DNA from: Salinarchaeum sp. IM2453
GTDB lineage: Archaea; Halobacteriota; Halobacteria; Halobacteriales; Salinarchaeaceae
Assembly: GCF_019693215.1 (NCBI RefSeq)
Contig: NZ_CP081183.1
Location: forward strand, 747,226-811,225
DNA length: 64,000 nucleotides
Direction of reading: 5' to 3'
Part shown: positions 1 through 64,000 of the stretch, piece by piece
Position numbering within the stretch: position 1 is the first letter of the stretch
Layout: every line of letters starts with the position of its first letter
Made by a program: the position numbers and the translations under genes
Notes under the pieces: model-generated
Database searches by the model: none
Told to the model about the DNA's origin: nothing
The model's input: only the letters and a program-made list of their open reading frames with translations

Positions 1-1185
1 CCCAGGCTCGTATGTCGGGAAGTACTGTGCAATATCCATTTTATGACTGCCAACATCGGAGATAAGGATATCGTGATCTCCCATTGCTTCGCGAAGATAT
101 GGTAGTGTCTTTTTTACGGAAAATGGTTCATCAGAATCAGGGAGCCCATAGGCATCTACCATAATCGGCTCGCGGTAGTCTTTACACCAAGTTGGACCAA
201 GTGGTCCATCGATCTCCGCCATAAGCGATCGAAGTGTAGCTGAGATATCAGCGACTAGTTCGACATCTGGGTTGTAATGACGGTAGACCTCAGCAGGTTC
301 ACTGTCGATGTGGATGATCCGCTTATCAAGGTCTGGATTCCACGATTTTGGATCATGTTCGGCAATATCATATCCAATTGAAACAACACAGTCGGCTTTA
401 GACATTGCATCAGAAGCCTCATCATTTGCCCCCGAATCAAGCGTCATAAGTGAGCAGTTAATTCTGTCCGAAACAGCACCCTTACCCATGTATGTGGCGA
501 CAACGGGCATTCCGGTTTGCTGAACCAATGCTCGAAGTCGTTCGGCTGCTCGGGTTCTGACTGCGCCATTACCGGCAAGGATCATCGGAGAGTCACTTCG
601 CTTAAGCAACTCAACAGCACGTCGGACAGATTTCATATCTGGATCTGGACGGCGGACACGGGGTCGTGTTGGAAGAGGACGGGAATCATATGATTCTGTA
701 GCAACGTCCTCTGGGAATTCAAGATGCGTTGCACCAGGTTTTTCCAGCTCTGAAAGCTTGAATGCTTTTCGTACTGATTCGGGAACCACTTCAGCTTCGG
801 TAATTTGCGTGTTCCACTTGACAACCGGGTCGAAGATATTAACGATATCAAGGGCTTGATGACTCTCTTTGTGGAGTCGCTCACGGCTTCCCTGACCTGT
901 AATTGCAACGACAGGAGACTTGTCTAGTTGGGCATCTGCAATACCAGTAATCAGATTTGTTGCACCGGGGCCCAGTGTTCCTAGGCATACACCAGCGTTA
1001 CCAGTAAGGCGGCCATGCACGTTAGCCATAAACGCCGCTCCTTGTTCGTGGCGAGTAGGAATGAACGTGATATCCGAATCACGTAACGAGAACATCAGAT
1101 CTTCAAGTTCCTCACCAGGGACGCCAAATACATGCTCAACACCCTCTGCCTCAAGGCTTCGTACGAGAAGGTCAGATGCCTTCAT
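1..1185 (-). CDS. Acetolactate synthase-like TPP enzyme (3' end cut off)
   Basis: Thiamine-pyrophosphate enzyme of the acetolactate synthase family; the frame stays open to the window edge, so the C-terminus is missing. The N-terminus reads MKASDLLVRSLEAEGVEHVF, followed by the TPP-activating Glu in RHEQGAAFMA and the GLGPGATNLITGIADA-like stretch (GTLGPGATNLITG). The middle domain (LILAGNGAV-like) follows, and the start of the TPP-binding domain (SDVGSHKMDIAQYF) is reached at the edge. The start ATG (1183-1185) overlaps the TGA of the upstream aldehyde dehydrogenase as ATGA, so the two are translationally coupled. It is a paralogue of the biosynthetic ilvB at 9445-11214 but has no small subunit beside it. 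It could be a catabolic acetolactate synthase or another 2-oxoacid-processing TPP enzyme; pairing with an aldehyde dehydrogenase favours a catabolic role (inference). Confidence 0.85.
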   Translation of the reverse strand, partial: MKASDLLVRSLEAEGVEHVFGVPGEELEDLMFSLRDSDITFIPTRHEQGAAFMANVHGRLTGNAGVCLGTLGPGATNLITGIADAQLDKSPVVAITGQGSRERLHKESHQALDIVNIFDPVVKWNTQITEAEVVPESVRKAFKLSELEKPGATHLEFPEDVATESYDSRPLPTRPRVRRPDPDMKSVRRAVELLKRSDSPMILAGNGAVRTRAAERLRALVQQTGMPVVATYMGKGAVSDRINCSLMTLDSGANDEASDAMSKADCVVSIGYDIAEHDPKSWNPDLDKRIIHIDSEPAEVYRHYNPDVELVADISATLRSLMAEIDGPLGPTWCKDYREPIMVDAYGLPDSDEPFSVKKTLPYLREAMGDHDILISDVGSHKMDIAQYFPTYEPG

Positions 1186-2579
1186 TCAATTGTCACCTCA
1201 TCATCCTCTTGGGTGGATGGTTGGACCCAGACAGTCTTCCGATTGACGAATTCTTTAATTCCGGCTTCAGAGAGTTCACGACCGTAGCCAGAGATGCCTA
1301 CACCGCCAAACGGAACGCGAGGATCAGATTTGACGAGTTCATTAATATATACGCATCCAGCGTCAATCTGCTCTGCAACATTTTGCCCTCGCTCGAGATC
1401 ATTTGTCCAGATGCTCGCGCCAAGGCCAAACTCGGTATCATTTGCAAGTGCAATCGCTTCGGACGGATCTGAAACGCGATAAACAGCTGCAACAGGGCCA
1501 AATGTCTCCTCGGAGTCAACAGGACAGCCGTCTGGAATCTCGGTTAGGACAGTTGGAGGATAGTAAGCTCCCTCGCGATTTAGAGGCTCACCTCCAGCAA
1601 CGACATTTGCTCCCATTTCAACACTTTTCTGTACCTGCTCGTGGAGATCCTCGAGTAAATCAGGACGTGCCTGTGGACCAATATCTGTTTCTTCTTCCAT
1701 TGGGTCTCCAATTGTCAGCGAGTCAATTTCATCAAGGAATCGATCAAGGAAGGTATCATAGACATCATCTACGACAATGAACCGTTTGGCAGCAATACAG
1801 GATTGTCCACCGTTTTGATTTCGAGCCCAGACACCGGTTGATGCTGCTGTATCGAGATCAGCATCATCAAGGACAATATATGGATCACTTCCACCGAGTT
1901 CTAGTACAGTTTTTTTGAGGTGTTCACCGGCAGTGGAAGCAACAGCTCGTCCAGCTGGACCACTTCCAGTAAGCGTTGCTGCTTTGACTCGGTCATCGCT
2001 AATTACAGAATCAACTTGATCAGAGGAGATTAACAAGGTTTGAAATACTCCTTCTGGGTATCCAGCTTTCTCAAATATCTCTTCGATTGCAAGTGCACTG
2101 CCTGGGACATTGGATGCATGTTTAAGCAGACCAACGTTACCAGCGGTGAGATACGGTGCTGCAAAACGGAAGACCTGCCAAAACGGAAAGTTCCACGGCA
2201 TCACCGCAAGAACAGGACCAAGTGGAGCATGCTCAGTCCGGGCAGTTGTTCCGGGGGGACTTGGGTGAGTTGTCGAATCGACATAAGAGCTCGCATGTTC
2301 GGCATAATGTTCACAGACCCAAGCGCATTTCTCGACTTCAGCGCGGGCTTGTGTAATAGGTTTCCCCGTTTCTGTCGTCATCTGCTCTGCATATGTCGAT
2401 TTGTTATCGCGTAGTACATCCGCAACATTAGAAAGCAACTGCTCGCGCTCTCGGATTGACCGGGAGCGCCATTCCGTAAACGAAGAACTCGCTTGCTGAA
2501 GTTTTTCCTCAACTTCTTCGGATGTATGTTGCTCATAAGAAGTTACCTGCTTCTCAGTTGCAGGATTAATAACATCCAT
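1182..2579 (-). CDS. NAD(P)-dependent aldehyde dehydrogenase (succinate-semialdehyde type)
   Basis: Aldehyde dehydrogenase superfamily enzyme of about 465 aa oxidising an aldehyde to the acid. Visible motifs are the catalytic Glu in LELGGSDPYIVLD, the nucleophilic Cys in NGGQSCIAAKRF, the cofactor-site PWNFPFWQVFR, and the C-terminal PFGGVGISGYGRELS. The closest general type is GabD-like succinate-semialdehyde dehydrogenase, but the substrate cannot be read from sequence. I chose the ATG at 2579 (MDVINPATEKQ); the frame extends eight codons upstream, but those residues do not fit the family. The stop overlaps the start of the downstream TPP enzyme by 4 nt, indicating one operon. Confidence 0.9.
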   Translation of the reverse strand: MDVINPATEKQVTSYEQHTSEEVEEKLQQASSSFTEWRSRSIREREQLLSNVADVLRDNKSTYAEQMTTETGKPITQARAEVEKCAWVCEHYAEHASSYVDSTTHPSPPGTTARTEHAPLGPVLAVMPWNFPFWQVFRFAAPYLTAGNVGLLKHASNVPGSALAIEEIFEKAGYPEGVFQTLLISSDQVDSVISDDRVKAATLTGSGPAGRAVASTAGEHLKKTVLELGGSDPYIVLDDADLDTAASTGVWARNQNGGQSCIAAKRFIVVDDVYDTFLDRFLDEIDSLTIGDPMEEETDIGPQARPDLLEDLHEQVQKSVEMGANVVAGGEPLNREGAYYPPTVLTEIPDGCPVDSEETFGPVAAVYRVSDPSEAIALANDTEFGLGASIWTNDLERGQNVAEQIDAGCVYINELVKSDPRVPFGGVGISGYGRELSEAGIKEFVNRKTVWVQPSTQEDDEVTIE

Positions 2580-2643
2580 GCAATACAGCAAGGGGCGAAT
2601 CAAGGTAAGCGTTCGGGGAGGTCAATAGGTTATGTCGCAATGA

Positions 2644-2650
2644 TTTATAT
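2644..2650 (+). promoter_or_regulatory. TATA box of the small membrane-protein gene
   Basis: TTTATAT is centred about 29 nt before the ATG at 2676. That is the spacing expected for an archaeal TATA box with a leaderless transcript, and it supports the short start over longer upstream extensions of the frame. Confidence 0.5.
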
Positions 2651-2675
2651 GTTGGCTGGGCAAATAGTAGAATGT

Positions 2676-2900
2676 ATGTCATTGCAACGGATCAAGCAAG
2701 CGCTAATGTTAATTGGTCTACTAGCCGTCCTCGCTGTTGTGGCTATGGTCGGCCTAATTAGCTATCTGTGGTGGGACACCCGAAACACAGATGTTGAGGC
2801 CGACTTCGATACTGACTTTGAGACGGATTATGACTTTGAAGAGGACGAATCTGATGAAGAAGAGTTAGCCGAAGCCGACGATGAAGAAAACGACGAATAA
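2676..2900 (+). CDS. Small single-pass membrane protein with acidic tail
   Basis: This encodes 74 aa: a short N-terminus (MSLQRIKQA), one hydrophobic segment (about residues 8-30, LMLIGLLAVLAVVAMVGLI) and a Trp-Trp interface. A cytoplasmic or surface tail made almost only of Asp and Glu follows. The frame is open upstream to 2493, but the TATA-like box at 2644-2650 and the haloarchaeal leaderless habit place the start at 2676. No domain is recognised. The acidic tail is typical of small haloarchaeal membrane proteins of unknown function. It ends 49 nt from the convergent nucleotidylyltransferase gene. Confidence 0.7.
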   Translation: MSLQRIKQALMLIGLLAVLAVVAMVGLISYLWWDTRNTDVEADFDTDFETDYDFEEDESDEEELAEADDEENDE

Positions 2901-2949
2901 CTGGCAGAACAGTTAACCCACTCTTTTCATCATATAACGGTGGCAATTA

Positions 2950-4140
2950 TTATCGATCAGACAAGACAGTCTCTCCCGGGTTGGTAGTTGATTGTTCAGA
3001 TAACTTGACGCCGGCATTCAGGCTAGTATTGATCCCGGTTTTCGTGTTAGCACCAACAATAACACCAAGTTTTCGGCGGCCGGTATCAATGGATTCGCCT
3101 TTGATATTTACCTGAATATTACCGTCATCATGTCGTAAGTTAGCGACAGTGGTTCCAGCACCAAAGTTAACATTCTCTGCTAGAATTGAGTCACCAACAT
3201 ACGAAAGGTGGTTTACATTGGTTCCGTTCATCAAGATACTGTTTTTAATCTCAACAGCATTGCCAACACTTGCATTTTCGTCGATTACGGTCGCACCACG
3301 AAGATATGAGTTGGGGCCGACATCAGCACCAGATCGGATAACAACAGGTCCCTCAATGTAAGTCCCAGATCGAACGCGCGCATCTTCTTCAATGACAACC
3401 GGGCCATGGATATGGACGTCGGACTCGACTGTCCCTGTCAGGTCGCGACTGAGAGTTGAAAGTTCTGTTTCGACTGCTTCAAGTAGTTCCCACGGACGAC
3501 CAACATCAAGCCAAAGCCCGTCATATTCAGCGAGATGAATAGTCGTTCCGTCAGCAATTAAGTGTTCAATTGCATCAGTAATCTCATATTCACCGCGAGG
3601 GCTGCGGTCAATTTCTGTAATTGCATCAAAAATATCGGGAGTAAACGCATACAAACCAACATTAATTAGGTTAGATGGAGGATCGGATGGTTTTTCCTGG
3701 AGATCAGTCACAGTGCCGTCAGTAACCTCAACGACGCCGTAAGATGTCGGATCTTCGACGGTCGTTGCCGCCATGGTATGGCCGTCTGCTGCGGCTAACG
3801 AATCGATTAGTTGCTGGTCAACCATCACATCTCCATTGAGTACAAGGAATCGAGTGTCGACAACTGGGCGCGCTTGCTCAATTGCGTGAGCAGTTCCAAG
3901 AGGAGATTCTTGATGGACATATTCAATTGGCGTTGATCGGTATTCATCACCAAGTACTTCTTTAATGTCATCGGCACGATAGCCAACGACGATCACAAAA
4001 CGATCAACAACAGGAAGACATTGATCTAGTAGACGCTCAATAAGGGTTCGTTCGCCGATCGGAAGCAATGGTTTAGGACGAGAGCGAGTCAGCGGCCGCA
4101 TTCGCGTGCCTTCACCAGCAGCGATAATTACTGCGTCCAT
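2950..4140 (-). CDS. glmU: Bifunctional sugar-1-phosphate nucleotidylyltransferase/acetyltransferase (GlmU-like)
   Basis: The N-terminal nucleotidylyltransferase domain has the signature AVIIAAGEGTRMRPLT and the KPLLPIGE pocket (residues 2-30), and LVLNGDVMV for metal/nucleotide binding. The C-terminal part (from about residue 245) is a left-handed beta-helix of hexapeptide repeats (IHGPVVIEEDARVRSGTYIE and on), as in archaeal GlmU-type enzymes. These make UDP-GlcNAc from GlcN-1-P, or activate glucose-1-P. The start is set at 4140 (MDAVIIAAG); four upstream codons in the same frame precede it. The neighbouring glmM, transcribed towards it with a 62-nt gap, supports an amino-sugar role for S-layer glycan or lipid precursors. 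The exact sugar is not proven by sequence. Confidence 0.85.
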   Translation of the reverse strand: MDAVIIAAGEGTRMRPLTRSRPKPLLPIGERTLIERLLDQCLPVVDRFVIVVGYRADDIKEVLGDEYRSTPIEYVHQESPLGTAHAIEQARPVVDTRFLVLNGDVMVDQQLIDSLAAADGHTMAATTVEDPTSYGVVEVTDGTVTDLQEKPSDPPSNLINVGLYAFTPDIFDAITEIDRSPRGEYEITDAIEHLIADGTTIHLAEYDGLWLDVGRPWELLEAVETELSTLSRDLTGTVESDVHIHGPVVIEEDARVRSGTYIEGPVVIRSGADVGPNSYLRGATVIDENASVGNAVEIKNSILMNGTNVNHLSYVGDSILAENVNFGAGTTVANLRHDDGNIQVNIKGESIDTGRRKLGVIVGANTKTGINTSLNAGVKLSEQSTTNPGETVLSDR

Positions 4141-4202
4141 GTGATGGAACACATACTCAACAAAGAATAATGATTTGATCAGTAATTTGAATTGGAGACA
4201 AA

Positions 4203-5525
4203 CTACCGATATGTTTGGAGGATATCTCGGGCCTCGGCAAGTAACTGATCGGCCTTCTCAGAGCTTCGTGATTCTGCAGTCAAGCGGACTAAAGATTCTG
4301 TCCCACTTGCGCGAAGGAGCATCCATCCATCGTCTGTTTCAATTCGAACTCCGTCAACACGAGTGACCGAGTCATATTGCTGTGCGTGATCTGCAATCTT
4401 ATCCATGATTACGTGTTTGTCATCGACAGAATGACTTTCACGCCGAAGGGGATATGATGGAATTTCAGCGACAATATCCGAGAGAGGACCACGGTTAGCA
4501 ACAAGATCTGCAAGCCTGATCGCTGCTAGTGGCCCATCTGGGCATAAAGTTTCTTCAGGCCAAATCCATGCACCACTCGGTTCACCGCCGAAGACAACCT
4601 CAGAGCGTTTGGCTTCTGTGGCAACGTATACATCACCAACTTTTGTCCGAACAATATTTCCTCCAGCTTGTTCGACCGTATCCTCGACACTCAGGCTCGT
4701 ATTGATCGGAACAGCAATTGAGTCTCCGGGGGAAACAGCTTCTCGGGCAAAAAGAGCAAGAAGAGCGTCTCCAGTAACAAAGGAACCAGTTTCATCAACC
4801 GCCATCATTCTGTCTGCATCGCCATCATGTGCAACCCCAAGGTCTGCATCAGTAGAAGCAACATGTTGTCGAAGGACAGTACACGCCTCGGCAGTCGGTT
4901 CAGCTGGCCGTGCTGGGAACTTTCCATCGGGGTTTGCGTTCAACGTATTAACCGTACACCCGAGATCCCTGAACGCTTCAGCTGTGATTTTACCGACTCC
5001 ATTACCAACGTCAACGACAACAGAAAGTTCACCAATATGATCACTAACAGCAGCATCAACTAACGCTGATCGATGACGACGATGAGCAGCCTGGGTATCA
5101 ACGGTAGTAGCACCAACGCTGTTCCAAGATGGATTAAATGACATTTCATCAGATTGGACAATCTCAGTGATTCGCTGCTGTTTCTCTTCGTCAAAAGCCA
5201 TCCCATCACTGTCCCAGAGTTTAATTCCATTATCGGTTGGAGGATTATGCGACGCTGTAACAGCGATACCAACGTCTGCATCAGTCCATGGAACATTTCG
5301 GGCAATTGTCGGTGTCGCTGCGTAACCAATACTGATAACATCAGCACCGTATTCTCGCGCGCCAGCCGCAGCCGCATCAAGAAGTACTGAGCCGGTTGTT
5401 CTGGAATCTCGGCCAATAAGGATACAATCGGCCCCATTAATCGCAACAGCGCGTCCAATCTCAAGCGCTAAGTCCGCCGTAATCTGCTCCCCAAATTCAC
5501 CTCGTACACCACTTGTGCCAAACAT
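4203..5525 (-). CDS. glmM: Phosphoglucosamine mutase
   Basis: Alpha-D-phosphohexomutase family, 440 aa. The phosphoserine loop is VTASHNPPTDNG (about residues 90-101), the Mg-binding loop is HDGDADRM, the sugar-binding loop is GGEPSGAWIW, and the phosphate-binding loop near the C-terminus is RASGTESLVRL. Archaeal members of this group convert GlcN-6-P to GlcN-1-P; phosphomannomutase activity is the alternative. It begins MFGTSGVRGEFG, the usual family start. It lies directly upstream of the GlmU-like gene, so the pair gives the last steps to UDP-GlcNAc. Confidence 0.9.
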   Translation of the reverse strand: MFGTSGVRGEFGEQITADLALEIGRAVAINGADCILIGRDSRTTGSVLLDAAAAGAREYGADVISIGYAATPTIARNVPWTDADVGIAVTASHNPPTDNGIKLWDSDGMAFDEEKQQRITEIVQSDEMSFNPSWNSVGATTVDTQAAHRRHRSALVDAAVSDHIGELSVVVDVGNGVGKITAEAFRDLGCTVNTLNANPDGKFPARPAEPTAEACTVLRQHVASTDADLGVAHDGDADRMMAVDETGSFVTGDALLALFAREAVSPGDSIAVPINTSLSVEDTVEQAGGNIVRTKVGDVYVATEAKRSEVVFGGEPSGAWIWPEETLCPDGPLAAIRLADLVANRGPLSDIVAEIPSYPLRRESHSVDDKHVIMDKIADHAQQYDSVTRVDGVRIETDDGWMLLRASGTESLVRLTAESRSSEKADQLLAEARDILQTYR

Positions 5526-5609
5526 ATCTGAATGCTACAATAGCAAGCATTACAGGTGTTTCGAGGGAGACACAAAAATAGTGACTAGCAGGAGATCTCA
5601 AATTAACGA

Positions 5610-6236
5610 TCAGGAGTCAACAGTGTGCCCATCGACATATGGAAGATCAGCTGCTGTCTGTTCAACCTTAGAGAGGTTAGAATACATGAGCGTTGTTGTA
5701 TCCCAGATTCCTTCAACTAATGCCTCCTGCATTGCTTGATCAATATGAACATCAATTTCGGTGTCATTATACGCAACAACGGCGTTCTCGACGTCGATAG
5801 TAACAGACTCTTCAGGATTTGCCTCAATCCAGTCCTGAAGCTTGCTGACAGTCTCGTGGTCAGTTGTAACAGCCGGGATGCCAAGTGACTTGCAGTTGTC
5901 TTTGAAGATTTCAGCAAACGATTCACCAACGACACCATCAATTCCCCAGCGCATCATGGCCTGTGGAGCATGTTCGCGGGATGAACCACAGCCAAAGTTG
6001 TCATTAACAACAGCGATGTTTGCACCAGAGTGGACATTTATTGGATGGTCGTTTAGCTCACCATCTTCATCGCGCCGAGCATCATAGAACAGATAGTCAT
6101 CCATCGACTCGAATGTTACTTCCTTCATAAATCGAGCCGGTAAGATTTGGTCAGTGTCAATATCATCACCGCGAATCGGAACACCAGGACCAGTAACGGT
6201 CGTAACGGCCAGAGATTCAGATTCCATGTCAGTCAT
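5610..6236 (-). CDS. leuD: 3-isopropylmalate dehydratase small subunit
   Basis: LeuD swivelling domain of isopropylmalate isomerase, 208 aa, which pairs with LeuC for the dehydration/hydration of 2-isopropylmalate (and citramalate-derived intermediates). Characteristic stretches are IRGDDIDTDQILPARF near the N-terminus and NFGCGSSREHAPQAM, the substrate-recognition loop. Its ATG shares one base with the TAA of leuC (TAATG), so it is translationally coupled. An alternative start is Met-4. It is the last recognisable gene of the ilv-leu operon; leuB, which often follows in haloarchaea, is not here. Confidence 0.95.
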   Translation of the reverse strand: MTDMESESLAVTTVTGPGVPIRGDDIDTDQILPARFMKEVTFESMDDYLFYDARRDEDGELNDHPINVHSGANIAVVNDNFGCGSSREHAPQAMMRWGIDGVVGESFAEIFKDNCKSLGIPAVTTDHETVSKLQDWIEANPEESVTIDVENAVVAYNDTEIDVHIDQAMQEALVEGIWDTTTLMYSNLSKVEQTAADLPYVDGHTVDS

Positions 6237-7699
6237 TAGTCAGCCACCTCCTCAGCATCCTCAGTGACAGGTTGATTTGTTGGACGATTCGTAAGATGTC
6301 GTACATCAGTTACTTCGCCTTTAACGGCTGCTGCAGCGACCATTGCTGGACTCATCAATACGGTTCGTCCATCTTTGGACCCCTGCCGGCCGATGAAGTT
6401 TCGGTTTGAGGAGGACGCACAGACTTCATCGCCAACAAGAGAGTCGTCGTTCATTGCTAAGCACATCGAGCAGCCAGCACGGCGCCATTCGAACCCGGCG
6501 TCAATGAAGACTTCATCGATGCCACGCCGTTCAAGTTCCTTACGGACAGACTCGGATCCAGGAACAGCAAGTGCACGAACATCATCCGCAACAGTTTTGC
6601 CATCAAGAATCTCAGCGGCTCGTTCAAAGTCTGAGACACGGCCATTGGTGCAGGTGCCCAAGAAAGCAACATCGATTGGGAACCCGTCCATGGTTTCGCC
6701 TGGTTCATGGCCCATATGGTCATATGCTTTTTCGGCTGCCTCCTGCTGTGTTCGAGAATCAAGCGAATCTGGTTCAGGAAGTGGCTCATCAATTGCGACA
6801 ACTTGCCCAGGGTTAACCCCCCACGTTACCATTGGTTTGAGGTTGCCAGCATCAATTGTAACAACATCATCATATTCAGCATCTTCATCAGAGCGAATTG
6901 ATTCCCAGTATTCAACGAGTTCATCAAAATCGTCCCCACCAGGAACGTATTCACGTCCCTGAAGGTACTCGTATGTTGTTTCATCGGGATTGATATATCC
7001 AGCGCGGGCACCACCCTCAATTGACATGTTACAGATGGCCATACGACCTTCCATGTCAAGTTCTTCGATTGCTGGACCACCATATTCGTATACGTGTCCA
7101 ACACCACCATCAACGCCAAGCTTTTCGATAACCTTGAGGATGACATCTTTCGCATAAACATCCTCAGGGATCGATCCATTAACCTGAATACGGCGAACTT
7201 TTTGTTTGTCAGCAGCGATACAACCGGTTGCCAATACGTCCCTAATTTGGCTGGTTCCAATCCCAACACCGATAGATCCAAATGCACCGTGGGTAGCTGT
7301 ATGCGAGTCACCACAAGCAACGACCATGCCTGGCTGTGTGAGTCCAAGTTCTGGTGCTACGACGTGAGTGATCCCTTGTTTGTCTGAGTCAAGTCCAAAG
7401 AAGGTAATCCCCGCTTCGGATACATTCTCTTCAAGCGCAGACAGCATTGTCTCAGCCTCATCGTCGTTGAGTGGGCGTTTGCGTTTTTCAGTTTCTGTGG
7501 GGACAATATGATCTGTCGTTGCAAAGGTTCGGTTAGGATAGGCAACCTGTAGGTCTCGTTCCTTGAGCATTGAGAATGCTTGCGGGCTAGTAACCTCATG
7601 CATCAAGTGAAGACCAATGAACAACTGGTCTTGACCATTCGGCAGTGTAGTCACTCGGTGACGCTCCCAGACCTTATCATATAGTGTATTTTCACTCAT
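6236..7699 (-). CDS. leuC: 3-isopropylmalate dehydratase large subunit
   Basis: Aconitase-family catalytic subunit. Three Fe-S ligand cysteines can be seen: one in [13 protein letters not shown] and two in [10 protein letters not shown]. The early motif ATTDHIVPT and [12 protein letters not shown] bind cluster and substrate. The frame is open 13 codons further upstream, but [14 protein letters not shown] (ATG at 7699) is the natural start. That ATG lies inside the last codons of ilvC (8-nt overlap), consistent with an operon. LeuCD works after LeuA, and also after citramalate synthase in the isoleucine pathway. Confidence 0.95.
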
Positions 7700-8705
7700 T
7701 GTCTTCTTCCCATGCAAACAGTTCACGCAGGCGTTCACCTACGTCTTCGATCTCACGGTTGCGTTCCTGTTCATACAGCTGCTTGTAACTTGGACGGCCA
7801 GTTTGATTCTCATTAATCCACTCTCGTGCAAATTCCCCATCTTGAATTTCTTCAAGAAGTTCCTCCATATTCTCACGAGCAGTCTCATCGACAACTTCTT
7901 CACCACGTGAAAGACCACCATATTCGGCGGTATCGGAGACAGAGTCCCACATCTCTGCAAGTCCGCCCTCATACATTAGGTCAACAATAAGCTTGAGCTC
8001 ATTGAGACATTCAAAGTATGCAATTTCTGGGCTGTATCCATTTTCAACCAGCGTATCGTAGCCGGCCTTAACAAGCGCAGTTGCGCCACCGCAGAGAACA
8101 GCCTGTTCTCCAAAGAGATCAGACTCAACCTCTTCTTGGAATGATGTTTCAATGACACCAGCACGGGCACAGCCAATACCTTGTGCATAAGCAAGCGCTT
8201 CATCAGCCGCTTCGCCGGTCGCGTCTTGGTAGATAGCCATCAAAGCAGGGGTTCCTTCGTCTTGCTCATAATTTCGGCGAACAAGGTGTCCAGGGCTCTT
8301 TGGTGCCACCATAGTCACGTCAACATCTTCTGGTGGTTGAATCTGGTTGTAGTGGATATTGAAGCCATGTGCAAATTGCAACGTGTCGCCGGGCTCAAGG
8401 TTTGGCTTGATGGCCGTTTCGTAAACATCCGGCTGAACGGTGTCTGGAAGCAGTACGGAAACAATGTCAGCCTGTTCAGCAGCAGAGCTTGGTGTTGCAA
8501 CCTCAAGACCGGCATCACGAGCTGCCTCGCGTGAAGAAGAGCCTTCACGAAGACCAACAACAACATCAATGCCAGAATCATTCAGATTCTGGGCGTGAGC
8601 ATGGCCTTGACTTCCATAGCCAAGTACAGCAACGGTTTTGTTTTCAATGTTCGAGCGATCCGCGTCGTTATCATAGTATACGGGTACAGTAAATTCGTCT
8701 GTCAT
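7692..8705 (-). CDS. ilvC: Ketol-acid reductoisomerase
   Basis: NADPH- and Mg-dependent enzyme converting acetolactate or acetohydroxybutyrate to the dihydroxy acids of the valine/isoleucine pathways; 337 aa, the class I length. The Rossmann motif is [24 protein letters not shown] and [12 protein letters not shown] follow, and the C-terminal knotted domain ([17 protein letters not shown]) carries the metal ligands. It sits between ilvN (56-nt gap) and leuC (overlap) in the operon. Confidence 0.97.
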
Positions 8706-8761
8706 AATTATTTGCTATCGGGTTGGTAATCGTACAGCACTATTTTACAAGCATCGATTTG

Positions 8762-9427
8762 TTAGTCGTCAGCCTCAACGGGGGGGAGGTTATCAACTTT
8801 GGCATTCCATTCATCTTCAACAGGCGCAGTCCAGTCGGTACCACGTGCAATTGCCGCTGTTCCAGTACGGGTAACTTCACGGACACCGAACCGTTCAAAT
8901 GCATCGACAGCAGCATTCAGCTTTGGTCGGCTGCCAGTGATCTCAACGGTTACAGTTTCTTGGCCAGCATCAACAGCTTGTCCACCATACATCTCTGCAA
9001 CGGATTGGACAGCATCGGGACTCTCAGCATCAACCTTAATTAAGGCGAGTTCGCGCTGAACAGCATTATCCTTGAGCTCACGAACAGCAATCACAGGGAC
9101 AAGCTTTCGAAGTTGTTTTTTTGCCTGTTGGACGCCAGGGCGAGGTTCTTCAATAACGAGGGTAATCCGTGCCTGAGATGGGTCTTCAGTTGGACCAACA
9201 GTCAGACTCTCGATATTGAACTGCCGGCGGCGGAAGAGGCTAGCAACCTGTGCTAGAACTCCGGGTTTATGCTTAACTAGCGCTGAAAGTACAGCGCGTT
9301 CTGGGTCTGGACTAGCCTGTGCATCAGGGTCAATACGAATACCCTGCTTATTACGGCGTCCACGAGGTTTGGGTCGTTCATCAGGAGCCGGTCCTTCTAA
9401 CGCTTGGGGGTCACTTTCGTCACTCAT
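8762..9427 (-). CDS. ilvN: Acetolactate synthase small (regulatory) subunit
   Basis: 221 aa. An N-terminal ACT domain (VLSALVKHKPGVLAQVASLF, then FNIESLTVGPTEDPSQARIT) is followed by the second ACT-like domain typical of IlvN/IlvH. Valine binding here gives feedback inhibition of the large subunit in the family. A charged, proline-rich N-terminal extension of about 40 aa precedes the ACT domain, common in haloarchaeal IlvN. It lies 17 nt after ilvB. Confidence 0.95.
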   Translation of the reverse strand: MSDESDPQALEGPAPDERPKPRGRRNKQGIRIDPDAQASPDPERAVLSALVKHKPGVLAQVASLFRRRQFNIESLTVGPTEDPSQARITLVIEEPRPGVQQAKKQLRKLVPVIAVRELKDNAVQRELALIKVDAESPDAVQSVAEMYGGQAVDAGQETVTVEITGSRPKLNAAVDAFERFGVREVTRTGTAAIARGTDWTAPVEDEWNAKVDNLPPVEADD

Positions 9428-9444
9428 TGTTCGTAATTGTTTAG

Positions 9445-11214
9445 TTAAAGTTGGTTCTTGGACAGTGCGAACTCAGCGTTGTTACCGCCGCTTGGAACCA
9501 TCGGATAGACGTTTGCTTCAGGGTCGATGCGTGCATCAATCACGGATGGGCCGTCATACTCGACTGCTTCTTGGATGGTTTCTGCAACCTCGTCATATTC
9601 TTCGATGGAGAAGCCAGCAGCACCAAAAGCTTCAGCGAGCTTATCGAACTCTGGCATCCAGTTGTAGTCAGACGCAACATGTCGGCCACCGAAGAACGCG
9701 TCTTGCCACTGTCGGACCATGCCAATGTATTCGTTGTTCAGAACAACATACGTGATATCAAGATCCTCACGGACCGCCACAGTAAGTTCCTGAATTGTCA
9801 TCAGGAATGACCCATCACCATCAAATCCAATGACGGTTTGGTCATCGTCAGCAGCATATCGAGCGCCGATTGCTGCTGGAACGCAATATCCCATTGCTCC
9901 GAGGCCCTGTGAAGAGACCCATGTTTGAGGTTCCTTATATGTCCAATATTGACAGGCCCACATTTGATGCTGTCCAACACCAGTAACGACAATGGTATCA
10001 TCATCTGTCGCTTCGTCGGTTGCTTCAACAACGAACTCTGGTTGGACGGGACGATCATCGGGGGTTGGGTACCCCATTGGGAAGTTGTCTTTCCAATCCA
10101 TAACCTGTGATCGCCAGTCATCGATAGCAGGGTCAGTATTCATCTCGTCGGTTATAGCCTCAACTGATGCACCCGCATCCCCGACGACTGGGTAGTCGGC
10201 CTTGATATTTTTGGAGATTTCTGCCGGATCAATATCGATATGGACAACTTCGGCATTTGGAGCAAACGTTTCAATGCCGCCAGTTAGTCGATCGTCAAAC
10301 CGGGTTCCAACTCCAATCAGCAGATCACAATGAGAGATAGCCATGTTAGCGTATCCGGTACCGTGCATGCCGGCCATCTCAAGTGACAACTTGTGGTCTT
10401 CAGGGAAGGATCCAAGACCAGGCATTGTGGTCGTAATAGGAATCCCATACTCCGTTGCAAATTCGCGGAGTTCCTTGCTTGCTTCAGACTTAATAACACC
10501 GCCACCAGCAAGGATCAATGGCTTATCAGCTTGCTCAATTGCGCGAGCAGCATCCTCAACTGCACCGCGGTCCGGCTCTGTCCTGTACTCATAAGTGTCT
10601 GGCGTGGACGGAACATCTGGACCTTCGGAAACCTCAGTTGTTGTCACATCTTTTGGTAGGTCAACAAGCGTCGGTCCGGGCCGACCCTCTCGTGAAAGTG
10701 CGATAGCTTCGCCAACATCGTTGCCGACTTCCTCTGGGTCAGCCGAGAAGATATTATGTTTTGTGATTGGATCGGTGATACCTGTCGTATCCACTTCCTG
10801 AAATGCATCATTTCCGACAAAATCTGTAGCCACTTGGCCTGTTAGAGCAACAACCGGATCTGAGTCCATTTTTGCATCCGCAATGCCAGTAATCAGATTT
10901 GTCGCACCAGGGCCAGATGTAGCCATGCACACACCCGGGTCATTTGAGACCATACCGTATCCATCAGCGGCATGTGCAGCACCTTGTTCGTGGGCCATAG
11001 TAATGTGGTTGAGCTCGTCAGAATAGTGCAGTTCATCATAAACCGGCATGATAGCACCACCCTGGATACCAAACAGATACTCGACATCAGCCTGCTCAAG
11101 TGCTTTAATGACTGACTCAGCACCGGTTGAAACCTCGTCGGTATCAGCTTGCTCGTTGTCTGCCTGTTCTGCTGCCGTTTCTGTTTCAGGGCGAACGTGT
11201 GCTTGCTCGCTCAT
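9445..11214 (-). CDS. ilvB: Acetolactate synthase large (catalytic) subunit
   Basis: Biosynthetic acetohydroxyacid synthase, 589 aa. After an acidic N-terminal extension the TPP domain begins (VIKALEQADVEYLFGIQGGA), with the activating Glu in MAHEQGAAHAADGYG and SGPGATNLITGIADAKMDS. The FAD-type middle domain and the TPP/Mg motif (GFDGDGSFLMTIQEL) follow. It is the first enzyme gene after the long leader described at 11215-11573. A Shine-Dalgarno-like GGTGA (11221-11225) lies 6 nt before the ATG, which fits translation inside a leadered mRNA rather than leaderless initiation. Confidence 0.96.
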   Translation of the reverse strand: MSEQAHVRPETETAAEQADNEQADTDEVSTGAESVIKALEQADVEYLFGIQGGAIMPVYDELHYSDELNHITMAHEQGAAHAADGYGMVSNDPGVCMATSGPGATNLITGIADAKMDSDPVVALTGQVATDFVGNDAFQEVDTTGITDPITKHNIFSADPEEVGNDVGEAIALSREGRPGPTLVDLPKDVTTTEVSEGPDVPSTPDTYEYRTEPDRGAVEDAARAIEQADKPLILAGGGVIKSEASKELREFATEYGIPITTTMPGLGSFPEDHKLSLEMAGMHGTGYANMAISHCDLLIGVGTRFDDRLTGGIETFAPNAEVVHIDIDPAEISKNIKADYPVVGDAGASVEAITDEMNTDPAIDDWRSQVMDWKDNFPMGYPTPDDRPVQPEFVVEATDEATDDDTIVVTGVGQHQMWACQYWTYKEPQTWVSSQGLGAMGYCVPAAIGARYAADDDQTVIGFDGDGSFLMTIQELTVAVREDLDITYVVLNNEYIGMVRQWQDAFFGGRHVASDYNWMPEFDKLAEAFGAAGFSIEEYDEVAETIQEAVEYDGPSVIDARIDPEANVYPMVPSGGNNAEFALSKNQL

Positions 11215-11351
11215 GGGTGGTCACCATATAGTTTGAAAGTAGTTTGCGAACGATACTGTCGTAAGTTGTTAGATGTATGATTCATTGGTAATGGGGTATT
11301 GGATGGTTGTTGAAAACCGTCGAACGTTACGTCAGGTGAAAATAGTTGGTG

Positions 11352-11369
11352 AGGGGCTATGCAGCCCCT
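11352..11369 (-). promoter_or_regulatory. Perfect hairpin overlapping the leader-peptide stop codon
   Basis: On the minus strand AGGGGCT-GCAT-AGCCCCT forms a 7-bp, five-GC-pair stem with a 4-nt loop. The UAG of the 30-codon leader starts in the loop. A ribosome stalled on the Val/Ile codons immediately upstream would cover the 5' arm and prevent folding. It is about 140 nt before ilvB. No strong U-tract follows directly (CTATTTTC occurs 8 nt later), so terminator function is uncertain. Confidence 0.5.
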
Positions 11370-11449
11370 ACAATAATAGCTACAGGAAGTACACGAGCAG
11401 CGTCGCTGTTGGAGATGAGAGAACTTCCAACGAACTGACGCTGATTCAT
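11357..11449 (-). CDS. Putative branched-chain leader peptide (30 aa) ahead of ilvB
   Basis: ATG 11449-11447, stop TAG 11359-11357. The product is MNQRQFVGSSLISNSDAARV followed by LPVAIIVGAA. The last dozen codons are GTA-CTT-CCT-GTA-GCT-ATT-ATT-GTA-GGG-GCT-GCA-TAG, so Val, Leu and Ile, the end products of this operon, are concentrated just before the stop. A TTAAA box centred 29 nt before the ATG would make the leader mRNA start at or near this ORF. The hairpin at 11352-11369 overlaps the last codons and the stop. This resembles ribosome-stalling leader peptides of bacterial ilv operons in layout. Whether it is translated is not known, and the peptide is too short for a homology argument. 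Confidence 0.55.
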   Translation of the reverse strand: MNQRQFVGSSLISNSDAARVLPVAIIVGAA

Positions 11450-11475
11450 TACCTGTAAAGGATGTCTCTCTACTC

Positions 11476-11480
11476 TTTAA
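11476..11480 (-). promoter_or_regulatory. TATA-like box for the ilv leader transcript
   Basis: TTAAA on the minus strand, within AGCTTAAAGAG, is centred 29 nt upstream of the leader ATG at 11449. It is the best-spaced AT box in the leuA-ilvB gap and would give a leaderless leader-peptide mRNA carrying a roughly 235-nt untranslated or leader region before ilvB. Confidence 0.4.
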
Positions 11481-11573
11481 GCTTTCGTAATTATTTTTGT
11501 AAATACTCTCAGCTTGACGATGGACATCTACCGGTCGCTTTGCGAGTTTGATCATGGCAAGTATTCTACTGGA

Positions 11574-12801
11574 TTAGGCGTGGATTTCGTCTTCCTCTTC
11601 GCGTGGTACTCCAATTTCGCGTGCAAACCGTCGGAGTTCCTCAACCGTGACTCGGTTTTTCTCCGCACCATAATCCTTGACTCGCCGGGTAACCGCTTTG
11701 ACCTGTTCTTCTGATGGGTCAAAGCCAGCCTCAGCGAGCCGCTTCCGGACTGAGTTAGTTCCGGTGTGCTTGCCAAGTACGAGTTGACGTTCTGCCCCGA
11801 CCATTTCAGGAGTCATAACGCCAGGCTCGAACGTGTCGGAATTTTCAATGACACCAGCGGCGTGAATACCACTTTCATGTGAGAAGGCGTTACGACCAAC
11901 AACGGGCTTGTTCGCAGGGGTGGGAACATCGCTTTTTTCCTCGACAACGCGAGAAAGTTCAGTAATACGGGTTGTATCAATCCCAGTATCAACCTGATAT
12001 AGAGACTCAAGTGCCATTACAACCTCCTCGTAGGCTGCGTTACCAGCGCGTTCACCAATCGAATTAACTGACACCTGAGCCTGATCTGCCCCAGCTTCGA
12101 AACCAGCAATAGCATTAGCCGTTGCCATCCCGAAATCGTCGTGTGCGTGTACATCAATGCGAGCATCGGTGTGTGCTCGCACTGTTTCAATTAAATCGTA
12201 CATACGCCGCGGAGCGGCAACGCCTGTTGTATCAGGAATATTAATCCAGTCGGTTCCTGCCTCGGTTACGGCTTCAATGACTTCAATTAAGAATTGTTCG
12301 TCAGTTCGCGTCGCATCCATCGGTGAAAACATACAGGTCGCACCTGCATCGACAATCTGTTCGACAGATTTGACGGCTCGTTCCAATACATCCTCACGGG
12401 TTGCATGCATTGAGTCTTCAATTTGCACATCACTTGTCGATACAAACGTATGGACCATCTCAGCACCGCTGTCAAGCGCAGCTTCGATGTCTTTCTCGAC
12501 CACACGCGCCAATCCAGCAACAGTGGTGTCTGTGGATTCAGCGATATCTTGTACAGCTTCAAACTCGGCATCAGAATTAACTGGGAAACCAGCCTCAATG
12601 ACATGCGTTCCCATGTCGTCGAGCAACGCGGCTATTTCTCGTTTATCTTCGTATGAAAACGAGGTACGTGGTGACTGCTCACCATCACGGAGTGTAGTAT
12701 CAAAAATCCGTGCGTCATCAATCTCGTTAGTTGAGTCCAGCGTGCCCTTGAAGAACTCGACCCCCCTGACTGGTGTCAGAGGACGTGTCGTTGTGAGACA
12801 T
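11574..12801 (-). CDS. leuA: 2-isopropylmalate synthase or citramalate synthase, with an apparent frameshift near the N-terminus
   Basis: DRE-TIM metallolyase: FDTTLRDGEQSP holds the catalytic Arg and the metal-binding Asp, HAHDDFGMA holds metal-ligand histidines, and SVNSIGERAGNA and HESGIHAAGV follow. The catalytic barrel and linker are present, but the classical C-terminal LeuA regulatory domain is absent, so (R)-citramalate synthase (cimA) is a real alternative. The well-placed ATG at 12801 (MSHNDTSSDTSQG), with a TTTAAA box 30 nt upstream, is in a different frame from the enzyme. The two frames would join if the G6 run (C6 at 12761-12766) had five G. Without that, the enzyme frame has no ATG, GTG or TTG between its only upstream ATG (12935, ahead of the promoter) and VEFFKGTLDST. 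Confidence 0.85.
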
Positions 12802-12828
12802 TGTAATAAGACAGTTGATGAGTATACA

Positions 12829-12834
12829 TTTAAA
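12829..12834 (-). promoter_or_regulatory. TATA box of leuA
   Basis: TTTAAA is centred 30 nt before the ATG at 12801, the normal position for a leaderless haloarchaeal gene. It supports initiation at 12801 and therefore the frameshift interpretation of leuA. Confidence 0.5.
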
Positions 12835-12965
12835 TCTAACCATCGATTGTCAGGTGTGTGAACATTTCTAATTTGGTTAGAAAGCAGAAATATTGCACAT
12901 CCCAGAGAAAACAGCGAAGGGCAAAGAACCAACAATCCTGATTACTAATATATCAGTAAGTGACT

Positions 12966-13307
12966 ATGAGCGATTTCGGCCTTGACTTACAGACGGTTGA
13001 ACAAGAAATACAAAATCAACAAGACGCCACGGCTCGTGAAGATGAGAAAACAAAAAATACAGAAGACACAGGTGAGGAAACCCGTCGTATTGTCCTTGAT
13101 GTATTAGATGGTACGGCAAATACTGACGAATGGACATCATTAGTACAATCAGGAACACCGCTGGTACTTGCTGTAGAGGGTGACATCGAAGAAGGCGCTT
13201 CACCGTTCGTTCGTGAGATAGTTGAAATGGGTGGAGATATCGTGCATTTTCGATCGTTCCTCATTGTTGTTCCACCAGAGGTCGAGATCGACAATAGCCG
13301 GCTCTGA
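12966..13307 (+). CDS. Conserved haloarchaeal protein of unknown function (possibly DUF5779)
   Basis: 113 aa starting MSDFGLDLQTVEQE. A variable, charged linker (residues about 15-40) precedes a compact alpha/beta part with VLDGTANTDEW, PLVLAVEGDIEEGASPFVRE and MGGDIVHFRSFLIVVPP. The pattern matches a small uncharacterised family I associate with Halobacteria. A GTG six bases upstream is an alternative start. It is divergent from leuA. No catalytic motif is apparent. Confidence 0.75.
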   Translation: MSDFGLDLQTVEQEIQNQQDATAREDEKTKNTEDTGEETRRIVLDVLDGTANTDEWTSLVQSGTPLVLAVEGDIEEGASPFVREIVEMGGDIVHFRSFLIVVPPEVEIDNSRL

Positions 13308-13452
13308 TAGCTACGTACAGGAGTACTACGACAATTGTTAGTTCAGAAAGAATCGATTTTAGCCCCCATTTACGACATCCAGTTTGTGCTAATTTGATTG
13401 CAGCACGGGGATGCATTTACCATGTGTCCACACATATATGATAACAAGAATC

Positions 13453-14133
13453 ATGGCGAATCATGATGACTCCGCAGAATTAGCAATTGTTGGATCATTT
13501 AATGGAAATATGACATGGATGGCCTATCCAGAAGAAACAATGGAACGTGCAAGTCACGTGCTGGAAGACAAAGGAGAGCTCTGGATTATCGATCCTGTTG
13601 ATCAGTCAGGACTTGACGAGGAGTTATCTGACCGTGGAGAAGTCAAGGGTGTCGTGGTACTGCTGGATCGGCACAAACGAGATGCAGCAGAGATTGCAAA
13701 GCGATTTGATGTACCAGTATATGTCCCGGCAGTGATGAGTGATATCGAGACAGAAATTGACGCCAAGACAGTACAGTTTACTGGGGAGCTTGCGGAAACA
13801 GGTTACCTGTCACGTGTTATTCTTGATACTCCATTCTGGACCGAAGTCGCATTATATCACGATCAAAAGCGGATGCTAGTTATCCCAGAAGCAGTCGGAA
13901 CTGCCTCATATTTTCTAGCAGATTCAGAGCGACTTGGTGTTCATCCGATGTTGCGGATGACCCCTCCCCGGGATGCCCTACGTAATATAGATCCAGAACG
14001 AATCCTTGTTGGTCACGGCAGACCGATTCTAGACAACGGAGAAACAGCATTAGAGGAAGCATTGGCGGGTTCAAGGAGAAATGCCCCGGGGCTTGCCGGA
14101 AAGACAGTTAAAAACTTTATATTTGGTAGATAA
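13453..14133 (+). CDS. Metallo-beta-lactamase-fold-like protein lacking the metal motif
   Basis: 226 aa from ATG 13453 (MANHDDSAELAIVG). The layout is that of MBL-fold proteins: a beta-strand N-terminus, GELWIIDPVDQSGLDE, GVVVLLDRHKRDAAEIAKRF where HxHxDH would normally sit, the VTFTGEL-like barrel strands, and the C-terminal RILVGHGRPI. Only DRHKRD remains at the metal-binding loop, so a metallohydrolase role is doubtful. It may act as a binding or scaffold protein. Its TAA overlaps the ATG of the next gene (TAATG), so the two are coupled. Confidence 0.7.
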   Translation: MANHDDSAELAIVGSFNGNMTWMAYPEETMERASHVLEDKGELWIIDPVDQSGLDEELSDRGEVKGVVVLLDRHKRDAAEIAKRFDVPVYVPAVMSDIETEIDAKTVQFTGELAETGYLSRVILDTPFWTEVALYHDQKRMLVIPEAVGTASYFLADSERLGVHPMLRMTPPRDALRNIDPERILVGHGRPILDNGETALEEALAGSRRNAPGLAGKTVKNFIFGR

Positions 14134-14570
14134 TGAGCAAGACAGTATATATTACAGAAGGACTGGTCAAGGCACTGTTAGAGATCGCAAGCCGCCAAGA
14201 TCCTCAACCAGTCTCAGTTGATCTGGGAGCAACGAAAGCAAGGGAATATAACGATGTATCAGATAAACTCGGTGCAGAGACGCTGATTCTGACGGACATG
14301 TATATGCCAACAGACCAGCAGTCGGTCAGTGCCGTGTTCGGCATGGACATCTCCACTCCTGCAGGCCGGACATATGGTCGGTTTGTTTCTCATCCAGATG
14401 GAACGCTCGGTCTCACAACAAAGGATAACTTACATGAGATTGTGATTGTTGCAGTCCCTCCGTGGAATCAAAAGCAAATTAAGGCATTTGATCGGAAGGG
14501 AAAGGCCATGTCGATGGAAATGTTAGATGTGGATCTGCCAGAGAGCGAAATTGATCTCAAAGGGCATTGA
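14133..14570 (+). CDS. Conserved haloarchaeal protein, possible degenerate JAB/MPN-like fold
   Basis: 145 aa. The N-terminus (VYITEGLVKALLEIASRQDP) and a following VSHPDGTLGLTTKD stretch recall the start and the SHP part of MPN/JAB domains. The full metal motif (HxH followed by D) is not present, so the assignment is a weak fold guess. It is translationally coupled to the MBL-like gene by a 1-nt overlap and is otherwise unrecognised. Confidence 0.65.
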   Translation: MSKTVYITEGLVKALLEIASRQDPQPVSVDLGATKAREYNDVSDKLGAETLILTDMYMPTDQQSVSAVFGMDISTPAGRTYGRFVSHPDGTLGLTTKDNLHEIVIVAVPPWNQKQIKAFDRKGKAMSMEMLDVDLPESEIDLKGH

Positions 14571-14629
14571 TGAATATCAATCATGAGGTCGTAGCGTTCA
14601 AGAGACCGACGATACAAGTATAAGTCAAT

Positions 14630-14953
14630 ATGGGGGCACGGCCGCCGACCAACGACAACGAAGACCCGGAGATGATTGAGTTCGGTATCGCAGCTATTGA
14701 CGCTCGGTTGAAGGATTCAACACTATCATACCCGGCGACAGCAGAGGAAGTAGCCACTGCAGTAGGGACCTCCGAAGTACCCTATGACGCGAAGGGAAGA
14801 TCAGTGGCTATTGAAAAAGTGCTCGAAGAGACAGGAAAAGAAGAGTTCGGAAATCGTCAGGAGTTGATGAATTCGTTACACGAAGTATTTGAGGAATACC
14901 GAGAAAAAGACCCAGGAATGTTATCGCAGATCCGCTCAATGCTTCCATTCTGA
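14630..14953 (+). CDS. Small acidic haloarchaeal protein, unknown function
   Basis: 107 aa. A disordered start (MGARPPTNDNEDPEM) precedes IEFGIAAIDARLKDSTLSYP, a short helical domain and GNRQELMNSLHEVFEEYREK. It resembles the DUF5789-like group of short haloarchaeal proteins, but I cannot confirm that. Its last 18 nt overlap the 3' end of the convergent AglJ-like gene. Confidence 0.65.
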   Translation: MGARPPTNDNEDPEMIEFGIAAIDARLKDSTLSYPATAEEVATAVGTSEVPYDAKGRSVAIEKVLEETGKEEFGNRQELMNSLHEVFEEYREKDPGMLSQIRSMLPF

Positions 14954-15895
14954 GTCTTCTTCATCGTCTTCAACTTTCTCCTCAAGCCGTTCAATACGAC
15001 GTCGCTGATCTCGGTGAAGAGAGACAACCATATCTGAAAGAAAGGCCAGCGTGAGCAACTGCATGCCAAGGAGAATACCTGCGGTCGCAACAACCGCAAG
15101 GACTTCATGAGCAATACCTTGTTCGATCCACCGATAGCCAACGAAACTTGCAACAGCTAAACCGGAGAGGAGAGCGAGTGTCCCGACACTACCGAAATAG
15201 AAGAATGGATTATTTGTTTTAGCTAGTCGGTAGAGAGTAACGATAATGACAGCGCCGTCACGAACGGGGCGAAGATTTGTTTCAGAGCCTTCTGGTCGGG
15301 GAAGGTAAGTAATTGGGACTTCAACGGTATCAATTCCCTCACGGACGCATTCAACGGCGATCTCAGTTTCAATGCCAAATCCTTCTGCCTGAAGATCGAG
15401 CCGTTTAGCGGAGCGTAATGTAAAGGCACGATATCCACTCAAAATGTCATGATGATCGCGGCGGTGGATAAGGCGATAGGCCCAGTTGATAAGACGATTA
15501 CCAACTTGGTTGAGCCGTGTCATCGCACCGGGTCGCATATCTGCAAATCGATTACCAATAACATGTTTAGCGTCGCCAGAAAACAGTGGCTCTACCATTT
15601 TATCAGCATCTTCCGGACGGTACGTCCCGTCACCATCAACCATAAGCACATATGGACGGTCAATTAGGTCGAAAGCTTCGCGGACAGCCTGTCCTTTACC
15701 ACTACCAGATTGCTCAACAACGCGTGCGCCGTGTTCAGAAGCTATTTCCTGTGTCTGATCATCGGAGCCACCATCGATGACAAAAACGTTCGTGTATCCC
15801 GCATCGTTGTAGCCATCGATGACATCACCGATTGTTTCTGCCTCATTCAATGTCGGAATCAGCACACACACCGCGTTCCGGTCAATCTCCGCCAT
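14936..15895 (-). CDS. aglJ: Family 2 glycosyltransferase, AglJ-like dolichol-phosphate sugar transferase
   Basis: 319 aa. GT-A domain: VLIPTLNEAETIGDVIDGY, FVIDGGSDDQT, the nucleotide/metal motif MVDGDGTYRPED, and GNRFADMRPGAMTRLNQVGN. Two C-terminal membrane helices (about residues 228-250 and 262-285) and a charged coiled tail follow. This is the layout of AglJ, which loads the first sugar of the S-layer N-glycan onto dolichol phosphate in Haloferax; a related polyprenol-phosphate glycosyltransferase is the alternative. It faces the 107-aa gene with an 18-nt tail-to-tail overlap. Confidence 0.85.
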   Translation of the reverse strand: MAEIDRNAVCVLIPTLNEAETIGDVIDGYNDAGYTNVFVIDGGSDDQTQEIASEHGARVVEQSGSGKGQAVREAFDLIDRPYVLMVDGDGTYRPEDADKMVEPLFSGDAKHVIGNRFADMRPGAMTRLNQVGNRLINWAYRLIHRRDHHDILSGYRAFTLRSAKRLDLQAEGFGIETEIAVECVREGIDTVEVPITYLPRPEGSETNLRPVRDGAVIIVTLYRLAKTNNPFFYFGSVGTLALLSGLAVASFVGYRWIEQGIAHEVLAVVATAGILLGMQLLTLAFLSDMVVSLHRDQRRRIERLEEKVEDDEEDSEWKH

Positions 15896-15960
15896 TGGTC
15901 GAAAATCCTTCCGATAGCGATAAAATACTGGCGGTCTTGATCAAGTACGATATTCGTCCC

Positions 15961-16590
15961 TCAGATTGGCTCAATCTGAGAATGGTCAACAAGTTCAGTA
16001 AGTCGAAGAAATGCTTGCTCGGATCTGGTACATCCACAGCGTTCAACGATTGATCGGCACCACTCAATACGATTAAGAAGTATGTCTGAGTCGTAACTCG
16101 GGACACATAACCGGGATGCCGCAACAGTTGCTTCAATAACAGCAGCCCTCCCCCGGCGGATTACTGGGATATCCTGCCGAACGGTGTCTCCAGATTGAGG
16201 CGTAAACTGCCAATCAGTCCATTTGGTTCCCCCCTCTTCCCCGCGATTTATACATTCAGCATCAGCTCGAATCCACGCATTTGCAGATTCGAGAACGGGA
16301 TTCGGTGTCTGATACATACCAAGAGAGGCTTCCACAAATACCAGAGGATCAGCGAGGATTTGAATGGTTCCGGATGTGGATCGAGAAAGATTTGAAGCAG
16401 TTACTGTTTGGCCCCATGTTCTAGCAGCTGCTGCTGTACCATCTCCATCCCGCAGTCCAATGGCAGCATGATGATATGTTCCGTCAGAGCATTTAGTGGA
16501 AATAATCGTCTCAACAACCCCGTCTAAGTCAACCGGCCATGTGTCAAGCGATCGATTCTCAGGATGGAAGCTAGATGGTAAGTCAGTCAT
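15961..16590 (-). CDS. DUF447 family protein
   Basis: 209 aa with the DUF447 layout: a flavin-reductase-like split barrel (GVVETIISTKCSDGTYHHAA, GLRDGDG, ARTWGQTVTASNL) and a short helical C-terminus (AAVIEATVAASRL, EWCRSIVERCG). The family is archaeal with structures showing an FMN-binding-like barrel, but its role is unknown. The ATG is embedded in the TAA of the CitG-like gene (TAATG), and cofD lies upstream. Together they suggest a cofactor-related job (inference). Confidence 0.8.
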   Translation of the reverse strand: MTDLPSSFHPENRSLDTWPVDLDGVVETIISTKCSDGTYHHAAIGLRDGDGTAAAARTWGQTVTASNLSRSTSGTIQILADPLVFVEASLGMYQTPNPVLESANAWIRADAECINRGEEGGTKWTDWQFTPQSGDTVRQDIPVIRRGRAAVIEATVAASRLCVPSYDSDILLNRIEWCRSIVERCGCTRSEQAFLRLTELVDHSQIEPI

Positions 16591-17447
16591 TAAATATTGA
16601 TGTCTCCTCGTTCTAAGGCAATAAATAATCCTCCGGCGAGCAGGTCAGCAGTCATGCCTGGATTAATCTGGCGCTCGGTAAGCTCTCCGGCAAAGGTACG
16701 TACTGACGCAAAATCGATAGTATCCCCCGGCGAGTCAGGAAGTAACTCCGCTGCTCGTTGCTTGACCTGGTGTGCTGTTTCTTCTCCATGTGCAACAGCG
16801 ACTAATGTATCTGGTATCTCTGCAAGAAGTTGAAGATGAACAGTAGCGGTCCGCTTGGACAGGGATTGTGCTTGCGTTGTTTCAGCAAGCCAATCAGCAG
16901 CCATAAACGTGCGAGAAAACCCATGAAGGAGTTCATACGAAATACCGTTTCTGTCAGTGCTAGGTTCTAGGACATCCACCAGTGTGAGTCCTCGTGAACG
17001 TATCTCATCAATAGCCTCCGATCCCTTATTAGCGTCTGGTATATCTTCTGGAGGGTCAGGAATATTAACGTCAACATGATCGAAAGCAGCGTAAAATCCA
17101 GTAGCACCCTCAACTCCAGCCTTCTCTACAGTCGTGTTTGCTCGGGAGGGTGTCAACGCGCCAGTACTTGCTGTCTGAACCAGTGGCATCAACAACAAAA
17201 TGGCACCAAATTGGGTGTTAGTATTGGTGTAGTCTGTCATGCCAGCAATGGCACGTTCAAATCCGCTACCAAAATCATTTGTCTCAACAGCGGTGGCAAA
17301 CCCATCCTGTGCTCCGACAGCGCCAGCAAGAAAATGCTCGTATGAAAGCTCATCAAGATCGCGTTCGCGATCAACATTGCCAGGAGTAGGAGTACCAGAG
17401 ACTTCTAGTAATAGCGCAAGTTCTGCATTATCAACGACGGAAGGCAT
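16590..17447 (-). CDS. CitG/MdcB-like triphosphoribosyl-dephospho-CoA synthase family protein
   Basis: 285 aa, all-helical ATP-binding family. The motif GTPTPGNVDRERDLD matches the PGNVD... start of CitG proteins, followed by a mid-protein NTQFGAILLLMPLV and the C-terminal NPGMTADLLAGGLFIAL. CitG makes the prosthetic group of citrate lyase in bacteria, but no citrate or malonate lyase genes are nearby. In archaea such proteins sit with cofactor genes, so a different triphosphoribosyl or pterin-related reaction is likely (inference). It is between cofD (64-nt gap) and DUF447 (overlap). Confidence 0.8.
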   Translation of the reverse strand: MPSVVDNAELALLLEVSGTPTPGNVDRERDLDELSYEHFLAGAVGAQDGFATAVETNDFGSGFERAIAGMTDYTNTNTQFGAILLLMPLVQTASTGALTPSRANTTVEKAGVEGATGFYAAFDHVDVNIPDPPEDIPDANKGSEAIDEIRSRGLTLVDVLEPSTDRNGISYELLHGFSRTFMAADWLAETTQAQSLSKRTATVHLQLLAEIPDTLVAVAHGEETAHQVKQRAAELLPDSPGDTIDFASVRTFAGELTERQINPGMTADLLAGGLFIALERGDINI

Positions 17448-17511
17448 GGTATAGTTAATTCTAGCCCGAGGGACTAAGACCTATCCTAAGCGTCTTGGAA
17501 GAGAGGCAAAA

Positions 17512-18504
17512 TTATTTCAGACGATTGAGAAGCGATTCTATAGCCGTCAAGATCCGGCTTGCATCGGTGGGTGAGTCAATAGTAATGTCTGTACGGATAG
17601 TTGGTGGTTCAATATTCCGAGGATCAGATTCATCAAGAACAAACCCATCAGCAAACGGATAAGCGTCTGGCAGTCCTTCGGATGACGGAGAAAGTCCAAC
17701 TGCGTCCATAAGTTTTGCTGCTGGACCGGAAAACACATCTGAACCGATAAATGGTGACACAGCGATAACCGTCGTAGATCGAAGCGCTTCTTGAAATCCA
17801 TCGATGGCAAGCATCGGCCCGATACTTGTAACTGGATTAGATGGGCCAATAATAATGGTATCCGTCAATGCATCATTGACTTCTGATGACAGAGTAGCTG
17901 ATTCGCCACCGCGAAATTCAACGTCAGAAACGTTTGGAGTACCATCACGAGCAACCCAGAATTCTTGAAAGTGCATAACGCCGGAAGGCGTATGAATAAG
18001 ACTAGCAACAGGATCGTTTGCCATTGGAAGCACGGTGATGTCAATATCAAGCGCATCAGCTATTTGATGGGTTGTCTCGGTGAGAGAAGCTCCAGATTTG
18101 AGTTGCTGTGATCGATAGAGATGGATGGCTCGATCACGGTCAGAGATGTGCATAAACTCTGGTAGTGCAGCAAATCGTCGCCAGTGGGTCAGATCGTGGC
18201 CAGCTGTTTGCTGTTGATCGGAAAGGTACTGCGGGTCGGTAGAAACATCGGTCGCATCTTGGAGTTCTGTGAGTTGAGCATGTGTTGTGGCTGAGTCATC
18301 AGCAATACCCCACCAAGTGTCACGATCCAGCATATCAGCAGCCCAGTAAAGAACAGTATCAACATCGGGGGAGATGAATAGATCACCAAGGACAATATCA
18401 TCTCCAGTATTCGCAATTACTGTTATTTCGTCAGGACTGTAGTGGGATTCCGCACCATCAAGTAGCTTTGGGGTGCCAGTGCCACCAGAGAGAAACGTAA
18501 CCAT
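17512..18504 (-). CDS. cofD: 2-phospho-L-lactate transferase (coenzyme F420 biosynthesis)
   Basis: 330 aa. CofD transfers the phospholactyl (or phosphoenolpyruvyl) group to Fo to make F420-0. The N-terminus VTFLSGGTGTPKLLDG, IANTGDDIVLGDLFISPDVD and WWGIADDSATT are typical, as are GPSNPVTSIGPMLAI and VIAVSPFIGSDVFSGPA further on. F420 serves various oxidoreductases in haloarchaea. It is the first gene of the cofD-CitG-DUF447 string. Confidence 0.95.
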   Translation of the reverse strand: MVTFLSGGTGTPKLLDGAESHYSPDEITVIANTGDDIVLGDLFISPDVDTVLYWAADMLDRDTWWGIADDSATTHAQLTELQDATDVSTDPQYLSDQQQTAGHDLTHWRRFAALPEFMHISDRDRAIHLYRSQQLKSGASLTETTHQIADALDIDITVLPMANDPVASLIHTPSGVMHFQEFWVARDGTPNVSDVEFRGGESATLSSEVNDALTDTIIIGPSNPVTSIGPMLAIDGFQEALRSTTVIAVSPFIGSDVFSGPAAKLMDAVGLSPSSEGLPDAYPFADGFVLDESDPRNIEPPTIRTDITIDSPTDASRILTAIESLLNRLK

Positions 18505-18555
18505 ACTTGTGATAATATCTGGCCGTATATCAGTTGTCGAATCTCACTAAGTTAG

Positions 18556-20112
18556 TTACTCAGCAAGCCATTCTGCGAAGCTTCCGTCAAGGAGCGTTTC
18601 TGCTTGGCGGTGCATATACTTGCGCTGGGCCTGATAAATCGCCTCAGTGAGATCAGCACCATTATCAGCAGCCTCTCTGGCACGCTGTCGTTTCCATTCA
18701 GCTGGATTCTGCTCGTGATAGACACGGTATCGGAGCGGGCGAAGATATTCTTCGACTGTCTGTGCAGGAACACCGGCTGACCGAAGACCATCAGCAGCGT
18801 GTGCAAGAAGATCACTGTAGATCGCTTCGTGATTACGGGTTTCCAGCCCGTCATTGGTGATCCACATAAGGTTTGCGTCCATGCCATCGCGCATGGCTGC
18901 ATAGAAGTTATCGTATGCATGACGCCAGTCAAGATCATGGACAGGATGTTCGACTTTTGGCAAGGCTTGCATAAGGCCAGCAAATGCTGCCTGGAACGCG
19001 ATAGTGTCAGTAACCGTTGGTTGACCGGAAAGCGGCCGGAATTCAATTCGTGCATTTGCTCCTGACTGAGATGGACCATCGAACACGGGACGAATCCATC
19101 GCCAGTATGTGCCGTGCTTGTGACGGAAGTGAGCGAACTTATCATCAAATCGTCCTTTCTCTGTTGGAGGCATCGGAACCAGAGCCGGATCAGAAGCAAT
19201 GCGATTGACTGCTTCTGCAGTTGATTCGTAATCTTTTGGGAAACGAACCTTACCAAGCGGACTTGTCGGAGCATTGAGTACGGTTTCAAAGACCGCAATT
19301 CGATGCTCATCCCAGCCATCCTGCAGGACATCATCGATGGTGGTCCCGTTATCATACAGGTCAGGAGGGAAAAACGGAGTGTTCGCTCCAAGTGCAAGAA
19401 GTGGCCCAGCAATTCGTAATGCGTATCGGAGATACGTCGGTAAATCATCCGCTTGTGGAACCTGATAGTGTGGTTGAATCGATGTGATTAGACTTTCCGG
19501 CATCACGGTCTCCGAGGACAACGAAACGTGTGGAGCATTCAACTGAAGTCCAACACGATCACGCTCAGTATTTGCCATCGCATGGTATCGTGCTGCATCA
19601 GACATATTTGATGCAACTTTGATCCCATTGACACCGATTTTAGAGGTAAGATACTCTTCGGCAGATTCACCATCTGGTGGGATCGTCCACATGCCATCAC
19701 TAATCAGACGGATTCCTTCTGGACGGGTAAATGCTAGTGCAGCCTCAAGCCGGGCTTGGACTTCCGACTGCTGTGCCTGTAGCCCGTATTGATTGAATGG
19801 CTGTGGGCTGGTACACATCTCAGCATTGTGCAGTCCCAGCTCTTTTTCCATCCCAATCATCCGGAGAATTCGACGGGGAACACGACGAAGTCGACCTTCT
19901 TCACTGGCGGGATTACGCTGATTATTACTATCAGATACAGTTACGGCATAAAACTCATATTCAAGACCAATATTCGCCTGCGGGTTATCGAATGTTCCAT
20001 CCTGTAATTCCTCGATAATAAGTTTTCGCTCCTCCTCAACGCGCTGCTGAAAAGCATCAGAATCCGTCTCAAGGGCATCTGCAACACGGTCGACGATCTC
20101 AACAGAGGCCAT
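18556..20112 (-). CDS. Glutamate-cysteine ligase family (GCS2-type) carboxylate-amine ligase
   Basis: 518 aa. The glutamine-synthetase-like fold of the GCS2 superfamily is indicated by NIGLEYEFYAV (metal-binding Glu residues), LGLHNAEMCTSPQPFNQYG, RVGLQLNAPHVSL and NARIEFRPLSGQPTVTD. It is much longer than the roughly 360-aa GshA that makes gamma-glutamylcysteine in Haloferax, so the amine substrate may differ. It is downstream of top6A and a small gene on the same strand but separated by 135 nt. The exact function is not known from sequence. Confidence 0.75.
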   Translation of the reverse strand: MASVEIVDRVADALETDSDAFQQRVEEERKLIIEELQDGTFDNPQANIGLEYEFYAVTVSDSNNQRNPASEEGRLRRVPRRILRMIGMEKELGLHNAEMCTSPQPFNQYGLQAQQSEVQARLEAALAFTRPEGIRLISDGMWTIPPDGESAEEYLTSKIGVNGIKVASNMSDAARYHAMANTERDRVGLQLNAPHVSLSSETVMPESLITSIQPHYQVPQADDLPTYLRYALRIAGPLLALGANTPFFPPDLYDNGTTIDDVLQDGWDEHRIAVFETVLNAPTSPLGKVRFPKDYESTAEAVNRIASDPALVPMPPTEKGRFDDKFAHFRHKHGTYWRWIRPVFDGPSQSGANARIEFRPLSGQPTVTDTIAFQAAFAGLMQALPKVEHPVHDLDWRHAYDNFYAAMRDGMDANLMWITNDGLETRNHEAIYSDLLAHAADGLRSAGVPAQTVEEYLRPLRYRVYHEQNPAEWKRQRAREAADNGADLTEAIYQAQRKYMHRQAETLLDGSFAEWLAE

Positions 20113-20247
20113 GTTGTGTGCATGAGGAGTCGCTCAGATGACTTGAATGATGCGCTTGAGATCAGATATGAGATAATTTCAGACAGGAGATGATGTAAAA
20201 TAGTTCGGTGTCGCAATATTTGCAGATATTATATACAATTTTGAAGA

Positions 20248-20487
20248 TTAGCTTGTGATTTCGAATATTGGTCCGTCACGGTCAGACAACTGCTCCCGGA
20301 CAAACGCTTCAAATTCGGTGAATGTTCCTTTGAACAGAAGTCGTTGATGTGCGACACCTCCGCTCCCATAGCTCGAGTTCTCGACTGCCGTCTCTTCTGT
20401 TGACGCAGAGACAAACTCAACATGGTCCTCGTAGCCCTGCTCGTCAGTCCAATACACAACATATAGTGAATCGGAGTTATCCTGCAT
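20248..20487 (-). CDS. Small acidic haloarchaeal protein
   Basis: 79 aa, MQDNSDSLYVVYWTDEQGYE onward. It has high Asp/Glu content and an alpha/beta pattern (YVVYWTDEQGYEDHVEFV, then RLLFKGTFTEFEAFVREQL), typical of a real halophilic protein. Overlapping frames have non-halophilic composition. It lies 55 nt after top6A. No family is recognised; it might be a small binding or adaptor protein. Confidence 0.65.
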   Translation of the reverse strand: MQDNSDSLYVVYWTDEQGYEDHVEFVSASTEETAVENSSYGSGGVAHQRLLFKGTFTEFEAFVREQLSDRDGPIFEITS

Positions 20488-20542
20488 ATGGAAGCATTGA
20501 GGCGCTGGTTCAATTAGCTTTCGAGAAGGGGAAAAAACGTTT

Positions 20543-21655
20543 TTACAAGTATCCCATCTCAGAAAGACGTTCTGGAAGATAAGTTTCTGTTACGAAGTCA
20601 AGACCGTACGATGCTAGCGATTGCTGTTCTGACTTCTTACCAATATCAAGTTGAAGGTTGATTTGCTCCTCCCAGTAGTCAGTCTGGAATCGAGGGTCTT
20701 CAAGTTCGCTCTCAAGCGCGTTAACATCTGCATCGCTCAGAGGGTCAGTTGGGAGATTATATTCAACGATATCCTCTGGTTGGACGCCGATAAACTTCGC
20801 TTCTGGAGTGGCAAGATACTCAGAAAGATGGGCAGACTTAATAGAACCGTATGCAACAGACGCATAGATACGGTATGACCATGGATCCCCGTCTGTAAAG
20901 ACTGTTACCGGGATGTTAAGTTCATCGTGTAGTCGTTTCGTGAGTCTACGTGTTGCTCTGGCTGGTTGTCCTTTCAGGTGAACGATAAGCGCATTGTATT
21001 CTTCATCAAATCCATTCTCGACAAGCCGATCACGCATACCACCAGTCTCAACAGCTAAGACAAAGTCGGCATCATTATCGAGGAATTCAAGCGTATCTGG
21101 GTTATTCGGGATTTGGTAGCCCCCCTCACCAACATCCTCCTGACAGTGAATCTTGCGTTCTCCACGGCGCGTTTGTTCGCGAATCAAAAGTGGACCCATG
21201 ATTGTCGCTCCAGACTCTTCAGGGCGCATGTGGAAATCCTCCCGGGTAACATTAGAGAGGATTTCAAGATCTTCGATAAGCTGGTTGGACTCATCTTGGT
21301 CGTTAAATTGGGCCTCTTTGTTGTCCCACGATTCAGAGAGATAGTACAATTCCCGAAGGGTTGATGAACGGCCTTCTTCGAGTTGATCAACAAGAAACTC
21401 GATAGTGTAGACTGCTTTAAGCAGCTTTCTGGCTCCGCGAATTGAATTTGCAGACCTGCTTGATGTTCTGTCACCGTAGACCCAAACATGGTCATCTTCA
21501 TCATATTCGATGTTACTTTTTGTTCGGGTCGGTAGCGATATTTCGGGTATATCACCGGCATCAAGTTGATCATAAAGGTCTGCGGCAAGCTCAATAAGCT
21601 GTCGTTGAGCCCTTTGCTGTACCGACTCGGTGTCGTCTGAAGTATCACTGCTCAT
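20543..21655 (-). CDS. top6A: DNA topoisomerase VI subunit A
   Basis: 370 aa, Spo11/Top6A type IIB topoisomerase that cleaves both strands through a tyrosine. The winged-helix CAP domain has [13 protein letters not shown], with the catalytic Tyr most likely residue 105. The Toprim domain has [14 protein letters not shown] (Glu) and [12 protein letters not shown] (DxD). It is 8 nt downstream of top6B, forming one operon. In haloarchaea it relieves supercoils together with gyrase. Confidence 0.96.
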
Positions 21656-21663
21656 TGTTTGTA

Positions 21664-24600
21664 TTATTCACTAACGATGAGTTTTGCTGTTTCGATCCCA
21701 TCAACGGAGAGATCGAACGATGCATCTGCGTCTGTCTGGTAGTTGAGTGTTGCACTTTCATCAGGCGAAAGAGTTACTGACCATTTAATAAACCACTCTC
21801 CATCGACTTCAACAGCGGTGGCTGTATCAGGAACATTAGTAGGTTTTGAGTCAACCATCTCTGTGATTTCTAAGTCCTCAGATCGAGACATGTGGTTCTC
21901 TACAGTTAGTGCCACTTGTGCGGTGCCATCGTCTGTTGAAACGTGACGCTCAACCAACAAATTATTCATAATTTTTGCCAGCGCATCACTGTAATCTGGC
22001 TCCTCTTTCTCAGTCACTTCAGCCACCTTCTTGGCCATTTCTGGAAGAATATCAACCAGTGCATCCTGCTTGCGGCGCCGTTGTTGCATCGAGCGCTTTT
22101 TCTTTAGATACGACTTGAGTTCGCGAGCCGCTTCACGAACTGCTAATTCAATTTCATCCTCAATCTCAGGGACGTTTGCAACCGCGTCTTTCGATTCACT
22201 TGTAAACGGAACATTTGTTGAGGCGACATGGATCATAATCACGGCCGGGCCATTCGGTAAACCAGATCCACCAGGTTGGTCAAGATTATAGTTTCGCCAG
22301 CCGATTTGCTTGACAACATCTGTTGTCGCACAGGCTCCACGCTGGTAGACAAGTGGAACGCGATTGGCGAAACGAAGTACATCAACGGACCCGTCCTCAA
22401 GTTCGCCACCGTATGCAATGCCGGCCTCGACAATGAATGGATCACCACCATGGACATCAGCATCGCGTGTTGCTGCCGCATAGAAGTCCGCATCAAACTC
22501 TTTGCGCAGTCCAGCCTCAATCAATTCCTCAGTAATTGGTGCTAGACATGACGTTGGAGGCGAGAGGACGCTTGTCTCGCGCATTCCTTCAAGCAAGTCA
22601 CTAACCATATCGCGATTGCTCTCAAGTTCGCGGATGGTCGGAGGATCATCTGGAACAGTTTTAGTATATTCCCAGATCGCGTTGACGATATTGTCACGAG
22701 CAGTATCACCAACAGTTACATCGTCTCTTTTTTCAGTCATGTCTGAGGCCCGATCGACATATTCAAGCAATTCATCTCGGGTTAGCCGATCACGGGAGTT
22801 GGTCTCAGAGATGAACTTTTCAGCGATCCGACGGGAGAGTCCTTCAATGGTTGCTTCGTCTTTACGCGTGCTCGTTGCAGAATCAATAATCCGATAGAGA
22901 TCATTCTTCCGACGAGAGTTGTCGGCCGCCTCTGGGCCGGTTATTGCATTCCATGCGGCCTCCACTGCATTTTCACGAACAGTGTCACCAAATGTAGTTT
23001 CATACTCTTCGGCAATTGAATCGGCAGCTGAATCAACAGCAGCGATAATATCATGATGGGCTACTCGGTCATGTTCACGAATACGTTCTGAAACAGCTTT
23101 GGCAAAGGCAGCAGTTGCATCAGCACCTTTATTTGCGGTTGCACTGGAAACAGCTGTTTCGATATCAGCATCTTCATGTGCTCCGGGAACAGTCCATGTG
23201 AGTTCACGCCCGAAGTGGCGGTCACGGAAGCCATCGATGATTGATTTGGCAGTTTTGCGACCCACACGCGTAAACTCACCTTGTAAGAATCCAGAGACAG
23301 TCCTGGAATCTGTCGAAGAGATCATCTTCAGCAGTGTTCCAAGTTCAACACCATGTGGATGAGGACGGATTTCTTCCGTTTCAGATGGTAGTTGATCGGT
23401 TCCGCGTTCGAATTTCAATGGCTCATCAAGGCCCGGCTCACGAAGTTCAATTCTTGCGTGAGGATTGACTACGGCTGTATTTCGGATATACTCATGTAGC
23501 TGTTTCCGAGCCCGCATATTTGCCTCCATTTCAATTTCAATGCGGGTGCCGTGAGGCCGGTCCCACGTTGTGGGTTCCTCTTTTTTGATTTCAGGTTCGT
23601 TTGTATCTGTATCAATGATCAGCTCAAAATACTGTGCATCTGACGATCCTTTAGGACGAGAAGTAACTCGAGCCGGTTTACCGCTTGTGAGTTGTGCATA
23701 CAACACGGATGCTGAAATTCCAATTCCCTGCTGACCGCGGCTATTTTTGACAGATATGGCCCCGTCATTGACGACGACGAAGTTTTCATCGTAGCCCGTT
23801 TCGCCAGGAACAGAGATATCATAGACGTACTCAGGTGGTTCAGTTTCAGTTATCTCTGTAACAGTGAGCAAAGACAAGTCAGATTCAGAGAAGCCGTGTA
23901 GTTGCTGTATCGATTCCCAAAGATCACGCAGCCGCTGGGTCGGCTCGTAGCTTGAGTCAAGCAGGCCGAATTCACAGAGGTCCTCCACACGTCTTGAGCG
24001 TGAAATTTCGCCATCACCGAGGGCGGCTTCAATAACAGCCTGATACTGAGCAGCCTCTTCAACAGAGGAACCAACACCTGCTCCGAGTAAGAGGCCAGGA
24101 ATAGTATCGGGAACAGACGCGAACTCAGGATCACCAATACGGACGTTGTCAAGAACAGTAATCGGGATTTGTGAACGAGATGTGTCAGGTCCAAATACAC
24201 CAGATTGTTCGAGCTCATTTTCACTAACCCGGACATCATAAACCGAATCTGAGCCATCATCATGTGACTCGATAGCCGCGATTACACCCTGCATGTTCCA
24301 GAGAACGGACAACTGACTAGCTAAGGTCTGACTGTCTGTCTGGAATACCGCTGGTTCATGAATTGACCGAGAGTAGTCAAGATCATAGAGATCAATGAGG
24401 AACTGTTGTTGCACAGTATTATCGGCATCAAATATGAAATCTGGAAGGTATCGTTCTCCAGAATCCGATCGGCAAAGTGCAGTGAAAAGATCAGTAAGCA
24501 GTTCCGCAGTTCGAAATAGATCGGTTACCTGATCACTGCTAGATGAGCCGACAGCGGAAATTCCACCGTCCGTAGCCGGGTGGTACTCAGCAGAGAGACC

Positions 24601-25731
24601 AACGGCGTCCCATGACAGCGACTGAAGAGTGTCTTCAGTAATGCGATCGTGTGCAATCTGGTTACTGAATAGTGTCGAAGACGCATCAGTGATAGGGAGA
24701 TCAACAGGAAGAGAGAGGCGGGATACATCTGCCTCGGAGTAGACAAGGTCGCAATCTTGACGTTTTGCACGCTGTTCCCAACCGAGCTCTAAGACGACAT
24801 CAACCGGTAGACGGCGGTTAGGTAGGAAGTCATTTTCAAACGCTGTAGCAGATACTTTCACACCATTGTGAGTGTATGCTCGTGTATGATCCTGAGCGCC
24901 AGTAGAAGCACGAAGGCGTTCAAGCGTTTCTGCGTCAAATCCACGGACATACCAATTAGAATCAAGTGATTCTGTGGAGAGGTATGTAAGGATGTTGATT
25001 GAATCAACTGTTTCGGCTGTCTCTGGAAGGTGTTCCGGGACAAGAATGGGATCACCAGCAGAGAGTTCAGCAGCGCTAATTTCCTCAGTCTCTCCAGTAG
25101 ACGTAATCGTAAACAGACTGTGATCTTCAGTCACTTCGACGGTACGACCGGATTCAGTTGTGAGAGAGTAAGTTGAACCCGAAGTATCATGTCGAATTGC
25201 ATGGGTTACTGGCTGCCAAGTCATCGTATGAGCTTCTCTATTAAATGCTGGAACCTCAATTGAGTCTGGAACAACAGCAGTATCACTCTCTTCATCAGAA
25301 AGATACCGGTTACAAAACGTACCGATTGAGAGTTGTTTAACGGTGCCATTTTCCCGTATCAAGAGTTCTTGGTCAGGTGTTAGAGACTGCTCGCGTTTAT
25401 GAAATCGGGATCCGTAAAGCAGTTTACCGAAGACCTTTGGAATCTGCTCTTTGGTAATTCCAGGACCATTATCCTCAATAACAAGTTGATAGTAATCACC
25501 GACTTCAGTGATTTCTACATAAATATCCGGTAAGATACCAGCTTCTTCAGCAGCATCAAGTGAATTATCAACTCCCTCTTTTACTGCAGTGACAAGACCT
25601 CGGGCCGGACTATCGAACCCGAGCATATGCTTATTTTTCTCGAAAAACTCGGCGATAGAGATAGATCGCTGGCCCTCAGCCAGTTCTTCAGCGATACCTG
25701 GGTCGTCGCCGAGTGTAGACTGTTGAGACAT
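21664..25731 (-). CDS. top6B: DNA topoisomerase VI subunit B, interrupted by an intein
   Basis: 1355-aa precursor; the spliced protein would be 807 aa. The N-extein carries the GHKL ATPase: Glu/Asn in [23 protein letters not shown], and the ATP-lid region at [17 protein letters not shown] (residues 99-115). The C-extein resumes at [20 protein letters not shown], a core GHKL motif, so splicing is required for activity. H2TH and transducer domains follow ([53 protein letters not shown]). A beta-rich C-terminal domain of about 90 aa ends the protein. It is divergent from the DICT gene. Confidence 0.96.
23743..25386 (-). mobile_element. Intein in Top6B (548 aa)
   Basis: Residues 116-663 of the precursor. 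The N-terminal splice block is [19 protein letters not shown] (nucleophile Ser1), block B is [12 protein letters not shown] (TxxH), and the C-terminal block is [20 protein letters not shown] leading to GAISVKN, followed by Ser+1. It interrupts the most conserved ATPase segment (REQ/SRGQQG). The size leaves room for a homing endonuclease between blocks B and F, but I see no clean LAGLIDADG pair; [10 protein letters not shown] and [10 protein letters not shown] may be remnants. The residue before the terminal Asn is Lys instead of the usual His. Confidence 0.92.
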
Positions 25732-25832
25732 TACCGAAAAATAGCAACGGGAAGATTAAAAGATGCCCGGAGCACGGTGAAACTAAAGCCAGCGTCGGTT
25801 TTTTATCGTCTGCCGTCTCAAGACATATTCGA

Positions 25833-26525
25833 ATGGGGCTTGCAGATATTGTTGACACTGTCAGGGAGCGCAGTGCAACGCTACGAGTGTATAATACTGA
25901 AGAGCAATCTATGATTGAAGAGCTCCGAGGTCATCTAGCAGACCGAAACATAGAGATAATTACAGAGCGGACAACAACTGGACGGCCAAATAATACAGCT
26001 GTTTTAGAACATCCGGATCGATCCCCCTCCGCCTATCCGGTTCCTGAATTACTTGAAATGCTTCAGGCAGAGCGAGAGATGGCAAGTCGACTGTCACGCC
26101 ACATCGATGAACGTTCGTTTCCAGCTAGAGACACACAGGAAATGGTCCATATGTCCAGAGAGATTGAAGACCGTGCAATGCGGATTGGCGAAGGGACCTT
26201 GCACGCCGGGTTTCAGTATGTGAGTTCTTTCAAGGATCAACAGGAGACATATGAGTCACTTGCAAATCAGAGTATGGACGTTAACATCTATGCTGTTCCA
26301 GATGAGGACCCACCTGAATCAGAACAGATAACACTACATCTTGAAACTACAGATGAAATCGAGCAGACATGGTTTGTGGTATACGATGGAGGAGGAGATC
26401 CGCTACAGCAGTGTGCACTGATTGCAATTGCTGAGGATAATGATACATATAAAGGTGTTTTAACCTACGAACCGTCTATCATCGAGCAATCGATAAACCA
26501 TCTTAATGACAAGTATCTCAAATAA
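25833..26525 (+). CDS. DICT sensory domain protein
   Basis: 230 aa. The DICT domain is a predicted sensor found with diguanylate cyclases and two-component proteins and is common as a stand-alone protein in haloarchaea. Visible stretches are GLADIVDTVRERSATLRVYN, SREIEDRAMRIGEGTLHAGF, QYVSSFKDQQETYESLA and the C-terminal TWFVVYDGGGDPLQQCALIA. It is divergent from top6B and lies 143 nt before a response regulator on the same strand. The ligand is not known. Confidence 0.8.
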   Translation: MGLADIVDTVRERSATLRVYNTEEQSMIEELRGHLADRNIEIITERTTTGRPNNTAVLEHPDRSPSAYPVPELLEMLQAEREMASRLSRHIDERSFPARDTQEMVHMSREIEDRAMRIGEGTLHAGFQYVSSFKDQQETYESLANQSMDVNIYAVPDEDPPESEQITLHLETTDEIEQTWFVVYDGGGDPLQQCALIAIAEDNDTYKGVLTYEPSIIEQSINHLNDKYLK

Positions 26526-26639
26526 ATAGTAGCCACTAATAGTAGAATCTTAGTAAAATGTTTAAGTGCGGTGGACAGATAGTACCACACGAAACAAGTC
26601 GGCATCAATCGCAAGATAAGTAGTAGTAGATACGAACAT

Positions 26640-26647
26640 TAAATTAA
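26640..26647 (+). promoter_or_regulatory. Probable TATA box of the HalX response regulator
   Basis: TTAAATTA lies about 25 nt before the ATG at 26669, in an otherwise AT-rich 143-nt gap after the DICT gene. The spacing suggests a leaderless transcript. Confidence 0.35.
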
Positions 26648-26668
26648 CAAGTTATCTAATTACATACA

Positions 26669-27262
26669 ATGGCATCTGACAGCGCGAATATTCTTGTTGT
26701 AGACGACGAATCTAGGCTCGCTGATCTTTTTGCAGCGTGGCTTCAGCAGGATTACACTGTTGAGACGGCCTATGACGGTGAAAACGCACTTGAGAAGATG
26801 TCTGAAGAGATAGACCTTGTCCTGCTTGATCGTCGGATGCCCGGTCTCTCTGGCGATGAGGTTTTAGAGAAAATCCGGGAAAAAAAGTATGATGCACGCG
26901 TTGTGATGGTCACCGCAGTTGACCCAGACTTTGATATTATCGAGATGGGATTTGATGATTATCTCGTTAAGCCAGTTTCAAAGGATGAACTTCTAGATTT
27001 GGTTGATCGGATTCAAACTCGGTCAGAATATCAAAAAGAAGTCCAGGAGTACTACTCGTTGGCGTCTAAAAAGTCGCTTCTTCAGACTGAAAAATCAGAG
27101 CAAGAGCTTGAGAAAAACGAGGAGTATCAAGAGCTTGTTGAGCGTGTTGATGAGCTTAGAGAGAAGCTTGATGATCGGATCAACCAGCTCGAAGGTCACG
27201 ATGATTTTGCTGACGCATTTCGTGATCTCGATAACGGAGCTGACGAGTTCAACGGATTTTGA
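26669..27262 (+). CDS. Response regulator with HalX domain
   Basis: 197 aa. The receiver domain is ILVVDDESRLADLF (acidic pair), phospho-acceptor Asp54 in LVLLDRRMPG, VMVTAVDPDFD (switch Thr) and LVKPVSKDEL (Lys). The C-terminal helical part, from about residue 125 (SEYQKEVQEYYSLASKKSLL, then a Glu/Lys coiled coil), is the HalX domain. There is no DNA-binding domain, so output is likely by protein contact. No histidine kinase is adjacent. Confidence 0.9.
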   Translation: MASDSANILVVDDESRLADLFAAWLQQDYTVETAYDGENALEKMSEEIDLVLLDRRMPGLSGDEVLEKIREKKYDARVVMVTAVDPDFDIIEMGFDDYLVKPVSKDELLDLVDRIQTRSEYQKEVQEYYSLASKKSLLQTEKSEQELEKNEEYQELVERVDELREKLDDRINQLEGHDDFADAFRDLDNGADEFNGF

Positions 27263-27310
27263 TCGAATTACAACGAACTAATACAGTGCAAGAGTAGCGT
27301 ACAGTTATCG

Positions 27311-27357
27311 ACACATAGCGATCAGAATCCGACGGTCTTCAGCCGTGGGAGGGGCCA
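27311..27357 (+). repeat. Solo IS200/IS605-like end hairpin between convergent genes
   Basis: The stretch begins ACACATAGCGA and continues to GGTCTTCAGCCGTGGGAGG. It shares GACACATAGCGA and the CTTCAGCCG-GGGA core with 32054-32103, and more loosely with 62535-62585, 32945-33006 (minus) and 35655-35700 (minus). It lies between the HalX regulator and the ABC permease, which converge here, so it may also serve as a terminator. Assignment to a TnpB-type element end is from general resemblance. Confidence 0.45.
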
Positions 27358-27360
27358 AGG

Positions 27361-28122
27361 TTAATTAGTAAGGCCATATCCACGTTTAACGAGTAAAATA
27401 TCAACAGTAAGAACAATAGCTGTAGCAACCAGCAACACAATAATGGATACATACGGCGTGAGATCCGCATATCCGAGCATACTGTAACGGACAGTATCAA
27501 CCATATACACCATTGGATTTAACATTGAAACAGTTTGCCAGAATGGAGAAAGGACCTCAAGAGAATAAAAGACTGCACCAAAGAAAACCAGTGGTCGGAT
27601 GATAAATTGAGTCATCACAGTAAGGTCGTCAAAGTCGTCTGCCCACAGTCCACCAATTACTCCGAGGCCAGCAAATAGGACACAGATAATGACCATTGTC
27701 ACAATAAGTAACAATGCATGTTCAACACCGATTGGTGTGAATAAGCGTCCAACAGCAGCAATAATAACACCAACAAGAAGTCCACGGACAGCACTGGCAC
27801 CAACATAAGCAACTACCATCTCAGTATGAGACATTGGTGAAGTAAGCGGTGCATGTATGTACTCATTCCACCGACCATGGAAGATAGAGAATGAAGCATT
27901 TTCGAACGCATTGGATATCGCTCCTAAAACAATCAAACCAGGCAATATGAACAAGATATACGAAAATCCAGCAATCTGATCGATCCGTCCACCAAGAATG
28001 ACACCGAAGACGGCAAAATAAAGCACATTTGTGATTGCTGGTGGCATAAACGTGTTTTTTGGGCGACGGATGTATCGCTTGATTTCACGCTTAAAGAGCG
28101 TTCGTCCACGTATAGTCCACAT
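27361..28122 (-). CDS. ABC-2 type exporter permease
   Basis: 253 aa with six predicted membrane segments. It starts MWTIRGRTLFKREIKRYIRR (cytoplasmic, basic) and has the ABC-2 signature around FFGAVFYSLEVLSPFWQTVS and NPMVYMVDTVRY. It partners the ATPase just upstream, whose TAA overlaps this ATG by 1 nt. Typical substrates are drugs, lipids or polysaccharides; none can be named here. Confidence 0.9.
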   Translation of the reverse strand: MWTIRGRTLFKREIKRYIRRPKNTFMPPAITNVLYFAVFGVILGGRIDQIAGFSYILFILPGLIVLGAISNAFENASFSIFHGRWNEYIHAPLTSPMSHTEMVVAYVGASAVRGLLVGVIIAAVGRLFTPIGVEHALLLIVTMVIICVLFAGLGVIGGLWADDFDDLTVMTQFIIRPLVFFGAVFYSLEVLSPFWQTVSMLNPMVYMVDTVRYSMLGYADLTPYVSIIVLLVATAIVLTVDILLVKRGYGLTN

Positions 28123-29045
28123 TAAGAACTCACCTCATTGTGTGTTAGGTCAACAAAGATATCCTCCAGTGATGTTCGGGTAATTTCAAGATTTGTAATA
28201 TCATATCCAGCTGCCTTTATATCTGAAATGACTGCTGGCGCGGCTGATCCACCGTCCTTGACTTGTACAGCAATACGACCAGAGTCCATCCATATATCTT
28301 CAGCATGGCCATTGAGTTGTGGTGGAACAGTCGGGGGATTCTCAACGCTGACATAGATTGTATCAGTTCCTCGGTGTTTGAGTTCGGTAGGTGTTGCAAC
28401 AGTGATCACATCACCCATGTTGAGAATCGCAACGCGGTCACAGAGACGTTCTGCTTCCTCAATGTAATGGGTCGTGAGGAGGATTGTTGTCCCCTGTTCG
28501 TTTAGTTCTCGAATGATATCCCAGAGATCATGTCGGAGTTCAACATCAACACCAGCCGTCGGCTCGTCAAGGATAAGTAAATCCGGATCAGTAACTAATG
28601 CTCTTGCAAGAAGGAGGCGGCGCTTCATTCCACCAGATAATTCATCAAATGTGGCATTTCGCTTGTCATATATCCCGACCAGTTGGAGCACTTCTTGTGC
28701 ACGTTCTTTTGCCTTTGCTGCTGAGATACCATGGTACCCAGCCTTGTGTACGAGAACCTCTTCAATGGGGAAAAATCGATCAACATTAAACTCCTGCGGT
28801 GCGATTCCAATCATATTTCGGGCTTGCTGGTAATCAGTCTGTACGTCATGGCCAAAGACACGGGCTTTGCCACCGGTTTTGTGTACCAGCCCAACCAGAA
28901 TGGAAATGAAGGTAGTCTTTCCAGCACCATTTGGACCAAGTAGTCCAAAAAATTCTCCATCTTCAACAGTAAGAGAAACTTCATCAAGTGCCCGAAGATC
29001 ACCATACTCTTTGACAAGATCAACAGTTTCGATCGCTGGCGGCAT
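28122..29045 (-). CDS. ABC transporter ATP-binding protein (ABC-2 exporter)
   Basis: 307 aa. Walker A is GPNGAGKTTFIS, the Q-loop is APQEFNVD, the signature is ELSGGMKRRLLLAR, Walker B is LLILDEPTAGVD, and the switch His is in LLTTHYIEEAERL. The C-terminal extension of about 80 aa is typical of DrrA/NodI-like exporters. It is translationally coupled to the permease. Confidence 0.95.
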   Translation of the reverse strand: MPPAIETVDLVKEYGDLRALDEVSLTVEDGEFFGLLGPNGAGKTTFISILVGLVHKTGGKARVFGHDVQTDYQQARNMIGIAPQEFNVDRFFPIEEVLVHKAGYHGISAAKAKERAQEVLQLVGIYDKRNATFDELSGGMKRRLLLARALVTDPDLLILDEPTAGVDVELRHDLWDIIRELNEQGTTILLTTHYIEEAERLCDRVAILNMGDVITVATPTELKHRGTDTIYVSVENPPTVPPQLNGHAEDIWMDSGRIAVQVKDGGSAAPAVISDIKAAGYDITNLEITRTSLEDIFVDLTHNEVSS

Positions 29046-29092
29046 GCCAAGAACAAAGCAGGGACTGAAGAAAAGACGTTTGCATTCAGGTA

Positions 29093-29896
29093 CTATCTGA
29101 TATGACGGTCGTCAAGGGCAGAGAATCGATCACGAACAGATTGAACACGATCTGGGTAAATCTCATCAATTACAAGGTCAGGACTATGACTGGTGGTTGC
29201 AACAGTTGTCCCCCAAGGGTCATAGATAGCTGACCTCCCAACTAGCTGGGAATCAGGTGTATCAGCACCGTTGACTGCACCAATATACAGAAGATTTTCT
29301 ACGGCACGAGCCTGTGGAAGAAGTTTCCAGTGCTCAACACGAGGGTATGGCCACGCAGACGGGACAAGGACAAGTGTTGCGCCCTGATCAACTAGTTGAC
29401 GATATAACTCAGGAAATCGGAGATCATAGCATGTTGTTATCCCGATGGTAAATCCACATAAGTCAGTAACGGAAACTCGATCACCAGGTGTGAGAAGGTT
29501 ACTTTCCTCTGAGTGGTAGCCAAATAGGTGATGTTTTCGATAGATAAGTTGACGTTCTCCGTTAGAATCAAGCAGTACAGCTGTGTTTGATAATCCGGTC
29601 TCTGCTGGCGTCTCAGCAGTTGATGTAGCAGCTAAATCTTCAACAATTGTGCCGGCAAGAACAGCGATATCATTGTCAGCAGCAACATGAGAAAGTTCCG
29701 CAAGCGTATCGCCTGAGATTGGTTCTGCAGCCTGTTCGTAAATGTCAAATGCAGCGTATCCGACGTTAAACATTTCTGGAAGACAAACAAGATCAGCGCC
29801 AGCATCGGCTGCATCACGGATAGATTGACAGGCCCGAGAGAGATTTCCTTCAATGTCTTGGGGCTTAACATCCAACTGCGCTAATGCAAGCTTCAT
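29093..29896 (-). CDS. Carbon-nitrogen hydrolase (nitrilase superfamily)
   Basis: 267 aa. The Glu-Lys-Cys triad is visible: CLPEMFNVGYA (Glu41), IYRKHHLFGYHSEES (Lys) and GITTCYDLRFPELYRQ (Cys). The pattern is closest to omega-amidase/amidohydrolase branches that act on 2-oxoacid amides, though the substrate is not certain. The stop region overlaps nothing downstream. The start overlaps by 4 nt the stop of the SRPBCC gene, so the two form an operon. Confidence 0.88.
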   Translation of the reverse strand: MKLALAQLDVKPQDIEGNLSRACQSIRDAADAGADLVCLPEMFNVGYAAFDIYEQAAEPISGDTLAELSHVAADNDIAVLAGTIVEDLAATSTAETPAETGLSNTAVLLDSNGERQLIYRKHHLFGYHSEESNLLTPGDRVSVTDLCGFTIGITTCYDLRFPELYRQLVDQGATLVLVPSAWPYPRVEHWKLLPQARAVENLLYIGAVNGADTPDSQLVGRSAIYDPWGTTVATTSHSPDLVIDEIYPDRVQSVRDRFSALDDRHIR

Positions 29897-30321
29897 TGCT
29901 TGAGTGCTGCTCGAAGTTCAGTTTCTAAATTCTGTAGCTCCGTGTCAAGGTTCCGGACAAAGTACTGCTCGATACCAGGAAGACGACCATCAACAACAAA
30001 TTCATTCGTGAGCTGCGCACCATTTTCAGTTTTTTCGATAGTGTGTTCACCCTCGACACGCATGGCTTTTGACCGGCCGACAAATCGAACAAAGTGCGGC
30101 GGATTTCGTTCAGTATCTTCTGTGTGAACAGATACGGTTCGATTGACAAACGGAATTGGGATTTCAACATACCATGTTGCAGCAGTTCCGTCTTCGTCTT
30201 TTAGTTCATAGTCAGAAACAACACTAACGGCTTGGGCACGCTTCGCCGGGTCAGAGATGAATTCCCAGACATCTTCCGGCGATGCATTAACTTCAATCGT
30301 ACGATCGACCCGGACTGTCAT
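29893..30321 (-). CDS. SRPBCC (START-like) family protein
   Basis: 142 aa. The ligand-binding helix-grip fold is indicated by VRVDRTIEVNASPEDVWEFI at the start, AATWYVEIPIPFVNRTVSVH and HFVRFVGRSKAMRVEGEHTI in the sheet, and a long C-terminal helix (LDTELQNLETELRAAL). Members bind hydrophobic ligands or act as cyclases or CoxG-like maturation proteins; the ligand is unknown. It is the first gene of a two-gene operon with the nitrilase-family enzyme. Confidence 0.85.
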   Translation of the reverse strand: MTVRVDRTIEVNASPEDVWEFISDPAKRAQAVSVVSDYELKDEDGTAATWYVEIPIPFVNRTVSVHTEDTERNPPHFVRFVGRSKAMRVEGEHTIEKTENGAQLTNEFVVDGRLPGIEQYFVRNLDTELQNLETELRAALKQ

Positions 30322-30570
30322 GATTGATTAGTCAAGATTGTACGGTAAAAAGCCAATGGTATCCGCAAATGGGGTAACGATACCGGACGAAAGGGCGATT
30401 AATACCCTGCAATTGCTTGGAGCTTGAATCATGGTTAATAGATTTTATTAGTGTTTGTTGGAAGGGACATATATTATTTGGTAGTTACAAATCACGCAAA
30501 GATAGGCCAAGATATGTAATATATCAACGAGATAGACCGCAACAGACCAAAGTGGATATAGGATCAGAGG

Positions 30571-30798
30571 TCATGTGGAAAGGGTGACCTTCCACGTCGT
30601 GGAACGAGCACGGCCCCATTTTTCGATCTCGAAGTCTTCTGTTTTCTCATCAAGTTCTGGTAGGCGAGTTCCAACCTGTTTCGAAGACAGATCAAGTGCA
30701 TCAGCGATATGCCTAGCGCGAAAGTAGCGCTTTCCTCTGTCGGCACTGTCTCGCAGGTATGCGAGAATTTGCCGTTCTTCTTCAGTGAACTCTCCCAT
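30571..30798 (-). CDS. Small winged-helix-like haloarchaeal protein (DUF7123-like)
   Basis: 75 aa. The sequence FTEEERQILAYLRDSADRGK, FRARHIADALDLSSKQVGTR and EIEKWGRARSTTWKVTL looks like a compact winged helix with an HTH at residues about 28-45. This matches a haloarchaeal small-protein family (DUF7123 as I recall it). A regulatory DNA-binding role is possible but unproven. The 250 nt between this gene and the SRPBCC gene hold no gene that I can see. Confidence 0.7.
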   Translation of the reverse strand: MGEFTEEERQILAYLRDSADRGKRYFRARHIADALDLSSKQVGTRLPELDEKTEDFEIEKWGRARSTTWKVTLST

Positions 30799-30975
30799 CG
30801 TAATCGTTTATACGGGCGTTAGAAACATTAACCTTTCCAAGACAGTGAATACAGGGGCAGTTCAGAGTCGCTATTTTGGCATATTCTGGAAAATTTCTAG
30901 GATATATAGCGCTCAGTACACTTGCCAAGCTATGGAAACGAGCCATTGAACTAGATAGCGTCATAGTATCAATAC

Positions 30976-32055
30976 ATGTGGGACTTTGCTGTCGTTGGGG
31001 CTGGACCAGCAGGATCACGGTTTGCACAGCAGGCAGCAACCAACGGATATGACGTGCTTTTGCTAGAGCAAGGCTCAGTTGGAGATCCACTAGCGTGTTC
31101 TGGACATGTAAGCCAAGATCTCTGGGAGTATGTTGATTCACCACGAGAACAACTCTTGCAAAACGAGATTCGTGGGGCTAGATTTCATACGGAATGGAAA
31201 GGATATACAAAGGGTATTCCGTTTTACCAGCAGGATCCGATCTCAGGGGTAATTGACAGGAAAGCGCTGGATAAGCAGATGGCCAAACAAGCGACAACAG
31301 TTGGAGCAGTGCTTAAGACAGAGCATTCGGTGATCAACGTCAGTGAAGGGAAAAATCACGTTCGTATTGAATCACGAACCCAGAATGATGTAGAAAAGTT
31401 CAACGCCAAGATGGTAATTGGCTGTGATGGTCCACAGTCGAGGGTAAGATCAGAAGTCGGACTACCAGAGCCAGAACAGTTTCTGCATGGAGTTTTCGGA
31501 CACAGCAGTAAACCAGATACTGGAGATTTTGTGGACGTACATTTGACCGTTCCATCGTTTTTTGCGTGGCGGATTCCACGCGGACAGGCAGGAGTGGAGT
31601 ATGGGGTCGGGGCACCTCCTGGGTCTGGAGTAAAGCAACAATATAATCAGTTGTGCACAGCATATGATGTCAACCCGGAGCACACGTATTCTGGTGTGAT
31701 TCCAATTGGGCCGCCTGATACAGTAACAGGGCATCGGACTGCGCTGATTGGAGATGCAGCCGCGCAAACAAAGCCATTCACTGGTGGCGGTATTCTCTAC
31801 GGATTAGCCTGTGCAGATCACGCCGCACAGACACTTGAACCAGAGAATCCAGCGACAACACGCCAATATGAGTCACAATGGCGCGACGATTTAGCAATTG
31901 AGATTTCTCTTGGGAAGCTTATTCAACGAGGATATAATCTTCCTAAAAAGGTACAAAGAGCAGGAATGCATGTTTTCGCTGGAGAAATCGGAGTAGATAT
32001 GGACCGTCCAACCACCTTACTCTCCAAGGAACAGATTAAATCGATGCTAAATTGA
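30976..32055 (+). CDS. Geranylgeranyl reductase family flavoprotein
   Basis: 359 aa. FAD Rossmann motif VVGAGPAGSRFAQQAATNGY, LACSGHVSQDLW, IGCDGPQSRVRSEVGL, and the family motif LIGDAAAQTKPFTGGGILYG. Enzymes of this group saturate the isoprenoid chains of archaeal lipids, menaquinone or dolichol; which one is not clear, because haloarchaea have several paralogues. The TGA is followed immediately by the end-like hairpin at 32054-32103. Confidence 0.88.
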   Translation: MWDFAVVGAGPAGSRFAQQAATNGYDVLLLEQGSVGDPLACSGHVSQDLWEYVDSPREQLLQNEIRGARFHTEWKGYTKGIPFYQQDPISGVIDRKALDKQMAKQATTVGAVLKTEHSVINVSEGKNHVRIESRTQNDVEKFNAKMVIGCDGPQSRVRSEVGLPEPEQFLHGVFGHSSKPDTGDFVDVHLTVPSFFAWRIPRGQAGVEYGVGAPPGSGVKQQYNQLCTAYDVNPEHTYSGVIPIGPPDTVTGHRTALIGDAAAQTKPFTGGGILYGLACADHAAQTLEPENPATTRQYESQWRDDLAIEISLGKLIQRGYNLPKKVQRAGMHVFAGEIGVDMDRPTTLLSKEQIKSMLN

Positions 32056-32103
32056 CACATAGCGAGCGGAAGCCCACCGTCTTCAGCCGGGGGAAGAGGT
32101 CAA
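32054..32103 (+). repeat. Solo IS200/IS605-like end hairpin after the reductase gene
   Basis: GACACATAGCGAGCGGAAGC followed by CCACCGTCTTCAGCCGGGGG and AAGAGGTCAA. It starts within the TGA of the reductase gene. It shares 12 nt exactly (GACACATAGCGA) with the copy near 27309 and ends in the GAGGTCAA seen, inverted, at the end of the decayed element at 32555. It lies between convergent genes. Confidence 0.45.
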
Positions 32104-32122
32104 TAGCTGAACATGACTAACA

Positions 32123-32422
32123 TCAGAAAGGAAGTCGATCACGAAGCTCATCAAGGAAAGATGAAGAAGATTCGTTAAACTGAGTCGAATTAAGCGCACG
32201 TTCAGTTGGTTTAATGACAATCTGATCATTGGATGACTCATCAATTTTGATAAATCGGTCTTGTTTCAGTTCAGTCAGATGCGACTCAAGAGTATCAATA
32301 TCAATATCCGTCCGGGCACGAAGTTCAAAGATTGTCATCCCTTGCTCACTACGGTCAGCAAGAGCTTCAATAATCGCGACCTTAACCTCATCTTGGTCGC
32401 GAAGTCGTCTCGGTTCGGACAT
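32123..32422 (-). CDS. Small winged-helix protein (DUF6432-like)
   Basis: 99 aa. RDQDEVKVAIIEALADRSEQ, MTIFELRARTDIDIDTLESH, LTELKQDRFIKIDESSNDQI and a C-terminal FLDELRDRLPF. This is a single winged-helix domain with a conserved RLPF tail, as in a haloarchaeal family I know as DUF6432. It may be a transcription regulator; no target is implied. It is convergent with the reductase gene. Confidence 0.75.
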   Translation of the reverse strand: MSEPRRLRDQDEVKVAIIEALADRSEQGMTIFELRARTDIDIDTLESHLTELKQDRFIKIDESSNDQIVIKPTERALNSTQFNESSSSFLDELRDRLPF

Positions 32423-33042
32423 CTGATATAGTATTTGAGTGAAACGTATAAAACTCTTCGCGGGGAAACACCAAGATGAAAAAGAATCTTGCCGGTCGTT
32501 GATGATTTGATCAAAGATTAATTGAACTCATTGGTGGAATCAGGACAAGTGAGCTCTTGTTGACCTCCTCCGACCCGTGAACGGGGTGGGATTCCCATGG
32601 CACCGCACCGCTGGGTTGGGAGTTTCAGGGTTGCAGTCCAATCGGCATGAACGGACTGCTGGCAGGGTCGTTTGAAACTCTTTGATTTTCGTGATGACGA
32701 GAATCTTCGATTCTCGAACCACCAAGCCGCGTCTCCGATCCTGGCATGGGATTCAGCGGTACCGTGCTGGTCGAAATCCACAACTAGCGGCCTGAAGGAG
32801 GATGCTTTCAGACGTGGTGGGCCCGAATCCCGATATGATCCGTTTGTTCGGGCGGCAAGGCCGCCTCGATGCGGTTGTGTTTATATCTCGATCACACGTT
32901 AAAACTCCGGAATAGCCCAATCCCGTGGAACACTTCCCAGTTGTCGGCTTCATCCCACGGCTAAAGCCGATGAGCGTTCGCCTCGCTACCGCTGTAACAC
33001 TGAAACCGGACTAATGAACGTTAGCAAGAAATAGCGGAAATA
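32423..33042. other. 620-nt region without an intact gene, holding a decayed transposon
   Basis: Positions 32423-32530 are AT-rich and include the upstream region of the DUF6432-like gene. From about 32540 to 33006 the DNA is more GC-rich and is explained as a deletion derivative of an IS200/IS605-type element on the minus strand (separate entry). Short frames here are Arg/Ser/Pro-rich and do not look halophilic, apart from the TnpB-like tail. Confidence 0.6.
32540..33006 (-). mobile_element. Decayed IS200/IS605 (TnpB-type) element, internal deletion
   Basis: Read on the minus strand: a left end (TACAGCGGTAGCGAGGCGAA, then the hairpin CGGCTTTAGCCG); then a frame (32953-32753) with GYSGVLTCDRDINTTAS. 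That frame resembles the last RuvC motif (DRDxNAA) of TnpB. Next comes a structured stretch with GAATCGAAGATTC, and last a right-end hairpin CACCCCGTTCACGGGTCGGA ending GGAGGTCAA. The left end shares 17 of 18 nt with 62543-62560. The catalytic part of TnpB is missing, so it could move only if supplied in trans. Confidence 0.5.
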
Positions 33043-34278
33043 TTAGTACGCGTAATCAGCGTATCCGTCTGAGCTAACAGTATCTGTTGTTTCGGAGTCA
33101 CGGATCTTCTCAAATGCCTTGAGGAAGTCTGAGTTTTGAACAGTAGTTCGGTCGTCACGAATCGCAAACATTCCTGCTTCTGTTGTGATATTCTCAATTT
33201 TGGCACCAGAAAATCCTTCGGTTTTGGCTGCTAATGCATTGAAATCAACATCGTCAGAGAGGTTCATACCGCGGGTATGGATTTGCAGAATCCGCTTTCG
33301 CCCCTCTTCATCTGGATTCGGTACCTCAATAAGACGGTCAAACCGACCCGGACGAAGAATTGCGCGATCAAGCATGTCAAATCGATTTGTCGCAGCAATG
33401 ATCCGGACTTCGCCGCGGTCATCAAAACCATCCATTTCATTGAGGAGTTGCATCATTGTCCGCTGCACTTCAGCGTCACCAGACGTTTTTGACTCCGTCC
33501 GTTTGGCTGCAATCGCGTCAATTTCGTCAATAAAGATAACCGCTGGAGCACGCTCTTCAGCAAGCTCAAACAAGTCACGAACAAGTCTGGACCCTTCGCC
33601 AATAAATTTACGAACAAGTTCAGATCCGGCCATCTTGATAAATGTCGCATCAGTCTGATTGGCAACAGCTTTTGCAAGCATGGTCTTTCCGGTACCTGGT
33701 GGACCATAGAGGAGCACTCCGCTTGGGGGATCGATACCAACCGTTTTGAACTGCTCAGGATTCTTAAGTGGTTGTTCAACCGCCTCTCGAACCTCTCGAA
33801 TTTGTGCGTCAATACCCCCGATGTCTTCGTATGTTACATCTGGTGAGGCATCGATTTCCATAGCTTGGGCTCGAGCATCCGTCTCCTGATCAAGGGTAGT
33901 TTTAATTGTGAATGAATCATTGACGGTTACTCGGTCTCCCGGTTCAATCTCTTGTGCTAAGCGGTCAGACACTGAGGTAAGAATCTCTTGGTTGTTACCA
34001 TGCTGGCGAACAATTGCCTCGCCGTTTGCGATCTCTTCAACGGTAGCAACATACAACGAGGTCGTCTTGAGCTTCTCATTCTCTCGTTCAAGACGATCAG
34101 TTTTCTGTTGTAATTCTTGCTTGCGATCGTCAGCAGTTTCGAGTTGTTCCTGAAGTTGATTATGAACTTCAAGAATATCGAAGTAGTGCTGGCGAAGTGC
34201 TGAAAGACGTTCTTCCTCGGACATATCCGGATCAAGATCCAGCCTTGGTCGATCTGGAAGCGAAGGGCTGTGTGACAT
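33043..34278 (-). CDS. pan: Proteasome-activating nucleotidase (PAN)
   Basis: 411 aa AAA ATPase that unfolds substrates for the 20S proteasome. The N-terminal coiled coil (about residues 25-75, HNQLQEQLETADDRKQELQQ) and an OB domain are followed by the AAA module: Walker A GPPGTGKTMLAKAV, Walker B VIFIDEIDAIAAKR, pore loop near KFIGEGSRLV, Arg fingers RPGRFDR. The C-terminus ends DGYADYAY. A classical HbYX tail has Tyr second from last, whereas here the last three residues are Tyr-Ala-Tyr, so docking may differ from the textbook motif. Confidence 0.95.
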   Translation of the reverse strand: MSHSPSLPDRPRLDLDPDMSEEERLSALRQHYFDILEVHNQLQEQLETADDRKQELQQKTDRLERENEKLKTTSLYVATVEEIANGEAIVRQHGNNQEILTSVSDRLAQEIEPGDRVTVNDSFTIKTTLDQETDARAQAMEIDASPDVTYEDIGGIDAQIREVREAVEQPLKNPEQFKTVGIDPPSGVLLYGPPGTGKTMLAKAVANQTDATFIKMAGSELVRKFIGEGSRLVRDLFELAEERAPAVIFIDEIDAIAAKRTESKTSGDAEVQRTMMQLLNEMDGFDDRGEVRIIAATNRFDMLDRAILRPGRFDRLIEVPNPDEEGRKRILQIHTRGMNLSDDVDFNALAAKTEGFSGAKIENITTEAGMFAIRDDRTTVQNSDFLKAFEKIRDSETTDTVSSDGYADYAY

Positions 34279-34392
34279 CTATTGATAACTAGTAGGGCCT
34301 TAAGCTTAGAAGTGCCTTTTGGGTGATGGTTGGTACCAAACGACAGATTTATGAGCTCGTGGTAAGCGATAGCTCAAAATCTGTAATGAGTC

Positions 34393-34896
34393 TCATCTGG
34401 TTGCCGCATCAGCAATTGCGACTGTCTGGCCGATACCAGCCAAGATAGCCCCAAAGACAAGAGGCGGAATGCCAGCGACAGACGGGACAGCACCAGCAAC
34501 AATAGCTCCGAGAAAACTGAGCAATCCCCCGGCCAAATATAGTTCTTGGCGAGAATCAATCTCAACGCCAGTATAAATTAGCGCTACACCAGGAAGTAGC
34601 ATCCACCCGTATAGCCCAGCTGCAAGCATTCCGGCGTGTTCATCCCACAAAAGCCCAAGTGTGCTAATGAGTGTAACGATAAATCCAACAGCGATTACGA
34701 CTCGCCAGATACGAAGAACCCCGTAGTCCATCTGTGACCAACCAGTGATAGCGAAGATTGAGAGGAATATGCACATAATGATGTGTGCGATAAGAAGAGT
34801 TCGTATTGAAAAGTAGCCAAACTCAGCCAGAATGGCTACAATCCACGCCGCCGGGATAAGACCTGCTGGCGCAGTCTCAAGAATACTTTGTCTCAT
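34393..34896 (-). CDS. Multi-pass membrane protein, unknown function
   Basis: 167 aa from ATG 34896 (MRQSILETAPAG). About six hydrophobic segments (AWIVAILAEFGYF, LLIAHIIMCIFLSIFAITGW, VVIAVGFIVTLISTLGLLW, MLAAGLYGWMLLPGVALIY, LYLAGGLLSFLGAIVAGA, PPLVFGAILAGIGQTVAI) and almost no loops. No family is recognised. It may follow pan on the same strand but has its own 100-nt gap. Decayed transposon DNA lies upstream. Confidence 0.7.
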   Translation of the reverse strand: MRQSILETAPAGLIPAAWIVAILAEFGYFSIRTLLIAHIIMCIFLSIFAITGWSQMDYGVLRIWRVVIAVGFIVTLISTLGLLWDEHAGMLAAGLYGWMLLPGVALIYTGVEIDSRQELYLAGGLLSFLGAIVAGAVPSVAGIPPLVFGAILAGIGQTVAIADAATR

Positions 34897-34908
34897 GGAT
34901 AAATACAC

Positions 34909-35778
34909 ACCGCCGAGAACAATGAATGTACCTTACTACAAGATCTATCAGTTGTTGTGAATACGATTTCTTTATTCACTGAACCACGTGATGTTTAGTC
35001 GTCGATTTGCCTGTCATCGTTCGGGTTTCTCACTCCGTTGTTTCGCCGTTCTTCTCTGAGTTCTTACACTGGTCTGACCGGGGTTCGGCCGGCTTCACTC
35101 GGAGCTCTCCGAAGCCGTACTTAGCTCTTCTTATTATTTACTTTACATTTCTTCCGGGTAAACGCGGAGGAATCCCGATCGGGGGGATTTTCAGGTTCGC
35201 AACCATGGCTCCGTCGCTTTACCGGAGTGTGCATCTAACCCAGCCATCGTGACAGTGGCTGACTGGCCATGCCAAGTGGCCGTTACTCCTATCCTCAGCG
35301 TCGTCGGCGTTCGTGGTTGTTTTTGTCCGGCGAACGCCGAGTCAGCGTCAACAGACTCGGAGGTATCGTAGGTTGCTGCAACAGGAAGCACGCGGCCGCA
35401 CTCTTCTGGGATACGGTGTTCACCACCTGTCTTTCGGATACTACCTCGTTACGAGAGCGGACAGGCCGTCGTCCGAGAAACGACTCTCTCGTGATCACGG
35501 AAATCTCCGATTTTCGAAGGACTTCCGAAGGTCGTTCGGAATCCGCTCCGTTCCGACCTGGCCCTACCGGTGTACAGAGATTCCTGTAACATGAATATTA
35601 GAATTGGAAACTCGGCTATGTTCTTGCCAGCAGAACGTGGCACTGAGTCACGACGTGTATCCACGGCCTGAAGACCGTAGTATTGCGCCTGCTCAACCTA
35701 GAACACGTGCTCAAATTCAGGAAACATAGATCATCACGGTGATGAAAATAAAAATAACGCAGCTATCCGGGCGACCTG
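34909..35778. other. 870-nt gene-free region with decayed transposon DNA
   Basis: The stretch is visibly more GC-rich than its neighbours and has no frame with halophilic composition. The part from about 35150 to 35700 resembles, on the minus strand, the decayed element at 32540-33006 (separate entry). 34909-35150 and 35700-35778 show nothing I can assign. Confidence 0.55.
35150..35700 (-). mobile_element. Second decayed IS200/IS605-like element
   Basis: On the minus strand the left side reads GCAATACTACGGTCTTCAGG, then CCGTGGAT, matching the end hairpins elsewhere in the window. The middle has ATCGGAGATTTCCGTGATCACGA, similar to ATCGAAGATTCTCGTCATCACGA in the first element (quoted in parts: ATCGGAGATTTCC / ATCGAAGATTCTC). 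The right side has GGGATTCCTCCGCGTTTACC then CGGAAGAA, similar to the first element's right end. No TnpB residues can be recognised, so it is older or a different subtype. Confidence 0.4.
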
Positions 35779-37569
35779 TTACTGGAGTGACTTCATCTCA
35801 TCAAGACTGCGCTCGTACTCCTCAATAGCTGACTCAAGATAGCCAGCATCTGTCACATCAACGCCGGCTGTTTCCAGTACATCAACCGGATATGCAGAAC
35901 CACCAAGCTTGAGAGCCTCAAGATACGCATCACGAGCATCTGTAGATCCATCAAGAATACGAGTAGCAATGTCAACAGCAGCACTAATCCCTGTCGCATA
36001 TTGATAGACGTAGAATGCACGATAGAAGTGTGGGATGCGCATCCACTCACGGCTCATTCGGTCATCAAAGGAAGCAGATGGATAGAATGTAGATTTGAGA
36101 TCACCGTATACCTCATCAAGCCGATCAGGAGTAAGTGCTTCACCGGCTTCAATAAGTTCATGCGTGCGATGTTCAAAGCTCGCAAACATCGTCTGGCGGA
36201 ACAATGTTGACCGAAATCGCTCAAGATACTCATTTAGGACGTGTCGGCGGAAATGAAGATTATCAACTGTCTCAAGGAGATGGTTAGTGAGTAAAACTTC
36301 ATTGACAGTCGAGGCGACCTCAGCGACGAAAATATCATACTTGCTATAGACGTACGGTTGATTTTCACTGGTTAACTGCGAATGTATCGAGTGACCAAGT
36401 TCGTGCGCTAGCGTGTACATCGAGGAGATATCATCTTGATAGTTCATCAGAATGAATGGCTGTGTATCGTACGTTCCTCCTGAGTACGCTCCAGACTGTT
36501 TACCCTTATTCTCGTAGACATCAACCCATCGTGAAGAGATACCGTCAGCAACACGTTGTTGATAATCATCGCCAAGAGCACCAAGAGCCTCTGTCACATG
36601 TTCAGTTGCTGTCTCATACTCAATATCAGGACCCTCACTCTGTGCAACAGGCATATACAGATCCCAGCCTCGAAGTTCGTCGACATTGAGCGCGTCCTGT
36701 TTTAGTTTAGCGTGCTCATCGAGCACATCGAGGTTATCCTGTACTGTATCAAGTAGTGTATCATACACGGATACAGGAATATTGGAACTGTGAAGAGCCG
36801 CCTCCCGAGCAGAGTCGTAATTGCGGATCTGTGCGTGTTTAACATCTGATCGAACAGATTTCTCATAGGCCCGACCAACGGTGTTCCGTACAGATTCCCA
36901 TTTATCATAGAATGTTTCGTAGACACGGCGACGAGTGTCTCGGTCGGGGTTTTTTTGTAGTGTTGTAAAATTAGAGAGTGTAATATTGATAGAATCACCA
37001 TCAGGGCCTTCAGCACTTGGGAATTCCATATCGGCGTTGGTCAATGTTTGATATACTTCGCCTGACGCACCAGTTACCTCTGAAAGGTCAGCAAGGACTT
37101 CTTCAACTTCGGATGACCTCGTGTGGGGCTTCAAGCGGAGAATATTATCAAGGTAATGCTCATATGTATCGAGTTCAGGATTGGTCTCAATAAGGTTGGA
37201 GACTTCATCACGGTCAAGTTGCTGGATAGCTGGCTCAATAAAGCTTGCAGCACTGGCAGCTTTACTTTGTAGAGATTGTGATCGGGCAACCATTGCTTGG
37301 TATTCTTGATTTCGTGTATCTTCATCACGACGCATACGAGCATATGCAGCAAGTGTGGACAACTCACGCATAATTTCATCCCGGAGAGAAAGTACCTCAT
37401 AGAGTGGTTCTGGATCCGTCAAATCAGCGGAGGCGTACTCAGATAACGTGGAAACACGCTCCTGGAGATTGACAAAATCGGACTCCCACGCTTCATCAGA
37501 TTCATAAACGGTGTTAAGACTCCAGCGATACTCAAGGTCGATCTCAGAACGTTCTGGGACAGATGCCAT
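35779..37569 (-). CDS. pepF: Oligoendopeptidase F (M3B zinc metallopeptidase)
   Basis: 596 aa from ATG 37569 (MASVPERSEIDLEYRWSLNT); the longer frame upstream is not family-like. Zinc motif TLAHELGHSIHS, third ligand region FVAEVASTVNEVLL, and HFYRAFYVYQYATGISAAVD at the substrate site. The N-terminal PepF domain (WSLNTVYESDEAWESDF) is typical. It degrades peptides of about 7-17 residues in the cytoplasm, acting downstream of the proteasome. Its length is normal for the family. Confidence 0.95.
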   Translation of the reverse strand: MASVPERSEIDLEYRWSLNTVYESDEAWESDFVNLQERVSTLSEYASADLTDPEPLYEVLSLRDEIMRELSTLAAYARMRRDEDTRNQEYQAMVARSQSLQSKAASAASFIEPAIQQLDRDEVSNLIETNPELDTYEHYLDNILRLKPHTRSSEVEEVLADLSEVTGASGEVYQTLTNADMEFPSAEGPDGDSINITLSNFTTLQKNPDRDTRRRVYETFYDKWESVRNTVGRAYEKSVRSDVKHAQIRNYDSAREAALHSSNIPVSVYDTLLDTVQDNLDVLDEHAKLKQDALNVDELRGWDLYMPVAQSEGPDIEYETATEHVTEALGALGDDYQQRVADGISSRWVDVYENKGKQSGAYSGGTYDTQPFILMNYQDDISSMYTLAHELGHSIHSQLTSENQPYVYSKYDIFVAEVASTVNEVLLTNHLLETVDNLHFRRHVLNEYLERFRSTLFRQTMFASFEHRTHELIEAGEALTPDRLDEVYGDLKSTFYPSASFDDRMSREWMRIPHFYRAFYVYQYATGISAAVDIATRILDGSTDARDAYLEALKLGGSAYPVDVLETAGVDVTDAGYLESAIEEYERSLDEMKSLQ

Positions 37570-37691
37570 ACAAATTCTTTGTCCCACAAACAATATCAAT
37601 TGTGGCAAACGTGGCCCCACGGATCAAAATTCAATCAATGCGTTGCATATTATCGTGACATGTATTACCATCCTATTTCCTAATCTCACAC

Positions 37692-38930
37692 ATGGGCAAA
37701 ATTGTACGGGGAATCGGACTCACACTGCTGGGGCTACTATTGTTGTTATCACTGACAACTGCAACAGTAACGATTGGATTGGACCGGAGTGTGCTCGATG
37801 ACGAATTTACAAAAGAAACGCTTGAGGAAGAAGGAGTCTACGACGTGGCATTTGAAGAGGGATTACAGGCACTTGAAGAGGAAATCGAAGATCAAGAGAA
37901 TGAGACAGGTGAGATAGACGCAGTTATACAAGGTGTTGAGCAGAATTTATCAGCTACGTATATACAAGAGCAAACAGAACCAAACATAGATCGAACGTAC
38001 GAATTTTTAGATGGAGAACGGGATGAATTAGTGCTGTCAATAAATACTGTTGAAGTGAAAGAAGCAGTCTCTTACAGTGCTAAGGTTGAGGTTCGTGACA
38101 GTAGCTACGAAGAACTCTTCGATGAGTACATAGATGATGGGGAAGGATTTGAGGAGATTGGAGAACAGATTGTTGAAATGGCAGAAGGCGAAGATGATTA
38201 CGAAGAGATAATTGCTGAGAATGAACCAATGGACCTGAATGGAGACAGAGTAATTGATACTAGAGGCGACGCAGAGGAATACGCCGACGAAATAGGTATT
38301 GATGAGCACCTACAAGGCGGTGTCGCTGGGTTCATATTAGCCCATCAAGATGCAGTCGATGATGAGACAGAACTAGAATATGATGAGTACATAGATCGAC
38401 TTGAAGAATCACAAGAAGATTTAGCGGACGGAGTAGAGACACTGACCAGAGAGGAAATTGACGAGTCAATTGATGATGTAGTGAGTACGGAAGTAACAAA
38501 CAATGATGACGAAGACGTTGCACTTGTGCAGTCTGGAGTGTCGATGATCGGGACAGTCTCGATTGTACTGGCAGCATTCTCGGTGTTGATCGCCGTGCTA
38601 ATGTTTGCTGTAGCAGAGACACGGTCATGGGCGCTATGGGAGATTGGCGGAATCAGCGCGCTTGTTGGTGGAATATGGATTCTTGGAATATCAACTGCCG
38701 AATCATTTGTGGGTGAAACAATACAAACAGTTATCGAAGAGGAAGAGCCACCAATTGACCCAACAGAAACAATCACTGGAGTTATTGGACGATACCTTGG
38801 CGTGTTTAGCGAGATGGGTATGGTTCTGCTGCTACTGGGAATCGGATTTGTCACATTGGGTATCCTTGCACGAAAAGGAGTTGGACCACTCGCAGATCCA
38901 GGTCAGGCAGACTCTACAGACAAATCTTGA
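37692..38930 (+). CDS. Membrane protein with large acidic extracytoplasmic domain
   Basis: 412 aa. N-terminal membrane segment (IGLTLLGLLLLLSLTTATVT), then about 250 residues of very acidic soluble domain (Glu/Asp-rich, helical), then three C-terminal membrane segments (SMIGTVSIVLAAFSVLIAVL, EIGGISALVGGIWILGIST, MGMVLLLLGIGFVTLGILA). No family is recognised. The acidic domain probably faces the salty exterior. It might be a sensor or envelope protein. Its 3' end overlaps truA by 28 nt tail-to-tail. Confidence 0.75.
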   Translation: MGKIVRGIGLTLLGLLLLLSLTTATVTIGLDRSVLDDEFTKETLEEEGVYDVAFEEGLQALEEEIEDQENETGEIDAVIQGVEQNLSATYIQEQTEPNIDRTYEFLDGERDELVLSINTVEVKEAVSYSAKVEVRDSSYEELFDEYIDDGEGFEEIGEQIVEMAEGEDDYEEIIAENEPMDLNGDRVIDTRGDAEEYADEIGIDEHLQGGVAGFILAHQDAVDDETELEYDEYIDRLEESQEDLADGVETLTREEIDESIDDVVSTEVTNNDDEDVALVQSGVSMIGTVSIVLAAFSVLIAVLMFAVAETRSWALWEIGGISALVGGIWILGISTAESFVGETIQTVIEEEEPPIDPTETITGVIGRYLGVFSEMGMVLLLLGIGFVTLGILARKGVGPLADPGQADSTDKS

Positions 38931-39727
38931 ATTCGGTCAGAGATCCGTGAAACAACACCTGCGCGGAGTAGATGCTGTTTATGGAATTTAGTAAACGTTG
39001 AGACGTGGTTCTCAACAGCATTAGAAGGCTGAAATGACCGATTAGAGTAAACAACATCAACTAACAGCAGTGGAAGTGGGGATGCTGGTGCTATACCGTC
39101 TGGCCCCGGTAGAGGCTGATCTGAAAGGACACGGTCAATAAATGCCAAGTCACGAGCACCAGTTGCAATCATGCGAAGTAATGAGACCGCCCGTCGAACA
39201 AACTGTCTAGGGAATCCATCTGATTCGAACTGAAGGACAATATACGGGTCATCAAGTTGAAACTCAATTGTAAGATCTCGGTGAGTGCCAGTTGAGTCTA
39301 GAGTCAAATTGTGGAAATCATGATAGCCAGAAAGACGGGTAATGGCCGATTCAAGCCGGGAAGTATCTAGATGTCCGTCAGGATAAAGCAGGTACTCATA
39401 CCGCCGACGGACAGCATCGTGAGTCGGATGGAACTCTTCAGGAACTGTCGTGTATGCCCATACGATGATATCATCTGGAAGATAGGTATTTATTGCTTCC
39501 GGGGTAAGCCATTTTGGCGCATCAAACGCAATGGTTTGTGCGACCGCAGAAACACCAGCATCAGTTCTCCCCGAAGCCGCATATCCCGGAGGGATGTTTT
39601 CGTCATGAATATCAAGTGCAGCAAGGGCATCTAAGAAGGTGTCAGAGATGGTATCTACGTCAGGCTGCCGCTGAAACCCATGATATCCTTGGCCATCGTA
39701 AGCAACCCGAAAAGCATGCTTAGGCAT
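38903..39727 (-). CDS. truA: tRNA pseudouridine synthase A
   Basis: 274 aa, TruA family modifying uridines 38-40 of the anticodon arm. Start FRVAYDGQGYHGFQRQPDV, catalytic Asp in SGRTDAGVSAVAQTI, RRYEYLLYPDG and FPRQFVRRAVSLLRMIA. Haloarchaeal TruA is of this length. It is convergent with, and overlaps by 28 nt, the membrane protein gene, and it lies downstream of hisS on the same strand. Confidence 0.92.
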   Translation of the reverse strand: MPKHAFRVAYDGQGYHGFQRQPDVDTISDTFLDALAALDIHDENIPPGYAASGRTDAGVSAVAQTIAFDAPKWLTPEAINTYLPDDIIVWAYTTVPEEFHPTHDAVRRRYEYLLYPDGHLDTSRLESAITRLSGYHDFHNLTLDSTGTHRDLTIEFQLDDPYIVLQFESDGFPRQFVRRAVSLLRMIATGARDLAFIDRVLSDQPLPGPDGIAPASPLPLLLVDVVYSNRSFQPSNAVENHVSTFTKFHKQHLLRAGVVSRISDRIQDLSVESA

Positions 39728-39758
39728 ATGTCACAATAGGTCTCTGGTTTCGTGAGTA

Positions 39759-41063
39759 TTAGACGAAGGTCTCGTATGTTGGACGGGAATGGTCGCCCGG
39801 GAACTCGTCTACAGGAACCTGTATTTGATCTCCGGACTGCATGTCTTTGATCGTCACTTCGTCATTTTCGAGGTCTCGTTCACCTACGATGATAACAGTT
39901 TCTGCGTTGATGCCATCAGCGTAGTCAAGCTGAGATCCAAATCCTCGGTCAGCAAGATCAACCTCAACAATGTGACCTCGTTCACGGAGACTACGCGCAA
40001 TTCGAGATGCAGTTGGACGAGTGTCACCTACCTGAAGGACATAATAGTCTGTGGAGAGCGTTTCTTCAGGCCATACACCAGCTCGTTGGCAGAGGAGCCC
40101 AAGCGTAGCGTGACCGGGAGCAACACCGACAGCTGGGGTTGGTTCGCCACCAAATGATCCAATAAGGTCATCATATCGGCCACCACCAAAGATCGAGCGT
40201 GAAACTTCCCCTTCAGTATCAAAGCACTCGAACACCGTTCCGGTGTAGTAGTCAAGTCCTCGTGCAGTCTCAAGGGAAAGATTGCAGTGGTTACGGACAC
40301 CAAAGTCATCTGCTGCTGATAAGACAGCCTGTAGATCAGAAACAGCACTTTCAACGCGGTCAGTACCAGCAGTACGGGCTAGCTCGTCTAGTTCGTTCTC
40401 TGGGACAGAAAGAAGCTGGTCAAATTCTCGGGCTTGATCTTCAGAGAGACCAGCATCGGTAAGCAACTGATAGTATTCGTTTGTACTGATCTTCTCTTTT
40501 TTGTCAACAGTGCGGATAGCTGCAGTTGTGTCGACCTCACTGTCGAATGACTCAAGCAGGCCTCCTAGAATATCACGGTGTGAAACTCTGAACTCAAAGT
40601 GGTCATTCGTTAGTCCGAGATTTGTCAGGGCATCAGCTGCCCAAGCAAGGATTTCCGCATCAGCAGCTGGCTCAGATGAGCCAAAGATATCAACGTTTGT
40701 CTGGTAGAATTCACGAAATCGGCCCTGCTGTACCTGTTCGTATCGCCAAAACGACCGGGTGGAATACCATTTAATTGGTTTCTGGAGTTCTTTTCCCTTT
40801 TCGACAACCATGCGAGCGACAGTCGGAGTCAATTCAGGTGTGAGAGCGACTTCTCGGCCACTTTTGTCTGTAAATGCGTAGAGCTCGTCAACAATCTCTT
40901 CGCCACTCTTGTCAACATACATCTGTGTTCGCTCTAAGGCAGGAGTACCAATTTCGCGAAAACCATACTGGCGTGCTGTTTCCTCAAGCGTCCCAGTTAC
41001 CGCACGCCGAGCCTGCATCTCTTCAGGATAAAAATCACGAAACCCCTTGAGTCGATCGTACAT
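39759..41063 (-). CDS. hisS: Histidyl-tRNA synthetase
   Basis: 434 aa, class II synthetase. Motif 1 region GFREIGTPALERTQMY, motif 2 FWRYEQVQQGRFREFYQ, the histidine signature TARGLDYYTGTVFE, motif 3 FGGGRYDDLIGSFGG, and the C-terminal anticodon-binding domain (YVLQVGDTRPTASRIARSLR). It is followed 31 nt later by truA, and both serve tRNA function. Confidence 0.96.
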   Translation of the reverse strand: MYDRLKGFRDFYPEEMQARRAVTGTLEETARQYGFREIGTPALERTQMYVDKSGEEIVDELYAFTDKSGREVALTPELTPTVARMVVEKGKELQKPIKWYSTRSFWRYEQVQQGRFREFYQTNVDIFGSSEPAADAEILAWAADALTNLGLTNDHFEFRVSHRDILGGLLESFDSEVDTTAAIRTVDKKEKISTNEYYQLLTDAGLSEDQAREFDQLLSVPENELDELARTAGTDRVESAVSDLQAVLSAADDFGVRNHCNLSLETARGLDYYTGTVFECFDTEGEVSRSIFGGGRYDDLIGSFGGEPTPAVGVAPGHATLGLLCQRAGVWPEETLSTDYYVLQVGDTRPTASRIARSLRERGHIVEVDLADRGFGSQLDYADGINAETVIIVGERDLENDEVTIKDMQSGDQIQVPVDEFPGDHSRPTYETFV

Positions 41064-41170
41064 ACAGGTGAATTAGGTAAGGGAGTGTTTGAAACCTTCT
41101 GTCCTCTATCAAGATAATCAGTCCACAAAGTAATACAAAAAGTCGAATCTGGTTGAGAGGACGAAGATCG

Positions 41171-41770
41171 TTATTTGAGACCAGTCACAACAGTTTGATC
41201 GTGAGCAGGAAAGATGTCAGTGATTGCGACATCTGACCATTCATCGCGGATAATTGCTCGGAGTTCTGCCTCGTAGTCGGCGCGAGGGATATCTTCACTT
41301 GGACCAACGGTCACCTCAAGCGTTTGTGATACTAGATCATCCACAGCTGATCGTCCGAATCCGGAAAGTGGAGCGATATAATCAACATTGTATCGATCCT
41401 CAATACTCTGGGCTGCCGCCCGAGAAACAGTTGGAGCGCGATCATCACGGCGCGTGCCATCAGCAATCGCATCAAAGTCACGATCAGCAAGGGCCTCAAG
41501 GGCTTCGTCGTGGGCATGCTGAATTCCGTTGCGAGGATACCCATCATCGGTCATGATTTCAACAGCCGTCTCAGCAATCGATCGGTCAAGCTCAATCGCT
41601 TGGAATGAGCCAGGCAATTCAGCAGCTGCCGACTGTGCATGCTGCCACGCGTCAGTGATTCCAAAGTGAGTTGTTACAAGCGTAACGTCATAGAACCGAT
41701 CAAGTAGCAATGCAGCTAGTGTGGAATCCTTACCTCCACTGTATAGAACACCAACTGTTGGGGTGGTCAT
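41171..41770 (-). CDS. PP-loop ATPase (N-type ATP pyrophosphatase)
   Basis: 199 aa. PP-loop [34 protein letters not shown], and [20 protein letters not shown]. It belongs to the adenine-alpha-hydrolase-type group that includes tRNA thiolation and diphthamide-amidation enzymes. The length and DGTRRDD motif fit a haloarchaeal branch whose substrate is unknown. Its start overlaps the stop of the PDCD5 gene by 4 nt, in an operon with S19e, so a translation-linked role is plausible. Confidence 0.82.
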
Positions 41771-42111
41771 CGGCGACGAATGTTAAACCCGTCATCGTCG
41801 GGTTTCAGTTCTTGGAGCAGTTCTTTCATCTGTTCTTCATCAATCTGGTCTTGTATCCGGCCACTTCGTGCGAGCGCAATGACTTGCTGTTCGACTTGTT
41901 TTGCGAACTCTGGTTTTGACATTTCAACCGTGTTAAGCCGCTTTCTGGCACCATCAGTCAGATGCTGCCGAAGTAGAGCCTGCTTCTGTGCTTCTGCCTG
42001 CTCCCGACGCGCTTGTTGAGCATCTCCTTGGTCATCTTGCGCCCGGTCACGGAGCTCTTCCATCTTTTTCTTGCGTAATTCTTCGATGTCATCATCAGGG
42101 CTGCCGCTCAT
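41767..42111 (-). CDS. PDCD5-family DNA/RNA-binding protein
   Basis: 114 aa, highly charged three-helix protein. The N-terminal helix [20 protein letters not shown] leads into [20 protein letters not shown] and [20 protein letters not shown], with the conserved tail. Archaeal PDCD5 homologues sit next to ribosomal protein S19e, as here (45 nt downstream of it), suggesting a ribosome-associated or nucleic acid role. Confidence 0.92.
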
Positions 42112-42156
42112 ACTTGTAGTATTGTATTGGCAGTGAAAAAACCGTTACGACAAATT

Positions 42157-42612
42157 CTATGCGTATCGCTCAAGCTCCGGACGGTCTAGATCCGCAATCA
42201 CGTCAGCAGCAGTCTGGTCGAGAAGACTTTGGCCTTCCTCGGTAACAACTCGGCCGTATCCTTCTCGGGTTTCAACAAGATTTTCATCTTCAAGTTCCTG
42301 CAGTAGTGTTCGAATGATGTTTTTACTGCCGTCGACGCGGTGATCTGGAGCAACGCGATAACGGTTGGAGCCACCCTTGCTTCCTCCGTATGCCGTTGAA
42401 AGTCGTTCGACGCCAACTGGACCATCAGCAGCGACACGACGAAGCAGGCTTGCAGCACGGGTTGCCCAGAAGTCTTCCTGTTCTGGTGGCAGTTCTGTAT
42501 CAACACCAGACTTGGTGTAATCTGCCCAGTCTGGCCGGTCGATTCGGTCTTCGAGTTCTTCGGCGAGCGCGTCAATCAGCGCGTCGGCCGGAGCATCATA
42601 GAATGTAGTCAT
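42157..42612 (-). CDS. rps19e: 30S ribosomal protein S19e
   Basis: 151 aa. MTTFYDAPADALIDALAEEL, DFWATRAASLLRRVAADGPV, LSTAYGGSKGGSNRYRVAPD and GSKNIIRTLLQELEDENLVE are diagnostic of the S19e winged-helix fold. In archaea and eukaryotes it is needed for late small-subunit assembly. It is the first gene of the S19e-PDCD5-PP-loop operon, divergent from thiL. Confidence 0.97.
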   Translation of the reverse strand: MTTFYDAPADALIDALAEELEDRIDRPDWADYTKSGVDTELPPEQEDFWATRAASLLRRVAADGPVGVERLSTAYGGSKGGSNRYRVAPDHRVDGSKNIIRTLLQELEDENLVETREGYGRVVTEEGQSLLDQTAADVIADLDRPELERYA

Positions 42613-42743
42613 AGCAGTTTCTACCCTTTCGGACCATTAAAGAGCATCGATAGCTTTTGATTCTGAAGCAACGCCGGAACTGACACGCTAAACAAATCTC
42701 TTCTTGCGGAGATATAAAGATGAACACGAATTAACATTGGAAC

Positions 42744-43610
42744 ATGGATGAGTCTGCTGCACTCGCTATGCTTGCTGAGAAACTAGAACATGCGGGAGAT
42801 GATGCAGCTGTAATTGACAATCTGGTAATAACGACAGATATGCTGCATGCAAAAACCGATTTCCCGGATGGTGTTTCCCACTATACAGCTGGCTGGCGGT
42901 CAGTTGGAGCCTCTCTGTCAGATGTTGCCGCCATGGGGGCAACAGGGAAGGGGGCAGTTGCGGTATATGCATCTCCGGAATTTGACGAAGATGATCTTGG
43001 AGCATTTATTGATGGTGCTGTTACAGTGTGTGAGCAGGCCCAGACGGAGTACATTGGTGGTGACCTCGATAGACATGATGAATTTACTGTGGTATCCACG
43101 GCAATTGGAGAGACGGACTCACCTGTGTACAGATCCGGAGCGCAAGTTGGAGACAAGGTCTGTGTGACAGGCACACTGGGGAGAACAGCGGCAGCAATAG
43201 AATTATTTGAACAGGGCAAAACAACAACCGCAAACGAGCTATTTCAATTTCAGCCACGCATCGCTGCCGGAAAAATACTCGGGACGTATGCAACGGCGAT
43301 GATTGACTCGAGTGATGGGTTAGCAAGGTCGGTCCACCAACTCGCTACTGCATCCGATTGTGGAATATCACTACAGTCAAGTGAGATCCCAGTTGCATCA
43401 GAACTACGAAGGACAGCAAGTGCAGACGAACGGTTACATCAAGCAATAACCTTTGGTGAAGACTTTGAGCTGGTATGTACAATTCCAGAAGAAGATGCAG
43501 ACAAGGCGATTGAAAAAACACCAGTACCCGTATCTATAATCGGAGAAGTAACAGAGACAGGAGTTACTATTGATGATACCCCACTTGCTGATGAGGGATA
43601 TACGCACTGA
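42744..43610 (+). CDS. thiL: Thiamine-monophosphate kinase
   Basis: 288 aa, PurM/ThiL fold. AGDDAAVIDNLVITTDMLHA binds metal and ATP; RSVGASLSDVAAMGATGKGA, EYIGGDLDRHDEFTVVSTAI, VTGTLGRTAAAIELF and MIDSSDGLARSVHQLATAS are conserved. It makes thiamine pyrophosphate from thiamine monophosphate, the cofactor needed by IlvB and the other TPP enzyme in the window. A GC-rich hairpin follows its stop. Confidence 0.95.
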   Translation: MDESAALAMLAEKLEHAGDDAAVIDNLVITTDMLHAKTDFPDGVSHYTAGWRSVGASLSDVAAMGATGKGAVAVYASPEFDEDDLGAFIDGAVTVCEQAQTEYIGGDLDRHDEFTVVSTAIGETDSPVYRSGAQVGDKVCVTGTLGRTAAAIELFEQGKTTTANELFQFQPRIAAGKILGTYATAMIDSSDGLARSVHQLATASDCGISLQSSEIPVASELRRTASADERLHQAITFGEDFELVCTIPEEDADKAIEKTPVPVSIIGEVTETGVTIDDTPLADEGYTH

Positions 43611-43670
43611 GGAAAGTCCATGTACAGGCGGTACAAGGCGACTGCCCCGGGGCTTGACCCCCGGGGTGAG
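43611..43670 (-). repeat. GC-rich hairpin element between convergent thiL and site-2 protease genes
   Basis: CCCCGGGG (43645-43652), a 6-nt loop, then CCCCGGGG (43659-43666) form an 8-bp all-GC stem. Next to it, TGTAC-AGGCG-GTACA (43621-43634) forms a small hairpin whose 11-nt core GTACCGCCTGT (minus strand) is identical to that at 49199-49209. Lying between two converging genes it could end transcription in both directions. Origin from a transposon end is possible. Confidence 0.5.
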
Positions 43671-43688
43671 TTCACGACGGATAAACGG

Positions 43689-44816
43689 TTATTGGACCTG
43701 AATTGGGATAGGTGCAAAGCATAGTGCTGCAAGAGCGAACGCAACAATGCCAATGATTTTTCTTTTCGGGCCAAGCGTGTCACTATCACGAACAGGATTA
43801 GCTGGACCAGCAAATGCAACAAGGAGTGCTAATCCTCCCCAGACAATCCAAACGAAGATACTCTGGAAAGCAACGTCATAAAAGAAGTACAGCACACCAG
43901 CAAGACCAAACAATGCACCTGGAACCAGCGACGCGATTGTTTCCTGGTACTCAGCCGCAAGTGCACGAACAATATGCCCTCCATCAAGCTGACCAACAGG
44001 AATCATGTTAAGGAAAGTAACAAACATACCAACCCATCCGCCGATAACAACAGGGTGAACCATCTTTGTAGGGTCCTCATAATACAACTGCTGGCCAGTT
44101 ATCCACGCAAGAATTTCCATTAATGGAGGGTAGCCAAGTTCAATTTCGACTGCATTCTCGGCTTCGACAACCGTTTCTGGAACAGTGACAGGACCTAAAA
44201 ACAATCCAATAGTCGTTACAATAATCGTGGCAATGATACCAGCGATCGGTCCAGCAACACCAATATCGAATAATGCACGTCGGTCTGGGATACGACCCCT
44301 AAGTCGAATAACTGCTCCCATTGTTCCAATCAATGTAGGAATAGGGATGAAATACGGCAGCGTTACATTCACACTGTGATATCGGCCAAGAACATAGTGA
44401 CCGAGCTCATGAATACCTAATACGGTCAAGATTGCTGCCGCAAACGGCCAGCCACGCCAGATTTGTAGTGGCTCACTGGTGACATCAACATGGAACCACA
44501 TTGCGCCAGCAAACAGAGTAGATAGTACTGTTAGGGAAAATAAGATAATATGAGTCCATGGAATACTGTTAGAGCTAGTCGGTTGTTTGGGGGTAACAAC
44601 GAGAACATCTTCCCCGGTCCGTCTTGTATACTGGACTTCATATCCAGATTGTTCGAACACCGGCCAGAGATTTTCAACTATGTGATTTGGGGGGACCTGC
44701 GGAATCCCGTAATACAGAATCGCATCCTCGGTCTTATCGACATCATAAACATCAAACACTCCAGAGAGTTGGTCTGGAGAGGGGGGAGTATTAGACGACG
44801 TGGCGTCACTCATCAA
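43689..44816 (-). CDS. Site-2 protease-type membrane metalloprotease (M50)
   Basis: 375 aa with about seven to eight membrane segments. The active site is LGIHELGHYVLGRYHSV in one helix and the second motif is PVGQLDGGHIVRALAAE. The N-terminal soluble domain of about 90 aa (DVYDVDKTEDAILYYGIPQV) is common in haloarchaeal members. It probably cuts membrane-anchored regulators; the substrate is unknown. An alternative start is the second Met. Confidence 0.9.
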   Translation of the reverse strand: MMSDATSSNTPPSPDQLSGVFDVYDVDKTEDAILYYGIPQVPPNHIVENLWPVFEQSGYEVQYTRRTGEDVLVVTPKQPTSSNSIPWTHIILFSLTVLSTLFAGAMWFHVDVTSEPLQIWRGWPFAAAILTVLGIHELGHYVLGRYHSVNVTLPYFIPIPTLIGTMGAVIRLRGRIPDRRALFDIGVAGPIAGIIATIIVTTIGLFLGPVTVPETVVEAENAVEIELGYPPLMEILAWITGQQLYYEDPTKMVHPVVIGGWVGMFVTFLNMIPVGQLDGGHIVRALAAEYQETIASLVPGALFGLAGVLYFFYDVAFQSIFVWIVWGGLALLVAFAGPANPVRDSDTLGPKRKIIGIVAFALAALCFAPIPIQVQ

Positions 44817-44891
44817 GCATCAATAGCAACTGAACGTACATCAGTAATGCGATAGTTTTCCCACTGACACACAGATGGCTCAACATCACAG

Positions 44892-45719
44892 TCACGATGG
44901 CGTATCGTGTCGCCAGAATTCATCATCAACCGTGATTTCTTTTTTAAATATCGGGACTTCTTCTTTAAGCCGATCAATCCCATCCTCGACAGTATCGAAC
45001 GCCTCTCGTCGGTGGCCTGCTAAGACAACAACATAGACAATATCATCTTCTGCTGGTATCGTCCCCGTCTTGTGATGAGCAAGAACACGATAGACCCCAT
45101 CTCGGGATTCTAACTCAGAACAAAGTTCGGTAAGTCGATGCTCGGCTACATCTTCATATTTTTCAAATGTGAGATGTTCCGTCGGCGAATCTTCTGGGCC
45201 ATCAAGGCGGCGAACACGGCCAGTAAAGGTAGCAATTGCACCTGAATACTCGGATTTTGTGGATTGCTTAATCCGATGAACAAGAGATGACAGAGTAATG
45301 TACGGCTCAGTGTCATGAAGCAACTCGGTGAGTTTCTTAACATCAACGCTATCGCCGTGGGATGCACGCATCAACGTTTTACCATTTCCTTCGCGTGATC
45401 CAAGCTCAACGTGTGGAATCGATGCCCAATGGAATCCCTCAACTAGAGCATAGTCATATGAAGGTGCCAGTTCATCGAGAGTTTCATTGAGTGAGCGGGT
45501 TTCACCGGTGGCAAACCAACCGTGCTCGTCAGCTAATCCGTACGTCGTCGTAGCGCCAGCGTCGCGGTGACGGGCAGTGTCTTTCTGTTCCGTATCGATA
45601 TCCGGTTGGTGAGTACAGTGTTTGATTGTCGCTATCTGCCCATCGAGAGAATCCAGAAGCCGTTCAACTAGAAGTGTCTTCCCAGATTCAGATGGACCAG
45701 TAATGCCCAGAACGTACAT
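44892..45719 (-). CDS. MobB-MoaE fusion protein (molybdenum cofactor)
   Basis: 275 aa. The N-terminal MobB-type GTPase has the P-loop GITGPSESGKTLLVERLL, then KHCTHQPDIDTEQKD and ALVEGFHWASIP (residues 1-120). The C-terminal part (about 135-275) is MoaE, the large subunit of molybdopterin synthase: GAIATFTGRVRRLDG, LTFEKYEDVAEHRL, RVLAHHKTGTIPAEDDIVYV, AGHRREAFDTVEDGIDRLKE and the catalytic Lys region VPIFKKEI. It joins two moco steps in one chain. No other moco gene is in the window. Confidence 0.9.
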   Translation of the reverse strand: MYVLGITGPSESGKTLLVERLLDSLDGQIATIKHCTHQPDIDTEQKDTARHRDAGATTTYGLADEHGWFATGETRSLNETLDELAPSYDYALVEGFHWASIPHVELGSREGNGKTLMRASHGDSVDVKKLTELLHDTEPYITLSSLVHRIKQSTKSEYSGAIATFTGRVRRLDGPEDSPTEHLTFEKYEDVAEHRLTELCSELESRDGVYRVLAHHKTGTIPAEDDIVYVVVLAGHRREAFDTVEDGIDRLKEEVPIFKKEITVDDEFWRHDTPS

Positions 45720-45811
45720 GCTGTGCTATTGAGAACTGAACACACTTGTATACTCTGTAGCTGAGAAGACATGCGGTTAGTTTATACCTTCGACAGGGAT
45801 ACGCTTAGTCA

Positions 45812-46504
45812 ATGAATATTGTTGTTTCTATTGGCGGGAGCGTACTTTCACCGGACGATCCTACACGGATTGCAAAACATGCGGATGTGCTCACGTCACT
45901 CGCAGAAAGCGGCCACCAAGTCGCCGCCGTTGTTGGTGGAGGTTCTCCCGCTCGGACGTACATTGAGACGGCACGGGAGCTTGGAGCAAACGAAATGAAA
46001 CTTGATGAGATTGGAATTGCTGCGACGCGTCTTAATGCACGATTGTTGATTGCAGCTCTTGGCGATAAGGCTGTGCAAACGCCTCCGACAAGTTACGAAG
46101 AAGCAAGTTCAGGATTACAGCGAGGAAAAATTGTTGTGATGGGTGGTGTGGTCCCCGCACAGACGACAGATGCAGTAGGAGCGGCACTGGCAGAGTACAT
46201 TAATGCTGACCTACTCGTATATGCAACATCAGTTGATGGCGTGTATACAGCTGATCCACGGGAAACAGAAGACGCAGAGTATATCTCTAAGTTGTCCGCA
46301 AGCGAGTTGATTGATATTATCGTCGATATTGAGATGAACGCAGGGGCTGGTGCCCCAGTTGACTTACTCGCTGCGAAGATTTTGCAGCGATCAGGATTGA
46401 GGGCAATTGTTCTCGACGGGACAGATCCAGCAAACATCGAACGAGCAGTTCAGAGCGGAGAACACACTGGAACAGAAATCACATCAGGATCAACAGATGT
46501 CTGA
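45812..46504 (+). CDS. pyrH: Uridylate kinase (UMP kinase, archaeal type)
   Basis: 230 aa, amino-acid kinase fold. VVSIGGSVLSPDDPTRI, VAAVVGGGSPARTYIETARE, DEIGIAATRLNARLLIAALG, TTDAVGAALAEYINADLLVY and DGVYTADPRETEDAEYISKL. The short archaeal form converts UMP to UDP. Its last 8 nt overlap the start of lysS, so the two are coupled. Confidence 0.95.
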   Translation: MNIVVSIGGSVLSPDDPTRIAKHADVLTSLAESGHQVAAVVGGGSPARTYIETARELGANEMKLDEIGIAATRLNARLLIAALGDKAVQTPPTSYEEASSGLQRGKIVVMGGVVPAQTTDAVGAALAEYINADLLVYATSVDGVYTADPRETEDAEYISKLSASELIDIIVDIEMNAGAGAPVDLLAAKILQRSGLRAIVLDGTDPANIERAVQSGEHTGTEITSGSTDV

Positions 46505-48170
46505 GCAAACAATTGGATTTAATGAACTTCCTGAAGAGTATAATCCGTACAGCATTGGGAGCAATACCCACCATGAATTTTGGGCAGATGCAGTAGCAGA
46601 TGAGGTCGAAGCGAATGCAAAGAGTGAACCGATTGTAATCAAGGGTGGAATTTCACCGTCTGGAATCCCTCATTTGGGTAATGCAAATGAAATTGTCCTT
46701 GGTTATCTCGTTGCAGAAGTACTACGAGAACGTGGATATGAAGTGAATCAGGTGTTCACAGCCGATGATCGTGATCCTCTGCGAGGACTGCCAAGGAAGC
46801 TTGCTGATCTCGATGGTAATATCGTTGGTCTAGGTGATGTTGATGCAGGAGCACTTGGAAGAAACTTAGGCAAACCGTATACAGATATCCCAGATCCGTT
46901 CGGATGCTGTGACTCGTACGGCGCTCACTTCTCAAATTTGATTAGGGATATCGCCACGGATCTTGACATTCCAATTGAGCTCAAGTCAAATACTGAGCTG
47001 TATGAGTCAGGCGAATTTGAAGGACTGACTACAGACTTACTCAGAAACCAATCAACGGCAAGCGCTGTGTTATCAAAGTATCAGGATACGGTTGGGGATG
47101 ATTACATACCGTTCAACCCAATTTGTACTAACTGTGGAAAGATCACAGAAACAGTAACGTCGATTGATATAGAGGCACAGACTGTAGAGTACGAATGTAC
47201 CGATATTGAGGCAGGAGATCAGATAATAGAAGGTTGCGGTCATGTAGGCGAAGTGTCAATTCGAGATGGCAAGCTACCGTGGCGGTTTGAATGGGTTGCC
47301 CAGTGGAACCTGCTTAATGTAGATTTTGAGCCATTCGGAAAGGACCATGCAGAAGGATCGTGGCCAAGTGGTGTTGATATTGCAAAGAATGTCTTTGATT
47401 TTGAGCCACCAACGCCGATGGTTTATGAGTGGTTTACACTTGAGGACAAACCGTTCTCGTCATCAGAAGGCCACATTGTACTTGTATCAGAGGTTCTGGA
47501 ACTAATCGAGCCAGAGGTGCTGTTGTACTTCTTCGCTAAAGATCCAACAAAGGCTCGTGATTTCTCGATTGAGCGATTAGACCAACTTGTCAATGAGTTC
47601 GATCGGATAGAGCGTATCGCACTCGGGAAACAAGATGCAGAAGAAGACGAAAAAGCATACGCAAAGCGAGTGTACCCGTTCCTTGTTGATACGGTCGAAG
47701 AAGATCGAATTCGGATTCCGTACACGTTTGCCGCTGTTCTTGGGATGACAGATGATCAAGAGATGCGCGAAGAGGTTGCTCGTCGTCAAGGACATATCCC
47801 AGAGGACGCCCCTGATTGGGCAGTTGAAGATGCACTGACACGAGTTGAACGTGCTCGGCAATGGGCAGAGCGAACAAACAATGAATATAATTATGAACTG
47901 AAACGAGAGTCAATGCCAGAAGTTGACATTGACGAAAAGACAGCTGTAGCACTTGATGAATTAGCTGCGTTCATTGAGACACACGATGATCCAGATGCAA
48001 TTCAAGGTGCAATATTTGAGATTGCCCGTGATCATGATATCGAAGTGGGGGATTTCTTCACAACAGGATATCAACTGTTCTTCGGACTTGAAGAAGGGCC
48101 GAAACTTGGGCATTTCTTAGCAAAGCTTGACAAGCAATTTGTATTAAAACGGCTTCGACGAGAAGAATAG
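46497..48170 (+). CDS. lysS: Lysyl-tRNA synthetase, class I
   Basis: 557 aa from ATG 46497, which lies inside the end of pyrH. Class I Rossmann core: SPSGIPHLGNANEIV (HIGH-like), FGCCDSYGAHFSNL, a zinc-binding insertion with CTNCGK and GCGHVGE, FGKDHAEGSWPSG, and DKPFSSSEGHIVL as the KMSKS-like loop. The archaeal-type enzyme is used in place of the bacterial class II LysRS. A C-terminal helical anticodon-binding part follows. It ends 2 nt before the convergent adenosyltransferase gene. Confidence 0.95.
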   Translation: MSEQTIGFNELPEEYNPYSIGSNTHHEFWADAVADEVEANAKSEPIVIKGGISPSGIPHLGNANEIVLGYLVAEVLRERGYEVNQVFTADDRDPLRGLPRKLADLDGNIVGLGDVDAGALGRNLGKPYTDIPDPFGCCDSYGAHFSNLIRDIATDLDIPIELKSNTELYESGEFEGLTTDLLRNQSTASAVLSKYQDTVGDDYIPFNPICTNCGKITETVTSIDIEAQTVEYECTDIEAGDQIIEGCGHVGEVSIRDGKLPWRFEWVAQWNLLNVDFEPFGKDHAEGSWPSGVDIAKNVFDFEPPTPMVYEWFTLEDKPFSSSEGHIVLVSEVLELIEPEVLLYFFAKDPTKARDFSIERLDQLVNEFDRIERIALGKQDAEEDEKAYAKRVYPFLVDTVEEDRIRIPYTFAAVLGMTDDQEMREEVARRQGHIPEDAPDWAVEDALTRVERARQWAERTNNEYNYELKRESMPEVDIDEKTAVALDELAAFIETHDDPDAIQGAIFEIARDHDIEVGDFFTTGYQLFFGLEEGPKLGHFLAKLDKQFVLKRLRREE

Positions 48171-48171
48171 G

Positions 48172-48705
48172 TCAATACGTGGGTGATTCTTCTTCAACAC
48201 CATCACGGCTGTTAACGACACGACCCAAGACAAACAGAAGATCTGATAGCCGGTTGAGATACACCATCGCTTGGTCATTGACCGGATTATCGGCTGCAAA
48301 TGCAACAGCACGCCGTTCTGCACGGCGGCACACAGTCCGAGCGTAGTGCAGTTTTGATCCTGATTCACTGCCAGTTGGTAGAATGAATGACTGAAGTGGC
48401 TCAAGCGATTCTTCATGTTCATCGATCCATGATTCGATAGTATCAACATGCTCAGAGCGTATTTGTGGATCATCAGGTTCAGAATCCGGATTAGCAAATT
48501 CAGCTTGAAGGATGTGAAGATGATTCTGTACACTAGATAAGATGTCATCAATTTCGTCGTGCTCGGTTGGCCGGATTGTGCCGATAAGTGCATTGAGTTC
48601 GTCAACAGTTCCATATGCCTCAATGCGGGGACTTGTCTTCGAGATACGAGATCCGTCTCGGAGGCCAGTCATACCCTCGTCACCAGAACCAGTATAGATT
48701 TTCAT
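48172..48705 (-). CDS. Cob(I)alamin adenosyltransferase, PduO type
   Basis: 177 aa from ATG 48705 (MKIYTGSGDEGMTGLRDG); 16 upstream codons in frame are unlikely to be translated. ATP-binding YTGSGDEGMTGL, SPRIEAYGTVDELNALIGTI, RTVCRRAERRAVAFA and LNRLSDLLFVLGRVVN are PduO hallmarks. It makes adenosylcobalamin for B12-dependent enzymes. It is convergent with lysS. Confidence 0.93.
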   Translation of the reverse strand: MKIYTGSGDEGMTGLRDGSRISKTSPRIEAYGTVDELNALIGTIRPTEHDEIDDILSSVQNHLHILQAEFANPDSEPDDPQIRSEHVDTIESWIDEHEESLEPLQSFILPTGSESGSKLHYARTVCRRAERRAVAFAADNPVNDQAMVYLNRLSDLLFVLGRVVNSRDGVEEESPTY

Positions 48706-48798
48706 ACAAGATTGGAAGGGAAGCGTCCACTTTAGCGTTCGGACGAAAACCAAAAGGCAACCGTTATGTTGATAGGATATGAGAATACATAACAGTCA

Positions 48799-48969
48799 AT
48801 GAGTCTTGAAACCCCAAAGTACTGTCCAGAATGTGATGAAGAACAAGATTTCTGGTTAAATGCACGAACATCAATTGAGTTGGGTGAAAAAAGCAAGTGG
48901 GAGTGTACAGAGTGTGGACACCAAGTTGTTGAGATAGAGGATCAAATCAGTTCTGTCTCACAAGCCTAG
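48799..48969 (+). CDS. Small zinc-ribbon protein (56 aa)
   Basis: ATG 48799, TAG 48967-48969. The protein begins MSLETPKYCPECDEEQDFWL and has a second pair in WECTECGHQVVEIED. Two CxxC knuckles (CPEC and CTEC) are spaced 27 residues apart, forming a rubredoxin/zinc-ribbon-like fold as in very short haloarchaeal proteins (a DUF7838-like family, from memory). It is divergent from the adenosyltransferase gene. It may bind nucleic acid or a protein partner. Confidence 0.75.
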   Translation: MSLETPKYCPECDEEQDFWLNARTSIELGEKSKWECTECGHQVVEIEDQISSVSQA

Positions 48970-49160
48970 TTTTTGAGAGACAAAACATCAAAATAGTGTA
49001 ATCCTGAGCCTCTGGCAAAGGACCCTGATATGATATGACATAACATCCATTGAAAGTGCAAAATACATTCACTATCACATATATGTGGAACAGGCTTTGG
49101 CGCGTTCTGGATAACGAAATCGTATTACCAACAACTGATTGATAAAAGAAGATAAAAAAG

Positions 49161-49230
49161 TCAAGTGCCTCGGGGGCAGGCCCCGTGGCATCCACTTCGT
49201 ACCGCCTGTGAAGTATTCCGAGGCACGCTG
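49161..49230 (+). repeat. Structured three-way-junction element between convergent genes
   Basis: GTGCCTCGG (49165-49173) pairs with CCGAGGCAC (49218-49226), 9 bp. Inside are GGGG-CAGG-CCCC (49173-49184) and ACTTC (49194-49198) pairing with GAAGT (49210-49214) around the loop GTACCGCCTGT. That 11-nt loop and the flanking GTCAAG plus CGGGGCAG-like blocks recur at 43611-43670 on the other strand. The rest of the 285-nt gap (48970-49160) is AT-rich with nothing assignable. Confidence 0.5.
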
Positions 49231-49254
49231 CCTGCTCTTTCTGTAGAATCCGAT

Positions 49255-51027
49255 TTAGACAGCGTCAGGGCCTGACTCTCCGGTTCGAATCTGATGAGCG
49301 TCGCTCACTGGAAGGACAAAGATTTTGCCATCTCCCGGATTACCAGTTTGAGCGTTACTAGCAATTGCATCAACTACGTCATCAACCGGGACATCAGAGA
49401 CAACACATTCGATTTTTACCTTCTGGTGAAGGTCAACACTGTATGACTCTCCTCGCCACTGACTTGTAGAGGTGTCTTCCGACCCCCGTCCAGAGACATT
49501 CATGACGGTAAGGGAGGTAACCCCTGTGTCGATTAACCCCGCTTTGACATCACCAATGAGCTCGGGACGGATATATGCCATAACAAGGTGGATGTCTTCT
49601 GGGGTACCACCGTCTGTGCGAATTTCTTCGTCGGTATTGTACTCATCGATGTCGACAGTTTGGCCACCATCAGTCGCATATTCACGACCGAATTCAGGGT
49701 ATGTTTCAACACCGTGTTCAGCGACGTCAAGGCCAGCTTGTTCATGATCAGGAGTAACGCGTGCCTGACCAATTGCTTTGAATCCACCCCAGACAAGAGC
49801 GGTGGCAATAACTGTCCAAGCAGTGATTACACTAATTCCGAGAATCTGTGGAACAAACTGTCCCGCATCGACAGAAAGGATTCCACCCGCAACAACACTG
49901 CTTCCGATTGCTGATCCTTCTGTCGAAAACAGAGGGAATAACAGCAGGCCTAATACACCTGCTGTGCCGTGGACTGGGAAGACAGCACATACATCGTCAA
50001 TTTTGAGTTGACGGTTGACAAACCGAAACACAATCGGAAGATGCAGACCAGCTAGCAATCCGAGTGCAATTGCGCCCATTGGTGTAAGGAAGTTCGCTGG
50101 CCCAGTTACACTGACCAAACCCGCCAAAAATCCATTTGCTACATATAGTGTGTCGACTTTGCCGGTGAGATACCAAGCCATCAGTCCAGCACCGATACCT
50201 CCCATGCCCATTCCGATTGCTGTTGCCATTGCAACCCGTCCAACATATGCAAAGTCCCCGAGTTCAGCAGCCCCATCAAGGACAACGGGGGTAGCAGCAG
50301 TTCCAACGTTAAATCCAAACCACCCGAAGCTCAGGATCAATGTTCCAAGGACCGCAAACGTCATTGAGTGTCCCGGAATGGTGTTGAGACTTCCATCATC
50401 GTTGTAACGGTCCATGCGTGATCCAAGGACGTATGCTGCCGTCAGTCCAGCAATACCCCCGACTCCATGTACGACCATACCGCCGGCAAAGTCTTCAAAT
50501 CCAAGGTCTGCGAGCAGGGGAGCTCCCTCAGGTGCATACCATACTAGTCCCGAAACAACCGGGTAGATGATCGCTGCCAGTAAGAATGTATACCCTACGT
50601 AAGCGCGTAATTTTGCTCTCCCAGCAACAGCACCAGAGACAATCGTGGCTGCAGTCATTGCAAAGACAGCACTGAATAACCACAGCACCCAACCATCGGC
50701 AGCAGCACTGGTTGCTTGGTCTGGATGACCATCGAACATCGTAAGTGCAGTGGTGTCTCCACCACCAAGTAGAGAGCCAACGTTGTTTGCGACGCCCATC
50801 CCGATCAAGAAGAAAACAACAATTCCAACGGCCCACGTGAGCATGTTCTTTGTCAGTTGGTTGGCGACATTTTTGGAGCGGACTTGTCCCGCTTCCAGCA
50901 TTGCGAAACCTGCGTGCATGAAAAAGATGAGGAAGGTGACAACGAGTGCCCAAACAAGATTTACTCCATCAATAGCCGCTTGAAGATCTCCAGTCGTAAC
51001 CGCCGGCAAAATCAAGCCCTCAATCAT
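49255..51027 (-). CDS. amt: Ammonium transporter with fused C-terminal PII (GlnB/GlnK) domain
   Basis: 590 aa. Residues 1 to about 410 are an Amt channel with roughly 11 helices: [40 protein letters not shown] and [20 protein letters not shown] carry the twin pore histidines. After an acidic linker, residues 478-590 are a full PII domain: [69 protein letters not shown] and [10 protein letters not shown]. The T-loop has SQWRGES where uridylylated PII proteins have the Tyr of YRG. Elsewhere amt and glnK are separate neighbouring genes. A purine-rich GGGGGA lies a few nt before the ATG. Confidence 0.92.
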
Positions 51028-51783
51028 ATTTTCCCCCTATAAAATTTGAAAGATTATTCGTTACCGATGCCTGCAAACATTTGTTTGCTATTTTTCCGAT
51101 TTGTGATGCATTCATAATATCCTGTGCAATTTCAGAAAGCAAATCATAACTACAAAAGGATTTGTGTTGTCAAATGGTCATAAATAGACATATTATCAGA
51201 GAAACGTACAAAATATGATTTTCCTTATATTGTATTGATATATCGAATATACACTTGCTAAGCAATAATTGCGCCAAAATTGGAAGTGTTAAGAATACAT
51301 TTTATCGAAATTATACATGATCACAGACGGTTCCATAGAATTGATAAATATCAAATCTGCTCTTGCGGGAAGAAACGAAGGATACAGAGCCTAAGAACTC
51401 CGAATAACCAAAAAAGAGCCTACTACAGGGTGGATTACATTAAAAAGCGATCTGAGACAGAATCAGAAACTGAACAAATGCAAAAAAGCAACTGTGTACC
51501 CGGATTTTAGGAAGAAAAACAGTAGTATTTCCGCTAATATCGTAGCTAGATGAATAAATAAAGCATCACATATATATCTTGGTCAATCAAAGCCTATTAA
51601 CTTACATTTGGCATCAATTGTGTTGACAAAAGCATTTATATTGGACATACACAAATTACATGTTGACGGGGGGCTTGGTGCTTTAGTAGTGGTAATACTG
51701 TTAATATATATCCCCTTATATGCACTTATAATACCCTTTTTCATTCAGGGAATAGTACTTATTGGTCCAGTACTCAAAGGTGT
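51028..51783. other. 756-nt AT-rich spacer between amt and gltB
   Basis: The divergent promoters of the two nitrogen genes lie here. It holds the palindrome at 51073-51088 and many AT boxes. TGTTGAC occurs twice exactly 40 nt apart (51621-51627 and 51661-51667), about 120-160 nt before gltB. The short frames in it (for example 51280-51510) are Lys/Arg-rich and do not look halophilic, so I see no gene. Confidence 0.6.
51073..51088. promoter_or_regulatory. Palindrome upstream of amt (candidate operator)
   Basis: GCAAACA-TT-TGTTTGC is a perfect 7+7 inverted repeat with a 2-nt spacer, 46-61 nt upstream of the amt start codon. This is a usual place for a regulator site in archaea. No factor can be named; it does not match the GGAA-N6-TTCC NrpR operator. 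Confidence 0.4.
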
Positions 51784-54700
51784 ATGATGACAACGCGACA
51801 CACGAAGTCAATGTCGTCTTCTTCAGATCGGCTTGCAGATCCCGACGCAGTACATGCAAACTGCGGGGTCGGGATGGTTATGGATCTAGACGGGGGCCGG
51901 TCACACGAAATTTTATCAGATGGATTGCGCCTTTTGGAAAATCTTGAGCATCGTGGAACGACAGGAGCCGAAGAATCGACCGGCGATGGAGCTGGGGTAT
52001 TATTACAGCGTCCGGATGCTTTTTTTGCAGACATTATCGACAGAGAACTTCCGGACATGTACGCTGTGGGAATGATTTTTTTCCCGCAAGAAGAGTCAGC
52101 ACGGCAGGCAATAGAAGAAGAAGTTGAGCAAATAGTATCAAGTCACGGACTCCAGGTGTTTAACTGGCGAACTGTACCAACAGACAATTCGACATTAGGG
52201 GACACGGCTAAGGAAGCTGAGCCGGTGGTTCGTCAGTGCTTTGTCAGACCAAAACAAGAGGTAAAAAACCAAGAATTGCCAGCATATGAAGCATTTGACA
52301 AAGCGCTATATGTTGCACGACGTGATATCGAAAACAATGTTGAGGAGAAACAACTAGAGGGACACGAACGATTCTATGTCTGTTCGCTGGATAGGGAAAC
52401 GATTGTCTACAAAGGACTTTTAAAAAGCACACAACTCACTGAATACTACCAAGATCTCAGTGACACTCGGCTACAGACAACGTTTGCCTTGGTCCACGCA
52501 CGGTTTTCAACAAATACGCTTGGTGCGTGGCACCTGGCTCATCCATATCGAAGGATCATCCATAATGGTGAGTTCAATACTATACAGGGTAACATCAATT
52601 GGATGCGAAGTCGAGAAACGGATCTCGATGTGCCAACGTTTGATCAAGAAGAAACAGAGACAATCAAACCGGTCATTGACGATCCAGGACAGTCTGATAC
52701 AGCATCAGTTGATAATGTTATCGAGCTACTATTGAAAAGCGGCCGATCACTTCCACATGCATTGCGGATGCTTGTTCCAGAGGCATGGCGTGGTAGTGAG
52801 CTGATGGACGAAGACCGGAAGGATTGGTATGACTATCACGCATCCCTTATCGAGCCATGGGATGGACCGGCACTTGTGTGTGGAACCGATGGTGATCGTG
52901 TTGGAGCAATTCTTGATCGTAATGGTCTACGACCATGTCGTTATGATATCACCACAGATGATCGAGTGATCATGGCAAGTGAGGCAGGCGCGTTAGAGCC
53001 AGACTATGGAGAGATCAAAGAGCGTGATCGGTTACAACCGGGACAATTGTTCTTGGCAGATCCTGAAGAAGGACGAGTAATTCCCGATGAGGAGGTATTT
53101 GAAGAGCTTATTGATCCAAAATACAAAGAATGGGTTGAAAGCCAGCAGGTGACATTGGCAGACGCAAACGGAAAAGCCGGCAAAGAGATCGGTGATATTG
53201 AATCACTCCGGTCACGGCAGGCAACATTTGGATACAGCCACGATGAATTAGAAAATCTCATTGAGCCGATGATTGAGACGGGAAAAGATCCAGTCGGTTC
53301 GATGGGAGATGACACTCCGCTATCGGTTCTTTCAGAGTATAATCGGCCGCTATCATCGTATTTCAAACAGCTATTTGCTCAGGTTACAAACCCGCCGATA
53401 GACTATCTCAGAGAGGAGTGTGTAACATCGCTCGAAACACGGCTAGGATCACAGCGGAACCTGTTGGAGGAAAGTCCTGAACATGCAAATCAACTGGTTC
53501 TCGAGTCACCAATTCTGACCAACGACGAATTAGCGACAATCAAAGATGTTCAACAAAACGGCCTGAAGAGCAAAACTGTCGATATTACCTTTGATCGAGA
53601 AACAGACATGAAGACGGCCGTTGAACGCGTTCGCGCAAAAACTAAAGCAGCAATCCAGGAAGGAAATGATATAGTTGTGCTATCGGACCGGAAGATGGAT
53701 GCTGATCGACTTCCGATTCCGGCACTGTTAGTAACAGGGGCTGTACATCACTATTTGGTTCGACAAGGATTGCGAAACGATGCCGGAATTGTGCTTGAGT
53801 CTGGTGATCCAAGGACCGTACATCAGTTTTCAACACTGATTGGATACGGTGCTGGAGCGATAAATCCATATCTTGCGTTTGATACGCTTGCTGATCTCTC
53901 CAAAGACAGGAGTGAAGCAAGCATTGAGCAAGCCGCTAAAAATTATGTCAAAGCAATCGAGAAGGGAATCCTCAAGACAATGTCAAAGATGGGGATTTCA
54001 ACCGTCGAAAGTTATCGTGGAGCGCAGATTTTTGAAGCTGTAGGCCTCGATTCAGACTTTGTTGCAGAGTACTTTGAAGGAACAACAGCTCGTACCGGGG
54101 GCATCGGTATCGAGGAAATAGAGCGAGATCTTTGGGATCGACATAATCAAGGATGGAATAAAGCTGAGATCGACCGATATGGCGAGTTTGAATTTAGATC
54201 CGGAGGTATCCATCACCAGTGGAACCCACAGACAGTCGGGGCACTACAACGAGCTGTACGTAACGGTGATTACGAGACATACAAGGAATTTGCAAGCGAC
54301 ATCAATGAGCAGGAAGATACGTTGCAGACATTACGAGGGCTACTGGAGTTCAACACCGATGAGCGTGAGTCAGTACCAGTCGAAGAAGTAGAACCTGTTG
54401 AAGACATTGTTACGCGATTCTCGACCGCTGCGATGTCACTTGGGTCAATTTCCCCGGAAGCACATGAAAATAATTCAATTGCGATGAACCGAATTGGGGG
54501 AAAATCTAACACCGGCGAGGGCGGTGAGCAGCAAGAACGGTTTGGAACAGAAAAAGAATGTAATGTGAAGCAAGTAGCTTCCGGACGGTTTGGTGTTACT
54601 GCAAAATACCTTTCCTCCGCTGAGGAACTTCAGATTAAAATGGCTCAAGGATCCAAGCCAGGAGAGGGTGGACACCTGCCCGGAGAAAAGGTCAATCAAA

Positions 54701-56331
54701 TGATCGCAGAGGTGCGACATTCGACGGAAGGAGTGTCCCTGATTTCACCACCACCATTGCATGATATTTACTCGATTGAGGATCTGAAACAGCTAATTCA
54801 TGACCTCAAAGCAGCGAATCCAGATGCAGACATCAACGTAAAGTTGGTTTCTGAAGATGGGATTGGAACGATTGCCGCTGGAGTTGCAAAAGCAAATGCG
54901 GATGTCGTGCATATCTCTGGCCACTCAGGCGGGACTGGGGCCAGTCCGCGAACGTCAATAAAGAATGCAGGACTACCTTGGGAGCTTGGACTTGCTGAGG
55001 CCCAACAGATGTTAGTCGAGACAGAATTACGCGACCGAATCAAAGTCGCTGTTGATGGGGGATTAAAGACAGGACGAGATGTTGCGATTGCAGCTCTGCT
55101 GGGAGCAGAAGAATACGTTTTCGGAACTGCCTCACTCGTCACGTCCGGATGTGTTATGGCACGACAGTGTCATGAAAACACATGTCCGACGGGAGTCGCA
55201 ACGCAGCGGGAAGACTTACGGCGGCGGTTCCCGGGCGAGCCAGATAATGTCATTAACTACATGACATTCATTGCGGAGGAACTCCGGGAAATCATGGCGG
55301 ATTTGGGCTTCAGATCAGTAGACGAAATGATCGGTAAGGTTGATTTACTTGCCCAGCGGGATAATATCGACCATCCGAAAGCAGAGAATGTCGATTTATC
55401 AGCAGTGCTTGCAGAGCCAAATGGTTCTCAACGAAGAAAGATTCGTGAACAGTCTCATGAAATCGATGGTCAATTAGACTACGAATTAATTGAGCAAGCA
55501 ACGCCAGCAATTGAAGAGCAGACACCAGTCTCAATTGAAGCACAAGTAACAAATCAAAACCGAACTATTGGTGCCACACTCTCAAACAAAATTACAAACG
55601 AGCATGGGGCAGAAGGGCTACAGGAAGATGCTATCTCAATTTCAACAGAAGGAACAGCTGGGCAAAGTTTTGGGGCATTTCTGACCTCAGGCGTCGCAAT
55701 TCATCATACTGGCTCAGCAAATGATTATGTCGGTAAGGGACTTTCCGGCGGTAAAATATCAGTGACAACGCCTCCAGAGACTCCGTATGATCCAGCAGAG
55801 AATACTGCAATTGGTAATGTCGCACTGTATGGAGCAACAAGCGGGGAGATGTACATCAACGGACGAGCTGGTGAACGATTTGCCGTCAGAAATTCAGGGA
55901 CAAAAGCAGTTGTAGAAGGCGTCGGAGACCACGGCTGTGAATACATGACTGGTGGAGTCGTTGCCATTCTGGGAGATACTGGACGAAATTTTGCTGCGGG
56001 AATGTCTGGTGGAATTGCGTATGTACATGACCCAGAGAAGACGTTTAAACAGAAAGTGAATAGAGAGATGGTGACAGTTAAAACAGAGTTGTCTGAACGG
56101 GATCAACGGATGCTACATCGACTAGTTGAGAACCACGCAGGATACACTGGCAGTGAAAAAGCTGAGACGATACTCAACAACTGGGAGTCAGCAATTGAAG
56201 ACTTTGTTGTGGTTATCCCAGAAGCATACCAGCGTGTGCTAGCTGAGCGCGATGTGACAGATGTTCGAGAACAGCTACCAAGCAGTGTTTCCACATCAAA
56301 CAACTCTAGTCCAGCACCAGCAGATGACTAA
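51784..56331 (+). CDS. gltB: Glutamate synthase large subunit
   Basis: 1515 aa. Ntn amidotransferase domain with the nucleophile Cys27 after a short propeptide (DAVHANCGVGMVMDLD). A central domain is followed by the FMN/glutamate synthase domain (STAAMSLGSISPEAHENNSI; NTGEGGEQQERFG; ISGHSGGTGASPRTSIKNAG). The Fe-S cysteines are in GCVMARQCHENTCPTGVATQ, and the GXGXG beta-helix is at the end (GEMYINGRAGERFAVRNSGT; DHGCEYMTGGVVAILGDTGR). It is full length, like bacterial GltB, unlike the split archaeal form. It makes glutamate from glutamine and 2-oxoglutarate. No gltD is adjacent, so the electron donor is probably ferredoxin or encoded elsewhere. Confidence 0.96.
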   Translation: MMTTRHTKSMSSSSDRLADPDAVHANCGVGMVMDLDGGRSHEILSDGLRLLENLEHRGTTGAEESTGDGAGVLLQRPDAFFADIIDRELPDMYAVGMIFFPQEESARQAIEEEVEQIVSSHGLQVFNWRTVPTDNSTLGDTAKEAEPVVRQCFVRPKQEVKNQELPAYEAFDKALYVARRDIENNVEEKQLEGHERFYVCSLDRETIVYKGLLKSTQLTEYYQDLSDTRLQTTFALVHARFSTNTLGAWHLAHPYRRIIHNGEFNTIQGNINWMRSRETDLDVPTFDQEETETIKPVIDDPGQSDTASVDNVIELLLKSGRSLPHALRMLVPEAWRGSELMDEDRKDWYDYHASLIEPWDGPALVCGTDGDRVGAILDRNGLRPCRYDITTDDRVIMASEAGALEPDYGEIKERDRLQPGQLFLADPEEGRVIPDEEVFEELIDPKYKEWVESQQVTLADANGKAGKEIGDIESLRSRQATFGYSHDELENLIEPMIETGKDPVGSMGDDTPLSVLSEYNRPLSSYFKQLFAQVTNPPIDYLREECVTSLETRLGSQRNLLEESPEHANQLVLESPILTNDELATIKDVQQNGLKSKTVDITFDRETDMKTAVERVRAKTKAAIQEGNDIVVLSDRKMDADRLPIPALLVTGAVHHYLVRQGLRNDAGIVLESGDPRTVHQFSTLIGYGAGAINPYLAFDTLADLSKDRSEASIEQAAKNYVKAIEKGILKTMSKMGISTVESYRGAQIFEAVGLDSDFVAEYFEGTTARTGGIGIEEIERDLWDRHNQGWNKAEIDRYGEFEFRSGGIHHQWNPQTVGALQRAVRNGDYETYKEFASDINEQEDTLQTLRGLLEFNTDERESVPVEEVEPVEDIVTRFSTAAMSLGSISPEAHENNSIAMNRIGGKSNTGEGGEQQERFGTEKECNVKQVASGRFGVTAKYLSSAEELQIKMAQGSKPGEGGHLPGEKVNQMIAEVRHSTEGVSLISPPPLHDIYSIEDLKQLIHDLKAANPDADINVKLVSEDGIGTIAAGVAKANADVVHISGHSGGTGASPRTSIKNAGLPWELGLAEAQQMLVETELRDRIKVAVDGGLKTGRDVAIAALLGAEEYVFGTASLVTSGCVMARQCHENTCPTGVATQREDLRRRFPGEPDNVINYMTFIAEELREIMADLGFRSVDEMIGKVDLLAQRDNIDHPKAENVDLSAVLAEPNGSQRRKIREQSHEIDGQLDYELIEQATPAIEEQTPVSIEAQVTNQNRTIGATLSNKITNEHGAEGLQEDAISISTEGTAGQSFGAFLTSGVAIHHTGSANDYVGKGLSGGKISVTTPPETPYDPAENTAIGNVALYGATSGEMYINGRAGERFAVRNSGTKAVVEGVGDHGCEYMTGGVVAILGDTGRNFAAGMSGGIAYVHDPEKTFKQKVNREMVTVKTELSERDQRMLHRLVENHAGYTGSEKAETILNNWESAIEDFVVVIPEAYQRVLAERDVTDVREQLPSSVSTSNNSSPAPADD

Positions 56332-56421
56332 CTGAGTCCATTGTCTTTCCCCCTCGCAACTGCTGTAATTTCGCTGAAGAAGTCATTATTTTCAACAATC
56401 CATTTCAGGCAAGACTAGATA

Positions 56422-56829
56422 TTATCTAACAACTGTTACAGGAACAGGAGCCCGGCGAGTAACACCTTCAGCGACACTGCCAAGCAAGATACGAGAAATC
56501 CCTGATCGGCCATGACTGCCAAGAACAATCTGGTCAATATCATTTTCTTCAGCATATGAAACGATTTCCCGGGCAGGAGATCCGATCACAGTATCGGTTT
56601 CAAGAAGTTCATCGGGGACAATTTCGCTTGCACGGGCAAACAGACTGTTTGCCCGTTGCTTGCCGGCATCCAGAAATTGATCGTATGAGGTGTAAGCCTC
56701 GCCGGTTCGAAGCCCAACAGCTGGGTCAATAACGTGAATTACAACGACAGCATCGGGATCGTAGTCAACGGCATGCTGAAGTGCTTGTTCTGCTGGGTCA
56801 GAACCGTCAATAGGGACCAAGACACGCAT
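56422..56829 (-). CDS. Universal stress protein (UspA family)
   Basis: 135 aa from ATG 56829 (MRVLVPIDGSDPAEQALQHA); the frame extends upstream but without family similarity. The ATP-binding motif is GSHGRSGISRILLGSVAEGV followed by PVPVTVVR, matching G-2x-G-9x-G-S/T. Also VVIHVIDPAV and IDQIVLGSHGRSG. It is a typical haloarchaeal stand-alone Usp. It is downstream of the NikR-like gene on the same strand. Confidence 0.9.
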   Translation of the reverse strand: MRVLVPIDGSDPAEQALQHAVDYDPDAVVVIHVIDPAVGLRTGEAYTSYDQFLDAGKQRANSLFARASEIVPDELLETDTVIGSPAREIVSYAEENDIDQIVLGSHGRSGISRILLGSVAEGVTRRAPVPVTVVR

Positions 56830-56914
56830 GTCTACATATAGTTTGTTTGAAGTATGTGTATTTTTCCCAGATTCAAGTGCCAACTAATCTTGTATGATCA
56901 AATGTCAGCCAAGG

Positions 56915-57346
56915 TCATTCAGCTGCCTCGAGTGTGTGAGTGAATTCTGATATAGGGAGGATAGAATAGTCAACAGAGAGAGTATCATTTGTGGCTCGAA
57001 TTTTTCCGACAAACGAAGAGATGTCATCAAGTTCACCCTCAACAACAAATAACTCAACACAGTAATGATCGCCAACGTGGCTATGGAAATTCGATGCCAC
57101 TAGATCTTCATGTTCGTGGCGAAGATGCATCATCTGCTCCTCGACACTTGTTGTTTCGTAGTCAAAGATGACGGTGACAATCCCCATCAGCTCTTCATCC
57201 TCAAGATTTACATCATCAAATTCCCCGAGAAGATTCCGAGCGGCTTCTCGAACAACTTCGCTACGACCAGTGTATCCATGCTCATCTGCAAATCCATCGA
57301 GGCGTTCAAGTAGGTCATCTGGCATAGAGATGCTAACGACTGTCAT
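56915..57346 (-). CDS. nikR: NikR-like nickel-responsive transcription regulator
   Basis: 143 aa. N-terminal ribbon-helix-helix [20 protein letters not shown] followed by [13 protein letters not shown]. The C-terminal ACT-like metal domain has [11 protein letters not shown], with His88, His90 and Cys96 in the H-x-H-x5-C order of NikR, and an upstream His cluster [10 protein letters not shown]. All four nickel ligand positions appear to be present. Haloarchaea have several NikR paralogues, so another metal or signal is possible. No nickel transporter is nearby. Confidence 0.88.
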
Positions 57347-57422
57347 ATATTAACTAACGTTCGACAAGATACTAAATGTTACTAATTTTGTCCAAAAATA
57401 ACGCAAAAGTTAATATCAGCAG

Positions 57423-58871
57423 TTAGTCATCTGCTGGCGTCTCAACCCCAATGTCTTCAATAGCATCCCACGTGAGCCGAGGATTACGGTCAGCAGAAGA
57501 CTGATCGATCCGGCGGGCAGCAGTATTTTGCGGAGATGCTTTAAGTTCTTCTTCAGTTGCCTCAGCAGCGATATTAAACGCCTGAGCTAGTTGATCAAGA
57601 GTATCCTTGCTCTCGATTTCGGTTGGTTCGGTCATTAGTGCTTGATCAACGATTTCTGGCCATGCTGTAGTTGGCGGATGAACACCAGCATCAAGCAGAC
57701 GCTTTGCGACATCTGTCGCATGATGTTCACCTGCACTCGCAACGAACTCATGGAAGAACGGACCGTACGGAATGGCAAAGTCAATCTGGCTGGCAAGATA
57801 GTTTGCATTGAGGATAGCCCGCTCACCAGTGTCGAGAAGTCCCTCATCGCCGAGGCGGAGAATATAGGCAAAGCTTTTTAACAGAACAGGCCAGTTGCCG
57901 TGGAATCCATGGACCTTACCAATCGTATTGTCTGGTTCGTAGAATTCGTAGTCGCCATCCTCAGTCTCACGAACGTGAGGCTTTGGAAGGTAATCGGCCA
58001 GTTCTTCCTTGACTCCGACAGGACCAGCACCAGGACCACCACCGCCGTGAGGGGCAGCGAATGTTTTATGCACATTATAGTGCATGATATCGAAGTCCAT
58101 ATCACCTGGACGAGCTCGTCCCATCAATGCGTTGAGGTTCGCTCCGTCGTAGTACAATAGACCACCAACATCATGAATGGCATCGGCAATCTCCTGAATA
58201 TCATCCTCGAAGACACCAACGGTGTTTGGATTGGTAAGCATCAGAGCGGCAGTTTCCTCTGATACTGCGTTTCGAACAGCCTCAAGATCCATACAACCTT
58301 CATCATTACTCTCAATAACGACCACGTCATAGCCAGCCATCGTGGCTGTTGCTGGATTCGTACCGTGAGCTGTGTCTGGGACGATAACTTCGCTACGTTC
58401 GTCGCCATTAGACCGGTGATACTCTTTTGCAATCATGATGCCGGTAAACTCACCGGCTGCACCTGACGGGGGCTGCAGTGTAACAGCATCCATGCCACCA
58501 ATCCGAGCAAGATAGTCCTGCAGCGTATGCATAATCTCCAGGTTGCCCTGAATTGTGTCTTCTTGCCGGTCTGGATGAACAGCGCCTGCTGGATGAGCAG
58601 CAAGATCTTCGGTAAACTTCGGGTTGTACTTCATAGTACATGATCCAAGCGGATACGGACCATTTTCGACGCCATATGTCATCTCGGAGAGCCGTGTGTA
58701 GTGACGAGCTAGCTCTGGTTCAGAAAGTTCCGGCAGTTCGATCTCGTCGCGCGTTATTTCATCTGGAAGAGAAACATCATCAGTGCTAACTGTCGAACGA
58801 TCCTTTTCCGCAAGGTGGGGTTCGTATACATTATCTTCTTCTCGAACCCAGCGAGCTTGTTCAAATTTCAT
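57423..58871 (-). CDS. gcvPB: Glycine dehydrogenase (decarboxylating) subunit 2
   Basis: 482 aa, PLP-dependent half of the split P-protein of glycine cleavage. The PLP Lys is in HYNVHKTFAAPHGGGGPG; YPLGSCTMKYNP near residue 75 and PDTAHGTNPATATMAGYDV are conserved. It is translationally coupled to gcvPA (4-nt overlap). It closes the gcvT-gcvH-gcvPA-gcvPB operon. Confidence 0.97.
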   Translation of the reverse strand: MKFEQARWVREEDNVYEPHLAEKDRSTVSTDDVSLPDEITRDEIELPELSEPELARHYTRLSEMTYGVENGPYPLGSCTMKYNPKFTEDLAAHPAGAVHPDRQEDTIQGNLEIMHTLQDYLARIGGMDAVTLQPPSGAAGEFTGIMIAKEYHRSNGDERSEVIVPDTAHGTNPATATMAGYDVVVIESNDEGCMDLEAVRNAVSEETAALMLTNPNTVGVFEDDIQEIADAIHDVGGLLYYDGANLNALMGRARPGDMDFDIMHYNVHKTFAAPHGGGGPGAGPVGVKEELADYLPKPHVRETEDGDYEFYEPDNTIGKVHGFHGNWPVLLKSFAYILRLGDEGLLDTGERAILNANYLASQIDFAIPYGPFFHEFVASAGEHHATDVAKRLLDAGVHPPTTAWPEIVDQALMTEPTEIESKDTLDQLAQAFNIAAEATEEELKASPQNTAARRIDQSSADRNPRLTWDAIEDIGVETPADD

Positions 58872-60226
58872 TGTGTTACCTCCTCAAGTGCGGTGACTTC
58901 TTTGAAAGCTTGTACGAAGTCGTCTGTGTGATCCCGGTTCGTATCAGTCACACAGATCTGAATCTCATCCTTGTTAAGAGCGTGAACGGCAAAACCTTTG
59001 TCCTGAAGTTCATCACGGATATCGGTCGCTGAACGTTCAGTTTCAACGACAAACTCGCGGAAGTGATTACGATCATTAACAGGTGCCGTTACACCTTCAA
59101 TCTCATTAAGTTCCTCCGCGAGGGTTGCGGGCTCTTCAATACAGATTTGTGCCAAGTTCATGAGACCAGTCGGACCGAGCATTGAGGTGTGCATTGCCGT
59201 TCGCAGAGCGACCCACGCAGCATTTGTACAGATGTTTGATGTAGCGCGCTCTCTTCGGATATGCTGTTCACGAGTTGAGAGTACGAGTGCGTATGCTCGG
59301 TTATCATCAGCATCTTCAGTAACACCAGCTAAGCGACCTGGCATCTGCCGGAGAAATTCCTCGCGGGCAGAGAACAGGCCGAGACCAAGGCCAAAGCTCT
59401 TTGGCATGCCAAGGACACTCGCATCACCAATGACAACATCAGCACCAACTGAAGCTGGTTCCTCGATAACAGAAAGTGCAACAGGGTCGGAACCAAGGCA
59501 GAACATTGCGTCATGTTCATCAGCTAAGTTGCCGATTTTATCGAGGTTTTCTTCAAGTGTACCTCGGACAGTTGGTGACCGTGCATAAACCATCGAAACA
59601 TCATCGTCGATACTTGACTCAAGATCGTCAATGTCGACATTACCGTCTTCCATTGCAAATTCATCAATATGGAGGCCAGTACCATCTACATAGTTCCCGA
59701 GTACTTCACGGTACCGTTCGTCTGTCAGTTCAGGAATAAGAATGCGCTCACCGCTGATTCGTCGAGCACGAGATGAAAGTGTTGCTGCCTCACCGAGTGC
59801 AGTTGCAGCATCATAGATTGAACAGTTAACGATTTCAAGCCCCGTTAGCTCAGACATCATCGATTGGTACTCGAAGAGTACCTGCAGGAATCCTTGCGAC
59901 ACTTCGGCCTGATACTGGGTGTAGCTTGTTAGGAACTCAGTTCGCAAGGAAAGGTGATCAATCATGGAGGGGATATAATGATCATAATGTCCTCGACCGA
60001 GGAATTCGATAATATCGTCATTCTGCTGTAACATCCCCTCGACCTTCTGCATAGTTTCACGTTCAGTATGCGATTCAATTCCCAGCTCGTCATCGTAAAG
60101 TAATTCATCAGGAACAGCAAACAACTCACTGACGTCATCAACACCGACGGCGTCAAGCATTTCTTCTGTGTCTTCTGGGTGGTGTGGCGCAAACGGCGTT
60201 CCACCACTTGTATGATGTTCACTCAT
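58868..60226 (-). CDS. gcvPA: Glycine dehydrogenase (decarboxylating) subunit 1
   Basis: 452 aa, fold-type I PLP-like subunit without the Lys. FLGRGHYDHYIPSMIDHLSL, TSYTQYQAEVSQGFLQVLFE, YQSMMSELTGLEIVNCSIYD and ATALGEAATLSSRARRISGE match the split P-protein of archaea and Firmicutes. It forms a complex with GcvPB and passes the methylamine to GcvH. Confidence 0.97.
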   Translation of the reverse strand: MSEHHTSGGTPFAPHHPEDTEEMLDAVGVDDVSELFAVPDELLYDDELGIESHTERETMQKVEGMLQQNDDIIEFLGRGHYDHYIPSMIDHLSLRTEFLTSYTQYQAEVSQGFLQVLFEYQSMMSELTGLEIVNCSIYDAATALGEAATLSSRARRISGERILIPELTDERYREVLGNYVDGTGLHIDEFAMEDGNVDIDDLESSIDDDVSMVYARSPTVRGTLEENLDKIGNLADEHDAMFCLGSDPVALSVIEEPASVGADVVIGDASVLGMPKSFGLGLGLFSAREEFLRQMPGRLAGVTEDADDNRAYALVLSTREQHIRRERATSNICTNAAWVALRTAMHTSMLGPTGLMNLAQICIEEPATLAEELNEIEGVTAPVNDRNHFREFVVETERSATDIRDELQDKGFAVHALNKDEIQICVTDTNRDHTDDFVQAFKEVTALEEVTQ

Positions 60227-60271
60227 ATTTCGTGAAGGATGGTGATTGTCGTGAAGGTTGGCTAGCGGTAC

Positions 60272-60658
60272 TCAGTCAAGAAGCTCTTCTTGATACGCCT
60301 CAACGTCGTAGAGGTTCTCAACTTCAGCTTCATCAGACATTTCGACTTTGATTATCCAACCGTCACCGTATGGATCATCATTGACCAACTCTGGTGCATC
60401 AAGAATTTCTTCGTTTACGTCTACGACTTCACCAGAAACCGGCGAGTAAATGTCTGCAACTGCTTTGATCGATTCGGCAACGCCAAACGCGTCGCCCTGT
60501 GCGACTTCGTCACCGACCTGAGGGAGTTCGAAGAAAACTAGGTCGCCGAACTCATCCTGCGCAAAATCGGCAAGTCCAATCGTCGCCGTTCCATTTTCGA
60601 TACGTGCCCATTCGTGATCTTCTGTGTAGTAGAGATCGTCTTTAACTTCGTAGCTCAT
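60272..60658 (-). CDS. gcvH: Glycine cleavage system H protein
   Basis: 128 aa. Lipoyl domain with the modified Lys65 in GVAESIKAVADIYSPVSGEV. YYTEDHEWARIENGTATIGL at the N-terminus is typical. It carries the aminomethyl group between the P and T proteins. It is 4 nt from gcvT and 45 nt from gcvPA. Confidence 0.97.
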   Translation of the reverse strand: MSYEVKDDLYYTEDHEWARIENGTATIGLADFAQDEFGDLVFFELPQVGDEVAQGDAFGVAESIKAVADIYSPVSGEVVDVNEEILDAPELVNDDPYGDGWIIKVEMSDEAEVENLYDVEAYQEELLD

Positions 60659-60662
60659 AATT

Positions 60663-61757
60663 TTAGTTTAGGAATCGATGTGATGTAATTGTTGCACTTT
60701 TCGGATTACCACGGACCATGACATTGATGTCGGTGCCTTCTTCGGCATACGACGAGTCGACATACCCGAGGCCAATCGCTTCACCAAGAGTTGGAGCCAT
60801 GGTTCCACTCGTCACCTCGCCAATTTCCTCGCCGTCAGTTGATTCGATTGTGTATCCATGCCGTGGTACCCCACGGTCATTTAGCTTAAGTCCAATCAAC
60901 TGTTTTTCGGTTCCATTTTGGATCTGATCCGCACAAACATCTTTACCGACGAAATCATGATCAAGATCAACAGCAAAACTCAATTTAGCTTCAATCGGCG
61001 TTACCGGCATCTCTTCAGGATGGAAGTCTTGTCCAGACAGTAAGAGACCAGCTTCAAGCCGGAGTGTATCCCGACAACCGAGGCCACAAGGGGTAACACC
61101 ATCAAAAGCATTCCACAGGGACTCTGCTTTATCAGCAGGGCCAGCAATCTCAAATCCATCTTCTCCTGTATAACCAGTACGAGCAACCCACATTTCAGCA
61201 CCGTTAATAGTAGCCCACATACCTTCGTACCGACCTAACGAGAGAACATCTTCTTCAGTCGCAGCATCAACATGTTCAGGCGCATTTGGGCCCTGAACAG
61301 CTACCATCGCATAATCCTCAGTTGTGATTGTGACGTCGGCATCTAATCCCAGCTCATCACGATATGATCGCCATCGATCAGCAATCATTTCATCGTTACC
61401 TGCATTCGGAACACCAAGGTATCGCTCCTCTCCGTCTTGGTCTGGAAGTCGATAGAATATAATATCTTCAATCATATGGCCATCTTCATTGAGGATGGCA
61501 CTGTATCTGCCCTGCCCTATATCCATCTCATCAACAGCATTCGTTACCAGATTTGCATTAAGCTCAGCAGCATCGGGTCCGGTAACTTCTATCTGCCCCA
61601 TATGTGACACGTCAAAAATACCTACGTCCTCCCGAACAGCACTGTGCTCGGTACGAATGTCGTCAAATTCAACCGGCATCTCCCATCCACCAAAGTCGGT
61701 GAATGAAGCACCAAGTTCGTCGTGTACCGCATACAGTGGCGGTTTTTGTAACGACAT
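60663..61757 (-). CDS. gcvT: Aminomethyltransferase (glycine cleavage T protein)
   Basis: 364 aa. HDELGASFTDFGGWEMPVEF, VGIFDVSHMGQIEVTGPDA, RTGYTGEDGFEIAGP, GCRDTLRLEAGLLLSGQDF and the C-terminal barrel RGVPRHGYTIES. It transfers the methylene group to tetrahydrofolate. It is the first gene of the operon; CTATTAAG about 28 nt upstream is its likely TATA box. Confidence 0.97.
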   Translation of the reverse strand: MSLQKPPLYAVHDELGASFTDFGGWEMPVEFDDIRTEHSAVREDVGIFDVSHMGQIEVTGPDAAELNANLVTNAVDEMDIGQGRYSAILNEDGHMIEDIIFYRLPDQDGEERYLGVPNAGNDEMIADRWRSYRDELGLDADVTITTEDYAMVAVQGPNAPEHVDAATEEDVLSLGRYEGMWATINGAEMWVARTGYTGEDGFEIAGPADKAESLWNAFDGVTPCGLGCRDTLRLEAGLLLSGQDFHPEEMPVTPIEAKLSFAVDLDHDFVGKDVCADQIQNGTEKQLIGLKLNDRGVPRHGYTIESTDGEEIGEVTSGTMAPTLGEAIGLGYVDSSYAEEGTDINVMVRGNPKSATITSHRFLN

Positions 61758-61781
61758 ACAATTTTACGCACGCGGAAACAA

Positions 61782-61788
61782 CTTAATA
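61782..61788 (-). promoter_or_regulatory. TATA box of the gcv operon
   Basis: TATTAAG on the minus strand, centred 28 nt before the gcvT ATG at 61757, implies a leaderless transcript. The rest of the 237-nt gap to the divergent NYN gene is AT-rich, and I see no glycine-riboswitch-like structure in it. Confidence 0.5.
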
Positions 61789-61994
61789 GTTGCTAATCAC
61801 GAAAGTTCCGCCGGTCAACTAGTTCAATATTATATGTTTCATGGCATATTTCACCGAATAAGGAAATAATCGTTGTATAATAGTACTATTTTTAGCCCAT
61901 ACATTAATCCATTAAATATACAATAATTATGAGTTAAATTGTTAATCTGCAAGTAGGCCGAAAGGAACAACTCACGCGACTCATATTGCTAGGT

Positions 61995-62468
61995 ATGACT
62001 CGCTTGGAGTCGGTATTTGAACGACTGGCAGCAACAGATTCGCAAGTAGCACTGTTTGTTGATGGACCAAACGTTCTGCGAGAGAACTTTTCGATCGACT
62101 TAGATGATGTTCGTGACGTTGCCCGCAATCGGGGGAGACTGACAGTATCGCGGCTATACTTAGATGAGCGTGCACCAGGAAAACTTGTTCAGGCAGCAGA
62201 AGCACGAGGATTCGAAGTAATCGTAACAAGTGGTGACGTCGATGTTCGGATGGCCGTGGAAGCGACAGAACTGATTCTTGAGAAAGATATTGATCTGCTG
62301 GTTATTGCATCTCGAGATACAGATTTCAAGCCGGTGCTTGAGTTGGCGCGTGAGCGGGGGATTGCAACGATTGCGCTTGCACCCGGAGAACATGGGCGGT
62401 CAGACGCACTACGCAATGCGGCTGATGAAGCTATTAAACTTTCAGGTCAATCAGATGAGGACGAGTAG
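61995..62468 (+). CDS. NYN/PIN-like ribonuclease domain protein
   Basis: 157 aa from ATG 61995 (a TTG nine bases upstream is possible). The NYN domain has ALFVDGPNVLRENFSID (first Asp), VTSGDVDVRMAVEATELIL (acidic) and LLVIASRDTDFKPVLELARE (SxDxDF). This set of acidic residues is that of metal-dependent NYN RNases. The substrate is unknown. It is divergent from gcvT. Confidence 0.85.
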   Translation: MTRLESVFERLAATDSQVALFVDGPNVLRENFSIDLDDVRDVARNRGRLTVSRLYLDERAPGKLVQAAEARGFEVIVTSGDVDVRMAVEATELILEKDIDLLVIASRDTDFKPVLELARERGIATIALAPGEHGRSDALRNAADEAIKLSGQSDEDE

Positions 62469-62534
62469 TTTAAGTCCTACAGGTTACGGCCCCATTCTTG
62501 AGAGGTTGTCGAAGACAGCAAGCAGGCAGTCATA

Positions 62535-62585
62535 GTTGACACTACAGCGGTAGCGAGACGAAACCTCCAGGATTTAGCCGGGGGA
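62535..62585 (+). repeat. Solo IS200/IS605-like end
   Basis: TTGACACTACAGCGGTAGCG, then AGACGAAACC and GATTTAGCCGGGGGAG. TACAGCGGTAGCGAG plus CGAA is shared with the left end of the decayed element at 32945-33006 on the other strand. It lies in the 212-nt gap before the TatD gene; the rest of the gap has nothing else assignable. Confidence 0.45.
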
Positions 62586-62680
62586 GCCAAAGAGTATGGA
62601 ATTGTTCCTATGTATACCACCACCGGACCTTTGGCAACAAGACACACCAGTTCAAGTGTTGCCAGCACGACTTAATAACT

Positions 62681-63517
62681 ATGAGTAAAAATACACCAAT
62701 TCTCGATAATCATCTTCATTTGAACCCTGAAGAAGGAGATGGTATCGAAGCAGTTGATGCATTTGCATCGATGGGAGGGACACACATGCTAATCGTGAAT
62801 CTACCTTCATGGTATTTTGATGTTCAGGCATCAAAAGGAGAGGATTTTCAGCCGGTATTTGACAAAACAGTTGAGATTGCTAAACAAGCAACAACCCGAC
62901 TTCCGGGAAAGGCTTGGCCGGTCCTTGGAGTACATCCTGGGTTGATCTCAAAACTAATTGAACGTGGAGAAAGCCCTGATTCAGCCAAAGAAATTATGCA
63001 GTCGGGGATTGAAACAGCAGCAGAATATGTTGCAGAAGGCAAAGCACTGGCATTGAAATCAGGTCGTCCACATTATGACGTATCGGATGAGGTTTGGCAA
63101 GCATCTAATGACGTGATGCGACACGCATTTCAGATGGGCGCCGAGCATGACTGTGTCGTTCAACTGCACACAGAAGGTGGTAGTGATTTCAGTGAAGTGA
63201 CAACATGGGCAAAAGAGGTTGGACTCGATTCCAAACATGTTGTGAAACACTATTCACAAGGACCGATTGAGGGACCTGTTCCCAGTGTAATTAGCTCTAA
63301 AGACGCAATAGAAGAGGCTGCTGAAGGAGATGAATTATTCTTCATGGAGACAGATTTTCTTGATGATCCAGACCGTCCGGGTGCTGTTCTTGGGCCGAAG
63401 ACAGTCCCACGGCGAGTTCGATGGATGGAGGAAAACGGTTATGAGGAGGCGATTTACCGTGCACATGTAGAAGCTCCAAAGCGGGTATACGGAATTGACA
63501 CAGAGTCCACACTCTAG
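62681..63517 (+). CDS. TatD-family metal-dependent hydrolase
   Basis: 278 aa, amidohydrolase-like TIM barrel. The N-terminal metal pair is ILDNHLHLNPEEG, the centre has WPVLGVHPGL and QLHTEGGSDF, HVVKHYSQGP follows, and the late Asp is in FFMETDFLDDP. It is the haloarchaeal branch of TatD; members cleave DNA/RNA ends or act on unknown esters. Its stop overlaps the rnhB stop by 3 nt (convergent). Confidence 0.88.
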   Translation: MSKNTPILDNHLHLNPEEGDGIEAVDAFASMGGTHMLIVNLPSWYFDVQASKGEDFQPVFDKTVEIAKQATTRLPGKAWPVLGVHPGLISKLIERGESPDSAKEIMQSGIETAAEYVAEGKALALKSGRPHYDVSDEVWQASNDVMRHAFQMGAEHDCVVQLHTEGGSDFSEVTTWAKEVGLDSKHVVKHYSQGPIEGPVPSVISSKDAIEEAAEGDELFFMETDFLDDPDRPGAVLGPKTVPRRVRWMEENGYEEAIYRAHVEAPKRVYGIDTESTL

Positions 63518-64000
63518 AACTCATCAAGCCCAGACTGTTCAGCGGCAGCCAGCAAATCATCACATGTTTGCCAAGATTCTCGGGCAAACGGAGGCAAAGA
63601 TCCGTAATCCTCGATGTATGAGGCGAGAAAGTCACGCGTGGTCTGGTCACTTGGATATCCACTGCCAATTTCACCATATTCACTGGCAAGGTCAGAAATA
63701 TGGGATTCTCGTCTCGTTTTGGCGACGATAGAGGCAGCTGCGACGATTGGATATTCGACGTCTGCTTTGTGGGTTGCTTCAAGCTCAAACGAGAAATTAC
63801 ACTGCTGTTGGATTCGAGATGCAAATCGTTCAGGCTTAACATCACTTGCATCAACAACAACGGCAACGTCCGACGCTGGATTACTATCAATTATATTATT
63901 TATAGCAGTAGCATGGGCTGAAACAGTCAATGTATTCATGTCTGTCTCTGGCGCGTCAATGTCAGAAGGCGAAACCTCAATCGTCGCAGTATAGATTGAA
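63514..64000 (-). CDS. rnhB: Ribonuclease HII (5' part beyond the window)
   Basis: The C-terminal part of RNase HII. The frame is open to the window edge, and residues before the first internal Met still match the family (IEVSPSDIDAPETDMNTLTV). Catalytic-region motifs are VVVDASDVKPERF, the Asp-containing ADVEYPIVAAASIVAKTRRE, and GSGYPSDQTTRDFL. The enzyme removes RNA from RNA-DNA hybrids and cuts at single ribonucleotides. The N-terminal DEAGRG motif lies outside. Confidence 0.93.
   Translation of the reverse strand, partial: SIYTATIEVSPSDIDAPETDMNTLTVSAHATAINNIIDSNPASDVAVVVDASDVKPERFASRIQQQCNFSFELEATHKADVEYPIVAAASIVAKTRRESHISDLASEYGEIGSGYPSDQTTRDFLASYIEDYGSLPPFARESWQTCDDLLAAAEQSGLDEF

Follow-up and report, generated by a model that had tools for sequence, protein, structure and literature searches.

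Leader-peptide attenuation is a textbook mechanism that has been described for bacteria. In the ilvGMEDA, ilvBN and leuABCD operons, and in ilvBNC of Corynebacterium glutamicum, a short open reading frame (ORF) with branched-chain control codons lies adjacent to a hairpin. The Escherichia coli pheST attenuator has a Phe-rich leader peptide, PheM, while TnaC of the E. coli tna operon acts by peptide-specific arrest together with Rho. For C. glutamicum ilvBNC, a three-hairpin model has been put forward (PMC11857589). In the archaeon Haloferax volcanii, upstream ORFs (uORFs) occur in long 5'-UTRs of 150-250 nt (Babski et al. 2016, PMC4983044); the table of that study includes a 26-aa uORF before pheS, for which no function is given, ilvB is absent from this table, and no link is drawn between the residues of a uORF and the function of the gene. 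Full-text literature searches, which left most subscription papers outside their reach, returned no precedent for leader-peptide attenuation in archaea.

The window analyzed here is a stretch of 64,000 nucleotides from the Salinarchaeum sp. IM2453 genome, which consists of a single contig of 2.66 Mb. Its minus strand bears leuA (11574..12803), encoding 2-isopropylmalate synthase (NCBIfam PRK00915 / LEU1_arch), followed by ilvB (9445..11214), the presumed regulated gene, which encodes the large subunit of acetolactate synthase (NCBIfam TIGR00118 and others), and then by ilvN (8762-9427), ilvC (7692-8705), leuC (6236-7738) and leuD (5610-6236). The identities of all these operon genes were confirmed by profile searches. 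The initial annotation had placed a leader in a 360-nt gap between leuA and ilvB. This gap exists, but it is not plain intergenic DNA, since a second ORF (11555-11211), hereafter the linker, fills it.

The 30-codon ORF on which that proposal was built, with VLPVAIIV near its end, is present on the minus strand (uORF1, 11357..11449) and reads MNQRQFVGSSLISNSDAARVLPVAIIVGAA up to its stop codon. Upstream of it lies a BRE/TATA-like element, GAAAGCTTAAAG (11475..11486, minus strand), whose TATA-like box TTAAAG (11480-11475) is located 29 nt before the ATG, as had been described. The putative control codons V-L-P-V-A-I-I-V (11369..11392) lead into a hairpin with a 7-bp stem, AGGGGCT-GCAT-AGCCCCT (11352..11369), which encloses the TAG stop of uORF1. 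The hairpin is followed by a G-free tract (11334..11351) with a T-rich TATTTT (11344-11339), a candidate termination or pause site. The Shine-Dalgarno-like GGTGA reported before ilvB is likewise found (11221..11225), all of these features being on the same strand. The pattern GTAGGGG-N2..12-CCCCT is present only once in the source genome.

For comparison, ilvB was searched in 117 relatives spanning 17 families and in a named collection, and the upstream DNA was retrieved. Almost throughout the relatives, leuA lies upstream of ilvB. The 95 leuA-ilvB gaps compared include a few duplicates (species taken from both collections), and related genomes are not independent of each other. An ORF ending in [I/V]-V-G-[A/V] was found in 94 of these 95 gaps across Halobacteria, while such an ORF occurred neither on the reverse strand of the same gaps (0/95) nor in the control leaders (0/104: pheS 30, tyrS 19, trpC 29 and hisG 26). 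It is this comparison with homologous gaps and controls, and not the window alone, that excludes chance. Over the whole class, the pattern ATTGTAGGGGY-N2..10-CCCC, which misses ATC variants, was detected in 293 of 392 genomes, and the reversed pattern in only a few.

Several genomes of one genus bear a second ATTGTAGGGGTGCATCCCCC site, which points the other way and is located upstream of a TFB-like gene. These second copies were rejected as related elements because of their other orientation, their position before the TFB-like gene and their lack of relation to ilvB; the site is perhaps a DNA operator.

In four deep relatives (L183-L186), leuA and ilvB almost abut, and there is no leader, hairpin or linker. 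This distribution indicates that the element probably arose within Halobacteria and is probably not older than core Halobacteria. Genomes of about 1 Mb (L187 and L188) have kept the leader, which ends in VQVSVGA and VQVFVGA, respectively, but with a changed and weaker hairpin and no linker ORF.

The promoter and the reading frame of uORF1 are kept together in the relatives. When the TATA motif was assigned independently of reading frame and the first ATG 24-38 nt downstream was then scored, this ATG shared the frame of the IVG core in 90 of 91 loci, and the distance from TATA to ATG was exactly 30 nt in 68 of 94. Frame 0 was free of stops between the ATG and the core; 90 stops followed over the 15 nt beyond it. 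Given the archaeal TATA-to-start spacing, the 5' end of the transcript would coincide with the uORF1 ATG or lie only a few bases away from it, and the uORF1 mRNA is probably leaderless.

Alignment of the leuA-ilvB gaps, the check proposed with the initial annotation, came out in favor of the leader, as the relatives hold the ORF and its branched-chain bias is kept while its body drifts. In close pairs, the uORF1 body has a dN/dS of ~0.85 and substitution is equal at all codon positions, which means that the peptide is not conserved as a protein. At the eight positions preceding VG, Ile, Leu and Val together account for 46% of residues versus 11% in the body, and Ile alone for 22% versus 0.3%. 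The residue at position -1 before V-G is branched in all 94 loci (Ile 91, Val 3), and the enrichment in Ile, Leu and Val is highest at codons -3 to -1. Since the Ile codons alternate between ATT and ATC, the residue is kept beyond the nucleotide. The rare ATT accounts for 78% of the leader Ile codons versus 8% of those in leuA; third-position T is enriched also in the non-Ile codons of the control stretch, so that the cause may be slow decoding or low structure and not Ile alone.

The strong conservation of the short C-terminal motif could also be accounted for by nascent-peptide arrest, in which IVG[AV] at the C-terminus would stall the ribosome in response to a small molecule, which for TnaC is tryptophan. 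However, the residues upstream of the motif are free, and the hairpin arm GGGGC imposes the Gly-Ala of the core at least in part. Moreover, the repeats found in the paralog leaders described below differ from one another, which codon counting explains better. An arrest of this type is therefore considered improbable.

The hairpin of the window has a folding energy of -13.1 kcal/mol (z = -2.1) and is by itself only moderately unusual, as 8 of 200 shuffled sequences fold equally well. In all 94 loci of the relatives, CCCC follows GGGG at a distance of 5, 6, 7, 8 or 9 nt, the 3' arm having played no part in finding these loci. Their hairpins average -13.1 kcal/mol, as against -6.9 kcal/mol when the 3' side is shuffled, and the mean pairing probability within the full leader is 0.95. 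The stop codon, which is TAG in 72 cases, TGA in 14 and TAA in 8, lies in or beside the loop; in L032, L036 and L040 it is shifted downstream and the hairpin is retained. Compensatory changes, which had been named as a further sign of the structure, were seen in part. Covariation is not scorable in the main set because its 5' arm GTAGGGG is invariant, but changed letters with pairing kept do occur in divergent lineages and in paralogs. Read by eye, pairing seems to be kept in L196 (GGGCC-GCGAT-GGCCC) and L187 (GGTGC-TTAGC-GCGCC). In the main set, the GTAGGGG arm is conserved beyond the needs of pairing, and this counts against attenuation as a full account of the element.

A near-palindrome with one highly conserved half, the full pattern of which is single-copy in the genome, might alternatively be a DNA operator, GTAGGGG(N5-9)CCCC(TAC), which would bind a transcription factor and to which the ORF would be incidental. 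Against this stands the spacer between the half-sites, which takes any length from 5 to 9 bp (5, 6, 7, 8 or 9) where a dimer site would have a fixed one, as well as the degeneracy of the second half beyond CCCC. In addition, the reading frame, the promoter spacing and the branched-chain codons are all kept, none of which is needed by an operator. This explanation is thus very improbable.

Positions 5-20 past the 3' arm are nearly G-free in the relatives, and within a pyrimidine tract T is most frequent at +15 to +17, counted from the first base of CCCC. The T-rich tract is short and set 8-12 nt downstream of the hairpin, and a run of at least four T is present in only 26 of 94 loci, which counts against the attenuation reading. 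In H. volcanii, 503 RNA 3' ends were reported to have hairpins no more than 10 nt ahead of them, one tested structure terminated 59%, and archaeal terminators differ from a hairpin with an immediate U run (PMC7237163). The H. volcanii observations make termination at the ilvB leader plausible. RNAalifold and duplex tests revealed no conserved antiterminator or second conserved structure. Mutually exclusive antiterminator and terminator hairpins were not found either, long-range pairing not exceeding that of shuffled sequences except for a weak signal. A search against the Rfam amino-acid leader RNA families gave no match near any gathering score, and a plasmid search returned nothing.

The linker ORF (11211..11555, minus strand) has 114 codons in the window and lies in the -1 frame relative to uORF1. 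In ~90% of loci, its frame stays open over the whole distance between the leuA stop and the ilvB start, through the promoter, uORF1 and the hairpin, and its TGA overlaps the ATG of ilvB (ATGA). In the relatives, the linker is usually 77-182 codons long; its start codon is located at most 12 nt from the leuA stop in 91 of 94 loci, and a Shine-Dalgarno-like motif for it is present at the end of leuA in 86 of 94. In the window, the linker starts 21 nt past the leuA stop and has no Shine-Dalgarno motif. Its phase relative to uORF1 is fixed by two stop codons, the TAG in GTAGGGG, which closes the +1 frame, and that of uORF1, which closes frame 0. The fixed -1 phase had also pointed to a programmed -1 frameshift from uORF1 into the linker. 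This candidate was rejected, since the frame of the linker is just as open ahead of the promoter and begins at the leuA stop; the two stop codons are the simpler explanation of the phase.

The predicted linker peptide is basic, with a crude dN/dS of 0.56-0.87, and had no match to a protein family in profile searches; its core uses the rare Arg codon AGG invariably. Judging from these features, the linker seems to be retained for the passage of ribosomes from leuA to ilvB, and to be selected for its translation and not for its product. In many loci, the linker bears a recurrent YR[PQ]-like motif (GTATCG at the DNA level) toward its C-terminal end, a region that in the window corresponds to 11211-11285 (minus strand).

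A linker frame open from leuA to ilvB in nearly all loci would also be compatible with the linker alone being real and uORF1 being a shadow of its coding in another frame. This possibility is hardly credible, because the linker protein, with the dN/dS values, the basic composition and the invariable AGG given above, is hardly better conserved than uORF1, and because paralogs that have neither leuA nor a linker retain both uORF1 and the hairpin.

These paralogs comprise three copies of ilvB without an upstream leuA, which were retrieved as controls, and one further copy. Their leaders, each closed by a stop codon, are MQWSTIPGRSSVGSGASIIAIIAIIGVS (L226), MTRSTAPESTLVTSGISDSATGIIGIIGIIGAPQ (L227), MVEFATFDFAIFRRNSIIGASY (L228) and MRPIPVSGSQFDGVAPSPVFVGAA (L220). 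All four run into a GGGG..CCCC hairpin with the stop inside, and their repeats are IIAIIAIIGVS and GIIGIIGIIGAPQ, both directly before the stop, SIIGASY and VFVGAA. In three of the paralogs, ATT ATT GGGG replaces ATT GTA GGGG. It is difficult to account for such repeated Ile codons unless they serve as control codons, and the paralogs suggest that the leader module can stand alone, without leuA and the linker.

The comparative tests thus support the layout proposed in the initial annotation, a Val/Leu/Ile leader as candidate attenuator: the ORF, its bias and the hairpin are kept, while the length of the loop varies. The preferred reading, with a probability of about two in three, is that uORF1 serves as a leader for ribosome-mediated attenuation of ilvBNC-leuCD, in which a single hairpin would be covered by a stalled ribosome. 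From the ORF, its frame, promoter spacing, control residues, hairpin and linker, which are present in the sequence and its comparison, we infer translation of uORF1, stalling, a termination readout and the direction of control. The internal promoter would give rise to a transcript that begins at the uORF1 ATG or a few bases from it, and the ribosome on uORF1 would sense the supply of Ile and Val (and Leu) for ilvBNC-leuCD. If charged Ile-, Val- and Leu-tRNA were plentiful, this ribosome would pass the control codons, end at the stop inside the hairpin and depart. The hairpin could then form, and RNA polymerase would halt or pause at the pyrimidine/T-rich tract 8-12 nt further on. Under scarcity, the ribosome would stall on the last codons before GTAGGGG and mask the 5' arm, so that no hairpin would form and transcription would enter ilvB.

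A ribosome protects ~12-15 nt ahead of its P site. One that stalled on codons -3 to GTA would by this geometry cover part or all of the 5' arm, and these codons are those with the strongest bias. Scarcity would prevent the hairpin and plenty would allow it, which gives the right sign of control if the hairpin stops or pauses RNA polymerase. One hairpin would suffice for this purpose, and an antiterminator would be unnecessary. On transcripts derived from leuA, ribosomes would traverse this stretch in the frame of the linker, and coupling would bring them to ilvB.

The window also contains an internal ATG of the linker frame (uORF2, 11211..11285, minus strand), located 74 nt past the uORF1 stop and coupled to ilvB via ATGA. 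A linker-frame ATG is present 50-100 nt past the uORF1 stop in 69 of 94 loci, and 71 ATGs at that distance are in the linker frame versus 12 and 5 in the other frames. Possibly, uORF2 is a start for ribosomes on the internal transcript. No Shine-Dalgarno motif was found before uORF2 in 73 loci (0/73), while a Shine-Dalgarno-like motif precedes ilvB in 51 of 73 relatives, with 12 expected by shuffling. The conserved downstream ATG counts against simple attenuation, as it hints that re-initiation also matters.

Purely translational control, in which uORF1 and the hairpin would govern re-initiation at uORF2 and hence coupling to ilvB, with no attenuation of transcription, would draw on this enrichment of ATG in the linker frame, on the ATGA overlap and on the motif before ilvB; uORF2-like ORFs before two of the leuA-less paralogs agree with it too. 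Nevertheless it is judged unlikely, because simple re-initiation would lower ilvB expression upon stalling, the wrong direction for a biosynthetic operon, and because uORF2 has no Shine-Dalgarno motif of its own. The initial annotation had further suggested that TCACCA could sequester the ilvB Shine-Dalgarno. This found little backing, as conserved pairing with that site does not go beyond a weakly favored mean z of -0.54 and its regulatory direction would be wrong in a simple model. The weakness of this pairing likewise weighs against translational control.

A second case may exist upstream of pheS. A Phe-rich ORF ending like GFGFFFA at its stop was found before pheS in 20 of 30 relatives, mostly ~100-245 nt away, and a Phe-ending ORF occurred in none of the other control gene sets. 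In the source genome, this leader reads MATEPYSRRTTNQSGSFLGFGFLSLV. Compared by the ORF alone, it is similar to the PheM leader of E. coli pheST, and it looks like a second leader-peptide attenuator, which lowers the chance that the ilvB case is an isolated curiosity. The pheS leaders also have a conserved downstream stretch, GGTGGACTC...GAAACCG, possibly a structured RNA. No more than isolated matches came from leader scans before trpC, trpS, tyrS, hisG and leuA.

The ilvB leader shares with the bacterial ilv and leu attenuators the short ORF, the branched-chain control codons and the adjacent hairpin. It differs from them in that it is seemingly leaderless with an archaeal TATA promoter, in that one hairpin contains the leader stop and no competing antiterminator was found, in that the T-rich tract is offset by 8-12 nt, and in that the whole is nested in an unrelated linker ORF. 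What it would have in common with the E. coli tna leader is a ribosome that halts as it finishes the leader ORF and so denies access to the RNA just behind; the haloarchaeal control codons vary, however, and archaea have, to our knowledge, no Rho. With the H. volcanii uORFs, the likeness is that of short ORFs in 5'-UTRs, including one before pheS. As far as its sequence goes, the ilvB leader resembles a bacterial leader-peptide attenuator. It is not classed as a member, because mutually exclusive hairpins were not found and its terminator and its regulation are putative.

The chances appear evenly balanced that Halobacteria have their own class of ribosome-operated attenuators, in which leaderless sensor ORFs carry control codons beside hairpins. 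Such a class would comprise the leaders of ilvB and of its paralogs as well as the pheS leader with its Phe codons. The ilvB member would be nested in a translated, sequence-free linker, where the RNA would be read in one frame on leuA transcripts, as a bypass, and in another on internal transcripts, as a sensor. The linker ORF points to selection that acts on its being translated and not on what it encodes. If this is a conserved archaeal version of attenuation, coupling of translation and transcription would sense amino acids despite a eukaryote-like RNA polymerase, the lack of Rho and mostly leaderless mRNAs, and archaea would have reached attenuation with a different anatomy.
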